A DNA stretch of 62,497 nt, from contig NZ_VIAQ01000013.1 in assembly GCF_006546655.1 (NCBI RefSeq), forward strand, positions 1 to 62,497. Direction: 5' to 3'. This stretch comes from Methanolobus vulcani (GTDB taxonomy: Archaea > Halobacteriota > Methanosarcinia > Methanosarcinales > Methanosarcinaceae). Position 1 is the stretch's first letter; every line of letters begins with the position of its first letter. This document shows positions 1 through 62,497 of the stretch, in pieces. The position numbers and the translations under genes were made by a program. The notes beneath the pieces were generated by a model, which did no database searches, was not told where the DNA came from, and saw nothing but the letters and a program-made list of their open reading frames with translations.

Positions 1-76
1 AGATATGTTGACAGAGAGACGATGTGTTTATCGAAGTTCTCAGTAGTTTATTACCCATTATCAAATGATTTTTATG

Positions 77-358
77 ATGCACGAAGACCGAAGCAAAATG
101 TCAGAAAAGACCTTGAATATGAAAGGGGCTATTGATTCTTTAAGAGAAGAACTGGAAGCAATTGACTGGTACAATCAAAGAGTTGATGCATGTACTGACG
201 AAAATCTCAAGAAAATCCTGATTCATAACGCAGACGAGGAAAAAGAACATGCAGCAATGCTTCTCGAATGGATCAGGTAGAATGATGATGCTTTTGCACA
301 TGAGCTTAAAGATTACCTTTTCTCTGAAGAAGAAGACATAGCAAGCCTTGAAGAATAA
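77..358 (+). CDS. Encapsulated-ferritin-like protein, interrupted by in-frame UAG
   Basis: The reading frame resembles the EncFtn family of short ferritin-like iron-oxidising proteins. It has the helix motif EELEAIDWYNQRVD and the metal-ligand pattern DEEKEHA, with Glu55 and His58 matching the ExxH ligands. A TAG at 278-280 interrupts it after codon 67, yet the same frame continues for 25 codons with family-like sequence (NDDAFAHELKDYLF) to a TAA at 356-358. Family members have an ordinary residue, often Arg, at the UAG site. Reading through gives 93 residues, the usual length. In a pyrrolysine-using methanogen the product may contain pyrrolysine; otherwise it is a 67-residue truncation or a recent nonsense mutation. 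Start at 77 fits the family N-terminus better than the ATG at 65. No encapsulin gene lies in the window. Confidence 0.75.
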
Positions 359-473
359 GGCTTAATCTCTTTTTTATTTTTCATTTCCATAGGACAACTT
401 TTAAGTATAGTCTAGCAAAAAATAAGCAATTAATATCTTAAGAAGACGAAATAATTATAGAGTAGAGGACCAA

Positions 474-1133
474 ATGTCAGTCACTGAAAACATAACTTCG
501 ATCCTGAATGAACTTGGAAACACAAAACTCATCTGTGTTACAAAAACCGTTGACCCTGATAGAATAAATGAAGCTATCAAAGCAGGTGCAGCTATAATTG
601 GTGAGAACAGGGTTCAGGAGTTTGAGGAAAAATCTGACAGACTTCTTCCATGTGAAAAGCACATGATAGGACATTTGCAGACTAATAAGGTAAAAAAGGC
701 TGTAGAGAATTTTGATGTAATCCAGTCAGTAGACTCCCTGAAAGTGGCTCTGGAAATAGATAAAAGAGCAGAGGATGCTGGTAAGGTTCAGGAAATCTAT
801 CTTCAGGTAAATATCGGTGATGAGTCACAGAAATCAGGTTTTGAACTTGATGAGATCAGGCAGTCAATAAATGAAATTGCATCACTCAAAAATATCCGGG
901 TAACAGGAATGATGTGCATTCCACCTTATGTTCCACCTGAGCAGGCACGTCCTTATTTCAGGAAGATGAAAGCCCTTTTTGATGAACTGAAGGTAGAAAC
1001 ACAAGGGAAGTTCGATAATATTGACCTAAAAGAACTTTCTATGGGAATGTCCGGTGATTACCGGGTTGCCATCGAAGAAGGAGCCACCATGGTTCGCATT
1101 GGATCAGCTATTTTTGGCGAGCGGAATTATTGA
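474..1133 (+). CDS. YggS/PLPBP family pyridoxal-phosphate homeostasis protein
   Basis: This is a single-domain TIM-barrel PLP carrier of the YggS/PROSC family, cytosolic, thought to buffer free PLP rather than catalyse a reaction. Visible marks are the PLP lysine in CVTKT (Lys24), the GENRVQE segment, HMIGHLQTNKVK, and the C-terminal phosphate-binding stretch LSMGMSGDYRVAIEEGATMVRIGSAIFG region. At 219 residues it has the normal length. The start is supported by a GAGG motif about seven bases upstream (466-472). It stands alone between the ferritin-like gene and a convergent regulator. Confidence 0.95.
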   Translation: MSVTENITSILNELGNTKLICVTKTVDPDRINEAIKAGAAIIGENRVQEFEEKSDRLLPCEKHMIGHLQTNKVKKAVENFDVIQSVDSLKVALEIDKRAEDAGKVQEIYLQVNIGDESQKSGFELDEIRQSINEIASLKNIRVTGMMCIPPYVPPEQARPYFRKMKALFDELKVETQGKFDNIDLKELSMGMSGDYRVAIEEGATMVRIGSAIFGERNY

Positions 1134-1141
1134 ATCTGATC

Positions 1142-1927
1142 TCAGATATGAGTGATAGGTTTTGAATCTTTCAGGTAATAATCATATAGTTCTTTACCCC
1201 ATTGTCTTCCCTGCGGACTCTGACAAAGCAGTTGCTTATTGCTGAATTCATCATTACAGAACAACAACCTTATAAGTAAACCTCCATCAGTTACGGTGAG
1301 GGAAGAGATACCTACTTCTTTTTCATATACGTAGAATTTTACATTATCATAAGCGATATAATGTCTGAATTCATCAGTCCATTCTTCAATCAATTTATTT
1401 ACCAGGTCTCTAGTGAAAATAATCTCAACATTGATGTTATTATCTGCAAGTTGTCCCAGAACCCATGGACAGGCCGGATGCATGAAAGTAAATACAAAAT
1501 AGACCGTTTTTGACGCTAATGCAACCTTGAAGTAATCTAAATTAATCTCCTGCGCATTGATAATAGTCGGTTCAATTAACTGACATTCCCTGATATCACT
1601 GATTCTTTTCAGGAATGTTTCAGGTATGCCTCCAACTTTGTGTGTAGCTAAATAAATATTGTTCTTATCGAGAGTTTCAAGAGTATTCAGGAAAGTTTTC
1701 ATTTCATCGGCCACAATTTTACCAATATTTGTGAGTCCGTAACTATCACCTGATTTATAAATGAGATTACTTTCTTTGAGGATTTTCATCTGTGGGAGCA
1801 AGGCTGATCTTGTGGTATTAAGACTGGAAAGTATGATTGGCATTTCCTTTTGCCCATCATCTAACATTAAAAGCACACTCTTTCTTTTTTCAGAGTTAAA
1901 AATAACATCAAGCAAGTCTTTTTCCAT
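1142..1927 (-). CDS. FilR1-type winged-helix transcriptional regulator (copy A)
   Basis: The N-terminal ~75 residues form a winged helix (SEKRKSVLLMLDDGQKEM, then TRSALLPQMKILKESNLIY and the wing SGDSYGLTNIGKIV). The remainder matches the FilR1-middle-domain regulators that are abundant in methanogens (methanogenesis regulatory protein FilR1 family), ending in a typical FCNDEFSNKQLLCQSPQGRQWG segment. The gene is a paralogue of the next one, so the pair arose by tandem duplication. The effector is unknown; FilR1 proteins are generally studied as regulators that link growth form or substrate to methanogenesis genes. It ends eight bases from the convergent YggS gene. Confidence 0.88.
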   Translation of the reverse strand: MEKDLLDVIFNSEKRKSVLLMLDDGQKEMPIILSSLNTTRSALLPQMKILKESNLIYKSGDSYGLTNIGKIVADEMKTFLNTLETLDKNNIYLATHKVGGIPETFLKRISDIRECQLIEPTIINAQEINLDYFKVALASKTVYFVFTFMHPACPWVLGQLADNNINVEIIFTRDLVNKLIEEWTDEFRHYIAYDNVKFYVYEKEVGISSLTVTDGGLLIRLLFCNDEFSNKQLLCQSPQGRQWGKELYDYYLKDSKPITHI

Positions 1928-2071
1928 ACAATCATACCTTCTGGTAATTTAGAAATAAACTCACCAATCTAATAAATCTCATCGAAAAATCCCAACCAAA
2001 ATAATATTATTTTTCTTTAAAGCATAGTAATATTTCACATCTACTTTAAAATCTATATAATATTAATAGTT

Positions 2072-2872
2072 TCATATGGTAGTTATCCTGACAGCATCCT
2101 TCATGAAATGATCAAAAAGATCCATGCTCCACCTGTAAGCTTCCGGATGACAACCGTAAAGGTGCTTGCTACTGAACTCATTATTGCTGAAAGGAAGTCT
2201 CAAAACAAAACACTCATCACATATTGAAAGGGAGAATAACTTGAGTTCCTTCTTGTAAATATAAATATTGATTTTTTTGTTGTGCAATGCATTTTTAAAC
2301 TCATCAGTCAACTCATCGGTTAATTCACTTTTAAGTTTGTCAAACAAATCCCTTGTAACAATTATAGTAATATCAGTGTTTGTGTCAATATGATTGACAA
2401 TCAGTTCACGAAATGTAGGGTGTATGAAAGTGGAAATAACTCGTAATGAACTAGAAACTACTGCCTTTTCTAAAAACTGTTTATTTGTTTCATATGTGTT
2501 TACAAGATTTGGTTCTATTATCTGAGAATTCCTTAATTCATTTATACGCCTAAAAAGATGATCCGGAATTGACTCGGTATTATGCATAGTTAAATAATCA
2601 CTATGTTTGTTAAGTACCTCGATTGTATCAAGAAACGGTAACATCTTGTCAACCACAATTTTACCAATAGTGGTTAGTCCATAAGCATCACCAGATTGAT
2701 AGACAAGAGCATGATCCTCAAGAATCCTTATCTGGAGGAGTAGTGCCGGTCGATTTGTATCCAATTTTTCTAAAAGAATTTTCATTTCCTTTTGACCGTC
2801 TTTTAACGTAAGAAGTACGTTTTTTCTTTTCTCAGAAGCAAATATAACATCTATTAGCTGTTTTTTTTTCAA
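2072..2872 (-). CDS. FilR1-type winged-helix transcriptional regulator (copy B)
   Basis: This is a paralogue of the preceding regulator over its whole length: DVIFASEKRKNVLLTLKDGQ parallels DVIFNSEKRKSVLLMLDDGQ, and the C-terminal block NNEFSSKHLYGCHPEAYRW parallels the copy A end. Alignment of the two N-termini points to a TTG start at 2872 (protein begins LKKKQLIDVIF), preceded by a GGGG run, rather than the ATG at 2896 which would add an unrelated eight-residue tail. Both copies lie on the same strand with about 145 bases between them and presumably have separate promoters. Confidence 0.85.
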   Translation of the reverse strand: MKKKQLIDVIFASEKRKNVLLTLKDGQKEMKILLEKLDTNRPALLLQIRILEDHALVYQSGDAYGLTTIGKIVVDKMLPFLDTIEVLNKHSDYLTMHNTESIPDHLFRRINELRNSQIIEPNLVNTYETNKQFLEKAVVSSSLRVISTFIHPTFRELIVNHIDTNTDITIIVTRDLFDKLKSELTDELTDEFKNALHNKKINIYIYKKELKLFSLSICDECFVLRLPFSNNEFSSKHLYGCHPEAYRWSMDLFDHFMKDAVRITTI

Positions 2873-3099
2873 AATGCAACCCCCATGAGAAAGCATAAAA
2901 TAGCCTAACCATTAAAGTGAAGCTTAAGTTTATCAGTAGTTTAATTTGTATTTCTTTTCCTAAACATGAATACATACTACTTCATAAGCTTTTATATTTG
3001 TACCTGCTCTTCTCGTTGTTTTGTTAACAACAGTCAGTAATATATTTAATATTTAGCAAGTATCTTTCGTAACAAAATATCTAAAAACGCATGCATCCT

Positions 3100-3519
3100 T
3101 TATTCGGAACATACACTAAGTTCTTTCATAGCAAATCCATTTTCTGAGATTGAAATAAAAGGCTGATTCCATGGATTGTAATCTATAGTGAGAGAAACAG
3201 AAGAATTATGATCAAGCGTGCTTTTCACGTGACACCCACTTTCTTCATCAAAAAAATAAGTCTTTGCAACAAGAATTAGTGGTTTTGGTTTATTAAAAGT
3301 TTCTTCTGGTCCAATATAATATTCGTTTTTATGTACTAATTGGTTTTGTGGATTGAATATTTCAACTGTGACCTTATGACCTACAGTATCAGTATTCTTA
3401 ATTTGATAAAATGGTGTGGGTGTACCAACTATAAAAAAAGGCAGTATCACATATAATATGAAAAATGAAATTAATAGACCTCCCACAATCTTGTATGCTG
3501 TTTTCATGTTTTTACCCAC
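3100..3519 (-). CDS. Hypothetical membrane-anchored protein
   Basis: I do not recognise a family. The 139-residue protein has one N-terminal membrane segment (about residues 9-32, IVGGLLISFFILYVILPFF) and an outside domain of some 105 residues rich in beta-prone stretches, with two Cys (Gly-Cys-His near residue 95 and a C-terminal Cys). The pattern of small domain with KVTVEIFNPQNQLV could be an immunoglobulin-like beta sandwich. MKTAYK at residue 5 is an alternative start. The neighbours give no functional clue. Confidence 0.6.
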   Translation of the reverse strand: MGKNMKTAYKIVGGLLISFFILYVILPFFIVGTPTPFYQIKNTDTVGHKVTVEIFNPQNQLVHKNEYYIGPEETFNKPKPLILVAKTYFFDEESGCHVKSTLDHNSSVSLTIDYNPWNQPFISISENGFAMKELSVCSE

Positions 3520-3620
3520 TATCCAAACAATCCCAACTCATAAATAGAACTTAATAGAAGAAATTGCTAGCATACTATTTTATTCTATTTATTTTTTAAT
3601 ATAGAATAAAATATAAAGAA

Positions 3621-4139
3621 TTAATCTATTTCAATATCATATACACTTAAAAGTGAGATTACTTCAGGAATAGAAAACTTCGTTTTTTTGAGGAAATTGT
3701 TATTGGGGTCTATATTATAATTCTTCGCATTCCTGAACGAAGCACCGCTCATGTTTGTGTTCCTGAAAAGACTGTTTGTAAGATTGGAACCTTCAAAATT
3801 TGTATTTTTAAGACCTGTATTTACAAAATCACAATCATAAACCTGGCAGTCAATAAAGTCGGTGTTTTCCATATCCATATCCGAGAATATGCAATATGAA
3901 AGGTAACAATTCTCAAATCCAATACTGAATATGAAATTGTTGCATTTTGAAAAATCAAGTCCTACAATTTTGCAGTTCATAAACCTGACATCCTGTAGCC
4001 TGCTATTATTCAGGTCAACGTTGGATAATTTGCAGTTATCAAAACTGCAATCAATAAATTTTGTGTTCTTGAATGATTCATCTGCAAAATCAATATCCTT
4101 GAAACTCTCTTCCTCAAACTCCTCGTTATGATATTCCAT
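3621..4139 (-). CDS. Pentapeptide-repeat protein
   Basis: Almost the whole 172 residues consist of A(D/N)LXX-type five-residue repeats with Phe, Leu or Cys at the central position (for example FKDIDFADESFKNTKFIDCS and SNLTNSLFRNTNMSGASF). Such proteins fold into a right-handed quadrilateral beta helix. There is no signal peptide or membrane segment, so it is probably cytosolic. Some members mimic DNA and act on gyrase, but nothing here shows that role. It is transcribed alone. Confidence 0.9.
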   Translation of the reverse strand: MEYHNEEFEEESFKDIDFADESFKNTKFIDCSFDNCKLSNVDLNNSRLQDVRFMNCKIVGLDFSKCNNFIFSIGFENCYLSYCIFSDMDMENTDFIDCQVYDCDFVNTGLKNTNFEGSNLTNSLFRNTNMSGASFRNAKNYNIDPNNNFLKKTKFSIPEVISLLSVYDIEID

Positions 4140-4564
4140 GGGTTATTAGAGGAGATAATAAGGTATAAAGAATCTTCTTAAGGACATAAGAATTGGCTGT
4201 TATCAATAGTTAAAAGGATGTTTCTCTTATCAGTAAGTATCTGAATACATTCAATATTGGCTTGAAGGTTTGAATGGGATTATGGTTTATTTTATCTATG
4301 TACAATGCCTTATGAAAAATCAGGATCATTATCACGTTTCCAACAAAAATTGGAAAACTTTTTCCAGTTTCGCAGGCGCGTCTTCAATATTTCTTGTTAA
4401 AAAATTTTATATGAATTATATGCCTATTGGAAATTAGATTTCATATTGAAATAGTAAAAGATTCATATGATACATACAAAATAATTGAGAGAATACTTTC
4501 TTTAATATTGAGCTAAAATTAAATTTATTATAAATATGAATAAATATCAAACGACTGTGGTAAT
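4140..4564. promoter_or_regulatory. Intergenic region with TATA box of the 4565 gene
   Basis: AT-rich spacer between divergent genes. TTATAAATA at 4528-4536 is a good archaeal TATA box. Its distance to the ATG at 4565 leaves a leader of only a few bases, and there is no clear Shine-Dalgarno sequence, so the downstream message may be leaderless or nearly so. A 31-codon open frame at 4305-4400 has no recognisable family and is not called. Confidence 0.55.
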
Positions 4565-5608
4565 ATGGATGAAGAATCCGAAGAACAATTATTAAAGATA
4601 CTTTCCAACCCAATAAGGGCGACCATTATCAGGAAACTGTACAATGACAGTTTGTCTTTTACGCATCTTATGCAGATTACGGGATGTAAGACCGGGCAGT
4701 TGAGCTTTCATTTGAAAAAATTGGAATATCTTGTGGAACAGGACGAACTGAAAAGATACAAACTTTCAGAAAAGGGAAAAGAGGATGTTGAGATCATTCT
4801 GCCACGTCTGTCGAAAAATAACGCGGAAGATTCTGAAGACCGACCTGATGTATATTTTGCTTTCATGATGCTTCTGGAATCTCTTATCTTTTTCATAAAC
4901 AGCTGCATCTCTGAACTAAAATATATTTTTGTTCATTCATGGAAGTGTGTTATCGGCATCTGTTCAGGTGTAAACCTATATGTCACAAACCTTGTAAATA
5001 ATTCCAGAATACGTTTGAAACAGCCTAATTTATCGTGGTACCAGACGAGTCTGAGATCTTTTACTAATGGGTTAGGGCGAATAATCGATACAATTGTAAA
5101 TTCCATTAAATCAATTATTATTGTAATAATAGAAGCAATCAGACAGTGGATAAATCCGTTATTCAGCTATTCCTTTATGGTGGTAGGACTTATGTTGTTC
5201 ATACCTGCAGTGTTCATATCTGTGAGTCCAGGGTTTGACCTGTTATTCAATTCTGCGGATAACGCTAACCGAATAATACAGTTTATTGATGACACTGTAT
5301 TTGCTGCTTTCAGTATATCTCTTGTCATGATGCTTATTGGCGGATTAGTTACCTCCGAGAAGAGAATGCTCTTGAAACGATTCCTGTTATCAACAATATC
5401 AGCATCCATGTTACTGATTGTTGTTTCAGTCATTCTGTTGATTGATATTAATACGAAAATCTATCAATCTTATGAAGTAATATCTTTTATTTCAAATCTC
5501 TTGAGAAATATCATCATTTTGCTCTTGCTGATTACATTTTCCACTACAGGCACTTTTGTATATGTACAAAAGATGAAAAGCGATTGGTTAATCCAAACTG
5601 ATGATTAA
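4565..5608 (+). CDS. Membrane-bound winged-helix protein
   Basis: The first ~80 residues form an ArsR-like winged helix (EEQLLKILSNPIRATIIRKL, then TGCKTGQLSFHLKKLEYLV). The rest carries several membrane segments: a weak one near residues 100-120, a clear one near 205-225, and two more near 245-265 and 280-330. This suggests a one-component regulator whose sensing part lies in the membrane, with DNA binding on the cytoplasmic side. The total of 347 residues is much longer than a normal ArsR protein. A TATA box lies directly upstream. Signal and targets are unknown. Confidence 0.75.
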   Translation: MDEESEEQLLKILSNPIRATIIRKLYNDSLSFTHLMQITGCKTGQLSFHLKKLEYLVEQDELKRYKLSEKGKEDVEIILPRLSKNNAEDSEDRPDVYFAFMMLLESLIFFINSCISELKYIFVHSWKCVIGICSGVNLYVTNLVNNSRIRLKQPNLSWYQTSLRSFTNGLGRIIDTIVNSIKSIIIVIIEAIRQWINPLFSYSFMVVGLMLFIPAVFISVSPGFDLLFNSADNANRIIQFIDDTVFAAFSISLVMMLIGGLVTSEKRMLLKRFLLSTISASMLLIVVSVILLIDINTKIYQSYEVISFISNLLRNIIILLLLITFSTTGTFVYVQKMKSDWLIQTDD

Positions 5609-5812
5609 CAAAAATGGAAGAGAGTCAACTTATCATAAGCATACCATACGAGAAATTAGTTATGAAGATTTAAATCAAGATTTAGGTAGAATAAAGGAAA
5701 AGTCATTGATAAATTGATTAATGTTCCTAAAAGTTAGCAGATAAAATCAAATTTGAATATATATATCGAAGGCAAACACATTGTACATTTACGAATGATT
5801 AAATCCGGTGAA

Positions 5813-6160
5813 TCAGAATATCATCAGTCCAATAAGAAAAGATACCAGATTACATGTAAATGATAAAATCAAAGCTCGTTGAAGTGTCACTTTCAGAACA
5901 AAATAATAAATCACTGCTTCTATCACAAAGACTGATATTTCACCAATTAAAGCCAGATTTTCGTATGAATTAATGAACTGAGGTAACAGGAACCAGAGGT
6001 AAGGAAGTGTTGAAAACGAAGAGAAAATACCAACAAATAAAAGAAGAGAATTGCTTATAGCATCAATTCTGAAGTAGTATCTTACTAACAGGAAAAGGAC
6101 TGATGTCTCTATTAGTATTGTCAGAAAAAGAGAAAACAGGAACAAATACTCGTATAACAT
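5813..6160 (-). CDS. Small four-helix membrane protein, unknown function
   Basis: The 115-residue protein has four hydrophobic segments (about residues 5-27, 35-58, 67-90 and 92-114), short loops and no soluble domain. I do not recognise a family. It is encoded just downstream of the secreted protein at 6192-6896 on the same strand with a 31-base gap, so the two probably form one transcription unit. Confidence 0.55.
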   Translation of the reverse strand: MLYEYLFLFSLFLTILIETSVLFLLVRYYFRIDAISNSLLLFVGIFSSFSTLPYLWFLLPQFINSYENLALIGEISVFVIEAVIYYFVLKVTLQRALILSFTCNLVSFLIGLMIF

Positions 6161-6191
6161 TTACATGAAACTAATATTTATCTGGATTATT

Positions 6192-6896
6192 TCAACAATC
6201 ATTTCCAAATAGTTTTCTTATGAAGCACAATATTGAATCTTTAAAAGATGATCTGTTTTCTGATGTTATATCAATTTCTGTCTTATTCAGTTTGCTATCT
6301 TCCTGTAATTCAATACCATAATCATTTGAATTGTTATTTTCAACTTTTCCTTTTGACTCGTTAATAACTGACCTAATGCTAGGTATTTCAGGTTCATTGA
6401 AAGTTTCCTCTCTATCAATAACTGATCCATAAAAGGATATTCTTCTTTCTTCATAAAGTATGAGTGCTGTATCATTAAACCCTGCTACAGAATAGTATCG
6501 TTCTTCTTTTGTCAATGGATTAGCAACAACAGCATAATCCCAATTTACATTGAAATCAAAAGTATAAGGCAATATATTAGGATCTGACTCAAAATCAATG
6601 TCATCTAATCCTATGCTGTCAAAATACTCTTTCTCGATGGCATAGACCGTAAGTGTATTAGCTTTATAGAATTGTGTCAGGCAGTCACTGGAATTAATAA
6701 TATATGGATTTTCACACTGGATAACCGGTCCTGTTATGTATCCCACAAAAACAACATCGGGATAATCACTAATATTACTGATGCTTACACATCTATCGTA
6801 AGTTTTCGTTCCTGGAAATAGGACATCAGCATTTGCAGATGGTATAAGCATTAGTAATAATATTATTAATATAACAAAGCACTTTTGAAATTTCAT
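6192..6896 (-). CDS. Secreted hypothetical protein
   Basis: A signal peptide is clear (residues 1-23, hydrophobic core VILIILLLMLI, cut after SANA). The mature part opens with DVLFPGTKTYDRCVSISN and carries four Cys (CVS, QCE, DCL near residues 36, 61 and 71, and a C-terminal Cys), which could pair outside the cell. The C-terminal third is polar and low in complexity (NNNSNDYG and similar). There is no membrane anchor. No family was recognised; it may act with the membrane protein encoded just downstream. Confidence 0.6.
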   Translation of the reverse strand: MKFQKCFVILIILLLMLIPSANADVLFPGTKTYDRCVSISNISDYPDVVFVGYITGPVIQCENPYIINSSDCLTQFYKANTLTVYAIEKEYFDSIGLDDIDFESDPNILPYTFDFNVNWDYAVVANPLTKEERYYSVAGFNDTALILYEERRISFYGSVIDREETFNEPEIPSIRSVINESKGKVENNNSNDYGIELQEDSKLNKTEIDITSENRSSFKDSILCFIRKLFGNDC

Positions 6897-7056
6897 GTTG
6901 TTTCCTCATCCTATTCAATGTAACACATTAAACATATAATATTATTTTGGATAAAATAGTATTTTCTTATAAAAATTATAGAATTTTATTATGCATAATA
7001 ACCCCTAAATATAACCCACTCGAAATAATATATATCGGGAAATGTGGAGGGTAAAT

Positions 7057-7611
7057 ATGAAAAATAAATTACTGATTGTACTGGTTCTATTATCCATAAT
7101 TTTAATTGGTGCATCCATAGTATCGGCTAAATCAAGCTATTTGTATGCTTTTAATCAGCATTATAACACCGGAGACACGGTACTTGATACATGTGATGTA
7201 TGTCATTCAGGACCAAACGGAGGATCTCTTGACTCATATGGAAGAGCATATTCTCAGACCAGAAGCTTTGCAGTAATTGAAGAACAGGATTCAGATGGAG
7301 ATGGATTTACCAATCTAGAGGAAATTAATGCTTTAAGATTCCCTGGAGATTCCAGTGATTATCCTCAAATTGAATCTACAAATGCAGAAAATACAACTGA
7401 AGAAGTAACTGAACTTGTAGTTAATGAGACAACAACAGTATCAGTCGAAGAAACTACAACAAATGAAACTTGGGAACAGGAAACATCTGAAATCGGAAAT
7501 GAAGAAAGTACAGAAACTACCGAAAATACTACAGGTAATCAGCAATCCCCGGGATTTGAAACAATGATTGCTGTTTTTGGAATAATAGTGGCTTTCTATG
7601 TAAAAAGGTAA
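7057..7611 (+). CDS. Secreted single CxxCH haem-motif protein with PGF-CTERM-like tail
   Basis: The order is: signal peptide (1-24), one c-type haem-binding motif CDVCH (Cys46, Cys49, His50), a calcium-loop motif DSDGDGFTNLEE at 78-89 as in dockerin/thrombospondin type 3 repeats, a Thr/Glu/Asn-rich linker of about 70 residues, and a tail PGFETMIAVFGIIVAFYVKR that fits the archaeal PGF-CTERM sorting signal. It is thus predicted to be cut by an archaeosortase and lipid-linked outside the cell. The ATG at 7057 has GGAGGG at 7046-7051, so it is preferred over the ATG at 7042. A role in extracellular electron transfer is possible but not shown. Confidence 0.8.
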   Translation: MKNKLLIVLVLLSIILIGASIVSAKSSYLYAFNQHYNTGDTVLDTCDVCHSGPNGGSLDSYGRAYSQTRSFAVIEEQDSDGDGFTNLEEINALRFPGDSSDYPQIESTNAENTTEEVTELVVNETTTVSVEETTTNETWEQETSEIGNEESTETTENTTGNQQSPGFETMIAVFGIIVAFYVKR

Positions 7612-7614
7612 AAC

Positions 7615-7680
7615 ATGAATGAAGAAAAAAGACCTGTTATCAAAGTATCAAAAGATGGCTCTGTAGAAATCCTCATTTAG
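7615..7680 (+). pseudogene. Truncated 5' end of a small gene
   Basis: A 21-codon frame begins four bases after the preceding stop and looks like a normal protein start (MNEEKRPVIKVSKDGSVEIL), but ends at once in TAG. The sequence GCTCTGTAGAAAT at 7658-7670 inside it equals the end of the element at 8191-8322, so the gene may have been cut by an insertion element. It could also be a short intact peptide that happens to carry this 13-mer. Confidence 0.35.
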
Positions 7681-7690
7681 ACGACAAGTA

Positions 7691-7716
7691 TAACCTTGAC
7701 AGGTATGTCAAGGTTA
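7691..7716. terminator. Perfect 11-bp hairpin
   Basis: TAACCTTGACA, a four-base loop GGTA, and TGTCAAGGTTA form a perfect hairpin 11 bases after the truncated frame. No long T-run follows, so it may be a stability element or a remnant of the insertion element rather than a terminator. Confidence 0.4.
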
Positions 7717-7772
7717 TGCACTAGTATTTTGAATTAAAACGCCTTTAGCTCCTACCAACTACACTGCATCAA

Positions 7773-7937
7773 CTATCTTTTTTTCTCAAATTTAATTCCA
7801 TGATCTCCCTTGTGAGGTTTTGTGTGATCAAATAGGTTTAGCAGAATATCTGCTGGAATTCCATTTGGAAATGCGTAACAAGTCAAATCACCTTTATGAT
7901 GTTTACATAAAAAGCATATAGGTTTTGGAAGTAACAT
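7773..7937 (-). CDS. Small Cys/His protein with KPxKGDxGIxFE motif
   Basis: A 54-codon frame encodes a small protein with CFLCKHHKGDLTCYAFP near the N-terminus (Cys8, Cys11, Cys20) followed by NGIPADILLN and DHTKPHKGDHGIKFE. I recall this pattern (CxxC...C...FPxGIP...DHxKPxxGDxGIxFE) from short uncharacterised bacterial and archaeal proteins that probably bind zinc; no function is known. A TAA precedes the ATG directly in frame. The frame ends in TAG. It overlaps the 3' end of the damaged frame at 7903-8082. Confidence 0.55.
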   Translation of the reverse strand: MLLPKPICFLCKHHKGDLTCYAFPNGIPADILLNLFDHTKPHKGDHGIKFEKKR

Positions 7938-8082
7938 TTAGATCACGTTTTAACTTCAAATCTTTTGTTGATTTCAAGCCACCTCTATCATTAGAAAATA
8001 TCACTTTATTAAGAACACCGTCTTGATATAATAGGAAGAAACACCAGCTATCTTGCTGGTGTTAATGATACCACTCCTCCAT
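7903..8082 (-). pseudogene. Damaged small gene with internal TAA
   Basis: ATG at 8082 opens MEEWYH, then a TAA at codon 7 (8062-8064), after which the same frame stays open with protein-like sequence (DSWCFFLLYQDGVLNKVIF, then GGLKSTKDLKLKRDL) to a TAA at 7903-7905. This looks like a recently damaged gene, perhaps once joined by frame to the Cys/His protein that overlaps its end. Because the stop is TAA, pyrrolysine does not explain it. Confidence 0.35.
8040..8063. repeat. Perfect 9-bp inverted repeat
   Basis: AACACCAGC, loop TATCTT, GCTGGTGTT. It lies within the damaged frame and contains the TAA that interrupts it; it may be an RNA hairpin of the degraded element. Confidence 0.4.
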
Positions 8083-8190
8083 CACGATTACGATATAATT
8101 AATAATGAGTATTGTAATATATAGCACTTTTTTTTGTGAAATTATAACGACATTATTAATTCATTCGACATTATAATTAATAATGCAAAA

Positions 8191-8322
8191 AGCTCTGTAG
8201 AAATTCTCTAAATTCAAGCGATTGTGCAAGTCAATAAAACATCTATCCGTTACTCAGAATGGTGATTATTTTTGCCGAATTTTAACTATAGATACCGATT
8301 TCAATAGGTTTTCTACAGAGCT
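8191..8322. mobile_element. MITE-like element, 132 bp, 13-bp terminal inverted repeats
   Basis: AGCTCTGTAGAAA at 8191-8203 and TTTCTACAGAGCT at 8310-8322 are perfect inverted repeats enclosing AT-rich DNA without an open frame. Size and structure fit a miniature inverted-repeat transposable element or two abutting IS ends. Target-site duplication is not evident. Confidence 0.5.
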
Positions 8323-8425
8323 CAAGAGATGGTCCTTTATGAAAGTTCACTAAAATAGAGAAAGAGTAACTCCAGGTAAACTTGAAATGATGCTGAAATT
8401 GAATTTTTTTAGATATGCCTCATTT

Positions 8426-9037
8426 TTAACTTTCTATTATCTTATTTATTATAAATTGCATATTTCCTCTTTTTTCGAGATTTAAACCAACAAGAAAAGA
8501 CCCTACATGTGCATCTTTTTCATAAAGTATTTTGGATTTAATGTAACCATCTGTTAACCTCGAAGGAGATGCAATTAAAGCCTCAGATACATAGTTTATA
8601 TTTTCAGCTTCATTCCATGTTTTAGCGTTGATTATCATCTGTAGTGCTTCACTTGTATGTCTCATATTTTTTATTTTGCTGAAGTTGACTACAATATTAC
8701 CAAATACACAATACTCATTTGAGTTTATGTATTTCTTAATTTCATCTGCATCACTGATATCTCTTCCAATGACCTCTCCCCGGTACATAACCTTGAGATT
8801 ATCAGTTGGCCATTCATATTCCATGTTTGTCACAAAAGCTAGCAGAATGTTTGCCTCAAGGGCTTTTTTGACTCCGATATTGTGTTTCCTGCCAAGATGC
8901 AATGAGTTCATTTGTTCATCTTTTTTTTCAAGTTTCATTATAGCCTTAATATCTTCATAGTCAAGGATGAAGGCTTTTTCTATTCCTTTGGTGGCATGAA
9001 GCATTTCTATGGCTTTTTTAGCGATCAATGAATTCAA
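8426..9037 (-). CDS. Hypothetical soluble protein
   Basis: I do not recognise this 203-residue protein. It has no membrane segment or signal peptide. Mixed alpha/beta pattern, with stretches such as VKKALEANILLAFVTNMEYEWP and EYCVFGNIVVNF; no catalytic motif stands out. It starts with TTG at 9037 that overlaps the TGA of the upstream gene (TTGA), so it is translationally coupled to the membrane-anchored protein at 9034-9330 and likely works with it. Confidence 0.55.
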   Translation of the reverse strand: MNSLIAKKAIEMLHATKGIEKAFILDYEDIKAIMKLEKKDEQMNSLHLGRKHNIGVKKALEANILLAFVTNMEYEWPTDNLKVMYRGEVIGRDISDADEIKKYINSNEYCVFGNIVVNFSKIKNMRHTSEALQMIINAKTWNEAENINYVSEALIASPSRLTDGYIKSKILYEKDAHVGSFLVGLNLEKRGNMQFIINKIIES

Positions 9038-9330
9038 AATGATTCCTCCACTGGATAAATCAATTTCTTTGATTCCAAAAAAAGCTGGTTAAAAGCAGAT
9101 TCTGTTCTGCCAATGATTTCATGGATAAGCTTAATCTCAGGTTTTACCAGAGATCTAACTATATCGATCAGCCTGTAATTAAGGTCAGCCTCTTTTTTGT
9201 AGATATAAGTCTGCCAGAACAATCCATTTTTATGTATTTCATAAGCTGCATTTTTGTATTCAACTATTTGTGTATACATATTAAACCCCACACAAAAAGC
9301 AATGATTAATAATGTTAATACTAATAACAA
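9034..9330 (-). CDS. Small membrane-anchored protein coupled to the 8426 gene
   Basis: The first 20 residues form a hydrophobic helix (LVLTLLIIAFCVGF); the following ~75 residues are amphipathic and helical and could form a coiled coil (EYKNAAYEIHKNGLFW and onward). No family recognised. Its stop overlaps the TTG start of the next gene by four bases. The pair lies downstream of, and on the same strand as, two sensor kinases. Confidence 0.5.
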   Translation of the reverse strand: MLLVLTLLIIAFCVGFNMYTQIVEYKNAAYEIHKNGLFWQTYIYKKEADLNYRLIDIVRSLVKPEIKLIHEIIGRTESAFNQLFLESKKLIYPVEESF

Positions 9331-9445
9331 TTAGCTGCAATGTATAAATAATTGTATGGTAATTTGTAGTGTGGATGTAGTATAGAACAAGTAGTGCCTG
9401 TATGAGGCAGGGTTCTATCAGAATTCGTTCTATATCAGTACTCAA

Positions 9446-11674
9446 TTATTTTTTTGAATCAATTGGCACTGTAAAAATGAAAGTGCTTCCCTTACCAACT
9501 TCACTTTCAACATCAATTTTACCAGAATGCATCTCCACGTAATACTTAGCAATAGAAAGTCCAAGTCCGGTTCCACCGTGAGTACGGTTTACAAATGAAC
9601 TGACTTGCTTAAATGGATCAAATATAGCTTTTTGTAGTTCTGGTGGAATGCCAATGCCATTGTCAGATACTGATATCTCAACATTGTTATTCACGATTTT
9701 TGAATTAAGCAACACTTTTCCCTTGTTTGGTGTAAATTTGATCGCATTGCTAAGAAGATTGAATATGATCTGTTTGATCTTCATCCTGTCGACGTTTATT
9801 TCCAGCTTTTCAAATTCACTGTTGCTTTCAAAATCAATATTCTTCTCTTTAACCAAGGGTTCCGTTAGTAAAATAATTTCATCTATTATTTCTTTGAGAT
9901 TGGTTATTTCAGGCGTATATTCCATTTTGCCGGATTCTATTTTTGAAATATCAAGAATGTCATTGATAAGTTCTAATAAATGATTGCCACTTCTCTGTAT
10001 ATTAGAAACATAATGCATTTGTTTCTCATTCAGATCACCAAATATTTGTTCATTCAACATTTGGGAGAATCCAATAACAGAATTGAGTGGTGTGCGAAGT
10101 TCATGGCTCATATTTGCAATGAATTCCGATTTGATCTGGTTTGATTCTTCTGCAATGGCCTTCGCCTGAAGAAGAGCCAGTTCAGTATTTTTTCTTTCAG
10201 TTATATCCCTGCATGCACAAAAAGCCAGTTTCTGACCGCCAAGGATCGCTCCGTTAGAACTGATTTCAACATCCAGTAAAGTCCCATCCTTTCGACGGTG
10301 GCGTGTCTCGAATGTACTGCCTGATTCATCAACCTCTTTTACGATCTCAAGTATCTCTTCACGTGTCGAAATGCATTCCCAGTCCCATATGTGTAACTGG
10401 AGTAGTTCATCCATGGAATATCCCAGCATATCTGCATATTTCTGGTTAGCCTCAACAACCTCAGCCTTGTTGTTAACAATGACAATTCCATCATTGGATT
10501 GTTCAAAGAGGATACGTCTCCTGATAGTTTCTTCTGTTATTTTTCCTTTAGCCTCTTTCACAGCATCCAGTACCTGATTGAAACCCCTGGGTATTGGTTC
10601 TAAATCAATACCCACATTAACATTTGCTCTCTTGTCCAGATCACCCTGAAGTGTAGCATTGGTTATGTCATCAAATTCAGTAACTATTTTTTGAATTTCA
10701 CCAGAAATAGATCTCCTTAGAAGGAATGCAGCTAAACCACCAAGGAATCCAAGAACTAAAACAGCCATTATTAAACTGTTCCTGATTGCCAGTAGAGGGC
10801 CTGCAAACTCTTCATAATAAGTATTTGATACTATATACCAATCATATGGCTCATAGTACGTGTAGCCTGCAATTTTTTTGCGCCCCTCCCACTCATAAGC
10901 AATAATACCTTCTTTGTTATTGATAATATCTTTTGCAAAGTCATACTCGAAGATATTCTCGCCTTCTATATTGGGGTGAATCACGAGATTTCCTGCAGAG
11001 TCTATTATATAGATATATCCGTTCTCACCTACAGCAATTTCACCCATATGGTCTCTTATCGTACTGATAAATGGATCTTCAAGAACACCAACGTAAAGAA
11101 TACCTATGATCTCACCAGCACTATTTCTGATCGGTTCGTATGCAGTCAGATACCAATCATTGACCACCCATGCTCTTCCGTAGAACGTTTCACCTTTGTT
11201 GACAACTGTATCATACACAGGTTGCGACACTGTGGTACCGACTGCTCTTTCCCCCTCATTATTGATAACGTTGGTAGAGATTCTCACAGCTTCTCCGTCC
11301 AGCACCTGAAATACAGTAGCAGTTCCTCCTACCATATTTCTTACATTATCGACGATCTCAAAATTATTGTTGACAACATAATCTTCCCCTAATACCATTT
11401 GTCCATCAACAATTTCAGGATTACCTTTTGAGTAAAAAACGGTCCTTGCAACTCTCAGGTCACTATTTACTTTATCTTGTGCAAGGGAGAAAGTAGACTC
11501 TATGTAAAGTTTTTCAAGGAATAACTGGTCATTCATATGCTCTTCTAATTGAGACAAAGTACCTGCTTCTGTTTGCTCGTAAGCATAAAAACCAACAAGC
11601 ATTACAGGTAATATCGTTAATAACAAAGATACTAACAATATTTTATGACTGATACTTATTTTATTAAGATTCAT
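9446..11674 (-). CDS. Sensor histidine kinase: Cache - PAS - HisKA - HATPase
   Basis: Membrane sensor of 742 residues. TM1 is near 13-33, an extracytoplasmic Cache domain follows to about 290 (it includes GYIYIIDSAGNLVIHP and YEPYDWYIVSNTY), TM2 is near 297-317, then a HAMP-like linker, a PAS domain (about 385-495) with its PAC part HRRKDGTLLDVEISSNG, a HisKA domain with the phospho-His in NMSHELRTPLNSVIGF, and a HATPase domain with N box NLLSNAIKFTPN, G1 DNGIGIP and G2 GGTGLGLSIAKYYVEMHSGK. There is no receiver domain and no response regulator beside it, so its partner is encoded elsewhere. It shares strong similarity with the next kinase in the PAS and kinase core. Confidence 0.93.
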   Translation of the reverse strand: MNLNKISISHKILLVSLLLTILPVMLVGFYAYEQTEAGTLSQLEEHMNDQLFLEKLYIESTFSLAQDKVNSDLRVARTVFYSKGNPEIVDGQMVLGEDYVVNNNFEIVDNVRNMVGGTATVFQVLDGEAVRISTNVINNEGERAVGTTVSQPVYDTVVNKGETFYGRAWVVNDWYLTAYEPIRNSAGEIIGILYVGVLEDPFISTIRDHMGEIAVGENGYIYIIDSAGNLVIHPNIEGENIFEYDFAKDIINNKEGIIAYEWEGRKKIAGYTYYEPYDWYIVSNTYYEEFAGPLLAIRNSLIMAVLVLGFLGGLAAFLLRRSISGEIQKIVTEFDDITNATLQGDLDKRANVNVGIDLEPIPRGFNQVLDAVKEAKGKITEETIRRRILFEQSNDGIVIVNNKAEVVEANQKYADMLGYSMDELLQLHIWDWECISTREEILEIVKEVDESGSTFETRHRRKDGTLLDVEISSNGAILGGQKLAFCACRDITERKNTELALLQAKAIAEESNQIKSEFIANMSHELRTPLNSVIGFSQMLNEQIFGDLNEKQMHYVSNIQRSGNHLLELINDILDISKIESGKMEYTPEITNLKEIIDEIILLTEPLVKEKNIDFESNSEFEKLEINVDRMKIKQIIFNLLSNAIKFTPNKGKVLLNSKIVNNNVEISVSDNGIGIPPELQKAIFDPFKQVSSFVNRTHGGTGLGLSIAKYYVEMHSGKIDVESEVGKGSTFIFTVPIDSKK

Positions 11675-11790
11675 CCAGCATACTCCAGATATATCCCAGA
11701 TTATAGATGAAACAATTTCACCTGAATATACACACCAAATCTGTTATTTCCATTACAACATAGTATGTATCTAGTATTCAACGTATCCCA

Positions 11791-13248
11791 CTAAGGATAT
11801 TTAAATTCAATCGGCGTTGTGAATGTGAATGTACTTCCCTTTCCAACTTCACTATCAACCCAGATCTTACCATGATGCAATTCCACAAAATTCTTACATA
11901 TTGCAAGTCCAAGCCCTGTGCCTTCATATTGTCGGGAAAGGGACGAATCAAGCTGACTAAATGGCCTGAAAAGTTTGTCCTGATCTTCTGTAGAGATTCC
12001 AATACCTGTGTCTATCACAGATATATGAGCTACATTTTCTTTCCTCTTTGCTTTGATTGTTACAATGCCCCCGATATCTGTAAACTTTATTGCATTATTA
12101 ATCAGGTTGTAAAGTAGCTGCTTAAACATTCTTCCATCTGCAGTTATAATGTCGAGTTGAGGTTCAATTTCTAGTTTTATCACGATCTCTTTATCAGATG
12201 CAAGTGGCTGCATTAAAGAAAGCATTTCTTCCAATAAGCAATGAACAGAAACTTCCTCTGGTTTTAGTTCAATCTCTCCCGCTTCTATTTTAGAGATATC
12301 TAAGATGTCATTTATAATTCCCAGAAGGTACCTGCCGCTATTGGATACATTGCTTATGTATCGGAGCTGTTTGTCGTTTAATTCTCCAAAAATCCCGTCA
12401 AGAAGGATATCTGAAAAACCTATTATTGAGTTAAGAGGAGTTCTAAGTTCATGACTCATTGTTGCAAGGAATTGCGACTTTGCTTTGTTGGCATATTCTG
12501 CTTCATGTTTTGCATGTAGCAAGTCCCTTTCTGCCTGTTTGCGTGTGGTTATATCTCTGCATACACAAAAACATAGATTCCGATTCTCAAAAATAGCTGC
12601 ATCTGCACAGATATCAACGTCATATAGAGTACCGTCCTTACGGCGATGTGTGGTCTCAAAGTGAGAAACCTGTCTATTAGTTATATTGACCATGCCCTTC
12701 AATTCATCACGTGTGAACCGTGCATCCCAATCCCATATATACAAAGAACTAACCTCTTTTAAGGAATAACCAATCATCCTGGCAAACGCCTCATTAGCTT
12801 CGTAAACTTTTCCATTATTGTCAATGACAACAATACCATCACTAGATTGTTCTATAAAGATCCGTCTTCTGAGATTGTCTTCAATAATTTTGGTTTCCAA
12901 CTTTTTGCGCTCTGTTATATTTCTGATAACAACCAGGATTGCTGGAAGTTCTTTGAAAGTAATTGGACGAAGATTAAGTTCAATTTGTTCCAATGAACCG
13001 TCTTTACATCTACTGTGAGTTTCGAACATTCCTCCGCCAGATGCTATTTTTTCAGTTACTTGTTCATGTAATGTTTTTCTGAATTCCAGAGGAATTATGT
13101 CATACACATTCATCTGAAGCAGTTCTTCTTTAGAATAACCTAAATCATCACAAGTAATCTGATTAACCTCTAAAAAATGACCATCTATATTGGTGATGAC
13201 AATTCCATCATTTACAGAATTAAATATAATTTCATAGGTATCTTTCAA
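11791..13248 (-). CDS. Soluble sensor histidine kinase: PAS - PAS - HisKA - HATPase
   Basis: The 485-residue protein has two PAS domains (about 3-112 and 122-240), HisKA with the phospho-His in TMSHELRTPLNSIIGFSDIL, and HATPase with NLINNAIKFTD, DTGIGI and GTGLGLAICKNFVELHHGK. No membrane segment, so the sensed signal is cytoplasmic. The second PAS domain (WDWDARFTRDEL and PAC HRRKDGTLYDVDI) is a near copy of that in the membrane kinase at 9446-11674, which indicates duplication. It is one of the few genes here ending in TAG; reading through would add 28 residues without family resemblance. Confidence 0.93.
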   Translation of the reverse strand: MKDTYEIIFNSVNDGIVITNIDGHFLEVNQITCDDLGYSKEELLQMNVYDIIPLEFRKTLHEQVTEKIASGGGMFETHSRCKDGSLEQIELNLRPITFKELPAILVVIRNITERKKLETKIIEDNLRRRIFIEQSSDGIVVIDNNGKVYEANEAFARMIGYSLKEVSSLYIWDWDARFTRDELKGMVNITNRQVSHFETTHRRKDGTLYDVDICADAAIFENRNLCFCVCRDITTRKQAERDLLHAKHEAEYANKAKSQFLATMSHELRTPLNSIIGFSDILLDGIFGELNDKQLRYISNVSNSGRYLLGIINDILDISKIEAGEIELKPEEVSVHCLLEEMLSLMQPLASDKEIVIKLEIEPQLDIITADGRMFKQLLYNLINNAIKFTDIGGIVTIKAKRKENVAHISVIDTGIGISTEDQDKLFRPFSQLDSSLSRQYEGTGLGLAICKNFVELHHGKIWVDSEVGKGSTFTFTTPIEFKYP

Positions 13249-13368
13249 TTGTCTTCTCCTGCATGTAATAACGGCTACATAAAATGTATAATTATAGTAG
13301 TATATATAAATTGTTAATAAAAAATGGTTAAATTAAAGATTAACTAAAATTTAAATCAAAAATATTTA

Positions 13369-13842
13369 TTAAATACTTTTGAATTTGGAAACTACACTAT
13401 CTGAAATAATATGTACTTCCATTGAAAACACCATCCCTGTGATACTGGCAATGACAAAGCTGGAAGGTATAGTCTCATAGTTAATTCCAGCTATCAGGAA
13501 AACTGCAGCAACTATTATCAGCAGATTAAGCACAATGGATAATGGTCCTATGACAGGATGATGTGATAGGCCCCTGTGCTTGAATATTTCTTTATATGGC
13601 CACCAGATTCCCTTTAGAATTCCCCATCTTATATAGGGTTTGCTGTTGATATCAAGATCAGGGCTCAGGAATAACGTAGCAAAAATGTAGGCCGCTGAGA
13701 ATATAATTATTGTATAATTATCCAGATATGTGATGAACGGGTCAATACCTTCTCTTACTGCATAATAAAAACCAGCTAGTACTATCGTCAGCACTGCTGC
13801 ATTTATAGCATCATGTGTTTTTCCGTCTGGAATACATTTCAT
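13369..13842 (-). CDS. DUF2227 membrane protein with metal-site His/Asp motifs
   Basis: The 157-residue protein matches the DUF2227 / YdjM-related group of presumed membrane metal-dependent hydrolases. The expected polar motifs are visible: GKTHD at residues 7-11, LSPDLDI near 60, HRGLSHHPVIG near 89-99, and a C-terminal EVHIISD. Four hydrophobic segments are present (about 12-30, 43-60, 100-120 and 125-145). The reaction is unknown. Confidence 0.85.
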   Translation of the reverse strand: MKCIPDGKTHDAINAAVLTIVLAGFYYAVREGIDPFITYLDNYTIIIFSAAYIFATLFLSPDLDINSKPYIRWGILKGIWWPYKEIFKHRGLSHHPVIGPLSIVLNLLIIVAAVFLIAGINYETIPSSFVIASITGMVFSMEVHIISDSVVSKFKSI

Positions 13843-13926
13843 CCCCTAAGCTGTTGCTCATAAAAGGTATTAACCGAATAATATATAATCTTCTTCCATT
13901 AATAGTAAAAATCTGGAGGGTAAACG

Positions 13927-14406
13927 TTGATATTTGCAGGGAAATTGATAAGAATATTAATAGTTCTGACAATGGTTACAATAGCAATTTCTGTTTCTGC
14001 CTGCATGGAAAAAGATCTGAGTCGGGAAAATGATTTCGAAGATATGGTAACCAATGTCGAAAGTATCTCTAATGTAACATGGGAATGGGCAGGCATTATT
14101 GAAGTAGATGTAAAAGAGCCGCTAGTAGTTCCTGACCCTAAGAAATATACTATCAAATTCATGGAAAATAGCACATATTACATTGTTGCAGACTGCAACA
14201 CCGGAAGCGGCACCTATGTACTTGATAACGGTAGCATAAAACTAACTCCCGGACCAATGACACTTATGGCATGCGGAGAAGGTTCTGTTGATGACAAGTA
14301 TCTTGCATATCTTGAAAATGCGGACCTTGTGGTACTTGAGGGAGAGCAACTGAAACTATATCAGAAAGACAGTGATGACAGAATGCTCTTTTCATTGCAG
14401 TATTGA
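13927..14406 (+). CDS. META-domain lipoprotein
   Basis: Signal peptide with a lipobox (ISVSAC, Cys26), then a META domain of the HslJ type in the C-terminal 100 residues, recognised by ADCNTGSGTYVLDNGSIKLT, the T-MAC pattern MTLMACGEG and DRMLFSLQY at the end. META domains occur in outer-surface proteins of unknown role and in heat-inducible HslJ. The TTG start at 13927 is chosen because GGAGGG (13915-13920) lies at the right distance. The gene diverges from the DUF2227 gene. Confidence 0.85.
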   Translation: MIFAGKLIRILIVLTMVTIAISVSACMEKDLSRENDFEDMVTNVESISNVTWEWAGIIEVDVKEPLVVPDPKKYTIKFMENSTYYIVADCNTGSGTYVLDNGSIKLTPGPMTLMACGEGSVDDKYLAYLENADLVVLEGEQLKLYQKDSDDRMLFSLQY

Positions 14407-14461
14407 TCATCTGAAATTAATGCATAAAATATAATTCCGTTAATTACCATTTTAGCATCAA

Positions 14462-15250
14462 ATGGACGAAGAGAAATTTAATGAACTGAAAACATGGTTC
14501 TATACCTATGTCAGTTCATTTTACACAGATGATAGTTTCATTCAGCAGAATGTGATACTAAAAGAAGAACACAGTACAAGGGTTTGTGAAAATGCATCCC
14601 TGATAGCTGCTTCTGAAAAACGAGGAAAAGATGATTATTTTCTTGCAAAGACAATTGCACTTCTCCATGATGTAGGACGCTTTGAACAAATAAGCAAATA
14701 CCGGACTTTTAAGGACAGTGAATCTGAAAACCATGCTGTTTTAGGTGTAAAGGTTCTGAAAACTGCAGGCGTACTTTCAATTCTTCCAGCAGACGAGCAG
14801 AGGATAAACCTGCTTGCTATTGTAAATCACAACAAGTTTCAAATTAAAGGTAATCTGGATGAAAGAACTCTTTTTCATGCAAAACTCATAAGAGATGCAG
14901 ACAAACTTGACATCTATAAAGTTCTGCTGGATCACTATTCTCAAAAGGATGAAATACCAAATCCTGCTCTGTATTTGGGACTACCGGACAAACCTGAATA
15001 CTCCCCGGTAATTGTAAGTGAGATTCTGGATAACAAGGTTGCAAGTGTCAGTCATGTCAAAACCTGCAATGATATGAATCTCACCCGTCTGGCCTGGCTT
15101 TTTGATATGCATTTCAAAGAAACTTTTCGTCTTGTAAAAGAACGTGGGTTTATTGATAAGCTGATAGCAACATTACCACAGAACGATGAAATCAAAACGC
15201 TCCAAGATCACCTCAACGAATATATGGACTTGATTTTAGAGAAACATTGA
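14462..15250 (+). CDS. HD-domain phosphohydrolase
   Basis: The 262-residue protein carries the HD superfamily metal motif: His in EEHSTRV near residue 38, HD in ALLHDVGRFEQI near 71-72, and Asp in LIRDADKLDIYKVL near 146. HD proteins hydrolyse phosphomonoesters or nucleotides in the cytosol; the substrate cannot be read from the sequence. It begins 55 bases after the META gene on the same strand and may be co-transcribed. Confidence 0.9.
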   Translation: MDEEKFNELKTWFYTYVSSFYTDDSFIQQNVILKEEHSTRVCENASLIAASEKRGKDDYFLAKTIALLHDVGRFEQISKYRTFKDSESENHAVLGVKVLKTAGVLSILPADEQRINLLAIVNHNKFQIKGNLDERTLFHAKLIRDADKLDIYKVLLDHYSQKDEIPNPALYLGLPDKPEYSPVIVSEILDNKVASVSHVKTCNDMNLTRLAWLFDMHFKETFRLVKERGFIDKLIATLPQNDEIKTLQDHLNEYMDLILEKH

Positions 15251-15327
15251 ACATATTTTCCGGAAGAATAAACAAGTGGTAAAGAAATTGCACACGGATA
15301 TACAATCATTCTGAAATTGTTCTGTTT

Positions 15328-15481
15328 TTATTGTTGGTCACAACAAAAGTGTTTTTTGGCATGGAGAAGTGGGAGCAAAGCATGGAAGGTGACCAACAAT
15401 AATATGTGCGGGATGAAGTGATGGCTTGTGGGGTGGGTTTTTAGTTGGTACCTGGATGTAAAGCAGGTTATCATCCCGCGC
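15328..15481 (+). ncRNA. Candidate structured RNA: two long stems with G-rich loops
   Basis: Within a 505-base gap without a protein gene, two long-range stems follow each other. Stem 1 pairs TTATTGTTGGTCAC (15328-15341) with GTGACCAACAATAA (15389-15402), 14 perfect base pairs around a 47-base loop. Stem 2 pairs GCGGGATGA (15408-15416) with TCATCCCGC (15471-15479), extended by G-U and G-C pairs, around a 54-base loop. The loops are rich in G and U and poor in C on this strand. GC content is clearly above the surroundings. The rest of the gap (15251-15327 and 15482-15755) shows nothing definite. I know no named RNA family with this shape. Confidence 0.55.
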
Positions 15482-15755
15482 TACCTTTCTATACATCAAT
15501 ATTCATATTTAAAAATGTTCGACTCAAAACAACTGACAAAGGGTTTTATTGTAAAAGAAAATAAAACATACACAGGAAATTTAAAAGAGACAAGGTGAAA
15601 CTATACCTTGAACAATAGAATTAAATCCACATCAGCATTAATCATAAAACAATATTTATCCCTTTACTCCATACATTTTATACTCAGAATTAAGTAATAT
15701 CTTCAAAGAGAACTACAGGTGACCTAGTATTCAGAATTCTAAACGATTTTTACCG

Positions 15756-17126
15756 GTGTTTTTTATCGTAATCTTTTTGCTGACTTTTTTATCTGGTTGC
15801 ATTGATACGCAAACACAGAATGTCTCAGAAGAGAAGTATTCGGAGCAAAACACCAGCATAGAGTCGGTCAATGATTTTGAACCAGTGTATTATACGCAGA
15901 CACTCAAAAGAACGGGTGTGCTGGAGATTGATAATGGTTACTCCTTGAAAATACTGAATATTAGCAAGCAAAACAAAAATATCCTCATATCTTTTAGAAA
16001 AGATGGGAATGAATATGCTACCGGTACCCTGTTTGAAAACAAAACATACAACATAAAGGATACAAACGATGATAATAGCATTTACACCATCACTATAGTT
16101 AGGATATATGACAACAGTTTTTCTGTTGACCTGAGTTATACCATATATCCTGAAATATTCCTTGAAACCGGAATATATGAAGGTAAAATCACCCAAACAG
16201 ATGTGAAAATTAACAGTGACAGTATAACACGGTATTATCGCTGGGAGTATGACAATACTGACTTCTCAGTTGGATATGAATATAATAAGGATGCATATGA
16301 TGCATATTCCGGGAGAAGTCGTAACAGGAATTTTAGTCATTTCGTGAATGACCCTTATGATGATGAACTTATATCCATGATTACAGAACAAATGGCTGAG
16401 CTTGCAGAATCAAATGGTTACAGCAGGGATGAGGTTCCTTATATTGTAATGGCTTTTGTGCAATCTCTTCCTTATGTGAGTGACAGCGCTTCCGCAGGTT
16501 ACGATGAATATCCGCGTTTTCCTTTTGAAACTCTTTATCACGGTGGAGGGGACTGCGAAGATTCATCTATACTTCTGGCAGCCTTGCTCTATGATATGGG
16601 GTATGGAGTTGCACTGGTAGAGTTCCCAGGGCATATGGGTGTAGGTGTTAAAGTTGCAGATTCTCTGGAAGGCAGTTACTTTGATTATTCAGGAGTCCGT
16701 TACTATTATCTTGAAACTACGAATTCCGGTTGGGAAGTAGGAATGATACCCGATGAATACACAGGAGTTGAAGCTTCAGTTCAACCTGTTCTTAAGTCGT
16801 ATCCTCAACTTCAAATAGCATTCAGTGGCAATGCAAGAAGGATCAAGTATGTTACCTATGCAGACCTTGAAATTGAAATAACTAATGTTGGATCTGATGT
16901 TGCTGAAGATCTTGTAATCTACACAACTCTTGAAAGCACAACAGAAAACATGGTATGGGATGAGCTCAGAACTGAAACTCATGAAGGTCTGGATGTTGAT
17001 GAAACTGTGAACTACACAATATCCAATCTTAAAGTACCGGAAGGAAATACCTATCGTGTGGGGATATGGGCATGGGGCTCAAACTCTGAGACTGAATATG
17101 TTTACAGTGACTGGACTACAGCCTGA
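15756..17126 (+). CDS. Transglutaminase-like lipoprotein
   Basis: Lipoprotein signal (FLLTFLSGC, Cys15), an N-terminal beta-rich region of about 150 residues, and a transglutaminase/papain-like core: FVQSLPYV, the nucleophile segment GGGDCEDSSILLAALLYDMG with Cys near residue 267, and the His in FPGHMGVGVKV near 290. The last 110 residues resemble an immunoglobulin-like CARDB module (ITNVGSDVAEDLVIYTTL). Probably an extracellular lipid-anchored enzyme that acts on surface proteins. GTG at 15756 is the likely start, though ribosome-site support is weak. Its 3' end converges on the decarboxylase gene. Confidence 0.82.
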   Translation: MFFIVIFLLTFLSGCIDTQTQNVSEEKYSEQNTSIESVNDFEPVYYTQTLKRTGVLEIDNGYSLKILNISKQNKNILISFRKDGNEYATGTLFENKTYNIKDTNDDNSIYTITIVRIYDNSFSVDLSYTIYPEIFLETGIYEGKITQTDVKINSDSITRYYRWEYDNTDFSVGYEYNKDAYDAYSGRSRNRNFSHFVNDPYDDELISMITEQMAELAESNGYSRDEVPYIVMAFVQSLPYVSDSASAGYDEYPRFPFETLYHGGGDCEDSSILLAALLYDMGYGVALVEFPGHMGVGVKVADSLEGSYFDYSGVRYYYLETTNSGWEVGMIPDEYTGVEASVQPVLKSYPQLQIAFSGNARRIKYVTYADLEIEITNVGSDVAEDLVIYTTLESTTENMVWDELRTETHEGLDVDETVNYTISNLKVPEGNTYRVGIWAWGSNSETEYVYSDWTTA

Positions 17127-17145
17127 AATTGTAAATTAAAAAAGA

Positions 17146-17166
17146 AAAGAAGGATATTCCTTCTTT
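17146..17166. terminator. Bidirectional hairpin between convergent genes
   Basis: AAAGAAGGA, loop TAT, TCCTTCTTT: nine perfect base pairs between the stop codons at 17126 and 17170, with A-rich and T-rich flanks that would serve both strands. Confidence 0.6.
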
Positions 17167-17169
17167 CTA

Positions 17170-18342
17170 TCAGATAACATATGCTTTCAAAGGCGGCAAG
17201 CCATTAAAAGCAATGGAACTGTAACTCTGGGTATAAGCTCCGGTAGTGAATATGTAAAGTCTTTCATTTTCATGCAGGCTTTCAGGGAACACATATTTGT
17301 GGTCTTCATAAAGAATATCCATACTATCACATGTAGGACCTGCAAGGATTACTTCTTCTTCGCATCCTTCACTTTCGGAATAAATAGGATACTTAATGCA
17401 TTCATCAAGTGTTTCTATGAGTCCGCCAAACTTTCCTATATCAAGATATACCCAGTGGTACTGATTAAGTCTGGCTTTCTTTGAGACCATTATGACTTCT
17501 GTCACAATAACACCTGCATCAGCAACCAATGACCTGCCAGGTTCTATTATAATCTCCGGATGTTCCTCACCAAAGTCTTCCTGTATAAAACGAAGAATCT
17601 CGTGTGCATATGTCTCAAGTTCGTTAGCAGGTGACATATATCTTGCAGGAAAGCCTCCACCCAGATTAATCATTTTAAGCTTAATGCCCTCAAGGGCTAC
17701 TGCCTCAAAGAGGTATTTACATTTTGAAAGTGCATTATCCCACTGTCCTATATCACGCTGCTGTGAACCTACGTGGAAAGAAAGTCCGTAAGGTTCAAGT
17801 CCCATTGCATGTGCTTCGACAATGAGTTCATAGATTACATCAGGGTGAGCACCGAATTTACGTGATAGTGGCCAGTCTGCACCGTCACTTTCGGTGAGCA
17901 GACGGAAGAACACACGTGATCCGGGGGCATTTTTTGCAATCTTCTGGAGATCACTCTCAGAATCTGTTGCAAACATTCTGACGCCTTTCTGATATGCATA
18001 TGCAATATCTTTTTCCTTTTTTATGGTGTTACCATAACTGATCCTTTCCGGAGAAACACCAAGTTTCAGAAGCTGGTCAATCTCGTATACTGTAGCAGCA
18101 TCGAAATTGGAACCTTTATCTTTAAGAACTGAAATGACTTCATCAAGAGGGTTTGCCTTTACCGCATAATATATTTTTACATAAGGCATGTTCTTGATAA
18201 GCTTATCATACATTTTCTCCACTTTGGACAGGTCTACTATAAGAAATGGAGTCTCTTTATCTTTAGAAAACTCTTTCATCTTCTTAAAGTCAGCCTCTGA
18301 TGTGAAATCACTCAGAGGAAAGGTATATTGCACTTTTCTCAT
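17170..18342 (-). CDS. Ornithine/lysine decarboxylase-like PLP enzyme (fold type III)
   Basis: The 390-residue protein belongs to the alanine-racemase-fold decarboxylases of the eukaryotic ODC type. Marks are the PLP lysine in YYAVKANPLDEV (near residue 62), SFHVGSQQRD, the glycine loop NLGGGFPARY, EPGRSLVADAG, and the substrate-specific GPTCDSMDILYEDH that supplies the catalytic Cys and Asp of ornithine decarboxylase. The product would be putrescine (or cadaverine). It is transcribed alone with an AT-rich upstream region (18343-18654) lacking any other feature I can support. Confidence 0.9.
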   Translation of the reverse strand: MRKVQYTFPLSDFTSEADFKKMKEFSKDKETPFLIVDLSKVEKMYDKLIKNMPYVKIYYAVKANPLDEVISVLKDKGSNFDAATVYEIDQLLKLGVSPERISYGNTIKKEKDIAYAYQKGVRMFATDSESDLQKIAKNAPGSRVFFRLLTESDGADWPLSRKFGAHPDVIYELIVEAHAMGLEPYGLSFHVGSQQRDIGQWDNALSKCKYLFEAVALEGIKLKMINLGGGFPARYMSPANELETYAHEILRFIQEDFGEEHPEIIIEPGRSLVADAGVIVTEVIMVSKKARLNQYHWVYLDIGKFGGLIETLDECIKYPIYSESEGCEEEVILAGPTCDSMDILYEDHKYVFPESLHENERLYIFTTGAYTQSYSSIAFNGLPPLKAYVI

Positions 18343-18654
18343 ATCTACTTCCTTTTAATTTTTAAATAAGCATTATTTATAAATATTGAAGTTAATAAAC
18401 TCTTTTAAATTAATATTTTGAATAAATACTTGGTAAATCGTGCTTATTATCATTTTAAGTATTTAAAACTGATTCTCCACTAATTCTAATAAAAAAAATA
18501 CTTAAGAAATAGAAATATAGCATGTTAGCTACATATTTAATAAAATCAACAGTTAATACCTTTAAGATATAACTATAATATCGTTAATTACAATGAAAAT
18601 GAGATTCATACCCTATTAAGGGGTATGATAAAAAAACAAATCAACAAAATCCTA

Positions 18655-19395
18655 TTAATCATCAATAATCTCTTTACTGTATGGAAATGAAGCCAATTCT
18701 AATGTCGTATTTACCAGAATCTGCTGGCTTAATGGCATTGTAAGTAAAACGCCTATTATATAGATGAGTAAATTGAAAGCAACAGGCCATCCCAAAAATA
18801 AACCTGCATAATATGGAAGCACGCCCACAAGAGCCACAAGACCTACTATCAGACTGATTATTACACTTGCTGTGATGTTTGACTTCACAATTGCAGCGCT
18901 TTCAGACAAAGCATCTGTCACATCATATCCTTTGGTAACATAAAGAGGAAGCATGTAGAGCATGAAAAATACAGGAATCAGAATTATACAGATAACTGCA
19001 AGATAGAGTATGCCTGCTATTGCCAGAGTTACTGATTCAGGTATAGAGGAACTGGAGGAACCTAGAGTAAATATAATGCCAAATGAAAGTATTCCGACAA
19101 AAAATAACAATATCATTGCCACAATTGAGAGCAAAACGGCGATTATCATCACAAAAAGCATGTATTTCCAGCTACGAACAAAATTGCCGTCTCTAAATCC
19201 ATCCAGAATATCCATTCCGTTAACCACTTCATTTTTTGCACCTTTTGCAATCATCATAACAAACCCATAATGCAGTGGGGGAGCAGTGACAAAAAATATA
19301 GATCCAACACACATAATTATTGTTGCGATTACATAGGCGACAAAATTGTTCAAAACTGCTTTAAATGAATTACCTAAAAGATTACCATACTCCAT
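18655..19395 (-). CDS. DUF4013 membrane protein
   Basis: The 246-residue protein has the DUF4013 arrangement: N-terminal YGNLLGNSFKAVLNNF, a membrane segment, the motif PPLHYGFVMMIAKGAK with LDGFRDGNFVRSWKY, and four or five further membrane helices. The family is common in archaea and its function is unknown. No operon partner. Confidence 0.8.
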   Translation of the reverse strand: MEYGNLLGNSFKAVLNNFVAYVIATIIMCVGSIFFVTAPPLHYGFVMMIAKGAKNEVVNGMDILDGFRDGNFVRSWKYMLFVMIIAVLLSIVAMILLFFVGILSFGIIFTLGSSSSSIPESVTLAIAGILYLAVICIILIPVFFMLYMLPLYVTKGYDVTDALSESAAIVKSNITASVIISLIVGLVALVGVLPYYAGLFLGWPVAFNLLIYIIGVLLTMPLSQQILVNTTLELASFPYSKEIIDD

Positions 19396-19555
19396 TTGAT
19401 CACTTTTATTTTAGTTTATTTTCTAAAAAACAAGAATAATTAGTGGATGTATCCTATTCTATTAAAAACTATGTCAATAATTTGACATTAGATCTAAAAT
19501 AAAATGCAAAAACATTTGAAGTATAAGTTTCCTGAGTTAATGGGAGATTACTGTT

Positions 19556-19924
19556 TTGAATCTATTAATTGCAGCATCCGGTTTCCTTTTGATTGCATTG
19601 TGTATTCTTCACATTGTGTATGGAGAAAAGAAATATTTCAACACTAAAGAAAAAAGAAGTATTGCCGGTTATGTTCCCTATCATCAGATTTCAGTTTTAA
19701 TGTTTCTTGAAGGTACAGGAATGATCTATTCCGGATTCAATTTCAATTTGCAACTCTCAGTTTTCATCTTACTTTTAATTCTTACAAGCCTGTCAACTTT
19801 TGTGGTAATATGCATTAAAGAAAATGAGGCGGAAGTGATTAAAGCATCAATGCCCCAATTCATTCTATTTGGAATTGTTATACTGCTTATTTTTCTTGGG
19901 ATTTCCCGGGAAATGACAGTCTGA
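19556..19924 (+). CDS. Small membrane protein, unknown
   Basis: The 122-residue protein has four hydrophobic segments (about 3-22, 45-62, 66-88 and 98-118). TTG start at 19556, supported by GGGAG nine bases upstream. No family recognised. It lies 50 bases before RuBisCO on the same strand, so co-transcription is possible, although nothing else ties it to carbon metabolism. Confidence 0.55.
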   Translation: MNLLIAASGFLLIALCILHIVYGEKKYFNTKEKRSIAGYVPYHQISVLMFLEGTGMIYSGFNFNLQLSVFILLLILTSLSTFVVICIKENEAEVIKASMPQFILFGIVILLIFLGISREMTV

Positions 19925-19973
19925 CTCTTTTTCTGCCAAAAGCTAAAATACATTGCATGCTCTTTTTTATTTT

Positions 19974-21413
19974 ATGAGTTCAATTCACGAAGATCTGGTC
20001 AAATCGCTCAACTCCAAACAGAAAGCATATGTAAATCTGGAACTGCCTGATCCGACAAACGGTGAATATCTTCTCGGTGTTTTTCATCTAACACCCGGTG
20101 GAAAATTCAATATTCTGCAGGCAGCTGCTGAAGTTGCAGCCGAATCATCAACTGGCACTAACTTTAAGGTGAAGACAGAGACTCCTTTTTCCAGGGTAAT
20201 GAATGCCCTTGTATACCAGCTTGACCTGGAACGTGAACTCGTATGGATTGCATATCCATGGAGACTTTTTGACAGGGGAGGAAATGTACAGAACATTCTC
20301 ACCTATATCGTGGGTAATATTCTTGGTATGAAGGAAGTATCAGCTCTGAAACTTCTGGATGTATGGTTTCCTCCATCAATGCTTGAACAATATGATGGTC
20401 CAAGCTATACAGTAGATGACATGAGGAAGTATCTTGATGTCTATGATAGGCCAATCCTCGGAACTATTGTCAAACCAAAAATGGGACTCACATCTGCCGA
20501 ATATGCGGAAGTCTGCTATGATTTCTGGGTTGGCGGCGGTGATTTTGTTAAGAATGATGAGCCGCAGGCCAATCAGGATTTCTGTCCATACGACAAGATG
20601 GTCAAACATGTGAAGGAAGCAATGGACAAGGCTGTTCTTGAAACCGGACACAAGAAGGTTCATTCATTCAACGTATCCTCAGCTGATTTTGACACCATGA
20701 TAGAAAGATGCGAAATGATAGTCAATGCAGGTTTTGAGCCTGGAAGTTATGCATTCCTCATCGATGGAATTACAGCAGGCTGGATGGCTGTACAGACACT
20801 AAGAAGAAGATATCCCGGTGTTTTTATTCACTTCCACAGGGCAGCTCATGGAGCATTTACAAGGCCTGAAAACCCTCTCGGATTCTCTGTACTTGTTCTC
20901 TCTAAGTTTGCAAGACTTGCCGGTGCTTCGGGAATCCACACCGGTACGGCAGGTGTTGGTAAAATGAAAGGCACACCTGAAGAAGATGTAGTTGCAGCAC
21001 ATGAGATTCAATACATGAATGCAGAAGGACACTTCTTCAAACAGAGCTGGTCCAAGATACCTGATTCTGATAAGGATGCAATCAATATCGTAAATATAGA
21101 TATGGCACACCATGTTGTGCTTGAGGATGATAGCTGGAGAGGTATGAAGAAATGCTGTCCAATCGTCTCTGGTGGACTTAATCCTGTAAGACTAAAGCCA
21201 TTTATTGACGTCATGGGAAACGTTGATTTCATAACCACAATGGGGTCCGGGGTACATGCCCATCCGGGAAGTACACAGGACGGAGCTAAAGCCCTTGTAC
21301 AGGCATGTGATGCATATCTTCAGAAAATAGATATTGAAGAATACGCTAAAACTCACAAGGAACTGGCACAGGCAATTGAATTCTTCACAAAAGCGTCAAA
21401 GGACGCTATGTGA
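19974..21413 (+). CDS. rbcL: Archaeal RuBisCO large subunit, II/III type with assembly insertion
   Basis: Catalyses carboxylation of ribulose bisphosphate, in methanogens as part of nucleoside/AMP turnover rather than a Calvin cycle. The carbamylated lysine lies in GGGDFVKNDEP (Lys193 from this start), loop 6 is HTGTAGVGKMKG with Lys330, and TIVKPKMGL and the phosphate site SGGLNPVRL are intact. About 29 residues (roughly 360-389) are inserted between QSW and the MKKCCP strand compared with bacterial form II; this matches the assembly domain of the Methanococcoides burtonii enzyme, which builds decamers of dimers. Start chosen by homology (MSSIHEDLVKSL); the upstream ATG at 19953 would add seven residues. 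There is no Shine-Dalgarno site. Confidence 0.97.
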   Translation: MSSIHEDLVKSLNSKQKAYVNLELPDPTNGEYLLGVFHLTPGGKFNILQAAAEVAAESSTGTNFKVKTETPFSRVMNALVYQLDLERELVWIAYPWRLFDRGGNVQNILTYIVGNILGMKEVSALKLLDVWFPPSMLEQYDGPSYTVDDMRKYLDVYDRPILGTIVKPKMGLTSAEYAEVCYDFWVGGGDFVKNDEPQANQDFCPYDKMVKHVKEAMDKAVLETGHKKVHSFNVSSADFDTMIERCEMIVNAGFEPGSYAFLIDGITAGWMAVQTLRRRYPGVFIHFHRAAHGAFTRPENPLGFSVLVLSKFARLAGASGIHTGTAGVGKMKGTPEEDVVAAHEIQYMNAEGHFFKQSWSKIPDSDKDAINIVNIDMAHHVVLEDDSWRGMKKCCPIVSGGLNPVRLKPFIDVMGNVDFITTMGSGVHAHPGSTQDGAKALVQACDAYLQKIDIEEYAKTHKELAQAIEFFTKASKDAM

Positions 21414-21725
21414 TTTTTTTCATGAATATTGGCTTTATGGTTGATATTGTAAAAAAACTACTTTCAATTTTTTCTGCATTTCGCAGCCCTCATTAAATTA
21501 CCCATAATAACTTACAATTTTTTATGGATTTTAAACAAACTACTAGATTTGATTTTTTAGACTATTATCAAAAATGAAGCTTTATAGTGCATTTAATCGA
21601 CTAAATATAAAGTATTATAGCTTTATATATATTTCAAACCTTTATTCTCATTTAATCTGGAATTAAAGCTTTATTTTACCTTTTTTATTGTAAGTATCTT
21701 TATATTTGCATTTGACAATCCTCGA
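21414..21725. other. AT-rich spacer with AGCTTTAT repeats
   Basis: No gene. The octamer AGCTTTAT occurs three times (near 21578, 21609 and 21665), and TTTATATA-like TATA elements lie near 21620 and 21708, so this is probably the promoter region of the polyphosphate operon or of the RNA candidate that follows. Confidence 0.35.
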
Positions 21726-21833
21726 ATTGTAAGATCGCATGTTAGCGTAACACCAACCACCAACATCACCAACCACAAACAATGTACCACCATATATATT
21801 GTACACCAAACAACATGCGATCTTTCTGACAAT
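21726..21833. ncRNA. Candidate structured RNA or long leader hairpin
   Basis: AAGATCGCATGTT (21731-21743) pairs perfectly with AACATGCGATCTT (21812-21824), 13 bp; ATTGT/ACAAT outside adds five pairs past a four-base bulge. The 68-base loop is almost free of G on the plus strand and contains three ACCAAC units; on the minus strand it is GGTTGGTG-rich. A small inner stem TGTAC/GTACA (21783-21805) is possible. It sits about 100 bases upstream of the VTC gene, so it may be a 5' leader of that operon or a separate minus-strand RNA. Confidence 0.5.
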
Positions 21834-21930
21834 CACAAATTCATATCGTCTACCGGCAAAAAATCACCTGGAAAAAACAACATCAAGAGATACTTGAAGA
21901 CGATCAGAATTACAAGGAGGAAGGAAAGGA

Positions 21931-22677
21931 ATGGAACCTATTCGAAAGTTCAATCGGTTTGAATTAAAGTATCTGCTCTCAATGGAGCAGACACGCGAAT
22001 TTAAACAGCAGATAGAGGCTTACATGCTTCCTGATCAATATGCATGGGATTCCGGGGTCTATGTAATATCAAGTCTGTACTATGACAGTCCGGATCTTCA
22101 ATGTTATTGGGAAAAGATTGATGGACTGAAATTCCGGAAAAAGCTTAGAGTTCGCATATATGAAACCGAAGAGAACCTAACAGAAGATTCCATGGTTTTC
22201 GTCGAGGTAAAACAACGTTACGACAAAACAATACAGAAACGCAGGATCGCAATACCTTACAGGGATGCTGTGACACTCTGCGACGAGCATCATCTTCCCG
22301 ATGAGTATGATGAAAGAGACAGACCCGTCATGGAAGAGGTACTCGGAATGATTGAGGAAAGAAAACTCCAGCCAACACTCATCACAAGTTATTTCAGACA
22401 CGCGTATACTGGCACGGATTTTGACAATGGACTAAGAGTAACCTTTGACTCAAACATAAAGTACAGGGTTAATGACCTGGACCTGGCCTCCAAGAATCCT
22501 GGAAGATATATAGTATCGCCTGACCGGGTGATCCTGGAGATAAAAGTCAATGAGAGAGTACCTTACTGGCTTACAGAACTCATTGCTCAGAACAACTACA
22601 GACTCATTAGAATTAGTAAATACTGTACAGGGATAGATGTTGCGAACGAGTTCCCCCAAAAAATTGAGGTTTACTAA
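21931..22677 (+). CDS. VTC-domain polyphosphate polymerase
   Basis: The 248-residue protein is a VTC domain (tunnel-fold, as in yeast Vtc4), which makes polyphosphate from ATP. The basic tunnel residues are visible: FNRFELKYLL at the N-terminus, SLYYDSPDLQCYWEK, RKKLRVRIYE, FVEVKQRY, and the C-terminal ILEIKVNERVPYW with ISKYCTGID. AGGAGG lies before the ATG. The stop overlaps the next start (TAATG). Bacterial homologues occur with the same two downstream partners, which supports transfer of the operon as a unit. Confidence 0.9.
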   Translation: MEPIRKFNRFELKYLLSMEQTREFKQQIEAYMLPDQYAWDSGVYVISSLYYDSPDLQCYWEKIDGLKFRKKLRVRIYETEENLTEDSMVFVEVKQRYDKTIQKRRIAIPYRDAVTLCDEHHLPDEYDERDRPVMEEVLGMIEERKLQPTLITSYFRHAYTGTDFDNGLRVTFDSNIKYRVNDLDLASKNPGRYIVSPDRVILEIKVNERVPYWLTELIAQNNYRLIRISKYCTGIDVANEFPQKIEVY

Positions 22678-23372
22678 TGACAGTAGATATTGAAAGTCTG
22701 TTCGATTTTGAAGACTTAAGCGGTACCTTCACAGCCACTGACGTTGTTGTGGGCCTTGTTTTAGGTTTCATATTATTAGCAGGCATCGGATGGCTATACA
22801 AACGCACGCACAAAGGGACATCTTACACTCAGAGTTACGTTCATACTCTCATTATGATGGGACTGATCGTAGATGTCATCATGCTCATTGTAGGTTCGAA
22901 CATTGCACGTGCATTCTCACTTGTCGGTGCGTTGTCCATCATACGTTTCAGGAACGCAGTGAAAGAAATCCGTGATATTGGTTTCATATTCTTCGCTATG
23001 GCAATCGGTATGGCAACGGGTACAAAATTCTACATGCTGGCAATCATCGCAACCTGTGTGATAGGCGCCCTTATATTCATAATGTTTGAATTTGACTGGT
23101 TTGCAAGACCTGCCATGAGCCAGGTACTGAAAATACAGATCGATAAGGATGTTGATTTTGAAAAACTATTTGACAGGACATTCGTCAAATACACACAATC
23201 AGCAGAACTCATAGGAATAGATTCAGTCCGCTCCGGAACAGTGACAGAACTCGTATACAGCATAATACTCAAGAAAAATGCCAGCAAGCATGAGTTCATC
23301 CAATCCATCAAAAGTCAGAATGGAAATCAGAAAGTGTTCCTGATAACCGGTTACAACACTACAGACCTCTGA
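22677..23372 (+). CDS. DUF4956 membrane protein, partner of VTC
   Basis: The 231-residue protein has four membrane helices in the first 140 residues, the DUF4956 signature VGALSIIRFRNAVKE followed by DIGFIFFAMAIGMATG, and a cytosolic C-terminal domain of about 90 residues. The family is regularly found beside VTC polyphosphate polymerases and may form the membrane channel or anchor. Its start codon overlaps the VTC stop. Confidence 0.9.
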   Translation: MTVDIESLFDFEDLSGTFTATDVVVGLVLGFILLAGIGWLYKRTHKGTSYTQSYVHTLIMMGLIVDVIMLIVGSNIARAFSLVGALSIIRFRNAVKEIRDIGFIFFAMAIGMATGTKFYMLAIIATCVIGALIFIMFEFDWFARPAMSQVLKIQIDKDVDFEKLFDRTFVKYTQSAELIGIDSVRSGTVTELVYSIILKKNASKHEFIQSIKSQNGNQKVFLITGYNTTDL

Positions 23373-23417
23373 AGCTGATACAGAGGTGAGGAAGATGAAC
23401 ATAAAAGGAGGAAGAAA

Positions 23418-24659
23418 ATGAAAAAGTATATTTTGATCGGGGGAACTTTACTGGCCCTCTTACTTATTTTTTTAAGTGTAGGAGGAAGTATCGTCCCCAC
23501 AACTACAGAAGAAAGCAATGATGATCTAAGTGGTGAAGGAAGTATTGTCTCTACAACCACAGAAGAAAGTAATGATGATAGTTCCATATATGCAGCAAGC
23601 TCAGAATTTACTGACAGGGACCTGGAACAAGAAGCTAATCTGGAAGATGCAACATATGTAGAAGTGGAGTCAGACACTGATATTACAATCTCAGAAGAAG
23701 GAGTTTATGTAATAAGTGGAGAGGCTACTGACGTTACTATTTATGTAGATGTAGAAGATGAAAGCAAAGTCCAGATTGTCCTGGATGGTGTGAACATCGT
23801 TAATGATGATATGCCAGTTATCTATGTCAAGTCAGCAGACAAAGTTTTCATCACTATTACCGATAGTGAAAACTATATGGAAACAGCAGGGGCTTTTGTT
23901 AGCGATGGAGATACAAATCTCGATGCAGTCATATTTTCAAAAGATGACCTGGTTTTCAATGGTGTCGGATCTTTAGAAATTGTTTCGTCAGAAAACGGAA
24001 TTAGTAGTAAAGACGATTTGAAAATAACCGGAGGAACATATTATGTTACTTCAGAACTGGATTCTTTTGAAGCTAATGATAGAATCCTCATATACGATGG
24101 AACATTTGATGTTGAATCTTCAAAAGATGCCTTCCATTGTGAAAATGATGAGGATGATAGTTTAGGAAACATCTACATTTACGATGGAACGTTTGAAATC
24201 AATGCAGCTGATGATGGAATAACTGCTGCCGGATTTATACAGATCGATGGCGGAAATATTACAATTACAAAAGCCTCTGAAGGAATTGAAGCAACTTATG
24301 TCGTAATCAATGATGGTAATATTGATATTTACGCAACCGACGATGGAATCAATGCTGCCAGGAAAAGCACTAGCTATGATGTTGAAATCATCATAAATGG
24401 CGGAACCATAAATATAGAGATGGCAAGCGGAGATACTGATGGAATAGATGCAAACGGCTCGGTAACTATCAATGATGGTTATATAACGATCTCATGTAAT
24501 TCCGGAATTGATGTAGATGAAGAGTCTTACATAAATGGAGGAACTGTGATCGTAAATGGCGAGCAAATATATGAGATACAAGCAGAAATGATGGGCGGCG
24601 GTGGAATGCATGGAGGGCCAGGTGGGGGAAATATGCCGCCTGGAGGAATGCAAAGATAA
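23418..24659 (+). CDS. Secreted Cthe_2159-type beta-helix protein
   Basis: Signal peptide or anchor at residues 1-24, an Asp/Thr/Glu-rich linker holding an 18-residue duplication, then a right-handed parallel beta helix of the Cthe_2159 family (acidic-polysaccharide-binding), recognised by repeated turns such as SSKDDLKITGGTYYVTS, ANDRILIYDGTFDVESSKDA, and IQIDGGNITITKASEGIEA. The end is a Gly/Met-rich tail (MMGGGGMHGGPGGGNMPPGG) usual in the family. AGGAGG precedes the ATG. Together with VTC and DUF4956 it completes a three-gene operon known from Firmicutes, there often with CotH. Confidence 0.85.
   Translation: MKKYILIGGTLLALLLIFLSVGGSIVPTTTEESNDDLSGEGSIVSTTTEESNDDSSIYAASSEFTDRDLEQEANLEDATYVEVESDTDITISEEGVYVISGEATDVTIYVDVEDESKVQIVLDGVNIVNDDMPVIYVKSADKVFITITDSENYMETAGAFVSDGDTNLDAVIFSKDDLVFNGVGSLEIVSSENGISSKDDLKITGGTYYVTSELDSFEANDRILIYDGTFDVESSKDAFHCENDEDDSLGNIYIYDGTFEINAADDGITAAGFIQIDGGNITITKASEGIEATYVVINDGNIDIYATDDGINAARKSTSYDVEIIINGGTINIEMASGDTDGIDANGSVTINDGYITISCNSGIDVDEESYINGGTVIVNGEQIYEIQAEMMGGGGMHGGPGGGNMPPGGMQR
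23484..23580 (+). repeat. 54-base tandem duplication inside a CDS
   Basis: Two copies, beginning at 23484 and 23538, encode GSIVPTTTEESNDD and GSIVSTTTEESNDD in the linker of the beta-helix protein. Differences are mostly at silent positions, so the duplication is not brand new. Confidence 0.7.
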
Positions 24660-24669
24660 TGATTTAATT

Positions 24670-24702
24670 ACAGTATAAAGTGTGACTTTATACTGTTTTT
24701 TT
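24670..24702 (+). terminator. Intrinsic-type terminator of the polyphosphate operon
   Basis: ACAGTATAAAG, loop TGTGA, CTTTATACTGT: 11 perfect base pairs ten bases after the stop codon, followed by a run of six to seven T. Confidence 0.75.
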
Positions 24703-24818
24703 AAAATAAATAGAGAAAAAGAAAAGCTAGTGGGAATTCTTAATGACAATAACCCCGGTCATAAAGACCTGAATCCCCTTTGCTCATACTCCATTATGAA
24801 TGTGAATAACGAAAGGTT

Positions 24819-24968
24819 CTAAAGCCCGAACGTAACAAACCTAGTGTGTGGTTGTGGGAGTAATGTGGCAGGTTTGTTATCGTTCATGTGCTTTGTACGT
24901 TTCGCTTTAGTTTCTTTCAATCAAGGCCATATCGTACCACCGCATATGGTCATGCAATCTTCTGCATG
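24819..24968 (+). ncRNA. Candidate structured RNA with three hairpins
   Basis: GAACGTAACAAACCT (24828-24842) pairs with AGGTTTGTTA-T-CGTTC (24870-24885), 15 bp with one bulged U, around a G/U-rich 27-base loop. CTAAAGC (24819-24825) can close it by pairing with GCTTTAG (24904-24910). A second hairpin, GGCCATAT/ATATGGTC (24925-24951), and a third, CATGCA/TGCATG (24951-24968), follow; these two share base 24951 and cannot both be complete. The loop contains GTGGGAGTAATGTGGCAGG, close to GTGGGAGCAAAGCATGGAAGG in the RNA candidate at 15328. It lies between the polyphosphate operon and the convergent FKBP gene. Confidence 0.55.
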
Positions 24969-25067
24969 TTTAGCTTGAATGACTGCAATTCATAGTATAT
25001 TTTTCTATTATATAAATATATGTTTACTTTGATATATAATGAGTATCATCATTATCATATTTTCTGT

Positions 25068-25502
25068 TTAGACAGTTTGTACTTCAGCCACTATGATCTT
25101 GAATGTCAGAGCCTTGCCTGCAAGCGGATGGTTAAGATCAAATGTTACTTCATCTTCTGTCAGATCAGCGATTTTTGCAGGGATTGTCTGTCCATGAGGA
25201 GACTGAACCCAGAATGTCTTACCAATTTCCAGTTCCATGTCAGAACTTACAAGGTCCCTTGACACTGTATCCTTTAGTGCTTCATTGTATTCACCATAAG
25301 CGTCTTTAGCTTCGATCCTGAATTCTTTCTCATCTCCGGCTTCAAGGCCTCTCACTGCATCATCAAAGCCCTTTATAACATTGCCTTCACCGACTGTGAA
25401 TTCCAAAGGCTGGCCATGTGTCTCTGAAGCATCAAAAACAGAACCATCATCAAGCAAACCTACATATTCGATCTTTACAGTATCTCCTTCTTTAATTGCC
25501 AT
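25068..25502 (-). CDS. FKBP-type peptidyl-prolyl isomerase, SlyD-like
   Basis: Cytosolic prolyl isomerase and chaperone. The FKBP core is split by the insert-in-flap domain: VKIEYVGLLDDGSVFDAS, EGNVIKGFDDAVRGLEAGDE, the flap insert (about residues 66-118), then DLNHPLAGKALTFKIIV. The 144-residue size fits the short archaeal FKBPs. ATG at 25502 is preferred; the frame also opens at a TTG three codons earlier. No His-rich metal tail as in E. coli SlyD. Confidence 0.92.
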   Translation of the reverse strand: MAIKEGDTVKIEYVGLLDDGSVFDASETHGQPLEFTVGEGNVIKGFDDAVRGLEAGDEKEFRIEAKDAYGEYNEALKDTVSRDLVSSDMELEIGKTFWVQSPHGQTIPAKIADLTEDEVTFDLNHPLAGKALTFKIIVAEVQTV

Positions 25503-25652
25503 GTTTATCAACTCTTGGTTTTAACTTCTGGAGCAACGGAGGGCTTTGACATTACTTAGGTGTTTTGGTAAATTATGAAAATAGATCCAGATGAAATTTG
25601 CAGTAACTGCAATGCTATTTATACAGGAATCATCTAGTCTTCAATAAAACAT

Positions 25653-27119
25653 ATGGAACCAAACATGGCAGTAAAAACCGGCAATTCAGATATATCTAAA
25701 GAAATGGAGTACTATCAGACAGATGAAAAATCCACATCATTTGATAAAGCACAAAAACAAATAGTCCTCCTCATAGCTATACTATCAGGTTTTATTACGC
25801 CTTTTGACGGTTCTGCGGTTAATATCGCTTTACCTACCATGGGTGCAGAATTCCATATGGATGCGATCTCACTTTCATGGGTCGCTACCGCCTATCTTCT
25901 TTCTTCAGCGGTGTTCCTTGTTCCATTTGGAAAACTTGCCGATATATATGGGAGAAAAAGGGTTTTTCTTTACGGTATCACAATATTCAGTCTTGCATCC
26001 CTTATAATGACCATTGTACCTACAGAAGGAATGCTCATTGGTGTCCGTGTTATACAGGGTTTAGGAAGTGCCATGATATTCGGAACAGGAGTTGCCATAG
26101 TTACTTCGGTATTTCCTCCAGGTGAGAGAGGGACAGCTCTTGGTATCTATATCACAGCAGTTTATGTTGGTCTTTCTGTAGGCCCGTTCCTTGGTGGAAT
26201 AATGACTCAGCATCTGGGATGGAGAAGCATTTTCCTTGTCAATGTACCAATAGGAGCAATAGCAATATTCCTTATACTCTGGAAACTCAAAGGCGAATGG
26301 GCTGAATGTCGTGGAGAAAAATTTGATCTTAAAGGGTCTGTAATTTATGGTTCTGCCATAGTTATATTGATGTATGGTTTCTCTGTTCTCCCGGAAATAA
26401 AAGGTGCTGCCTTACTGGCTCTTGGGCTTCTCGGTGTTGCTTTCTTCGCTCTTTATGAAATGCGGATTTCCACACCGGTGTTTGATATCAGGCTTCTTAC
26501 AAGAAATCGTGTTTTTGCACTTTCTAACATGTCCGCACTTATCAATTACAGTGCAACCTATGCAGTGGCATTTCTTTTGAGCCTTGACCTGCAGTACACT
26601 AAAGGATTCACACCGGGACATGCTGGAATGATACTGATTGCACAACCAGTAATACAGGCAATAATCTCCCCGATAGCCGGAAGACTTTCTGACCGCGTAG
26701 AACCCCGATTGATAGCATCAACCGGAATGGGACTTACTGCAACCGGATTGTTCTTACTAACATTTGTTACCGAAACAACTTCGCTCTGGTACATAATTGC
26801 AACACTCATGTTACTCGGTGTCGGATTTGGCTTCTTCTCTTCCCCAAATACCAATGTCATCATGAGTTCGGTGGATAAAAGGTTCTATGGTGTAGCATCT
26901 GGAATGAACGGAACCATGAGACTGCTTGGGCAGATGCTCTCTATGGGAATAGCAATGATGATATTCTCCGTTGTTATAGGACCTGTGGCAATAACCTCTG
27001 AGTATTATCCTCAGTTTGTTACAAGTATGCACTATGCCTTTACCCTGTTCACCGTATCCTGCATAATAGGAATATTTGCGTCTCTTGCAAGAGGAAATAG
27101 CCATTCGACCAAAAGTTGA
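25653..27119 (+). CDS. MFS multidrug-type exporter, DHA2 family (14 TMS)
   Basis: The 488-residue membrane protein has 14 predicted helices after a polar N-terminus of about 35 residues. Motif C-like and A-like signatures are visible: [16 protein letters not shown] in loop 2-3, the [13 protein letters not shown] opening typical of EmrB/QacA relatives, and [25 protein letters not shown] in helix 5. It should export drugs or other amphipathic compounds by proton antiport. The substrate cannot be predicted. MAVKTGN at residue 5 is another possible start. Confidence 0.9.
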
Positions 27120-27144
27120 ACTTCAACCAAAAAATCTCAAAAAT

Positions 27145-29484
27145 TCACGTGGTTATTCGCTTATATAATACCGGGAGAGTCTCAGGAAGTGAGCTTGCAT
27201 CATCGATTATTGTGTATTCTGAATCGGAAAAAATATTATCAAGATACTTACCCGGATCAGGATCAACTGTTATGCAGAAAAAGTTAATTCCTCTGGCATT
27301 GCCTTCCTGAATTGCAATTCTTGTATCTTCTTCAGCAACACTCTCTTTGTATGCACATTCTCCCCATGAAATGTCAAAGGGTTCGCCATCTGATAGCAGT
27401 ATTATCATCTTAGTTTTGGCATCTATTTTTTCAAGTTTCCTGATAGAATGACGGATTGCCGGTCCGAGTCTTGTATTTGATACAGGTTCAAGCACACTGA
27501 TCCTGCGTGCAATAGTATCTGATAATTCTTCATTAAAATCTTTTATGACAAAATATTCAACATCATTCCTGTCCTTTCCGGAAAAAGCGTAAATAGCATA
27601 GTTGTCGCCAATGCTTTCAAGAGCCTGAGTCATGATGATAAGAGAATCTTTTTCAACATCCAGTATGCTTTTTTCCTCAAAATTTATCATTTTATGAGTG
27701 GAATAACTGACATCTACAAGGAAAAGTGTTGCAACATCCCTCTCATGCTTATCCCACCTCGTATAGAGTCTGTCATCAGGATTTACACCGCATTTTTTCT
27801 GGATAAGAGAATCTATAAAGGCATCAATATCAATCTCAGTTCCATCGGTTTGCCCTTTTATTTTGCGGAATGTTTCCGGCTTCATCCTGTTGAATGTCTG
27901 TTTAATAAGAGCTATTTCGTTCCTGTATTGTTCTGATGCCTCGTCATAGTAATCATTGGACATACCAAAAGGTTCAACCTCATTAACTACACACCAGTCC
28001 ACTTTGTAGTCACAGATAACAGCATCCCACTCATCATATCTGTAACTGCCAAGTATGTTCCAGTTCTTTTTCTCAGCATACGTTGGCTGACGTTTGATTT
28101 TTTCATTCCGTGATGGCTCATTTTCTTCTGTGATCTCTACTTTGCATTCTGGAATAAATTGCTTGATGATATTCTCATGTGAGCCGGTTGAAAGTGAATC
28201 TTTACTGTTATAGGCTCCAATGCTCACACCACGGTAATCGAGGTTTTTCAGCAACTCATACTCTTTCTGGCTTAATGGACCTTCATGTTCATCAAGCATT
28301 TTGTATATTCTGAAAGTCGCATTAAGAGAATCAAGTACAGATGATTCTTCCCTGAAAATACTCTCATGAAGAATTGGTTTTATCTGATCCAGAAGAAGTT
28401 TTGTCCCGTTGTCATGATCATAAACAGGATCATGACCGATGGAAATCCACAAAAGTGATTCAATGAAGCGTTCAACTTTATTTTCAGGAATGAGCCTTGT
28501 AAGAAGCATTTGATGCCTTATCCTCTCAAGGTCTTTCCTGACTCCACTGTATAGCTCCATTATCCTGTATTCGACTCTGGCATCTTCCAGAATTCCAAGT
28601 ATTGTTCCTGCCAACGATTGATTAGGAAATAGAGCTATAACATCGAAAATGTTAATTATGCCTTCAGCTTGCATTCCTGGCATAGGTAATCTTTTTTTCA
28701 TGACAGAGTATCTTTTTCTGATATCTGCCATCAGTTCTACTGCTCCATCATGTTCAAGTTCGTTGGAACTGAAACGGATATGGCCAACTTCATGCATGAT
28801 GCTTAACTTGTAGATCTTGTAGTTATCCTCAAAATCACCATATTTCTTGATAAGGGGTGCAAGGTAGATAGTATTGCCTGAAATCACAGGATTTATAGAC
28901 TCGGAATAATCATCAGTTTCCAGTGTTCTTCGGGATCTAATATTGAAGTTAATTCCTGACAATCCAAGAGCATAATATCTGAGCACGTTGATGATTTCAC
29001 TGAGTGCTACAGAACCTTTGAGACTTTCAACAATTTCTCTTGATTCTTCAGATTTCAGGGAGAAATACAGCCTTCCTTGTGCTTTATCCGTTTCAAAGAC
29101 AGCAATGCCTTTAAATGCCCATTCTTCCAGTTCACTGACGTTTAAATCCTTTAATAGAGGTGCTGAGAATGAAAAATAATCAATTGCCAGGTCTTTCTCC
29201 TGTTCAAATATCTTTAAGCCGGTTCCTGCCCATTTTCTAATTCCTTCAGGATTAGTATAATCTGCTGCTGCAGGAAGATTTTCAAGGAAAAGTCCTGCTA
29301 TCATCCAGTCTTTATCAAGAAGAATTTGAGCTGTTTTGAGAATTTCAGTATTGTGTGGAAAACTGCTCTTTTTCAAAACACTTAGCAAATTATGATGGTA
29401 ATTTCTTCCGGGAAATCTGGATTCTATTAGCTGGAGCAGCTCTTCTTTAGTGATAGTTTCATGCACAGTGCTTTCGCTTGACAA
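27145..29484 (-). CDS. NorD/CbbO-like VWA-domain protein
   Basis: The 779-residue protein has a long helical N-terminal part and a C-terminal von Willebrand A domain (about 585-775). The metal-dependent adhesion site is intact: DVSYST (DxSxS), the Thr in SNTRLGPAIRHS, and Asp in ILLSDGEPFDI. A histidine pair in MHEVGHIRFSSNE near residue 230 looks like a metallopeptidase-type HExxH relative (HEVGH) and is notable. NorD and CbbO work with MoxR-type AAA+ ATPases (NorQ, CbbQ) to activate metalloenzymes, and CbbO acts on RuBisCO. No MoxR gene lies nearby, so the partner, if any, is elsewhere. Confidence 0.82.
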   Translation of the reverse strand: MSSESTVHETITKEELLQLIESRFPGRNYHHNLLSVLKKSSFPHNTEILKTAQILLDKDWMIAGLFLENLPAAADYTNPEGIRKWAGTGLKIFEQEKDLAIDYFSFSAPLLKDLNVSELEEWAFKGIAVFETDKAQGRLYFSLKSEESREIVESLKGSVALSEIINVLRYYALGLSGINFNIRSRRTLETDDYSESINPVISGNTIYLAPLIKKYGDFEDNYKIYKLSIMHEVGHIRFSSNELEHDGAVELMADIRKRYSVMKKRLPMPGMQAEGIINIFDVIALFPNQSLAGTILGILEDARVEYRIMELYSGVRKDLERIRHQMLLTRLIPENKVERFIESLLWISIGHDPVYDHDNGTKLLLDQIKPILHESIFREESSVLDSLNATFRIYKMLDEHEGPLSQKEYELLKNLDYRGVSIGAYNSKDSLSTGSHENIIKQFIPECKVEITEENEPSRNEKIKRQPTYAEKKNWNILGSYRYDEWDAVICDYKVDWCVVNEVEPFGMSNDYYDEASEQYRNEIALIKQTFNRMKPETFRKIKGQTDGTEIDIDAFIDSLIQKKCGVNPDDRLYTRWDKHERDVATLFLVDVSYSTHKMINFEEKSILDVEKDSLIIMTQALESIGDNYAIYAFSGKDRNDVEYFVIKDFNEELSDTIARRISVLEPVSNTRLGPAIRHSIRKLEKIDAKTKMIILLSDGEPFDISWGECAYKESVAEEDTRIAIQEGNARGINFFCITVDPDPGKYLDNIFSDSEYTIIDDASSLPETLPVLYKRITT

Positions 29485-29700
29485 ATGTTTTCACTCCAGA
29501 AATTCTCAGTCAGCTTGCCAACTTACTTTATTCAAGTTGTTGCTAATTTTTTGTTGCTAATTCTTTATATCTACTATGGACGTGTTTTATAATCTGAAAC
29601 GTCATCATGTTAAATATTGTGATAAAAAGAGCTATTATAGCTCACTTTTTGGTGTCTCATGGTGAAAATATATATAATTTAAATGCTAAGAGGACGCCTG

Positions 29701-30420
29701 ATGGCTGAAAGCGATAACGATCACAGAACAAGGGTATACACCTTACAGAATGAAACCATCGAAGTATTGTACAACGCCCAGAAAGAAACAAAAGTGACTG
29801 TCAGGGAGATTAATTCCCATCTTGGCAATCTTATTCCTTCTACAAGCCGCCAGTCCCTGTACCTGTTTCCTTTCACTGATTCTGTAAATCTCAATATTCC
29901 TATTAAAGCCATCAAGGAAATTTTCCTGAATCAGATTATTCAGATTGAAAGTAACAATTGTCTTAAGATTTCCATTGACTATGACAGTGTTCTGGAATTT
30001 ATCAATAATATGGAAACCTATGATGCTTTTAAGATAGCGGAACACGTCAAAAATGAGTATATCCTGAACGATGAACATATTTTAAAGAGGATAAAAAGTG
30101 ATTGCAGACGTCTTATTCCTATAGAAGCGTTAGCTTCTACAGAAACACTGGAAAAAAGAAATGGAATGGCTATCAAACTTAAAGCATTAAAAAACCCGGA
30201 ACAATCACTCAATTGTCTTGAAAGTCTTGGGAAGCTGATTGATATTTCTCTCAATTGCACTCCTCCCTCTAAAGCAAGAGGAATTAAGATCGAGCCGGGA
30301 CAATCTCATATCGATGAGAATATGAGACTCTATTATTTTAAAAATGGAAATATCCGGCTTATATTCGATGAAGCGGAGAATACTGAAAAAGTGATTGATG
30401 CACTTGAGTTGATACATTAA
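29701..30420 (+). CDS. Hypothetical protein divergent from the VWA gene
   Basis: The 239-residue protein has no membrane segment and no motif I recognise; it is charged and mixed alpha/beta, with a C-terminal ENMRLYYFKNGNIRLIFDE segment. A TATA-like run TATATATAA lies about 30 bases upstream (29668-29676), so a start at 29701 (MAESDND) would give a leaderless message; the ATG at 29683 is the alternative. Divergent arrangement with the VWA gene hints at common regulation. Confidence 0.55.
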   Translation: MAESDNDHRTRVYTLQNETIEVLYNAQKETKVTVREINSHLGNLIPSTSRQSLYLFPFTDSVNLNIPIKAIKEIFLNQIIQIESNNCLKISIDYDSVLEFINNMETYDAFKIAEHVKNEYILNDEHILKRIKSDCRRLIPIEALASTETLEKRNGMAIKLKALKNPEQSLNCLESLGKLIDISLNCTPPSKARGIKIEPGQSHIDENMRLYYFKNGNIRLIFDEAENTEKVIDALELIH

Positions 30421-30538
30421 GTATATCGTTTCTGGTTCCCTCAGGAGCGCCTTTTCCATAGGATGCGTTTGTCTGCCACAGTCCATCCTTTACGCTATTT
30501 TTATAAGTTAAGGTTTGGTTAGTGAAGTAAAAGTAATA

Positions 30539-31126
30539 TCATATACCATTTTGTGTAACATAATTATTCATGTAAATGAACATCCAAAAAAAGAAAGATG
30601 ATATGACAAAACCAAGTAATATTTCTAAATAAATTATCCAATCTTGAATCTCATATTTTGTTTTATTCAGCATATCCTTAAATGACTCACAAAAATCATC
30701 ATTTAGAGCAACTTGCAAAACAAATGAAACCATCACAAACAATAAACCTAAGGCCATAGCACCAATTAAATCATGTTCGGGGAATGTTAATGTTCCATTT
30801 ATTATAAAGAAAAAAATCAGCATCATTGAAAAGATATATGAAATTACTTTTCTGGTTATATTTAAAAATTTGTTATGTTTTATGAATATATTAGCTGAAA
30901 ATAAGAGTATTGCTAAAGTTACAAACATAAAAACCAGCATTCCTAATATGTTTTTAGCAGATTGAAGATAGGGTATTTCCTCATTTACTGTTAATGTCGA
31001 GAAACCTGCAAAAATAAAACCCGTTACAATTAATAGAGTTTCTAACAATTGTTTTTGATTATCTTGTTTTTCTTTTTCATTTTGACACGATCCTTTTTTT
31101 GTTGGTATTAGGCGTTGTCCGGGCAT
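30539..31126 (-). CDS. Multi-helix membrane protein, unknown
   Basis: After a Lys/Gln-rich N-terminus (about 27 residues), five hydrophobic segments follow (near 28-48, 60-82, 90-112, 122-143 and 168-188). No family recognised. Codon 12 onwards fits a cytosolic N-terminus by the positive-inside rule. Isolated gene. Confidence 0.55.
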   Translation of the reverse strand: MPGQRLIPTKKGSCQNEKEKQDNQKQLLETLLIVTGFIFAGFSTLTVNEEIPYLQSAKNILGMLVFMFVTLAILLFSANIFIKHNKFLNITRKVISYIFSMMLIFFFIINGTLTFPEHDLIGAMALGLLFVMVSFVLQVALNDDFCESFKDMLNKTKYEIQDWIIYLEILLGFVISSFFFWMFIYMNNYVTQNGI

Positions 31127-31239
31127 ACTTTTATTATTGCTTTTACAAAATTTTAAGCTTTTCCATCTGTTCTTAATCGGCGCAAACTTTATTCATAATT
31201 CAAGATACTCTATAATAAGAGTAACACATAATCAATAGT

Positions 31240-31386
31240 CTACGCCTTCGTAACCTCCCAAAAAACAGCGCTGATTATGTATGCAAGGCTGACAATGCCT
31301 AAATTATCCCAATTATCGGTGTAATATAGGATAAGGACAATTATTGCATATGTTATAATTTCTGATAGTAATTTTTTTAAATTCAT
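31240..31386 (-). CDS. Small single-helix membrane protein (48 aa)
   Basis: A 48-codon frame (MNLKKLLSEIITYAIIVLIL onward) encodes a positively charged start, one membrane helix (about 8-22) and a second weak hydrophobic stretch (31-43). GGGTGTGG lies just before the ATG. It ends in TAG. No family recognised, but composition and position are those of a real small gene. Confidence 0.4.
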   Translation of the reverse strand: MNLKKLLSEIITYAIIVLILYYTDNWDNLGIVSLAYIISAVFWEVTKA

Positions 31387-31553
31387 GGCCACACCCGAAT
31401 TTAATTTAGGTGTTTTAGTAAGCTTTTAACTATTTAAAAATTGCTATTTTGTTATTCTATACAAAACACGCATCTAATATAAGGTGGCGTTTCTGTGATT
31501 AATTTCATCATTAGCAGTAGCTATAGCTGTGGATTCATTAGGATGTGGTGTTT

Positions 31554-31658
31554 GTGTCATTTTTGAAAAACATAACTCCACTCTTCTTTCTATTCATTCT
31601 TGGTGACACAGTAACCACAATTGTTGCCATCAACACTGGAATCGGTTATGAAGGATAA
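31554..31658 (+). pseudogene. Truncated DUF5658-like membrane protein fragment
   Basis: From GTG at 31554 the frame reads SFLKNITPLFFLFILGDTVTT and INTGIGYE, which resembles the first membrane helix and GxxE motif of DUF5658-type small membrane proteins, then stops after 34 residues where the family continues. It overlaps the next small frame by ATGAAGGATAA. Confidence 0.35.
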
Positions 31659-31752
31659 AGAGCTTACTAAATCTAATGATACACAAAGCAAGCTGATTAA
31701 TACGTTAATGAGTGATCCTTCTATACGTGACCTTATGAAAAAGAAGGAATGA
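31648..31752 (+). CDS. Short polar open frame (34 aa)
   Basis: ATG at 31648 overlaps the end of the membrane fragment and encodes a charged peptide (KDKELTKSNDTQSKLINTL, then DPSIRDLMKKKE). It may be the other part of a decayed gene or a coupled small protein. No homologue comes to mind. The rest of 31753-31880 shows nothing. Confidence 0.25.
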   Translation: MKDKELTKSNDTQSKLINTLMSDPSIRDLMKKKE

Positions 31753-31880
31753 TTTTTGCATATAGTAGAGAGGATAATCCCTATCATAAATTAATATATT
31801 CAGTTTTGTTATAATAGGTTCAAGAAAACTTCAATTATTCCATTTTAAGAGGATAATAACAATTACCTTTCTCAAGACCT

Positions 31881-33536
31881 TCAGGACAGATGTAAGGATC
31901 CATTTATAACCACTCCATCAAGTCCCATTCGACCAGCTACATCAATGGCCTCTGAAGGATAGTGTACTATTGGCTTACCTTTTTGATTGAATGAAGTATT
32001 AATAAGAGCTGGTATGCCATCTTCCTCCCATAACTCTGACAAAAGACGATATATCCATTGATTATCCATGTCCTTTGACCTGACAATCTGTGCTCTTAGC
32101 AGATCATTTCCATGGATTATTCCCTCGAAATCTTTTTTGAAATCTTCAACAATCTCATAAGCTCCCAGCATGAAATGGGAAAGTTCACTTTTTAGGGCCA
32201 TATCCTCCAGGACTTCCTTTGCTGCGGTATCACAAAGTATAGGTGCCACGGGCCTGTACCATTCTCTTCCCTTAATCTGTTCACTCAAACGTTCTTTTAT
32301 TTCTCTGGAATTAGCCAATCCTATGAGACTCCGATGACCAAGTGCTCGAGGACCCGCCTCAGCTGACCCATTGCATACTCCAAGCACTTTTCCATCAAAT
32401 ATCATTTTCTTAATATCATCATTGTCATCTTGATGTTCTCTTCTTTGTTCGATACCGAAGCGATTAAGAAAAGGACTGTTTATTTCCAGTTTCCCATGGT
32501 CTAGATATTCCATCCAGGCAGCAGCTCCCAGTGCCAGTCCGGAATCACTTGTTACAGGTGGTATAATAATCCGCTTGAAACGACCAGATGTCTCCAGACA
32601 ACGATTAGTGGGTATGTTCAAAGCCGCACCACCGCTGTAGTACAGGTTTTCTGCCCCTGTTGTTTCCTGAAATCTTAAAATGACTTCAACAATCTTCTCT
32701 TGAAAATCCTTTTGTAGAGAAGCACATAGATTCATAAAAAATGGAGATTTGTTATTATAGGCTGTAAAATTGGTGTTCCACCTTATATTCAACAAATCTA
32801 GCATACTGGTTTCATTCCCCTGATAATCCAAGAACCAATTATTGGTCTTCAACCACTCTGATATCTCCGGGTATGTCTTTCCCAGCCCGCAATATCCCAT
32901 CAGTTTTCCAGGGAGAGAAAGATGCTGCCATTCCTCCTGATGAAGAATAGCCATAGCCAGTGGATTAACATTGAAATTATTAACCTGATTTTTCAATAGA
33001 TTCCAGGAGGCATCCAGTAGTTTCGGGCAGTTACCATCCCAATACCAGAAAGAACATGCTGATCGTGATGCACCTCCATCAATGTGTACTAAAAGACTAT
33101 TTGGCAAAAATTCACCTGCAAATGGAAGTATTGATGCAATGTGAGCAAACTCATGGCAGATAATTTTGGCATTTGTCTCTTTTTGTTTTCCAGCTGTATC
33201 ATACCATTTCACTTCAGCTGGAAAGAGAATACTTTCAACATCCATCTGTGAATCAGGCTCAATTCTTAGCCTTCCGTCAAGAGATATGAAAGAACTTCCT
33301 GAAAATGAATTGGTATTAACAAAACGTATTTCTTCATCGCAAGGCAGATATTTGTCAAGTAGTTCGTGTATATAGACTGGAAGTCTGTTGTCATGTTTGA
33401 GATGTGTATATCTTTCCAGCTGAATGGTCGTCAGGACTTTTCCATCTTTCATCAGAGCAATCCCATGATCATGAGTATACATTGGATGAGGTCCAGTGCC
33501 AACGTCCTGAATTCCAAAAATGCCCACTGTTATCAT
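31881..33536 (-). CDS. NodU/CmcH-type O-carbamoyltransferase
   Basis: The 551-residue protein has the two-domain layout of NodU/TobZ: an N-terminal ASKHA-like domain (DHGIALMKDGKVLTTIQLERYTH, HEFAHIASILPFAG, LLVHIDGGASRSACSFWYWD, YSGGAALNIPTNR) and a C-terminal YrdC-like domain with GSAEAGPRALGHRSLIG, REWYRPVAPI and PALINTSFNQKGKPIVHYPSEA. Members transfer carbamoyl from carbamoyl phosphate, through carbamoyl-AMP, to a hydroxyl of a sugar or antibiotic. It is the last gene of the viperin operon and overlaps the phosphatase gene by four bases, implying that the operon product is carbamoylated. Confidence 0.92.
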   Translation of the reverse strand: MITVGIFGIQDVGTGPHPMYTHDHGIALMKDGKVLTTIQLERYTHLKHDNRLPVYIHELLDKYLPCDEEIRFVNTNSFSGSSFISLDGRLRIEPDSQMDVESILFPAEVKWYDTAGKQKETNAKIICHEFAHIASILPFAGEFLPNSLLVHIDGGASRSACSFWYWDGNCPKLLDASWNLLKNQVNNFNVNPLAMAILHQEEWQHLSLPGKLMGYCGLGKTYPEISEWLKTNNWFLDYQGNETSMLDLLNIRWNTNFTAYNNKSPFFMNLCASLQKDFQEKIVEVILRFQETTGAENLYYSGGAALNIPTNRCLETSGRFKRIIIPPVTSDSGLALGAAAWMEYLDHGKLEINSPFLNRFGIEQRREHQDDNDDIKKMIFDGKVLGVCNGSAEAGPRALGHRSLIGLANSREIKERLSEQIKGREWYRPVAPILCDTAAKEVLEDMALKSELSHFMLGAYEIVEDFKKDFEGIIHGNDLLRAQIVRSKDMDNQWIYRLLSELWEEDGIPALINTSFNQKGKPIVHYPSEAIDVAGRMGLDGVVINGSLHLS

Positions 33537-34183
33537 ACAACCACCTTATACATCTGCCCGTCCCACCAGAGAGCATATGCATTCTCCTGCTTAACTAATA
33601 CCACTCCGTCAAGTGGTTTGATCCATTTCCCATTGAACTGCTCACCACAGTAATGTGCAATAAAAGGCATGAGAATTGAATCGTGGGATATGCAGATACC
33701 GTCTCCTGTACCTTCTTCAAGGAATTTTATGAGACCTTTTAAAAGAATCACACTTCCTTCCCCGGAAGACCTAATTCCAGGAAAAGACTGACCTTTGATC
33801 ATTTCCCTCACTACTGCTTCTGGCCCATAATCGAAGAAAGCATTAATTGCCTGATCACCGTCAAAAACAAAAGGTCCGGGTTCCCCTAGCAATTTCGAAA
33901 TTGAATGAAGTATTCTCTTTCCATATCCATCACCTATCGAATCGTTTGTCTGTGTACATCTGAGAAGTGGACTGGTCTTACACCATTCTATAGGTAATGA
34001 TGTTAGGACTCTTCCTAATTCGAAAGCTTTCTCTTTTCCTTCCAAAGTAATATGAACATCACTTCCTAATGTTCCCGGAAGTATGTTTTCCCTGTCAGAG
34101 TGCCTTATCAAAATCAACTTTTTTTGATTCATGTCTTGCACTTTGTCCAATGATTTCAGGAAAGATTCAGGTAGATTTTCCAT
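33533..34183 (-). CDS. Histidine phosphatase superfamily protein
   Basis: Phosphoglycerate-mutase-like fold with the nucleophile motif LILIRHSDRE (RHxxR-type, His28) and a second His in ISHDSILMPF. The 216-residue size is normal. It could dephosphorylate a sugar phosphate or nucleotide of the operon pathway. ATG at 34183 is chosen because GGAGG lies six bases upstream; the frame is open to 34228 inside the previous gene. Start and stop of its neighbours overlap, so translation is coupled. Confidence 0.88.
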   Translation of the reverse strand: MENLPESFLKSLDKVQDMNQKKLILIRHSDRENILPGTLGSDVHITLEGKEKAFELGRVLTSLPIEWCKTSPLLRCTQTNDSIGDGYGKRILHSISKLLGEPGPFVFDGDQAINAFFDYGPEAVVREMIKGQSFPGIRSSGEGSVILLKGLIKFLEEGTGDGICISHDSILMPFIAHYCGEQFNGKWIKPLDGVVLVKQENAYALWWDGQMYKVVV

Positions 34184-34184
34184 C

Positions 34185-34961
34185 TCAAATCCTCCTTTTG
34201 ATAAGATCTTCCAGAGAGTTATTTTCATCTGAGATATTTTGTTCCTGAATTTGAACCGATGCTATTTTATGGACAATTTCGCCTCTTTCATCAATAATAA
34301 GGAAAATACCATTCTTATCCATCACCCGAGCATGACCATTATAGAAAGGCTCTACCATATCATAACGTTCGGAATATACGGCCTCTCCTTTCATATTTAT
34401 ATGAGTCCAGCCATGCATATCCTTTGCTCGTGCGAATCCTTTATGAAAAACATCGAGATCAACAAATGAGTTCTCATGGACTTTTGTCCCATCTTTGAAT
34501 ATATGATGTGCCTGCCCAGTATGCTCAAAAACAACAGCTATTCCGTATCTATAATCGCCTGCATATATGAACCTCGACTGATATGCAGGTTCACCGGAAG
34601 GTAAAATGTGATAATAGGCTCCGTTCCTGTCTCTCACTGTGCAGACCCCATCCTGGAAGTTTCCTACCCATTCAAATCTATTATTATAGACAGGATTTCC
34701 TTCAAGGTTAATATGATACCATCCACTAACATCAGTCACAGCAGCAAGACTTTCATAAAAACCGTATGCTCGAAGAAATCTCTTGCCAAACAGATCGTTT
34801 CCTTTGATATCGATATAAAAACATCCAGTGTCATCTTGTACCGGTGCAATCCCTGGATCATGGAAACTCTGGACAGCGTTGAATCTCTTATTATACAATG
34901 GATTCCCATCTTTTAGATGGTGTGTGGCATCAAAGGAGATATGGGTTCTGTTATATCCCAT
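34185..34961 (-). CDS. WG/KWG-like repeat protein
   Basis: The 258 residues consist of about six repeats of some 40 residues, each with a pattern like YHINLEGNPVYNNRFEWVGNF followed by DGVCTVRD (others: WTHINMKGEAVYSERYDMV, CFYIDIKGNDLFGKRF). Such repeats form short beta-sheet solenoids or propellers that bind proteins or sugars; related repeats occur in other biosynthetic gene clusters. No signal peptide, so it is cytosolic. The start overlaps the stop of the SPASM radical SAM gene by one base. A scaffolding or substrate role in the operon is an inference. Confidence 0.75.
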   Translation of the reverse strand: MGYNRTHISFDATHHLKDGNPLYNKRFNAVQSFHDPGIAPVQDDTGCFYIDIKGNDLFGKRFLRAYGFYESLAAVTDVSGWYHINLEGNPVYNNRFEWVGNFQDGVCTVRDRNGAYYHILPSGEPAYQSRFIYAGDYRYGIAVVFEHTGQAHHIFKDGTKVHENSFVDLDVFHKGFARAKDMHGWTHINMKGEAVYSERYDMVEPFYNGHARVMDKNGIFLIIDERGEIVHKIASVQIQEQNISDENNSLEDLIKRRI

Positions 34962-35962
34962 TAATTTCCACTCCCTTCAACTGGCCTTCTCATATTACAA
35001 TTTCTGCAAACACCGTCCTTACCAGCATGCCTGATAAAAGACTGATACTTATCTGATTGCCAGAGTTCCATAAATGGTGTATCTTTCACATTACCGAAAT
35101 ATCCGAATCCTTTTCGAAGCTCATCCGGTGCACAGCACACATTAAAAGTCCCATCCCATGCAATCCATGCTTCTTTCCCCGCAAACGGACATTCATAGTG
35201 TTCAGGCAACAGGTTGTCGACGCTGTCTATAGGAATTTTAGACACGTTGGCCAGCTCAATTCTGTCTTTGCCGATAGCTACGAGTTCATCTACCGTCCTG
35301 TTCCACTCAATACGGTCATGTACATTTCCAGTCAGAGATTCTTCTTCCAGTTCTGGCCAGGTTATCCATAAATGATGTCCTTTGAACCTGTCAATCCGAT
35401 GATCGATAGCGAGCTGAAGAAGAGATTTCAAATCCCTTATATTCTTCTTCATGAAAGTTACTTGGAAGGTAATTGTCGGCCAATTGGTTCCTTTATCGCG
35501 CAGTTCATCGCGTATCCTTATCAATGTCCTTATGTTTTCAAGGGTTGTTTCATGGTCAATCCCCTTCATTATGCTTTCATTTATAGTATTAGATGAACCA
35601 TTTATCGATACCTTTATGTCACTGGCCAGAGGTAGTATCTGATTCCCCCATTGCTCATCTCCACGACCAGGAAATGTTCCATTGGTTGTCAGATTGATTT
35701 TAAGTCCATGTTCATTTGCCAATTCCAGTAATTTGTCAAAATGTCTGTACAGAAGAGGCTCTCCCATTGTGCTTGGGATTATCTCTTTAAGACCATGAGG
35801 GGCGGCGTTTGCAACAACTTCTGAGATAATGTCTGGTTTCATTACACGGTTGCTAGTCTTTTTTTCCTTCCTGTACTCACTGTGCTCCTCACACATGATA
35901 CAATGGATATTACAGGAATCAGGGTTCGTATCAAAAGTGATTCTCCAGGGTCCTTCTTCCAT
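34961..35962 (-). CDS. Radical SAM protein with SPASM-like C-terminus
   Basis: The CxxxCxxC cluster site is CNIHCIMC (Cys17, 21, 24), followed by the GEPLL motif in STMGEPLLYRHFDKLL and the beta4 segment KVSINGSS. The C-terminal region has extra Cys ligands for auxiliary iron-sulfur clusters (YECPFAGKEAWIAWDGTFNVCC, then GVCRNCNMRRP), as in SPASM/twitch enzymes that modify peptides, sugars or nucleosides. ATG at 35962 is supported by GGAGGTG and lies one base after the glycosyltransferase stop. The substrate is unknown; a peptide substrate gene was not found. Confidence 0.9.
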   Translation of the reverse strand: MEEGPWRITFDTNPDSCNIHCIMCEEHSEYRKEKKTSNRVMKPDIISEVVANAAPHGLKEIIPSTMGEPLLYRHFDKLLELANEHGLKINLTTNGTFPGRGDEQWGNQILPLASDIKVSINGSSNTINESIMKGIDHETTLENIRTLIRIRDELRDKGTNWPTITFQVTFMKKNIRDLKSLLQLAIDHRIDRFKGHHLWITWPELEEESLTGNVHDRIEWNRTVDELVAIGKDRIELANVSKIPIDSVDNLLPEHYECPFAGKEAWIAWDGTFNVCCAPDELRKGFGYFGNVKDTPFMELWQSDKYQSFIRHAGKDGVCRNCNMRRPVEGSGN

Positions 35963-35963
35963 T

Positions 35964-37163
35964 TCAAAGCACCTCCCTGTACAATTCCTGAACAAAAGCA
36001 GCATCATCCTGAATGGACCTTACCTTTGTACTGCTCACATTAAGGCCGTTCAGGATTGTTGGCTCATCTTCTATCCTTTTCATGATACTTTTTAACGCAT
36101 CTTTGTTACCTGTATCGAATGTAAAGCCGTCAATTCCATTTTCAACAAGTTCAGCCATTCCGCCGATATCAGACGTTATCACAGGGATGCTGGCCATGAA
36201 TGCTTCCTGAATCACCAGTGGTGAATTCTCGTACCAGATCGAAGGAACTACAAGAACATCAATTCTCTCAAGAACCTTATTAATTTCCCAGTTGTCAAAA
36301 GAACCATCGAAGAAGATATTTTTGTCTACATATTTTTCAAGGAATACCTTTTGTCCACCTACCGAACCAAATATATGAAGTTCGCTTCTTTCAAGTTCCC
36401 CGAAGGCTTCAAGCAGAATTTTGATACCTTTTACGGGTATTACTCTGCCCATGAATCCAAAAGATATCTTAGAGTCATTTTCATAGTTCTTCTTTTTAGG
36501 AAGAATGATGCTCTTGTTGAAACCATATTTTGAGAAGACAAGTTTTTTATCATCTACCCCGTTATTTTTGTAGAAATCCAAAAGGAAATGAGATGGTGAT
36601 AGCAGAAGGTCTATTTGTGATATTACATCGTCCATATGCTTCCGGTATACTTTTACATCTTCAATGTCCCATTTATCCTTGAACGTGCGCTTTACGCAGT
36701 CAAGACAGTTCTCATCAGAGGGACCTGGACATATCTGCAGATCAGGCTTAATCAATTGTCCACGATAGCATTTCAACCAGAAATCATGCAAAGTGTAAAT
36801 CACAGAACAACCTTTTTTCCTTGCAATCTCTGGTAGATTGGTGGAAAGATGAGATAGATGGCCAATATGCACAACATCTGGATCTATCTCTTCCAGAAAT
36901 GCTTCAAAAACTGCATCAATCTTTGGATCAAGGTATTTGTCGGTCAGAGTGTAATCTCTCTGGGGTTTATTGACCCTGCGAACTTTCAAACCATGGTAAT
37001 CTTCATCATAGTACGTATACGAATCTTCATACGGATTTTCTATCCTTGTAAAGACATATACCTCATTGTTCTTAGTAAGTTCCTGACAGAGATTATATGT
37101 ATATACTTCTGAGCCAGCCATGTAAAATGGTGGGAATCCGTGAATGACCATCAATATCCTCAA
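35964..37163 (-). CDS. GT4-family glycosyltransferase
   Basis: The 399-residue GT-B enzyme has the N-terminal acceptor motif HGFPPFYMAGSEVYTYNLCQ, SLG-like FGFMGRVIPVKGIKILLEA for nucleotide-sugar binding, and the EX7E region in SIWYENSPLVIQEAFMASIP with SDIGGMAELV. It has an inserted Cys-rich segment (CYRGQLIKPDLQICPGP, then ENCLDCVK) seen in some GT4 proteins. Retaining transfer of a sugar to a lipid, protein or small molecule is expected. Its start overlaps the epimerase stop (ATGA). Confidence 0.92.
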   Translation of the reverse strand: MRILMVIHGFPPFYMAGSEVYTYNLCQELTKNNEVYVFTRIENPYEDSYTYYDEDYHGLKVRRVNKPQRDYTLTDKYLDPKIDAVFEAFLEEIDPDVVHIGHLSHLSTNLPEIARKKGCSVIYTLHDFWLKCYRGQLIKPDLQICPGPSDENCLDCVKRTFKDKWDIEDVKVYRKHMDDVISQIDLLLSPSHFLLDFYKNNGVDDKKLVFSKYGFNKSIILPKKKNYENDSKISFGFMGRVIPVKGIKILLEAFGELERSELHIFGSVGGQKVFLEKYVDKNIFFDGSFDNWEINKVLERIDVLVVPSIWYENSPLVIQEAFMASIPVITSDIGGMAELVENGIDGFTFDTGNKDALKSIMKRIEDEPTILNGLNVSSTKVRSIQDDAAFVQELYREVL

Positions 37164-38110
37164 AGCAAGAACACCTCCCTGAAACGGTCAACGGTCATTG
37201 GAATACCGTTTTCCGGTTTGACCCTGGCCTTGAAGTTTATTTTGCTGATAGCTTTGGAAGGTTCACCAACGAACCTATCAACATCATAGTTTCGGCAGTC
37301 CTTTTTAACAAGCTGTACATCCTGTCCAAGATGATCAGATATTATCCTGGCCACTTCCTGCAAAGTAGTGCCTTTCCCTGTCAGCAGATGGAAGTCATCA
37401 TGCACGGGACAGCCATTTCCAAGATAATCAATTGCCCTGAAGATACCTTCCACTGTATCATCGATATGCGTAAAATCAATCAGCTGATTTCCACCATGGA
37501 TCTCCAATGGCTGACCTTTTAGAGCCCTCAAGATAAATCTGGGCAACACCCTGTCCAGTATATCTTTTTCGTTACCGTAGACATTGGAGAACCTGAGGAT
37601 CACCGAAGAATTGCCTGTACGAACTGACCATTCTCTGACCGCTTGTTCTCCTGCGAGTTTTGTTTCACCGTAAATATTAATGGGCATCTTTGGAGCATTT
37701 TCCTTAACAGGAGTAGATGCAGGTTCGCCATATACCTCCCTGCTGCTTCCAAATATAAACCATGGATTTTGCCCTGTTTCTTCGAGGCATTCAAGAAGAT
37801 TCTGCGTGCCATCCACATTCACTTCTTTGCATCTTTGTGGGTTCTTCTCTCCCCAAACAACTCTGGAAACTGCTGCAAGATGAATTACACCACTAAAACT
37901 GTACTTTTCAAAGAAGCATTTCAGACCAGTTTTATTTCTGGTATCAATATTGACGTTCTTCACTGAACCATTTAAATGACTGAGATTATCCAGATCATTT
38001 CTGTAATCCAGACAGTGAACATCTTTTCCTTCTCTGATTGCTCTTTCAATAACATTTGAGCCTATAAAACCGGCCCCACCGGTTACCAGTATTCTTTCTT
38101 CTTTTGTCAT
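37160..38110 (-). CDS. NAD-dependent epimerase/dehydratase (extended SDR)
   Basis: Rossmann motif GGAGFIGS (residues 11-18), the HLAAVSRVVWGE segment, Ser/Tyr/Lys catalytic set with SSREVYGE and YGETK (Tyr147, Lys151), and RFSNVYG. It acts on a nucleotide sugar, most likely the donor for the neighbouring glycosyltransferase. The upstream gap to the viperin gene is 48 bases, the largest in the operon, and carries a GAGGGG ribosome site. Confidence 0.93.
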   Translation of the reverse strand: MTKEERILVTGGAGFIGSNVIERAIREGKDVHCLDYRNDLDNLSHLNGSVKNVNIDTRNKTGLKCFFEKYSFSGVIHLAAVSRVVWGEKNPQRCKEVNVDGTQNLLECLEETGQNPWFIFGSSREVYGEPASTPVKENAPKMPINIYGETKLAGEQAVREWSVRTGNSSVILRFSNVYGNEKDILDRVLPRFILRALKGQPLEIHGGNQLIDFTHIDDTVEGIFRAIDYLGNGCPVHDDFHLLTGKGTTLQEVARIISDHLGQDVQLVKKDCRNYDVDRFVGEPSKAISKINFKARVKPENGIPMTVDRFREVFLL

Positions 38111-38158
38111 TGTTAAAACCCCTCTTTTTGAAGGGAAGAAGAATCCATATTATAACGG

Positions 38159-39187
38159 TTAGTTCCACTCATAGCTACGCTCCCTTTCCAGACACTTGTC
38201 TACATCGACCAGCTCAGTCAATTCCATACATTCCAGCTCTTCAAAAGCAACAGAAGAACGCTGATTATCATTGCTCAAAAGAATATTCCCATCTGCACCA
38301 ATTATTAGATAGGAGTTCAGCATATCATCAGCAGATTCAAAGGTTGGAGTTGCACCATTATTTAGCACCAATCCTCCGTTTATTCTTCTGAATGCTTCGA
38401 ACTCTTCGGTTGTGAGGATCAAATCCAACGCATCATCATTCTGGCCTTTCATATAAAGTATCTGGAACACCTTCCATCTGTCAGGACGCAGTGATGATAT
38501 GAACGTTTTCATATCCTCCAGATAATTCAATTTGGTAACTGTGGTATTGATCTTTAGCTTCATACCATATTTGCGAATAAGTTCACAAACTCTCTGAACG
38601 TGCTCAACATGGCAACCATTTCCTCTTCCAAGTTCCTTCTCTATATTTTCATCTGTAGAATCTACCGAGATACCTATCCAATCGACATAACTACTCAGTT
38701 CTCTGATATTATTCTCATTGAGCAAGGACGCATTTGTAACAACACTGACAGTAAATTCCATGTCTTTTGCCATTTTCAAAAGATACATCAGATTTTTGTA
38801 TAGTAACGGCTCACCACCAGCAAAGTTGATTTTTTCGATTCCTTTATTCTTTAAAGTTTCAAGTATATGCCTGGTCTTTTCGATGTCCTTGAACTCCCCG
38901 ATCATATTCTTGTAGAAACAGAATCTGCAGTTGTAATTGCAGTTCATAGTGACATGCCAGTTTGCAGACCTGATACTTGTAGCAGGTGTGAGTGTTTTTC
39001 CTGTAATCGTTGCATAAGGAATAGAAGAATGACGAATTATTCCATAATCATTCAAATGGACAATGTCCAGATCATTCCTACAGTCCTGTATGCAAAGATC
39101 TGTGTTTGCCTGTTTTGTTCCGTCGATATCGTTGAAGCCTATAAGTTCAGCTTCACCAGAAAAATGTACTATATTTTCCCTTTTCAT
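38159..39187 (-). CDS. Viperin-family radical SAM enzyme with N-terminal extension
   Basis: The core from residue ~78 to the end follows animal and prokaryotic viperins closely. Seen: the cluster motif CNYNCRFC (Cys83, 87, 90), KINFAGGEPLL, VSVVTNASLL, GISVDSTDE, GRGNGCHVEHVQRV, KINTTVTKLNYLEDM, the nucleotide-binding PDRWKVFQILYMKGQNDDAL, TEEFEAF, and NSYLIIGADGNIL, whose Tyr lines up with the active-site Tyr of viperin. Known viperins turn CTP, GTP or UTP into 3'-deoxy-3',4'-didehydro chain terminators that block viral transcription. The first ~75 residues (with DLCIQDCRND) are not part of the usual fold. Start at 39187 has GGAG eight bases upstream; the ATG at 39223 is less likely. First gene of a seven-gene operon; no nucleotide kinase beside it. 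Confidence 0.9.
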   Translation of the reverse strand: MKRENIVHFSGEAELIGFNDIDGTKQANTDLCIQDCRNDLDIVHLNDYGIIRHSSIPYATITGKTLTPATSIRSANWHVTMNCNYNCRFCFYKNMIGEFKDIEKTRHILETLKNKGIEKINFAGGEPLLYKNLMYLLKMAKDMEFTVSVVTNASLLNENNIRELSSYVDWIGISVDSTDENIEKELGRGNGCHVEHVQRVCELIRKYGMKLKINTTVTKLNYLEDMKTFISSLRPDRWKVFQILYMKGQNDDALDLILTTEEFEAFRRINGGLVLNNGATPTFESADDMLNSYLIIGADGNILLSNDNQRSSVAFEELECMELTELVDVDKCLERERSYEWN

Positions 39188-39270
39188 TGTTCTTATCTCC
39201 ATGTGAAAGGGAAAAAATGCCATAAACAGACAAATTAATTCCTAGTTTTTGTCCTGTTGCGTTGATAAAA

Positions 39271-39283
39271 CGTTTATATATAG
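39271..39283 (-). promoter_or_regulatory. TATA box of the viperin operon
   Basis: On the minus strand the sequence reads CTATATATAAACG, an archaeal TATA element. It is about 85 bases upstream of the ATG at 39187, giving an expected leader of roughly 60 bases. Confidence 0.6.
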
Positions 39284-39380
39284 TACAAACTAAGGAGAAA
39301 AACGCAAATTCAGAACAGCTATTGCAAAATTGTCTTTTAATCATGTTCCCTTCCAATTTGAGCTTGCACCTACATCCACC

Positions 39381-39438
39381 TTCAGATTATATCTGAAAGG
39401 ACGAACATTGACTTCGCACATGTGAACTAATTCACATG
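39381..39438. promoter_or_regulatory. Two perfect dyads upstream of the viperin operon
   Basis: TTCAGAT-TAT-ATCTGAA (39381-39397) and CATGTGAA-CTAA-TTCACATG (39419-39438) lie between the viperin promoter and the DUF234 ATPase gene. They could be operators or RNA hairpins at the end of the ATPase message. The small open frames across this region look like chance. Confidence 0.4.
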
Positions 39439-39558
39439 GGTGGCGTATTTGCAAACTTATCAATGACCTTTCAATATTTATAAGTTTATATGAGATTTTT
39501 TGGATTTTGCTGGATGAGCAATATTTAGCATATCGACTATAATTGTCAATTTCGCCAT

Positions 39559-40989
39559 TCACTCCACAGTAGAATCCGAAAGATAAACTTTCAATGTCAG
39601 CAGCAAGACACCTTCCTGTTTTGCTATCTCATGTAAGTTCTTAGTAAAACCAGATTTGCTGATGAGTGCAAAATGCTCTTTTCTTTCTGGGAGCCATTTC
39701 ACATGAGCTGCTTTCTCCTTCAGACTGAAATAGACATCTGCATTAATCTTCTGCTTTTGCCATTTGCACTCACAGAAAAGGATGTCCTTTGTTTCCGGGT
39801 CTAGGGTCACAAGATCGACCTCATAATCGTTTTTTCCTTTTGGCATATTAGGTATCTTTCCCCATTGTCTTCCAATAGACTTGAACTTGAATGGAAGTCT
39901 GTCATGCAGATTCAAGTCCATGAGCATTTCTTTGCTGACCTGTTCAAATGTCTCCCCAAGATAACAATCATAACTTTTTTTCAGGTCTTCAATAGCATGT
40001 GAACTGTCGCCTGCTTCGATGGAATCTTTATGTACCAGCACATACCTGAACCAGAAACGCAGGAAAGGGTCATCTATAACATAATTCGTCTTACGAGTAG
40101 ATGTTTTTTCTGCGACAGGATGTTCTTTTCTTAAGAATCCAAGTTTCATCAGGGTATCTACATAATAGGATAGATCCTTTGTTTCCATGAAAGCACCAGC
40201 AGCAATCTCTCCTGCTCTTGATGCACCCTTGGATATGGAATAAAGTATGTTCATATAAGTGGCAGGTTCTCTCAACTCTTCACGCAGCAGGAATTCACCT
40301 TCTGCATAGAGTACAGCTTCTTTGGAGAAAATAGACTGTTCAAGGTTCTCATAAAAGCCTTTATCAGGATCAAAGAACCTGAGATAAAAAGGTATGCCTC
40401 CTGTTGCTCCGTATATTTGCATCAATTCGTCCGGCTTATATCCCGGGAAAAAACCGGACATGTGACGGAAACTTAAAGGCATGACCTGTATCTGTCCTGT
40501 TCTCCTGCCATAAAGCGGACTTGAATAGGAAAGGGTTGTTTTTTCCATCATGGAAATGGAAGAACCGCAGAGAATCAGATGGAAAGATCCTCCTTTGAGT
40601 ATCTCATCAACAATGAGCTGGAATACAGATGGTATGGATTCATCAGCCTGTGCAAGGTAAGAGAACTCATCGATAACAATAACAAGTTTCTGGTCTTCTT
40701 TCCATTGTTTGCTTATGTATTCGAACACTCCGTCAAATGTTTCAGCAGCAGGTTCTATGTCATTAAACAGGCTTGAAGCTCTTTTTCTGAATCTAAGTGC
40801 ATTGGATAGTGTTCCTCGCATATCTGCCAGAAAGAAAATATGAGGCTTATCCTTCATGAACTGCTGGATCAGCTCTGTTTTCCCAACCCGCCTGCGTCCA
40901 TAGATGACGGTAAATGAAAAGTCTCCGGAGTTGTACTCTCTGTTAAGAGACTCTAACTCTTGAACACGATTAATAAAATTACTAAACAT
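39559..40989 (-). CDS. Archaeal AAA ATPase (ATPase_2) with DUF234 nuclease-like end
   Basis: The N-terminal STAND-like ATPase shows Walker A YGRRRVGKTELI, Walker B KLVIVIDEFSYL and sensor LILCGSSISMM. A winged helix follows (near 255-320), and the C-terminal DUF234 domain has a PD-(D/E)XK-like set: NDYEVDLVTL and ILFCECKWQK. Such ATPases are multi-copy in archaea and their targets are unknown. It is 372 bases from the viperin ATG on the same strand; a shared role is possible but not shown. Confidence 0.9.
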   Translation of the reverse strand: MFSNFINRVQELESLNREYNSGDFSFTVIYGRRRVGKTELIQQFMKDKPHIFFLADMRGTLSNALRFRKRASSLFNDIEPAAETFDGVFEYISKQWKEDQKLVIVIDEFSYLAQADESIPSVFQLIVDEILKGGSFHLILCGSSISMMEKTTLSYSSPLYGRRTGQIQVMPLSFRHMSGFFPGYKPDELMQIYGATGGIPFYLRFFDPDKGFYENLEQSIFSKEAVLYAEGEFLLREELREPATYMNILYSISKGASRAGEIAAGAFMETKDLSYYVDTLMKLGFLRKEHPVAEKTSTRKTNYVIDDPFLRFWFRYVLVHKDSIEAGDSSHAIEDLKKSYDCYLGETFEQVSKEMLMDLNLHDRLPFKFKSIGRQWGKIPNMPKGKNDYEVDLVTLDPETKDILFCECKWQKQKINADVYFSLKEKAAHVKWLPERKEHFALISKSGFTKNLHEIAKQEGVLLLTLKVYLSDSTVE

Positions 40990-41449
40990 AATAATTATGA
41001 TTTTGTTTCGTATTATTTATAGATTGTGGGATATAGCATTTTGATGGATTATATCAAAAATTATCATACGCTCTTCCTTCGAAAAGGCATTTCAATCCTC
41101 AAAATCCCTACTTTCATATATTTACTCCGCCAACATCGAATTCGATAATAGAATAATCTGGCATGATTTCAAGGAAAGTGAATCTTTGTCCAACGGGTCA
41201 ATATCTACAAAATTCATCATCTAGAGAGCAGTAACAACGTACAAATTAACGTAAAAATTCCAGCTTAACTCTGGGTTGAAACTTTATAAAAACCTCATTA
41301 CTAGCCCATCAAAAAGTATAACATTTTTATTCTATGATTCAGTACGCAACAGAAATAGATATTATCAAATAAGACTCATTATTTAAGGATTAAATTTCTC
41401 AAAAATGCAAAAAAGCGCTATAAAATTAGGACTATGCAATATATTTTGG
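40990..41449. other. Intergenic, no gene seen
   Basis: AT-rich. Short frames on the minus strand (for example MKVGILRIEMPF near 41115) look like degraded coding DNA but are too short to name. No hairpin or repeat of note. Confidence 0.4.
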
Positions 41450-41522
41450 TAGCCCGGCACGGATTCGAACCGAAGTTGCGGGATCCAGAGTCCTGCATGA
41501 TTGACCACTACACTACCGGGCT
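41450..41522 (-). tRNA. tRNA-Gln (CUG anticodon)
   Basis: Cloverleaf on the minus strand: acceptor AGCCCGG/CCGGGCT with discriminator A, D loop TAGTGGTCA, anticodon arm with loop CTCTGGA (CUG at 34-36), T loop TTCGAAT. CCA is not encoded. Two stem positions do not pair: A28-C42 in the anticodon stem and U50-U64 in the T stem, with U49-G65 a wobble. No intron. It may be a functional but divergent minor isoacceptor or the start of decay. Confidence 0.9.
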
Positions 41523-41578
41523 ACGGTGAATGCATCTCCTTAATTGTAAAGCTTGTATATTAAGCTATCGGAGGATGA

Positions 41579-41983
41579 TTATTCCAGACCTTCCGGATTC
41601 TCATTCAGAACAGCCGTCCACCACCATCTGGCCATATCGACAAGGTCCTTGCTGAACTGCCCAGATAAGCGATATTCATGATTTTTGTGAGTAATGAGAC
41701 CGGCACCTAGTAATTTATTGCGCATGGCATAGAATGAAGCACGTCCTATATCGAGTTCCTGAAGAAGACCTTCCCACTCACTTGTCTTAATAGGATTACC
41801 TGCTTTTTGACGATCTTCAACCATCATAAGAAACTTCTGGCCGCGAATGGCAGTCGCCTCTTCCTGAAAGAGTCGTCTCATTAAGTTGTAATACGGGTCT
41901 CTGGAATGAGTAATACGGGAATTGGAATCCGAACGTATGACTATCGTAGTAGATGTACGCGGTGCGTTTTTTACTATAGACAT
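41579..41983 (-). CDS. Winged-helix domain protein, unknown
   Basis: The 134-residue protein has a central helix-turn-helix-like part (SEWEGLLQELDIGRASFYAMRNKLLGAGLI followed by a wing ending YRLSG) and a Trp-rich end (ARWWWTAVLN). The first 30 residues are Ser/Thr/Arg-rich and probably disordered. It looks like a methanogen-specific regulator. It lies 34 bases upstream of the DUF2551 gene's 3' end on the same strand, so the two may share a message. Confidence 0.65.
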   Translation of the reverse strand: MSIVKNAPRTSTTIVIRSDSNSRITHSRDPYYNLMRRLFQEEATAIRGQKFLMMVEDRQKAGNPIKTSEWEGLLQELDIGRASFYAMRNKLLGAGLITHKNHEYRLSGQFSKDLVDMARWWWTAVLNENPEGLE

Positions 41984-42017
41984 TGTGATCAGGGTATGTT
42001 AAGCGTGGTTTACTAGT

Positions 42018-42341
42018 TTAACAGCCTGAAGACGATGGTTTTGCTTCCAGAGCAGATCTTATCAAATCCTCATATTCTTCTTTTAAAGAATATACTATAG
42101 GAGTCTTGTAAGATTCTTTGTGAGATCTGAGCACACCCAGCTTGGAGTAGATATAGCCCACCATGGATGCCACTGCACTGCGTGAAATATCATACTTCTC
42201 TGTGATATTTGCATGCAATTCATCTACTGTTGTCTCTTTTACTTTTAAGAAAATTGATAATATATGACTGCGCAGGCCATTTACGTCTAATTCAACGAAC
42301 TTTTGTAACCTTCGTTTTATTTTTGCGCGAATTGAGTCCAT
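42018..42341 (-). CDS. DUF2551 winged-helix protein
   Basis: The 107-residue protein matches DUF2551, a methanogen-restricted family: IRAKIKRRLQKFVELDVNGL, then TTVDELHANITEKYDISRSA with SMVGYIYSKLGVL as the DNA-recognition part. GAGGTGA lies six bases before the ATG, and TATATAAA-like sequence near 42366 serves as TATA box. Probable transcription regulator of unknown target. Confidence 0.85.
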   Translation of the reverse strand: MDSIRAKIKRRLQKFVELDVNGLRSHILSIFLKVKETTVDELHANITEKYDISRSAVASMVGYIYSKLGVLRSHKESYKTPIVYSLKEEYEDLIRSALEAKPSSSGC

Positions 42342-42497
42342 AACTTCACCTCATATATAGCACAAATTTTTATATGCAGCTCAAACTATATATATGTTTT
42401 TAAAGTATTATAATATGAAGCCAATAATAAGTACTTAGAAGTAAAGGACTAATATTATAAGTGCATTATTCCAACTCTCAATTTTTCCGGTGACGAT

Positions 42498-42947
42498 ATG
42501 AATATAAAATACGATATGGAAAGTAACGTTATGCAGATCGATGATATTGATCTGTATCCCGAAAACCTTGACCATAACTTCATAGGAATCTGCAATTCCT
42601 GCAATTCAGATGTCATCAGTCTTAGCTACCATGCCCATGACAATGGAATGGTAGTTGCAGGTAAATGTACTGCATGCGATTTACTATATGCAATATTCTA
42701 TGATACTGAATGGAATTGGCAGGGAGAAGAACCTATTGAACAATTTTTCGACATCAATAGCAGTAACAATATTAAGTTTCTTGACAATATTGATCGAAAA
42801 AAGCTTGAAACTGTTTTCACTCCAGCTGAAACAACTGCAATGTATGCAAAAGCAAGTGGTGAAAATTATGTCAGACAATATCTATACCGTGCCAGGAAAA
42901 AATACGATGATTTCTATGAATTATTTGGAATACAGATTAACATATGA
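42498..42947 (+). CDS. Zinc-ribbon hypothetical protein
   Basis: The 149-residue protein has a four-Cys zinc ribbon (ICNSCNSD near residue 32-39 and GKCTACDLLY near 56-60) followed by an acidic helical part and a Tyr/Arg-rich end. I do not recall a named family. Divergent from the DUF2551 gene with a 156-base spacer that holds both promoters. Confidence 0.6.
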   Translation: MNIKYDMESNVMQIDDIDLYPENLDHNFIGICNSCNSDVISLSYHAHDNGMVVAGKCTACDLLYAIFYDTEWNWQGEEPIEQFFDINSSNNIKFLDNIDRKKLETVFTPAETTAMYAKASGENYVRQYLYRARKKYDDFYELFGIQINI

Positions 42948-43444
42948 AAATACACAACTGTTGTAAAAATTTCACATATAACGCTACATTCAAAAAATAA
43001 ATAGCTGTTCTATTATAATATTCTTTAGTTGGTAAAAATAATACAATAAGTAATGCCATTAAATAGTAGTATTTTTATAATTATATTTGTTGCTTGCAAG
43101 TGATACCAGTTGCAACTGGAGAATGTGCTGGAAAATCTATCTAAAATAAATTGAATATTTTTAGAGATTTTTATAGGATTTATTAAGTTTTTAACAGTTA
43201 TTTCAAAATAAATAGAGAATTGCATCGTTTAAAATGCAAATTAAGCACTTATACAAAACTCAGCATTAACAAATATGGTAAAAATGTTTGCATATTTAAA
43301 AAATAACTAAATAGGGTATTCGTTGAACTTTCATCCATCTTTTTTACTATTAGTCATATCCTCACAATATATCATTAGCTAAAATATAAATAATATTAAT
43401 CTCTTTAGCTATTATGTGTTTGGCTTATATCAGTGCGGATTTTT

Positions 43445-43602
43445 TGGACTAATAGGCCCCAAACGACAATAACCCCTAACAATCTCCCTATTAGTCCATT
43501 CTATTCTTATTAAAAAATTATCACTATGTGCTGCAGGCCAAAAGCAAGATCATATAACACTTCTGCCGCTTGTATGTATGAATTCAGCTCAGACTAATAG
43601 GG
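43445..43602. ncRNA. Candidate RNA with mutually exclusive stems
   Basis: TGGACTAATAGG (43445-43456) pairs perfectly with CCTATTAGTCCA (43487-43498). The same middle arm, as CCCTATTAGTC (43486-43496), pairs perfectly with GACTAATAGGG (43592-43602). The first loop is C-rich and G-poor on the plus strand, G-rich on the minus strand, as in the candidates at 21726. Strand and promoter are not clear. Confidence 0.45.
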
Positions 43603-43699
43603 TCATCAGCATTTCACCTCAAGTATGTTCTCATTTTGACTTTATTAGCCATACCTCCACAAATCATGCGAAAACTTCAAAGTATCTCCAAAAAAGCAA

Positions 43700-43723
43700 G
43701 ATGTAACTATTTTTAGTTACGTC
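43700..43723. repeat. 10-bp hairpin with T4 loop
   Basis: GATGTAACTA, TTTT, TAGTTACGTC (one G-U pair). A weaker GTAAC/GTTAC repeat follows at 43751-43768, so GTAACTA appears twice as part of an inverted repeat. Confidence 0.4.
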
Positions 43724-44986
43724 TATTCTATTCTTTACTGTCTAATACATGTAACTATATTTTGTTACTCATATAATTTAAAATTGCAATAAAAAACTTA
43801 ATACATTAACATATCTTTATAAAATTATACTTAATTAATTGTTGATTTCGTACCAATACGAACAAAAACGCTATTTTCGGGTATTTTGTGAACAAAAACC
43901 AGAGATTATAATTATTATGGCGCTGAAATATAATTGCTAGTAATAAAACCGTGTAGTTTATAACAAAATTAAATAAGTGTGGTGAGATTTGAGTATACTA
44001 CATACAAAATCTAATAAAGTAGTGTTATCTTCTCTTATTTCATATAACTGTTGCTAACTATACATTAAATTTTGCTATGTTCAATACCCGCAAAACTGAT
44101 TTTATTATGCTATTTTTATTTAATAGTTTTCGGCATGTTTACTCTAGGGTCACAGCATCGAAAGTATCAATCTAAAATCTGCGCCGATTTTCTGAACAAG
44201 GTTAAAAAATGAGCCTTACTTTATAGATTAAATTCTAAAGTTTTAGCTATGATCTCAGGTAGTTTCAATAAAAAATCCATATTCTTATAGTCTATAGGAT
44301 TGAAAATTAAATTTTCCAAAAATTACCAAAAAGGGTATGTTTTTCTGAAATTGCTCGTTCCATAGTATATAGGAATACAATAACTCTGACTTCCAACCCT
44401 AAGATGATCTATACAAAAGTATCATGAAAAATCAGAGTAAATATTGTGCTTACTTTATTCATATAGTCTTTATAATATGGGAGTTAATGATGCGTTAGAA
44501 ATAAAAATAATCAAAAACGACAGCAGGATACTAAATAGAATCATACTGAGAGTATTTTTGCATGTTGACCTAACTAATTGTAATACAATTTTAAAAACCT
44601 CTCTTTTTAGAATGAAAGTTCAAACAAATTGGTCAACTTTGGGTACATTATAATTTATTTGATGCTGCATGCAACATTATAAAATAAAAATAAAGATATT
44701 TAATTTTTACACAATTATAATTTAATAAATTTTTAAATTGGTATTTATTTAAGCCTGTTTTTATATAATATTTTTCTTTATTTTTAGTCTATACGTGTTA
44801 TGCTAATTAATAATAAATAAAAATAGGATGATAAAAATCAAACTTTTGTATTTATTTTTGAAATAATCAAAATAAAACGAATAATCATCAATTAAAATAC
44901 AAACAGATTGTTAAGTATATACATCATGCTGTATGTTCGTGGATAACTTTTAATTGTCCATTTTTTGTTTAAACTTGCAAATGAAA

Positions 44987-45062
44987 TGTATACTTTAGTA
45001 TACAAATTGTAAATTAATGTAACAATCTAGCAATTCAATTTACTAATCATACCCTATATAAT
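44987..45062 (+). promoter_or_regulatory. Palindrome and TATA box of the MFS gene
   Basis: TGTATAC-TTTA-GTATACA (44987-45004) is a perfect 7+7 palindrome, and TATATAAT at 45055-45062 is a TATA box about 75 bases before the ATG. The palindrome sits about 50 bases upstream of the TATA box, where an activator or repressor would bind. Confidence 0.5.
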
Positions 45063-45136
45063 ATTAACCAAAATACATGCTGTCCAAAACTTAAAACTAA
45101 ATAACATGTCAAAGATAATCATCGAGTAGGAATTCT

Positions 45137-46300
45137 ATGACAAAAGAACGGTTTTTTATTTATTCTACTGTGTTCCTCATAATGGGTTTATCTAATTCTG
45201 TTATTCCCGTATTACCAGAGATCGCCTCTGCTTCCTCAGTAGAACCAGGTACCATTAAATACACATTACTTTTTTCCGGCTATTTCATCGGAGCATTGTT
45301 GACCTTGATACCTTTTGGTTTTTTAGCAGACCGGTACAATCATCTGAAATTAATTATTCTTGCTATTACCCTTACAGCAATTTCCGGCATAATGCTCATA
45401 ATAACAAACAATGCCTATATAATGATACTTGCAAGATTACTGGAAGGTAGTGCATGTGGTGCTTTTTTCCCGCCTGCATATGCGATGCTTGCAGAATTTC
45501 AAAAAAAGAACCGATACTTGGGAGAGTTCAATTTCCTTCTTAACGCAGGGCTCGCATTAGGAGTAGTAGCTGCAGGATTTCTGGCAGATGGATACATTAA
45601 AGGAGCAATTATACTTTTTACAGTGCTCTCACTAATAATACTCAGCTTCGGACTTATTAGAACAGAAACTTTCCAAACCAGGAACAAAAATAAAAATTAT
45701 TCAATCCAGAAGACAGGAAACGAACCAAAATCAAGCGGCACACTCTTGGATAAAACCAGAAAGATATCCATTATAGCATTAGATCCAATGTACCTCAGAA
45801 CATGGACCATTGCATTCTTTATTTTTGGAATTACAGGGGTAATGCTTGCTTATTATCCCCAGTACAGTAGCGAAATGCTTAGCAAACCAGAACTTGGCAT
45901 TGTCATAGCTATAGTATATATCAGTTCCATGGCTACCAACCTCATTGCAGGAAGAACTAGTATCAGTTACAGGAAAATGATCAACGCAGGAATAATACTT
46001 GCTGCTGCAGGAGTCATAATCTCCATCACACAACCACTTCCGGGTTTTACACTCCTTGGAATAGGTTCCGGAATTGGAATGATAGGTTTGCCAATAGCAG
46101 TTTCCTACATGAATATCGATAAGAATGATAAGGGACTGAGCATGGGGATCTTTACTACATACACATATATGGGGCTTGCATTTCTGCCCATGGTAATGGG
46201 ATATTTTACAAAATATGGATACCACACAATGTTTGCAGGAACCTCACTGCTTATGGTACTTACGCTTTTACTAAAAGATAGCACCAAAAATAATAATTAG
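45137..46300 (+). CDS. MFS transporter (12 TMS)
   Basis: The 387-residue membrane protein has twelve predicted helices. The loop 2-3 signature is LIPFGFLADRYNHLKLIIL, and helix 4-5 holds RLLEGSACGAFFPPAYAMLAE. Most like sugar/drug-type bacterial MFS proteins; substrate unknown. It ends in TAG; the same frame then continues to the ATG of the next gene with only two further TAG codons between (46325 and 46361). Confidence 0.85.
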   Translation: MTKERFFIYSTVFLIMGLSNSVIPVLPEIASASSVEPGTIKYTLLFSGYFIGALLTLIPFGFLADRYNHLKLIILAITLTAISGIMLIITNNAYIMILARLLEGSACGAFFPPAYAMLAEFQKKNRYLGEFNFLLNAGLALGVVAAGFLADGYIKGAIILFTVLSLIILSFGLIRTETFQTRNKNKNYSIQKTGNEPKSSGTLLDKTRKISIIALDPMYLRTWTIAFFIFGITGVMLAYYPQYSSEMLSKPELGIVIAIVYISSMATNLIAGRTSISYRKMINAGIILAAAGVIISITQPLPGFTLLGIGSGIGMIGLPIAVSYMNIDKNDKGLSMGIFTTYTYMGLAFLPMVMGYFTKYGYHTMFAGTSLLMVLTLLLKDSTKNNN

Positions 46301-46363
46301 CCAAATAAATTAACTGGAACTAAATAGAAACTTTCTTATGTAGACATCTTGTTCCTTAGATAG

Positions 46364-47842
46364 ATGGCACCAATAAAAAACATAAAAACGATTACCCCTG
46401 AAAGAAAAACTGATACATTACGCCTATCTTCTAAATGTTGTTCCCTTCTACTGATATTATGTTTTTTCGCAGTCCAGGCAGGAGCAAATACGGTTGCAGA
46501 AATAGGATCAGTAAATACTCCCCATGGTGCCGTCATTCTCATTGTTGATGGCTTAAGTTCATGCTATGTTTATCCCGAGTATACTCCTTACGCAATAGAT
46601 GGTTCAGCACTTGAAAAAGCAGAAGTTCCTAAAATGCAGGAAATCTTCAGTAACAGTAGCAGGATACTTGATATAAAAGCACCTCAGACATTCACTGAAG
46701 GCGGACATTCCGTAATTGCCACAGGATATTCAGGAGCTGATTCTGGACTCACTGCAGCTTCAGGAACCACGTTTTTTGATATCGCCCATGATTACGATTA
46801 CCTAACATTTGCCATCATGGAAAAAGGAGATTCATATGGTTTTTGCAGTAAACAGAACGTAGTTACGCATGATATAGAGAACTCCATAAACGAACCTGAG
46901 ATGGTTATTCAAACAAACATGCTTACAGAAAACAGCAAAGGCATTTCATTTGAAATTACAGAATTAATGCAATCACACTCTTCTATGCTACAGGAAAAAC
47001 TCGACCAGTATCCTGAGGGCTCAATTGAACGTTACAATGAATATAATATATGGACCATAGAAACTGGAATTGATCTAGTTGAATACATGGAAAAAGAGTA
47101 TCCTGAACAGAACTACATACTTACAATAAATGCAGGTGCTGTTGACAGTGCCGGCCATTATAAAAAGAACAGTGGTTACGTTGCATGCATCGAGGGAATA
47201 GACAATGCAAGTTACTCACTTTATGAAACATGTCTCGACAATAATCTGGCTTTTATATTAACAGGCGATCATGGAATGGCTTTCCCTACTGATGATTCCA
47301 AAGGAGGGCACCAGGCAGAAAAATATTCCGTGAGAATCGAGTCACAGAGAGTTCCACTGGCAATAGTAGCAAATGATATTGAAAATGCTGTTGTGGAAGG
47401 AGAATTCAAACAGGAAGATATCGCACCAACAATTCTTGAAGTATTAAATATCCCCGGAAAACTGAGACTTGCTGATGGAGAGGCAATTGCACTTAAAGAT
47501 TACACAAATGTTGCAGTAGATATTCCTGAAGAAGGTGAATTAACCCTGAGCAGAGATGATGAAATTATCTTTAGCGATAAGGTAGGGGAAAACATTGCTT
47601 TTCAGGGCCTGGAACCTGGCATTGAATATATGCTATCATTTATCCCTTCATCCAATCCTGAAAATACTGTTCAGCAATTGTTCAGTGCTGGCCCAGATGT
47701 TTCAGTTAAACTCTTAACATCTGAACAGCATTCCAAAAGTGATAAATTATATCAAAACCCACGTTATATAGAAGGAGGGATTCTGACAGGAGTGGTGAAT
47801 CTAATAGGATTACTACTAATTCGTAAAGTACTGAAAGAGTAA
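46364..47842 (+). CDS. Membrane-anchored alkaline-phosphatase-superfamily hydrolase
   Basis: The 492-residue protein has an N-terminal signal segment (LLLILCFFAVQAGAN, near 28-42), a metal-binding phosphodiesterase/sulfatase core (GAVILIVDGLSS, the nucleophile region FTEGGHSVIATG, VDSAGHYKK, and LTGDHGMAF for the metal ligands), a C-terminal beta domain, and a membrane helix near the end (ILTGVVNLIGLLLIRK). It should act outside the cell on phosphate or sulfate esters. The MFS neighbour could import the product. Confidence 0.85.
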   Translation: MAPIKNIKTITPERKTDTLRLSSKCCSLLLILCFFAVQAGANTVAEIGSVNTPHGAVILIVDGLSSCYVYPEYTPYAIDGSALEKAEVPKMQEIFSNSSRILDIKAPQTFTEGGHSVIATGYSGADSGLTAASGTTFFDIAHDYDYLTFAIMEKGDSYGFCSKQNVVTHDIENSINEPEMVIQTNMLTENSKGISFEITELMQSHSSMLQEKLDQYPEGSIERYNEYNIWTIETGIDLVEYMEKEYPEQNYILTINAGAVDSAGHYKKNSGYVACIEGIDNASYSLYETCLDNNLAFILTGDHGMAFPTDDSKGGHQAEKYSVRIESQRVPLAIVANDIENAVVEGEFKQEDIAPTILEVLNIPGKLRLADGEAIALKDYTNVAVDIPEEGELTLSRDDEIIFSDKVGENIAFQGLEPGIEYMLSFIPSSNPENTVQQLFSAGPDVSVKLLTSEQHSKSDKLYQNPRYIEGGILTGVVNLIGLLLIRKVLKE

Positions 47843-48045
47843 TCTGTATCAACTTGCCCAAAGGCACATAACCGTTTTAAAGTTGCTTTTGCTCTGCTAC
47901 ATGATGATGAATTATCAATATTCCTTTGGGAGCGCTGGAAATTGCTCTTCATTGATCCATAATTACTTTTGATTCACAATTGTTAAATAATGCTAGTATG
48001 TAATATTATAGTACATATTATGAAATCTGAATATGGGGAGATCAG

Positions 48046-48270
48046 ATGACAGAAACAAACATTGATGTTAGGGGACAGACCTGTCCGGTTCCTCTTGTAG
48101 AATGCCGTAAAGCAATTAGAAAAGCAGCCCCCGGTGATGAAATAATCATAAAGGGGACACATCCTGCATCCAAAAAAGAAATACCTATGGCTTGTGAAGC
48201 AATGGGACTCGAAGTTATGGATGTGGATGAAAATAATGAAAAAGAGTGGACAATCCGCATTAAAAAATAA
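48046..48270 (+). CDS. TusA-family sulfur carrier
   Basis: The 74-residue protein has the TusA fold and the CPxP motif in RGQTCPVPLVECRKA (Cys13 carries the persulfide). First gene of a four-gene sulfur-trafficking operon. In bacteria TusA takes sulfur from IscS; here the local IscS lacks its PLP lysine, so the direction of transfer is open. Confidence 0.93.
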   Translation: MTETNIDVRGQTCPVPLVECRKAIRKAAPGDEIIIKGTHPASKKEIPMACEAMGLEVMDVDENNEKEWTIRIKK

Positions 48271-48300
48271 CTGTACTTTAGGAGAATGGGGTTTAAATGC

Positions 48301-48720
48301 ATGACAGAAAAGGCAGTAATAGTTGCACATAGTGGCGACCTTGACAAAATCTACAGTGCGCTGATTCTTGGAAACGGTGCACTTGCTATGGGAATGGATG
48401 CCTCGATTTTTTTTACATTCTGGGGTTTACAGTGCCTGAAAAAGAATGGACTTGACAAAGGTCCGCTTTCAAGGATGAATTTTCTGGGACTTGGAAAATG
48501 GATGGTCAAAAGCAGAATGAAGAAAGCCAATGTAGTTTCGCTTGAAAAGCTAATGGAAGACTACAAAGAACTTGGCGGTAAGATCATTGCCTGTGAGATG
48601 ACCATGGAAATAATGGGAATAAAACCTGAAGAGCTCAATCGTGAATGGATAGACGAGTATGGTGCGGTAGGCACCTACATAATGGAAGCAAAAGACGCTA
48701 AAATAACACTTTTCATATAA
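48301..48720 (+). CDS. DsrE-family protein
   Basis: The ~139-residue protein is a DsrE/DsrF-like domain (AVIVAHSGDLDKIYSALILG, FFTFWGLQCLKK, and CEMTMEIMGI with its conserved Cys near the C-terminal third), of the group often fused or adjacent to TusA and involved in persulfide transfer. ATG at 48301 fits the family start; the in-frame ATG at 48286 abuts a GGAGA and would add five residues. Confidence 0.85.
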   Translation: MTEKAVIVAHSGDLDKIYSALILGNGALAMGMDASIFFTFWGLQCLKKNGLDKGPLSRMNFLGLGKWMVKSRMKKANVVSLEKLMEDYKELGGKIIACEMTMEIMGIKPEELNREWIDEYGAVGTYIMEAKDAKITLFI

Positions 48721-48759
48721 ATTGCAATTTTAAAAGGGACGAATAAAGAGGAGGAATAC

Positions 48760-49932
48760 ATGTTCGATAAAATGACGTACCTTGATAATTCAGCCAGTAC
48801 CAGATTGGATGAAAGGGTAATGGATGCAATGAAACCATATTATTTTGATACCTATGCCGTAGCAACATCCGAATTTGGTTATTCCATGGGTATTGATGCA
48901 AAGGAAGGACTTCAAGAAGCTAGGGAGACAATTGCATCCTCGATTGGTGCAACACCTGAGGAGATCGTGTTCACATCAGGAGAGACCGAGTCCAGCAACA
49001 TGGCAATCAAAGGCGTTGTCGCAGCTCTTAAGAAAAAGAAGGGAGAGCATATTATCGTATCAAAGTTAGAGGATTTTGCTGTCCTGAATACTGCTAAGAA
49101 CCTTGAGAAACAGGGTTACAATGTTGATTACATCAGTGTTGATGCAGAAGGCATTCTGGACCTTGAGGAACTCAAAAGCAAGATACGTGACGATACTGTC
49201 CTTGTATCCATCCAGCATGCAAACCAAGAGATTGGCACTCTTCAGAATCTTGATGCTATCGCAAAGATATGCAGGGAAAAGGAGGTGCTGTTCCATACCG
49301 ATGCAACACATAGCTACACGAGAGTACCGATTGATGTCTCAAAAACTCCCATCGATCTGATTAGCATGTCAGCACACACTATCCATGGACCAAGAGGTGT
49401 CGGTGCATTGTATGTCCGCAAAGGCACACCACTTATCAAATGGATGGATGGTGGATATCAGGAAACGGACCGTCGTGCCGGACTTGAGAATATTCCCGGT
49501 GCAGTAGGATTTGCAAAGGCAGTTGAACTTGTTACTGAGAAGGAGAATGAGTTCCTTACATCTCTCAGGGACTATACTATAAAGAGAGTTTTCGAAGAGA
49601 TTCCCCATGTTACCCTGAACGGAAGCAAGACACAGAGAACACCACAGAATGCAAACATCACATTCCACTATGTCGAAGGTGAATCCATGACTCTGCACCT
49701 AGATATGCGTGGTTTTGCTGTAAGCACAGGTTCAGCATGTTTCAGCCGTTCACTCGAAGCCAGTCATGTAATACTTGGTATTGGTGGTGACCATGAAAGA
49801 GCACACGGTTCTATTAGATTCACATTCGGACGCTACAATAGCATGGAAGACGTAGATGCTGTTGTTGATGCGATCAAGGAAATAGTCAGTCAGCTAAGGG
49901 CAATCAGTCCCCTGTACAACAAAGAAGAGTGA
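48760..49932 (+). CDS. iscS: IscS/NifS-like protein lacking the PLP lysine
   Basis: Fold-type I aminotransferase-like protein of normal length (390 residues). The catalytic Cys loop is intact (STGSACFSRSLEASHV, Cys327) and the PLP-ring Asp is present (TDATHS, Asp181). However, the Schiff-base lysine of SxHK is replaced: SAHTIHGPRGVGAL has Thr207. The His that stacks on PLP is Asp105 (SKLEDFAVL in place of SKTEHKAVL). The protein therefore cannot be a standard cysteine desulfurase. A. fulgidus IscS also lacks this lysine and still serves as IscU partner. AGGAGG precedes the ATG, and iscU follows after nine bases. Confidence 0.9.
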   Translation: MFDKMTYLDNSASTRLDERVMDAMKPYYFDTYAVATSEFGYSMGIDAKEGLQEARETIASSIGATPEEIVFTSGETESSNMAIKGVVAALKKKKGEHIIVSKLEDFAVLNTAKNLEKQGYNVDYISVDAEGILDLEELKSKIRDDTVLVSIQHANQEIGTLQNLDAIAKICREKEVLFHTDATHSYTRVPIDVSKTPIDLISMSAHTIHGPRGVGALYVRKGTPLIKWMDGGYQETDRRAGLENIPGAVGFAKAVELVTEKENEFLTSLRDYTIKRVFEEIPHVTLNGSKTQRTPQNANITFHYVEGESMTLHLDMRGFAVSTGSACFSRSLEASHVILGIGGDHERAHGSIRFTFGRYNSMEDVDAVVDAIKEIVSQLRAISPLYNKEE

Positions 49933-49941
49933 GGTGAGAAA

Positions 49942-50577
49942 ATGAAATTCCCATACACAGAAAAGGTGCTTGAGCACTTTAAGAATCCACGTAATGTAGG
50001 TAAACTGGAGAATCCTGATGGAAAAGGGCTGGAGGGTAGTCCTGCTTGTGGTGATATGGTTGCTGTTTACCTTCAGGTCAACCCCGATACACAGGTAATT
50101 GAGGACATCAAATTCGAGTCATACGGCTGTGCTTCTAACATTGCCACCGCTTCTATTATTACAGAACTTGCAAAAGGCAAGACCATTGAAGAAGCAAAGA
50201 AGATCTCATGGCAGGAGGCTACTGAAGAACTTGGAGGTTTGCCACCTGTTAAAGCTCACTGTTCAGTTCTGGCTGTAGAAGGTCTTCGTGCTGCCATAAG
50301 AGACTATGAGGAAAAGCACGGTCTGGTAAGCGAACAGGAACCAACCACTGTCGATGTGATTAGAAGCAGGTTGAAGCATGTCATGAACCCGATGGCCGGA
50401 CTTGATATTATCAGGACTGAGCTTGTAACAAAGATGGAGATCAATGATGGTGTTGTAAGGATACTTATTGACCTGCCGTCAAATCATCAGTTTGCAGCAA
50501 ATATCAAAGAAGAGGTCATGGAGAAGATTGAATCTCTCTGGGACGTAAAAGAGGTTAATGTTGTCTTTACTGAATAA
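49942..50577 (+). CDS. iscU: IscU scaffold fused to a DUF59-like domain
   Basis: Residues 1-128 are IscU with its three cluster Cys and Asp (SPACGDMV, Cys36/Asp38; YGCASNIATAS, Cys63; VKAHCSVLAVEGL, Cys107). Residues ~138-210 resemble the DUF59/MIP18 domain of iron-sulfur targeting factors (IRSRLKHVMNPMAGLDIIR, then VRILIDLPSNHQFAANIKEE). The fusion would join scaffold and delivery functions. GAGGTGAG lies before the ATG; co-transcribed with iscS. Confidence 0.9.
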   Translation: MKFPYTEKVLEHFKNPRNVGKLENPDGKGLEGSPACGDMVAVYLQVNPDTQVIEDIKFESYGCASNIATASIITELAKGKTIEEAKKISWQEATEELGGLPPVKAHCSVLAVEGLRAAIRDYEEKHGLVSEQEPTTVDVIRSRLKHVMNPMAGLDIIRTELVTKMEINDGVVRILIDLPSNHQFAANIKEEVMEKIESLWDVKEVNVVFTE

Positions 50578-50603
50578 GACAACATTTCATGATTTTCTTT
50601 TTC

Positions 50604-51071
50604 TTAATCGATTTCTGCTATAATTACAACATAATTATTCCCATATTTTTTAGCGCATTTCGGGCAGGTAGTATACCACATGAACCATTTCTTTATTTCA
50701 TACCCCTGCTCCTTTGCAAAAACTTCAAAATTATCGCACCATTTTTTAGTATCCTTGAATGAGCCTTCATAGACTTTACTTAAGAACTTACCACTCAACA
50801 GTACATTATTGGCATCAGGAATATGTTTGTTAACTGCAAGATAAAGATCCATGTTCCACTTTGATGTATGATCAGACAGGCAGAGATTATCAACTATGCC
50901 TGCTCCCGAATCCCTGACTTTCCTGTCGAGTTTTCTCATTACTCCACCAAAATTGACTGGCATATAAAAAAGAGTTAAGACTTTGTCTTTTACGAATTTC
51001 TTGTTATCCCACTCGATTACGTTTCCATCCCATGGTTCGGGATCAAACTTCGGACAGCATTCTTTTTCCAT
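50604..51071 (-). CDS. Conserved hypothetical protein with terminal CxxC
   Basis: The ~155-residue protein opens ECCPKFDPEPWDGNVIEWD and closes TTCPKCAKKYGNNYVVIIAE, a pattern I know from a bacterial and archaeal family sometimes annotated as hydrolase and related in shape to GyrI-like small-molecule-binding proteins. The paired Cys at both ends could bind metal. ATG at 51071 has a GGGG run upstream; the GTG at 51089 is an alternative. Convergent with iscU. Confidence 0.75.
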   Translation of the reverse strand: MEKECCPKFDPEPWDGNVIEWDNKKFVKDKVLTLFYMPVNFGGVMRKLDRKVRDSGAGIVDNLCLSDHTSKWNMDLYLAVNKHIPDANNVLLSGKFLSKVYEGSFKDTKKWCDNFEVFAKEQGYEIKKWFMWYTTCPKCAKKYGNNYVVIIAEID

Positions 51072-51243
51072 GAAAATGCACCCCCCCACACTTCAGTTAA
51101 TTGTTTTTGTAAATTATGGATATATATGACAGCGAATTGATTTAAAATATAGGCTTGTAATACTATAAGCTAATCTAAAAGAAAAATAAAGATGCATTCA
51201 GAAGGAGACATATTTATATAGAAAATCCTTCAAAAGAGAGTTC

Positions 51244-51642
51244 ATGGATGAATCAGATCCAAACGTATTCAGCCCACTAGAAGGCGAAAATAGGCAGAAA
51301 TTATTCAAAGCTCTTGAGAGCGAGACACGACTAGAGATTCTCAGGCTGTTATTAGATGGTGAGAAATACATTCAGGAACTAGCTCGTTTGCTTGATGTTT
51401 CGGCCCCTTTTGTAGCGAAGAACGTTAAGATCTTAGAAGATGCGGATCTGGTCACGCGCAACATCTATGGTAATACGCATGTTTTAAACATAAATGAAAA
51501 TAACATCTATTCTGCACTGGACCTGTTTGGAGTAATAAAAGAAATAGACCGGCAAAATGATAAATGTATGATGAACGGTCTCAAAAAACTAATAGCTTCG
51601 GAAGCAAAGGAAATTCAGAACAATAAAACACCTAAAAAATAG
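51244..51642 (+). CDS. ArsR-family winged-helix regulator
   Basis: The 132-residue protein has the ArsR fold: LFKALESETRLEILRLLLDGEKYIQELARLLDVSAPFVAKNVKILEDADLV and the wing NIYGNTHVLNI are easily placed. No Cys metal site is visible in the alpha3 helix. It ends in TAG followed by GAT TGA, so readthrough would add one residue only. It converges on the ABC ATPase and may control the import operon. Confidence 0.85.
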   Translation: MDESDPNVFSPLEGENRQKLFKALESETRLEILRLLLDGEKYIQELARLLDVSAPFVAKNVKILEDADLVTRNIYGNTHVLNINENNIYSALDLFGVIKEIDRQNDKCMMNGLKKLIASEAKEIQNNKTPKK

Positions 51643-51648
51643 GATTGA

Positions 51649-52431
51649 TCAGCTCCTAAAAACTTTCCTTACGGAATTAAGAGGTTTTATCCATAAAATA
51701 CCATCTGTATCAACACTAATATCGGCATTGATGCCATATACAGACTGAATTGTCTTTTGTGTCAGAACCGAAGACGGAGAACCAGAAGAATGGATCATTC
51801 CTTTGCTCATAACCACTATATTATCTGCATATCGGGCTGCAAGATTTAGATCGTGCAAGGCAATTATTGTTGTCATACCCTTTTCCTTTGTGATCTTCTG
51901 TATAAATTCAAATAGTTCTAACTGATGTTGAAGATCCAGACCATTTGTCGGTTCATCCATCAATAGAAGTTGTGGATTTCGGATCAAAGACTGGGCAATA
52001 AAAACCATCTGTTTTTGACCTCCACTAAGCTCATTTATGTTTTTCATAGCCAGATCTTCAATACCCATATATTCCAGCACATTTGAAACTGCTTCAATCT
52101 CTTCCTCACCAACCTTCCAGGATAATGAATGTACCATCCCCAGAAGAAGGGTTTCAAATACAGAAAGACAGGCATTTGTTTTTGAATCCTGAGGAAGATA
52201 ACTTCGTGACCTTATCAACTCCTCCTTTTTTAAATCCTTCACATCCTTTTCATTTATGATCAGGCTGCCGTCCGGCTCCAGTACTCCAGCCATACACTTT
52301 AAAAGAGTGGATTTGCCTGCTGCGTTTGGTCCGATCAATGCTGTAATTCTGGATTCAATCTTAAAATTGATATCATTTAAAACAGGATGAGAATTATAAC
52401 TGAAAGAAAGATCATTAGCCTCTAGCTTCAA
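51649..52431 (-). CDS. Iron/corrinoid-type ABC importer, ATPase
   Basis: FecE/BtuD-type ATPase of 260 residues with Walker A GPNAAGKSTLLK, Q-loop LPQDS, signature LSGGQKQMVFIA, Walker B LLLMDEPTNGLD and switch His in ALHDLNLAARYAD. Overlaps the permease gene by four bases. Third gene of the import operon. Confidence 0.95.
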   Translation of the reverse strand: MKLEANDLSFSYNSHPVLNDINFKIESRITALIGPNAAGKSTLLKCMAGVLEPDGSLIINEKDVKDLKKEELIRSRSYLPQDSKTNACLSVFETLLLGMVHSLSWKVGEEEIEAVSNVLEYMGIEDLAMKNINELSGGQKQMVFIAQSLIRNPQLLLMDEPTNGLDLQHQLELFEFIQKITKEKGMTTIIALHDLNLAARYADNIVVMSKGMIHSSGSPSSVLTQKTIQSVYGINADISVDTDGILWIKPLNSVRKVFRS

Positions 52432-53477
52432 AAAGATCCACTCCTTTTCATAATAATAAGAGACAAAAAGAAAGGAACACCGATTAAAGATGTAGCGATA
52501 CCTATTGGAAATACGCCTTTATGACAGCATATCTTGCCACCTATCGAAGCCAGAGAAAGGAATAGCGATCCTAAAAGTGCAGACAAAGGTACAAAGTATC
52601 TTTGATCCTCGCCTACAAGCATACGTGCTATATGAGGAGGCACAAGACCTACAAAACCGATAGTACCTGCAAAACAAACAGCAGATGCTGTAAGAACCGA
52701 TACACAAATAAGAACTTTCAATCTTAATTTTTCAACATCTATCCCCAGACTTTTTGCTTTTTCATCACCAAGTCTGAGTGCTGTAAGCTTCCAGAAGTCA
52801 ATCGCAAGTAATGGAATAAAAATAAGCAGAATTAGTAAGCATATCGTTACTGTGCTCCATGAAGAATTCTCAAGGCTTCCAAAAAGCCAGAATACGATAT
52901 TCTGTAATTGATCATCCGTTGCTATGTACTGCAATAAGGAAACCAAAGCCTGAAATAAGAAAAGTAAAGCAACTCCGGTCAATATAATGAGCTCTTTACT
53001 TGCAGATTTTACTTTAGCGATAAAATAAATTACAAAAAAACAAACAAATGAAAAAATAAATGCATTAATAGAAACAAGAACGTTGCCTGCAAAAGAAGTT
53101 AAAGTTAGTCCTAAAACCATAGTAGCAGCTGCACCAAATCCTGCTGCAGCAGATATTCCAAGAGTATAAGGACTTGCAAGAGGATTATCAAGAATTGTCT
53201 GAACCTCTGCACCAGCTATTGCAAGTGATGCCCCGATAAACACAGCCATTAAAGCTTTAGGTAGCCTGAAATTCCATACAATAACAGATGAAGTAGGATC
53301 ACTTGATGCGGGGAAAACTATCGTTGAAAACACTTCATATAGAGAGAGTCCTGAGGAACCCACAGCAATGTCCAGCAGGAAAGCAAGAAAAGCAGCGCTG
53401 ATAAAAAGAATAAAAAAGAGGATTTTTCGTCTTATTAAAGACTCATATGCCTCTTTATTCGGAAGTTCCATCTTCAT
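52428..53477 (-). CDS. Iron/corrinoid-type ABC importer, permease (FecCD family)
   Basis: The 349-residue membrane protein has about ten helices. Family motifs are WNFRLPKALMAVFIGASLAIAG, GAEVQTILDNPLASPYTLGIS, and the coupling-helix region FVGLVPPHIARMLVGEDQR. It forms a homodimer channel with the ATPase for siderophore, haem or corrinoid import. Overlaps both neighbours by four bases. Confidence 0.95.
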   Translation of the reverse strand: MKMELPNKEAYESLIRRKILFFILFISAAFLAFLLDIAVGSSGLSLYEVFSTIVFPASSDPTSSVIVWNFRLPKALMAVFIGASLAIAGAEVQTILDNPLASPYTLGISAAAGFGAAATMVLGLTLTSFAGNVLVSINAFIFSFVCFFVIYFIAKVKSASKELIILTGVALLFLFQALVSLLQYIATDDQLQNIVFWLFGSLENSSWSTVTICLLILLIFIPLLAIDFWKLTALRLGDEKAKSLGIDVEKLRLKVLICVSVLTASAVCFAGTIGFVGLVPPHIARMLVGEDQRYFVPLSALLGSLFLSLASIGGKICCHKGVFPIGIATSLIGVPFFLSLIIMKRSGSF

Positions 53478-54751
53478 ACCTCTTCAATACCAACAATCCA
53501 GGTTCCAGTATAGTTCACAGGCAGATATCGTTCATGGAATTCTCTCAAGTTCTCATCAGGATCCATATCAGCAAACTCTTCAGGATAGATCCATTTTGCA
53601 AGTGCCTGCATGCCCACGAAATTGTATATGTGATAACTGATGCCATGATGTATACTATATACATTATTATTTTTCACAGCAGTAAGCTCATCCCATCCGG
53701 AACGAGTACAAAATCCCTGTAAATCTTCCCTGGAATCCTCTACACTTGTTGAATAACCAAGCCCCATTGAATCCGGATTTTCAGGCCAGTACTGACCAGC
53801 TATTATTATAATATCAGGATTTTGAGACAAAAGATATTCAGGATCAATTGCCGACATGCTTGCAACATCTTCAGCAACATTTGTAGCTCCCAGTTTAGTG
53901 ATCATAGGCCCCCAATTAGAATCAGAAAATGTTATTCCATATTGTGACGGTCCACGTGAACCATACTCAACATAGACCTTCTGTGATGTAGAAGATTCAG
54001 GATCAATAGAATTCAGGGTCGAATAGACCAGATCCATTTGTTCACCATAGAACTCAGAGATATTTTGAGCTCTTTCCTCTTTTCCCATAACCTTTCCCAA
54101 TAACAGTGTACTTTCCTGTGTGTTCTCTAAAGGTGATTTCCAGAAATCAACTATAAGAACCGGAATTCCTACACTTTCAAGTGTTTGTATGGTCTCTTTT
54201 GATGCTTCATAACGCATTAACGGCATAATTATAACATCTGGATTAAGGGAAACAACACTTTCCGTATCAAAGGTATTTCTGCTCATAGACCCGATTATCG
54301 GGATGTCTGCTATTTCAGGATAGAACTCTAAATATTGACTATAAGTATCGAAGTCTTTTGTTTCAAGTTCTGAACCCCAGCCAACGATTTTTTCAGTAAA
54401 ATCTTCACCCTCTACTGCTGCAAACTCCTGTATATAAAGAGAGTGACCCAGAACAACCCGTTCAACCCTGGTAGGAACGGTAACTTCCCTTCCGGCAAGA
54501 TCAGTAACGGTTATTGTAAAATGCTTTCTTGCAGTTTCCCGCAAAGCTTCCTTTTCAAGAGAATTAGTATTTTCTCCGGCATAATTAGTTTCCATGTATG
54601 AAATAATTGCATCCGATAGTTCTGCTCTTGATATCTCATAATCTTTGTTCAAATCCCCTGGAATTGCAGCACTTGCTCCTGAGATACCTAACAATATCAA
54701 TTGACATGATAGAAGCAGTATGCATAAAGTTCTCATTATAGTTACGTTCAT
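53474..54751 (-). CDS. ABC importer substrate-binding protein with dockerin-like front
   Basis: Signal peptide (about 1-30), a short EF-hand/dockerin-like segment (GDLNKDYEISRAELSDAIISYM), then a two-lobed BtuF/FepB-type binding domain joined by a long helix (TVTDLAGREVTVPTRVERVV opens it; NPDVIIMPLM and the C-terminal VYSIHHGIS follow). ATG at 54751 has AAGGTG seven bases upstream; a GTG at 54760 is in frame. Ligand likely an iron chelate, haem or corrinoid; the sequence does not say which. Confidence 0.9.
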   Translation of the reverse strand: MNVTIMRTLCILLLSCQLILLGISGASAAIPGDLNKDYEISRAELSDAIISYMETNYAGENTNSLEKEALRETARKHFTITVTDLAGREVTVPTRVERVVLGHSLYIQEFAAVEGEDFTEKIVGWGSELETKDFDTYSQYLEFYPEIADIPIIGSMSRNTFDTESVVSLNPDVIIMPLMRYEASKETIQTLESVGIPVLIVDFWKSPLENTQESTLLLGKVMGKEERAQNISEFYGEQMDLVYSTLNSIDPESSTSQKVYVEYGSRGPSQYGITFSDSNWGPMITKLGATNVAEDVASMSAIDPEYLLSQNPDIIIIAGQYWPENPDSMGLGYSTSVEDSREDLQGFCTRSGWDELTAVKNNNVYSIHHGISYHIYNFVGMQALAKWIYPEEFADMDPDENLREFHERYLPVNYTGTWIVGIEEV

Positions 54752-54785
54752 ATCTGACACCTTTAATTAAACTATAATATTCCCT

Positions 54786-55337
54786 CTAATGTCTCCTCAC
54801 ATAGCATCCGGTTACAGCAATTATTGCCACCGACATAGCCAAGCCCACAAAAGGTGTGGTCTTTGTTTCTGCATCCTGACTTCCTTCTTCCGAAGATAAA
54901 ATATTTACAGAACTTTGTGTAGCTTGAATATTAGAATTGACAGAGACATCCGTATCTAAAATCGTCCCCTCAGTTTCACTTATCGGATTATACCAAACCC
55001 CGGTGAATGAACCTTCTCCAGTAGAAGAAGCCTTAACTTGATAATTGATCTCAGTTTCTCCTATAACTGAAAAAATTAGATTTTGCCCGGACTGACTTAC
55101 TTGATCTTCCGGGTGTTTACTTCCAACATAAGAGAATCCTTCTGGAATGGATTCAACAATTCCGACTACATCTGTACCTGATATTTTGAGTGTTACAGTA
55201 AATTCAGAATCTGAGCTCGATTCTGGTGTCGAGATATCTCGTACCACATTTGTTTCTACTGCAAATGCAGGTGAAATTAAACAAACTGTAAGTATCAATA
55301 AGCAGAATAATATCCTTTCAAATCTTACTTTCATCAT
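54786..55337 (-). CDS. Surface protein with C-terminal membrane anchor
   Basis: Signal peptide (about 1-25), an outside beta-sandwich domain (EFTVTLKISGTDVVGIVES, GFSYVG, then EINYQVKASSTGEGSFTGVW) resembling archaeal domains that follow a cell-surface binding protein, a Ser/Gln-rich stalk, and the tail TTPFVGLAMSVAIIAVTGC followed by YVRRH, which looks like a diverged PGF-CTERM. It ends in TAG. It lies immediately upstream of the substrate-binding protein on the same strand, so it probably belongs to the import system. Confidence 0.75.
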   Translation of the reverse strand: MMKVRFERILFCLLILTVCLISPAFAVETNVVRDISTPESSSDSEFTVTLKISGTDVVGIVESIPEGFSYVGSKHPEDQVSQSGQNLIFSVIGETEINYQVKASSTGEGSFTGVWYNPISETEGTILDTDVSVNSNIQATQSSVNILSSEEGSQDAETKTTPFVGLAMSVAIIAVTGCYVRRH

Positions 55338-55416
55338 AATTGCCCCTTAATTTTAAATTGTTAATTTTTCGGATGATGGTTAATAGAATGTTTATAGAAT
55401 ATTTGCTTAAATAACT

Positions 55417-56262
55417 TCAAAGAGCGTTATTTTGCCACCATACTTCCACATGATTCGTCTTAGCTTCAAGGAAAAAAGATTTATCATCCTTCTTTAGAAC
55501 CTTTTGCAGATAATCTCGAAGTTGCTCTTCCTGTTCTGAATTCGATATTCTGTATATAGGCATGCAATAATTGACTGCTTCATCAAAAGATGAGAAACGG
55601 TTCACATAATTTAATTTTGAGACACTCACATTTGGGTATATTCCCATTTGATAGAGTATATTGTATAGAACATTAAATTTAGGCATGGGATGATATTCCT
55701 TATGATGCAGGGAGGACCATATATTAGGGCAATAAATATCCCAGAGATTTGGTCCTGCAATCCAGAACAGATAAACATAATCTGAGCTGCAGGACATCAT
55801 TTTCCGGATAGCATCTTTCATGTCCATCATTCCTAAAGAATATGAAGCAAAGACTACATCATAAGGACCTTGGAGATCCGTTTGAACATCTATGTCTTCC
55901 CACCGTTTATTGACACAATCGATATTATCAATTTCATTTTTCTTGATGTTTTCTTGCAATATACCCATCATTTCCTTTGAGGGTTCTACAGCAGTAACAT
56001 GAGAAACTTTTCCAGAGATCAGAAGAGAAAGTGATCCGGGACCGCAACCAATATCGAGTACCTTTGAATTTGCTTTAAGTGGTAAACTATCGAGTGTCCT
56101 TTCAATTCTGCACATGTCATTTTGCATGGTTATCTCCCAGAATACCTTTGCATTCAACCGATCTTTCCATAGAGAAGCATAATCATTTGCAGGATTAGAG
56201 CCTACATTTTGCATCATCTGGTTTTTCCATACATCATTCCAGTTAACTATATTTCCTTCCAT
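55417..56262 (-). CDS. Class I SAM-dependent methyltransferase
   Basis: The 281-residue protein has motif I VLDIGCGPGSLSLLIS, motif II AVEPSKEMM and a YDVVFASYSLGMMDM segment. The substrate is unknown. A truncated paralogous 5' end lies at 57671-57757 upstream of the S-layer-type gene, showing that this gene family was duplicated here. It lies between surface-protein genes, all on the minus strand. Confidence 0.88.
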   Translation of the reverse strand: MEGNIVNWNDVWKNQMMQNVGSNPANDYASLWKDRLNAKVFWEITMQNDMCRIERTLDSLPLKANSKVLDIGCGPGSLSLLISGKVSHVTAVEPSKEMMGILQENIKKNEIDNIDCVNKRWEDIDVQTDLQGPYDVVFASYSLGMMDMKDAIRKMMSCSSDYVYLFWIAGPNLWDIYCPNIWSSLHHKEYHPMPKFNVLYNILYQMGIYPNVSVSKLNYVNRFSSFDEAVNYCMPIYRISNSEQEEQLRDYLQKVLKKDDKSFFLEAKTNHVEVWWQNNAL

Positions 56263-56319
56263 AATCTACTCCTATTACATTTTAATTAATGTCAAAGATT
56301 TTTTATTAGTCAGATAATC

Positions 56320-56345
56320 AAAAAACAGGATATCTGAAAATATCC
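56320..56345 (-). terminator. Hairpin with U-run after the S-layer-type gene
   Basis: On the minus strand GGATAT, loop TTTCAG, ATATCC is followed by TGTTTTTTG, about 25 bases past the stop at 56371. Confidence 0.55.
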
Positions 56346-56370
56346 CGTTAGTTTTAAACGCAGCTCCGGT

Positions 56371-57669
56371 TCAATTCCTCCTTACAAGAGCTGTACACAG
56401 CAATCCGAGAGAGCCAAATACCAGTTCAAAACCAGACAGGTTCACAGAACTTTCAACTACTGTTTCTTCTGCAGAATCGGAAGTGGCGTCCTTATCATCA
56501 ATTATTGAGGGATTCTCAACGGTTCCTTTGTCGTCATTATCTTCTTCGGCAAGGTCCACAACTACCATTTCTTCATCCTCTGAGATTTCATTCTCATCGG
56601 TAACCGTATCAGGAACAGTAATTGTGCATGTTTTCCACAATGACATTTTCAGACAGGTTCCACTCGTATCCTCAGTTCTGATATACATACCACTGTAAAG
56701 ATCGATCATCTTGTTTGGATCGAGAGTGACATCCTTATTACTTGACATAACAATAGCATCATCACCAGTATACAGGATAGTTCCGGTACTGCTTCCTGCA
56801 TAATTTGTATTATTCATCAGAGCAGGAATTTCAAACACTTCAACATCAAAGACACCATAGGTACTTCCGGCTTCAATCGTAGTGATATCACTTAGAAGAC
56901 AGGTGTATTTGAAGACAACAAAATCCGTATCTTTTCCGCGGAAAATAGAATCAACATAGCAATAGAATACTGGATTATCGTCACCATCTTTGTAAAGATA
57001 TGTTCTCTCAGGTTTTGTCAGGTCCATATTACCTGAAACCACACCGGAATCAATCTCCTCACCGTCATGCTTCAACTGAATCCAGACCTTTTCCCCATCT
57101 ACATCAATTTGCTGTACCTGAAGAGACCATCCATCTGCTAGTTCCCATTCTTCACCTGAGAACATTTGTTTCTTATCATCACTTCCCTGTTCCAAAAGTA
57201 TCTTTGCAATCTTATCCGGCTTGCATCCTGCTGAAAGATCGGAGGTATCTTCAGGCATGGCAATATATCCAACACCAAAAAATCCCAAAGCATAGTACAT
57301 TTTCAGGTCAACGTCGTCCACGATGAATGTGTTACCATCATCAAAACCGCCAATCTTGCTTTTCTTCATCTGGGGCTTGCTCACATAATAGAGATGACCT
57401 TCCTCAATTGTATCACCAAGCTGGAAAGTTGATGAAGAATTTATATTGTTCTCTAAATAAAGCAATTCACTTGAAAAACCCGGTTTAATCATATACCAGA
57501 ATCCAGAGAACGAACTGGCATCCCAGTAGAAATCACCAGCATCTAATGATGGGTCTGTATTATCATAAACTGTGCTTCTTATCTTGTATGTTACATCTGA
57601 AGCATCTACAGGCAAAACAAACAAAGACATTACAAATAATGTAATAAAGATTCCTGCTATTCTTTTCAT
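56371..57669 (-). CDS. S-layer-family surface protein
   Basis: Signal peptide (1-23, VDASD after it), then the Methanosarcinales S-layer domain (RSTVYDNTDPSLDAGDFYWD and SSFSGFWYMIKPGFSSELLYL open it; TYGVFDVEVFEIPAL in the middle). An acidic low-complexity stalk (about 370-410) leads to SGFELVFGSLGLLCTALVRRN, a CTERM-like anchor. At 432 residues it holds a single S-layer repeat region, shorter than the major S-layer protein of Methanosarcina, so it is a paralogue with perhaps a minor role. The ribosome site GGAGAC lies in the upstream small frame. Confidence 0.88.
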   Translation of the reverse strand: MKRIAGIFITLFVMSLFVLPVDASDVTYKIRSTVYDNTDPSLDAGDFYWDASSFSGFWYMIKPGFSSELLYLENNINSSSTFQLGDTIEEGHLYYVSKPQMKKSKIGGFDDGNTFIVDDVDLKMYYALGFFGVGYIAMPEDTSDLSAGCKPDKIAKILLEQGSDDKKQMFSGEEWELADGWSLQVQQIDVDGEKVWIQLKHDGEEIDSGVVSGNMDLTKPERTYLYKDGDDNPVFYCYVDSIFRGKDTDFVVFKYTCLLSDITTIEAGSTYGVFDVEVFEIPALMNNTNYAGSSTGTILYTGDDAIVMSSNKDVTLDPNKMIDLYSGMYIRTEDTSGTCLKMSLWKTCTITVPDTVTDENEISEDEEMVVVDLAEEDNDDKGTVENPSIIDDKDATSDSAEETVVESSVNLSGFELVFGSLGLLCTALVRRN

Positions 57670-57670
57670 T

Positions 57671-57757
57671 TCAGATGTCTCCTCTCAAAAAATATGATTG
57701 TTCGACTATCTCTTGCTTTTTCCAAAAGTTGTTCAATTCAATTACAGTACCTTCCAT
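57671..57757 (-). pseudogene. Truncated methyltransferase start acting as upstream frame
   Basis: The 28-codon frame starts MEGTVIELNNFWKKQEI, matching MEGNIVNWNDVWKNQMM of the methyltransferase at 55417-56262, including the GGTAGATT before the ATG. It ends one base before the S-layer-type ATG and supplies its ribosome site. It is either a remnant of a deleted duplicate or a leader peptide coupled to the surface protein. Confidence 0.5.
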
Positions 57758-58306
57758 AATCTACCCCTGTCGTATTTTGTGACCGATAAATTAATTTTAT
57801 AATAAACCCGCGATGAAAATTGGTTGCTTAATAGCTATTTTCTAATCGCATATGTCTGAAATTTTGTAAGGATTTCATCATATATAGGTGTTTTTAATTG
57901 TGTTTAGTAATATTAGCTTAAAGCTAACAAAAAATAACTACATGGGCAGTAATAAATCAAATAAAATTAAATAAAATCCAGAATTACAGTAATATTGTAA
58001 TCATAGATGATAACAAAGATAAACAAAAATACCATTTCAAACATCCATAATTTAATATTAATTGAAAGATCTAAAGAAATATCTAAATATAAAGCTCAAA
58101 ATTGAATTCTCTCAACAATGAAATAGAAATCTCGCCAAAAAAAGTGAGGATATATAAGCCGTAAAGTCATCCATCTAAATTACTACAAAAATGCAGGAAT
58201 CGTAAATCATTCAGGGAGTGTTCACATAAACAAAGCAAAAAAGAAAGATGCGATCATAAATATTGAAGAATATCTCGATAATGTCGATCACATCTATGAA
58301 GAAAAA
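57758..58306. promoter_or_regulatory. Divergent promoter region
   Basis: A TATA box for the minus-strand genes lies near 57797-57806 (TTATAAAA on that strand), and GATATATAAG near 58150 is one for the plus-strand methyltransferase. TTAGCTTAAAGCTAA (57913-57927) is a perfect 7+1+7 palindrome that resembles metal-regulator boxes. Nothing else is seen. Confidence 0.45.
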
Positions 58307-58921
58307 ATGAAGAAAATAATTCCTAATCATTCTTTTTTCTTTAAAACAATAGTTGACTTTATCCCTGAAGGAGAAAAAAGTCTATTTGAAGTTGGATGTG
58401 GTACAGGTTTCATAACTGAGAAGGTTTTAAAGGCACGTCCTCAATTAAAGATCACATGTATTGACAGATCTCCATGGATGCTTGAGATAATTAAAAACAA
58501 ATCAGACCTCAAGGATGTCAAATTAATGCTCGGTGATGCATCCCAAACATGGCCAGCTGATGCATATGACATAATAATGACAGTTCTTAATCTCCATCAT
58601 TTTAACGATGAAGAAAGGACCAATATCATCAATCTGATATACTCATCCCTAAACAAAAATGGAGTATTCATTACAGGAGATGTTTTCCGACCTGATAGCA
58701 TGTCAGAAGAGGAATTGTACAGGAAAAAGTGGTATAATTCAATGATAGAGGCAGGATTTGAGGAAGAAAATGCAAAATATATGCTGGAAATGAGAGAAAA
58801 TGCATATGAATCCATTGACACAATGGAAGGTTACAGAAAAAAACTAGCAGCTGCAGGTTTTAAAAAAATTTGTTGCCCTTATATGAACTTTATCTACGCA
58901 ATAATAATTGCATACAAATAA
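58307..58921 (+). CDS. Class I SAM-dependent methyltransferase, start uncertain
   Basis: Motif I is SLFEVGCGTGFITEKVL, followed by CIDRSPWMLEI and the LNLHHF segment typical of UbiE/COQ5-like enzymes; 204 residues. The family normally begins with about 30 residues before IIPNHSFFF, and the frame upstream indeed reads like protein (NIEEYLDNVDHIYEEKM), open back to a TGA near 58145, but without ATG, GTG or TTG. An ATA at 58226, with GGGAGTG before it, would fit. Either a rare start codon is used or the ATG was lost. Confidence 0.78.
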   Translation: MKKIIPNHSFFFKTIVDFIPEGEKSLFEVGCGTGFITEKVLKARPQLKITCIDRSPWMLEIIKNKSDLKDVKLMLGDASQTWPADAYDIIMTVLNLHHFNDEERTNIINLIYSSLNKNGVFITGDVFRPDSMSEEELYRKKWYNSMIEAGFEEENAKYMLEMRENAYESIDTMEGYRKKLAAAGFKKICCPYMNFIYAIIIAYK

Positions 58922-58986
58922 AGATAATCTTTGAATTTAACTCACCATCTACTTTTAAATAATCAGGTTTAATTAAACATTAGAAG

Positions 58987-59523
58987 ATGAGGACAGAAGT
59001 ACAACCAATATTAGATAAAGCAAAAAATCTGGGACTTTCAGCATACATGCTGGATGCATCTGATATTGATGTTGAGAACAGGGTAAGGCTGAAATGTGCT
59101 TACGGATGCAAAGCTTATGGCAAAAGGCTGAGCTGTCCGCCACACATAATTTCTATTGATGAATTCAGGAAGATGCTCAGCGAATACAGCTCTGCAATCC
59201 TGCTTATAGAAGAGCATGATACCTCATGTGAAAAGGACATATTCAAAGCCTGGTCCGGATTGCGTAAAGGTTCTTTCCACAAGATGCTGGAACTAGAACA
59301 TATGGCTTTCAGACATGGATTTGTTTACGCTCAACTGCTTCGTCCTGGTTCATGCAATGAATGTGATATTTGTGGTGAAAACTGTAACAAACCGGATATC
59401 AGGCGTTTTCCACCAGAAGCTGTAGGAATAAATCTATCAAAGATTATGGAGAAGAACAGCATAGATATGGAATACTGCAATTTTGACAGGGTTAAATGTA
59501 TTGGAATACTTCTTCTAGAATAA
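58987..59523 (+). CDS. DUF2284 Cys-rich metal-binding protein
   Basis: The 178-residue protein has the DUF2284 Cys pattern: KCAYGCKAYGKRLSCPPH near residues 35-52, SCNECDICGENCNKPD near 128-143, and YCNFDRVKC near the end. Probably binds an iron-sulfur cluster or other metal in the cytosol; function unknown. Same strand as the methyltransferase and RNase III genes. Confidence 0.9.
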   Translation: MRTEVQPILDKAKNLGLSAYMLDASDIDVENRVRLKCAYGCKAYGKRLSCPPHIISIDEFRKMLSEYSSAILLIEEHDTSCEKDIFKAWSGLRKGSFHKMLELEHMAFRHGFVYAQLLRPGSCNECDICGENCNKPDIRRFPPEAVGINLSKIMEKNSIDMEYCNFDRVKCIGILLLE

Positions 59524-59593
59524 GGCAGGTTTCAAGCAAGTTTCCGGGAAATAAGAACTATTCTGATTAATCCATAAAAAATGAGGGAAAAAA

Positions 59594-60415
59594 GTGAGAG
59601 TAAATCCGGACTTGAGTGTTAATAACGATGACCTTGAAGAATTCCAGGAGATCATAGGTTTCAAATTCAAGGATGAAAGCTATCTTGTACAGGCACTCTT
59701 GCATGGCTCTCTTTTTAGTGGAGACAAGGATAAACTGAGTGTTTTCAGAAAGGTTAACGGACTTGAGAATAAAGACTATGAAAAACTCGAGTATCTGGGA
59801 GATTCTGTTCTTGGACTTATAATTGCAGAGCATGCGTTTCATGACATTTGTATAAATGAGTATGCCAGGTCAAATGAACTCACAATAGAAGGCGTTGCTA
59901 CTAAAATACGGACTGTTCTGGCGTCTAACGAGAGTCTAAAACCTGTAGCCAGAAAGATAAAACTCTCACGTTTTGTCCTTTCGGAAGGACATGTGAACAT
60001 CGACGGGAAACTATCCGACATCATGGAAGCACTTATTGGTGCTATTTACATCGATGGAGGGCAGGATTATCCAGGTACAAGTAGTAAAACAGAAGGAAAC
60101 TATTCTGCTGCAAAGGATTTTGTTTACCGGTTCTTCGAAATTGATAGTGCTCTTGGAAAAATAGCTGCTTTTAATCCTAAAGGCATGGTGCAGGAGATTT
60201 TTCACCAGAATGGACTTGGTAACCCATGCTACAGAGTGCTTGAAGAAGAAGGACCTGATCATGAAAAACAGTTTAAAGTGGGTCTTTACCTGAACGATAA
60301 ATTGCTTGCAATTGGTTCCGGGAATAGCAAGAGAAAAGCAGAGAAAGATGCCGCAGAACTGCATTTAAAGCATTTACAGGAAAACTCACTGGAAACTTCA
60401 CAAGATATAGACTAA
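59594..60415 (+). CDS. rnc: Ribonuclease III
   Basis: Double-strand-specific endoribonuclease. The RNC domain (about 16-165) has the signature LEYLGDSVLGLIIAEH (Glu66, Asp70) and DIMEALIGAIYIDGG (Asp142, Glu145), so all metal ligands are present. The C-terminal dsRNA-binding domain (about 190-262) ends KRKAEKDAAELHLKHL. GTG start with GAGGG upstream. RNase III is not common in archaea, where other enzymes process rRNA, so this copy may have a bacterial origin. Its substrates could include the long-stem RNAs of this window; that is only a guess. Confidence 0.93.
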   Translation: MRVNPDLSVNNDDLEEFQEIIGFKFKDESYLVQALLHGSLFSGDKDKLSVFRKVNGLENKDYEKLEYLGDSVLGLIIAEHAFHDICINEYARSNELTIEGVATKIRTVLASNESLKPVARKIKLSRFVLSEGHVNIDGKLSDIMEALIGAIYIDGGQDYPGTSSKTEGNYSAAKDFVYRFFEIDSALGKIAAFNPKGMVQEIFHQNGLGNPCYRVLEEEGPDHEKQFKVGLYLNDKLLAIGSGNSKRKAEKDAAELHLKHLQENSLETSQDID

Positions 60416-60614
60416 AAGTCCTCCGATATTGTTTTATTGACATTACATGTATTTGTAATATTATCCACCGGCCGTGGCAATAATTATAAATAATTTATCA
60501 TAATTTATCATTATAATGTTTCGACTAGTAGTCACTATAAATGTGCAGAAGAGAGCGTAGATTGTGTTTCTGCATATTTGAAACATGCATTAAATTGAAG
60601 GTGGTAATAAAATA

Positions 60615-61163
60615 ATGCTTTATCCAAATCCCCAGAACCAACATCCAAAGATCAGTGAAACAGCATGGATATGTGAAAATGCAGTCATCGTAGGCAATGT
60701 CACTATAGGAGACAATGTTTACGTTGCTCACAATGTTATAATCAGGGCTGATGAACCCGGATCATCCATTGTTATCGGAGACAATTGCAATATTCAGGAT
60801 GCCGTAATCATACATGGACTTGCAGGGTCAAAAGTTGAGATAAAGAACAATACTTCGCTTGCACATGGCTGTATTGTACATGGACCCTGCACAATAGGAG
60901 AAGGATGTTTTGTTGGATTTGGAGCAGTTGTTTTTGACTGCAAGATAGGTGATGATGTAGTCATTCTTCATAATTCGACGGTTCGTGCAGTTGATATACC
61001 TTCATGTAAAGTAGTAACTGACGGACAGATCATTACTGAACAGGCCAAGGTTGAAGAACTTGATGATATATGCCATGACCTTGAAAAGTTTAAAGCATCA
61101 GTAATTAATGCAAATCTTGAACTTGTGGAAGGATACACAAATCTGGCACAAGATGCAGATTGA
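60615..61163 (+). CDS. Gamma-class carbonic anhydrase (CamH-like)
   Basis: Left-handed beta-helix of hexapeptide repeats with a C-terminal helix, 182 residues. The three zinc His are visible in VIIHGLAG, LAHGCIVHG and nearby; the acidic loop and signal peptide of the Methanosarcina Cam enzyme are missing, which makes it CamH-like and cytosolic. GGTGG ten bases upstream. Confidence 0.88.
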   Translation: MLYPNPQNQHPKISETAWICENAVIVGNVTIGDNVYVAHNVIIRADEPGSSIVIGDNCNIQDAVIIHGLAGSKVEIKNNTSLAHGCIVHGPCTIGEGCFVGFGAVVFDCKIGDDVVILHNSTVRAVDIPSCKVVTDGQIITEQAKVEELDDICHDLEKFKASVINANLELVEGYTNLAQDAD

Positions 61164-61204
61164 GAAAACAAATTATTATTAGAGATATTATCAAAGCAAT
61201 TAAA

Positions 61205-61228
61205 TGTCTCTGAAATGTTTCAGAGACA
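61205..61228. terminator. 11-bp hairpin between convergent genes
   Basis: TGTCTCTGAAA, TG, TTTCAGAGACA: perfect, in the spacer between the carbonic anhydrase and regulator genes. May end both messages. Confidence 0.5.
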
Positions 61229-61309
61229 ATATTGCTGGTAGTTAATACGAAACACTCAAATAGAACCAATATACAAACGAAGTTTGTGGAAACTGGAATT
61301 ATCGGCTTT

Positions 61310-61612
61310 TCAGATAAACTTGCCATCCATTTCTCTTATTACGTTTCTTCCCATGTCGGTAAGCATGTATTTTTTCCATGTGTTTTTTGCTGGATTAATA
61401 CATTCTATAAGACCTCTGCTTTCGAATTCTTTCATGGCACGGCTCATATTCTGGGTTGATTTACTGGTAACCTGAGCCACATCGGAAGCTTTGCCAACTA
61501 TGTTCTTTTTCATGTATTCCAGCAGAACAATTCTGCGGTCAACACTCAATACCCACTTGACATGGTCATCAGTGTCTTGTTTTATTGCTGTTTGACACCT
61601 CATGTTTTTCAC
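61310..61612 (-). CDS. MarR/ArsR-like winged-helix regulator
   Basis: The 100-residue protein is a single winged helix (VDRRIVLLEYMKKNIVGKAS, VAQVTSKSTQNMSRAMKEFESRGLI, and the wing ending YMLTDMGRNVIREM). GAGGTGAA precedes the ATG at a normal distance. TTATGCATAA at 61630-61639, a perfect palindrome just upstream, may be its own operator. Confidence 0.8.
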   Translation of the reverse strand: MKNMRCQTAIKQDTDDHVKWVLSVDRRIVLLEYMKKNIVGKASDVAQVTSKSTQNMSRAMKEFESRGLIECINPAKNTWKKYMLTDMGRNVIREMDGKFI

Positions 61613-62357
61613 CTCGTTTTTGTCCGCCTTTATGCATAATGTGCAAAATACGGCATTTAGTTCGTTTTTTAATCGGTTTTTATCTTCCTAAAACCAGAGA
61701 TTTATGGAATGAACAACAACCAGATTCGCATTTTGAATGACCATTGGTATAGATTATTGTGTTATAGTTGCCAATGTTGTCAAATACACAACAGCGAAGT
61801 GTATCTATTACACAGCAGCATTTAACATCAATAGCCATTATTGCCATAGCCATTAATACATCACTAATTATGATTCATGTGCCATATTCATCACTGGGTT
61901 TTGTCAGGGATAAATTCACAATTGCGTTTTTTAATATATAAAACAAACTCTCATTTGTATATACACGAAAATAAGTCGAATACACTTATATTTTTAAGAA
62001 AGTTAGCAACTTTTGCATAATAACAGGTCTGTTTTGGCTAAAATACAAGATTTTTATACATGCCACAAAAAGCAATGAGAATATATTTGAGATTATGAAT
62101 TGCATATATAAATCAAAGGTAATAAAATACTGACATCATTACTAAAACAGCTTATGAATCACGAATATCAAAATAAAAAAAGGAAATTTTAGATTATTTA
62201 TGTAATGAAGATTTGCATTTTAAGATATAAAAATTATATTAATAAATTCAGAAATTAAAAGATTAGTTTTTAATAATCTCAGATAATAGAGCTATTTTAA
62301 ATTATACTTGCATACGAACTGTTCGCATACAGGCAAATCTTGGAGTACAAAAAAACA
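61613..62357. other. AT-rich intergenic region before hypF
   Basis: About 745 bases. A 38-codon Cys-rich frame at 61709-61825 is probably chance. The proximal part holds the hypF promoter (AAATTATACTT near 62300). No repeats or RNA genes were recognised. Confidence 0.45.
62315..62325 (+). promoter_or_regulatory. Palindrome overlapping the hypF start region
   Basis: CGAAC-T-GTTCG, flanked by direct GCATAC copies (62310-62315 and 62325-62330), lies directly after the TATA-like AAATTATACTT, where a repressor would act. Confidence 0.4.
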
Positions 62358-62497
62358 ATGTCAAATGTTTCCAGACTTATTATAGTTGAAGGAATTGTAC
62401 AAGGTGTAGGTTTCCGCCCTTTCGTGTATCGCATAGCGAAAAATCACAACATTACCGGTTCTGTTAAAAATAACGGAGGAAGAGTTGAGATCATAGC
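62358..62497 (+). CDS. hypF: HypF carbamoyltransferase, N-terminal part only
   Basis: The visible 46 codons are an acylphosphatase-like domain with [19 protein letters not shown], the HypF hallmark, followed by [15 protein letters not shown]. HypF makes the carbamoyl precursor of the cyanide ligand in NiFe hydrogenases. The gene is cut by the end of the window. Confidence 0.93.

What the first reader, a model, noticed from the sequence alone, without database searches (positions are those of the whole stretch)
38159..39187. Viperin homologue heads an archaeal seven-gene operon
The enzyme has the viperin cluster motif, the RWKVFQ nucleotide-binding block and the conserved Tyr, so a nucleotide-modifying reaction is likely. 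Unlike known antiviral viperin loci it is followed by epimerase, glycosyltransferase, SPASM radical SAM, repeat protein, phosphatase and carbamoyltransferase in overlapping reading frames. This suggests either a new defence system with extra enzymes or a pathway that builds a glycosylated, carbamoylated nucleoside-like compound. Sequence motifs are seen; the pathway is inferred.
Basis: partly seen in the sequence, partly recalled or inferred. Interest (0 to 1): 0.85.

Follow-up and report, generated by a model that had tools for sequence, protein, structure and literature searches.

The report
Real viperin spliced into unrelated operon
A methane-making archaeon carries a genuine antiviral enzyme gene (viperin) that has taken over the promoter and start codon of an unrelated, widespread six-gene cassette; the same cassette occurs in a sister species and in distant bacteria without the viperin, so the seven genes are unlikely to be one pathway.

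Summary
The viperin is real. It scores 245.7 bits on the NCBIfam viperin equivalog (cut-off 180) and 248 bits on PADLOC pVip, falls inside viperins in a tree, keeps every invariant catalytic residue, and the best 30 PDB matches of its predicted fold are all viperins. It heads seven same-strand genes.

The inferred pathway is not supported. None of the 16 other viperin-carrying genomes found among 186 in the order has the six downstream genes beside a viperin. Methanolobus profundi has the same promoter and six genes (92-96% identical) and no viperin. A myxobacterial MAG has the six genes in that order, again without viperin. The viperin sits between the cassette's promoter/RBS/ATG and its first gene, fused to a decayed copy of that gene's N-terminus, and lacks the kinase and CARF-type regulator of its relatives. 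The block is a 10-kb insertion at the 3' end of tRNA-Gln: an empty site in sister genomes, viperin-bearing in two others.

Best reading: an intact, orphan pVip (ddh-nucleotide synthase) captured by an unrelated cassette. The cassette's GT4/SPASM-rSAM/WG-repeat core spans Bacteria and Archaea and seems undescribed; it is the more interesting lead.

The parts
38159..39187 (-). Viperin (pVip) ORF with the biologically likely start (RBS GGAG 39197-39200, ATG 39185-39187), 342 aa
   Evidence: NF038283 245.7 bits > 180; PADLOC pVip 248 bits; tree; fold. RBS and ATG shared with the M. profundi epimerase
38159..38981 (-). Viperin catalytic core: the only stretch of the ORF homologous to other viperins
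   Evidence: blastn to five intact relatives starts at 38974-38981 and ends at the stop; core mostly pLDDT 76-97, residues 1-81 below 50
39046..39191 (-). Decayed in-frame copy of the 5' end of the cassette epimerase, forming the viperin's N-terminal extension
   Evidence: 62% DNA identity over 149 columns; protein score 63 vs maximum 50 in 2000 shuffles; DNA score 30 vs maximum 18 in 1000 codon shuffles
39136..39536 (-). Cassette promoter region, with TATA-box-like CTATATATAAAC at about 39272-39283
   Evidence: 84% identical to the region directly upstream of the epimerase in M. profundi (L070 6117-6504)
38112..38172 (-). Possible remnant of the nucleotide-kinase N-terminus (MSGTNRYNMDSSSLQKEGF); weak, since its first residues overlap the viperin stop
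   Evidence: Compared by eye with the kinase starts of relatives (MTGTKPVFSFSDSSQD...); short
37160..38110 (-). NAD-dependent sugar epimerase/dehydratase (SDR)
   Evidence: Pfam Epimerase 3.6e-50; 92% in M. profundi
35964..37163 (-). GT4 glycosyltransferase (cassette core)
   Evidence: Pfam Glycos_transf_1 8e-24; weak PF20706 GT4-conflict
34961..36007 (-). SPASM radical SAM enzyme (cassette core)
   Evidence: Pfam Radical_SAM + SPASM; model pLDDT 88, nearest folds SuiB, SkfB, DesII, with BlsE at TM 0.65-0.68
34185..34961 (-). WG-repeat protein (cassette core)
   Evidence: Pfam WG_beta_rep 2e-12; in 80/80 cassette loci
33533..34228 (-). Histidine phosphatase branch 1
   Evidence: Pfam His_Phos_1 3.4e-6
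31881..33536 (-). NodU/TobZ-type O-carbamoyltransferase
   Evidence: Pfam Carbam_trans_C 1.5e-44; PDB TobZ 3ver 8.7e-37
39559..40989 (-). DUF234 archaeal ATPase = PADLOC candidate defence PDC-S27, in the same island
   Evidence: PDC-S27 177.8 bits
31470..41445 (.). Genomic island (about 10 kb) inserted between a conserved 245-nt element (31225-31469) and the 3' end of tRNA-Gln
   Evidence: Same interval is about 73 nt in G120 (L317 18431-18504); tRNA side intact in G136, G135, G137, G125
41447..41522 (-). tRNA-Gln(CTG), island anchor
   Evidence: ARAGORN

Best explanation
The ORF is a bona fide prokaryotic viperin (pVip), inferred to convert a nucleoside triphosphate into its 3'-deoxy-3',4'-didehydro chain-terminating analogue. 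It has been captured at the head of an unrelated, mobile cassette (epimerase-GT4-SPASM rSAM-WG-repeat-histidine phosphatase-carbamoyltransferase) inside a tRNA-Gln genomic island. The capture put the viperin core between the cassette's own promoter, RBS and start codon and its first gene, and left a decayed copy of that gene's N-terminus fused to the viperin. It is now probably co-transcribed with the cassette from the cassette's promoter, without the kinase and CARF-type regulator of its relatives, and acts as a stand-alone antiviral enzyme. The cassette most likely makes a decorated glycan or glycoside and does not use the viperin product. Shown: homology, gene order, junctions, island, absence from relatives. 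Inferred: ddh-nucleotide chemistry, co-transcription, independence of function, and the cassette's product.
For: Viperin identity. Catalytic residues invariant; dN/dS about 0.07 against two relatives, synonymous sites saturated against the others. Cassette without viperin in M. profundi, same promoter and ATG; no viperin in that genome at E<=1e-20 or on the viperin HMM at E<=1e-40. Same gene order without viperin in a Myxococcota MAG (L138). No cassette genes beside other viperins of the order. N-terminal extension homologous to the epimerase N-terminus and predicted disordered. Relatives of this viperin stand with kinase, CARF-type regulator and TPR protein. Island with empty site; viperins at the same tRNA-Gln in G113 and G114.
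Against: No expression, activity or phage data. The epimerase relic (62% identical) is more diverged than the operon is between the two species (94% DNA identity), so the capture may predate their split, with M. profundi having lost the viperin; the linkage may then have lasted long enough to be useful. In one Dehalococcoidia genome (L126) a viperin sits within 2-4 kb of the same kind of cassette, next to its SDR, and in that order viperin and cassette co-occur more than expected (6 observed, 1 expected).
Confidence: 0.75

Rival explanations
1. The seven genes form one functional system: the viperin's ddh-nucleotide (or a nucleotide sugar derived from it) is processed by the epimerase, GT, SPASM rSAM and carbamoyltransferase, or the cassette is itself a defence system to which viperin adds a layer.
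For: Tight spacing and shared promoter; island also holds PDC-S27; second linkage in Dehalococcoidia L126 and viperin-SDR adjacency in L159; viperin/cassette co-occurrence 6 vs 1 expected, p 7e-5 unadjusted.
Confidence: 0.12
2. The viperin is a decaying fragment: it lost its native start, kinase and regulator and persists by chance as a fusion with a dead epimerase stub.
For: Native start region absent, N-terminal 81 residues predicted disordered; same genome holds a clearly truncated viperin piece at C16 beside tRNA-Glu; sister viperin in G114 has a premature stop.
Against: Full-length core with all invariant residues and low dN/dS over the pairs as a whole; open frame kept through the stub; conserved RBS and ATG.
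Confidence: 0.12
3. It is a different radical SAM enzyme (MoaA/SPASM type) that only resembles viperin.
For: Generic radical SAM hits exist.
Against: Viperin HMM 245.7 vs MoaA 70 bits; tree places it inside viperins with outgroup split 97/97; best non-viperin structure has TM 0.45 vs 0.87; no SPASM domain.
Confidence: 0.01

Closest known systems
Prokaryotic viperins (pVip; Bernheim et al. 2021 as cited in PMC11291487), archaeal branch
   Same: Radical SAM core, CX3CX2C, GGEP, KIN, RWKxFQ, C-terminal Arg; sits in a defence-like tRNA island
   Different: No adjacent nucleotide kinase, CARF-type regulator or TPR protein; N-terminus is a relic of an epimerase; uses another operon's promoter, RBS and start codon
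Archaeal viperin associated with a TPR protein (archaea-only type, PMC12988326)
   Same: The close relatives of this viperin (e.g. own genome C3, L038) carry viperin-kinase-viperin-TPR
   Different: The window copy has lost or never had those partners
GT4 - SPASM radical SAM - WG-repeat cassette (80 loci here; no description found)
   Same: Window genes 2-7 follow the order found in M. profundi and in Myxococcota L138
   Different: In the window a viperin stands as first gene

Membership tests
Prokaryotic viperin (pVip) | Curated viperin HMM above cut-off | tested here: met
   NF038283 245.7 bits, cut-off 180; PADLOC pVip 2.1e-74
Prokaryotic viperin (pVip) | Cluster motif and nucleotide-binding residues (CX3CX2C, GGEP, KIN, RWK, Tyr, C-terminal Arg) | tested here: met
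   All invariant columns of A2 and A3 kept
Prokaryotic viperin (pVip) | Groups with viperins and not with other radical SAM enzymes | tested here: met
   Outgroup split 97/97; clade of 7 with 100/100
Prokaryotic viperin (pVip) | Viperin fold without a SPASM domain | tested here: met
   Top 30 PDB hits all viperins; no SPASM hit
Prokaryotic viperin (pVip) | Makes ddhNTP and protects against viruses | not testable with these tools
   Needs purified enzyme and infection assays
Viperin with kinase / with TPR protein (subtypes) | Adjacent P-loop nucleotide kinase or TPR protein | tested here: not met
   Neither adjacent in the window; both present in relatives
New viperin-headed biosynthetic or defence operon | Gene order conserved in independent relatives | tested here: not met
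   0 of 20 other viperin neighbourhoods in the order have the cassette; cassette without viperin in M. profundi
GT4-SPASM rSAM-WG cassette | GT4, SPASM rSAM, WG-repeat genes in that order on one strand | tested here: met
   Window and 77 of 80 loci
GT4-SPASM rSAM-WG cassette | Viperin as a regular component | tested here: not met
   1 of 80 loci has a viperin within 10 kb

The most novel reading that the evidence does not exclude
Viperin and the GT4/SPASM-rSAM/WG cassette are functionally linked (shared defence-island module, or the ddh-nucleotide feeds a sugar-nucleotide pathway), with the fused epimerase stub marking a recruitment that also happened separately in Dehalococcoidia.
Probability: 0.08. 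Interest if true: 0.85.

Novelty: new member of a known kind. Interest (0 to 1): 0.38.

Why it matters
It shows how an antiviral enzyme can be re-wired by capture: the viperin keeps its catalytic core but takes another operon's promoter, ribosome-binding site and start codon, which warns against reading function from gene order in defence islands. The larger lead is the cassette: a GT4, a SPASM radical SAM enzyme and a WG-repeat protein in fixed order across Bacteria and Archaea, with swappable tailoring genes, for which I found no description.

Tried and rejected
Conserved viperin-cassette operon: rejected. N-terminal 80 residues as a functional domain: rejected; no homology except the epimerase stub, pLDDT below 50. 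Kinase remnant after the viperin stop: only weakly supported. Island attachment repeat: none found by an 18-30 nt tRNA 3'-end search or by shared 10-mers between the edges. Viperin in the phages collection: only weak radical SAM hits; in plasmids, real viperins, and the four regions opened show no cassette. Literature on the cassette: 0 papers for two term sets; the library lacks most subscription journals, and the primary pVip paper is not held.

Full report
What is there. Window 38159-39223(-) is an open frame of 354 aa. The protein passes the NCBIfam prokaryotic-viperin equivalog (NF038283, 245.7 bits, cut-off 180) and PADLOC pVip (2.1e-74). MoaA is far lower (70 bits) and there is no SPASM domain. 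In two alignments every invariant column is kept. The tree puts it in a 100/100 clade of seven viperins from its own genus and family, with other radical SAM enzymes split off at 97/97. An AlphaFold model built with 16 relatives has a confident core, and its best 30 PDB matches are all viperins (9dfu TM 0.87; the next kind, SuiB, 0.45). dN/dS against relatives is about 0.07 where synonymous sites are not saturated.

The neighbours. Downstream, on the same strand, are an SDR epimerase, a GT4 glycosyltransferase, a SPASM radical SAM enzyme, a WG-repeat protein, a histidine phosphatase and a TobZ/NodU-type carbamoyltransferase. These six overlap by 1-44 nt; viperin to epimerase is a 48-nt gap.

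The association is not conserved. Among 186 genomes of the order 17 (the window's own included) have a viperin at E<=1e-20; in 20 neighbourhoods of +-10 kb around viperins other than the window's, none has the cassette. Conversely Methanolobus profundi (G117 = NZ_FOUJ01000001) has the same promoter region and the six genes at 92-96% protein identity without viperin, and genome searches find no viperin in it. Genes 2-7 are complete and under purifying selection between the two genomes (dN/dS 0.12-0.23).

The cassette is old and wide. A scan of 84,980 species genomes with the SPASM enzyme gave 219 relatives, of which the best 80 were kept. All 80 have GT4 and WG-repeat homologues nearby, 77 in the order GT4-rSAM-WG on one strand; 48 have an epimerase homologue, 45 a histidine phosphatase, 5 the carbamoyltransferase. 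These counts are lower bounds, since many contigs end within 10 kb of the match. A Myxococcota MAG (L138) has epimerase-GT-rSAM-WG-[aldolase-like gene]-HisP-carbamoyltransferase. Elsewhere the WG protein is fused to an O-methyltransferase or a P-loop domain, or the cassette carries a nucleotidyltransferase-phosphatase protein. Two literature searches found nothing on it; the library is incomplete, so 'undescribed' is provisional. The enzymes suggest a decorated glycan or glycoside; this is inference.

How the viperin got there. Window 31862-38114 aligns to M. profundi at 94% and 39136-39536 at 84%, with the viperin between them. The viperin's homology to its relatives starts only at 38981. The stretch before it, 39191-39046, is an in-frame, decayed copy of the epimerase 5' end (62% DNA identity; protein score 63 vs at most 50 in 2000 shuffles), predicted disordered. 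The viperin therefore uses the cassette's promoter, RBS and ATG. Its close relatives stand beside a divergent CARF/HFX_2341-type gene, an overlapping P-loop nucleotide kinase, often a second viperin, and a TPR protein, the archaea-only viperin-TPR type noted in PMC12988326. None of these stays in the window; a kinase stub after the stop is possible but weak. Because the relic is more diverged than the two operons are from each other, the capture may predate their split, with loss in M. profundi; I cannot fix the polarity.

The island. The block lies between a conserved 245-nt element and the 3' end of tRNA-Gln. In G120 the same interval is about 73 nt, and the flanks are present in G136, G135, G137 and G125. 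Viperins sit at the same tRNA-Gln in G113 and G114. The M. profundi tRNA-Gln (L315) is about 48 kb from its cassette, so the cassette moves separately. The island also holds a DUF234 ATPase, PADLOC candidate PDC-S27.

What remains open. In Dehalococcoidia L126 a viperin (297.7 bits) stands beside the SDR next to the cassette, and in G193 a viperin abuts a related SDR far from the cassette. In that order 16 of 157 genomes have the SPASM enzyme, 10 a viperin, 6 both (one-sided Fisher p 7e-5, rising to 0.04 if only 50 large genomes were comparable). This is uncorrected for kinship and size. In the window's own order 2 of 5 cassette genomes have a viperin (p 0.07). I keep functional coupling at about 0.1.

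Verdict. A real pVip, new member of a known kind, captured by an unrelated cassette; the proposed pathway is not supported.

Noticed in passing
window 31881-38110; L079-L158: GT4 + SPASM radical SAM + WG-repeat cassette in fixed order in 77 of 80 loci across many phyla, with swappable tailoring genes (O-methyltransferase, kinase, nucleotidyltransferase, HisP, carbamoyltransferase); no description found.
   Followed up: partly
L071-L074 (ANME-2, Methanoperedens, G114): Divergent versions of the cassette are preceded by a B-box/rhodanese protein and a Zc3h12a-like NYN ribonuclease domain protein.
   Followed up: no
L042 (own genome C16:43813-44310): Truncated viperin, 88% identical to the C3 copy, in a stretch with tRNA-Glu, with a kinase start cut short: viperin pieces seem to scatter at tRNA islands.
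   Followed up: partly
L038 (own genome C3): Full archaeal viperin locus: CARF/HFX_2341-type gene, viperin, P-loop kinase, second viperin-like radical SAM, 1007-aa TPR protein.
   Followed up: partly
L207-L225 (IMG/VR contigs): Sixteen viral-contig loci checked encode viperins with the RWK motif (29-41% identical to the window's), so viperins are carried by viruses or by host DNA binned as viral.
   Followed up: no
L126:13354-15264 and L159: Dehalococcoidia viperins adjacent to an SDR of the cassette type, in two orientations.
   Followed up: partly
G114:C6:50953-51744 (L014, L041): Viperin with an in-frame TAA near its end, directly beside the tRNA-Gln that anchors the window island.
   Followed up: no
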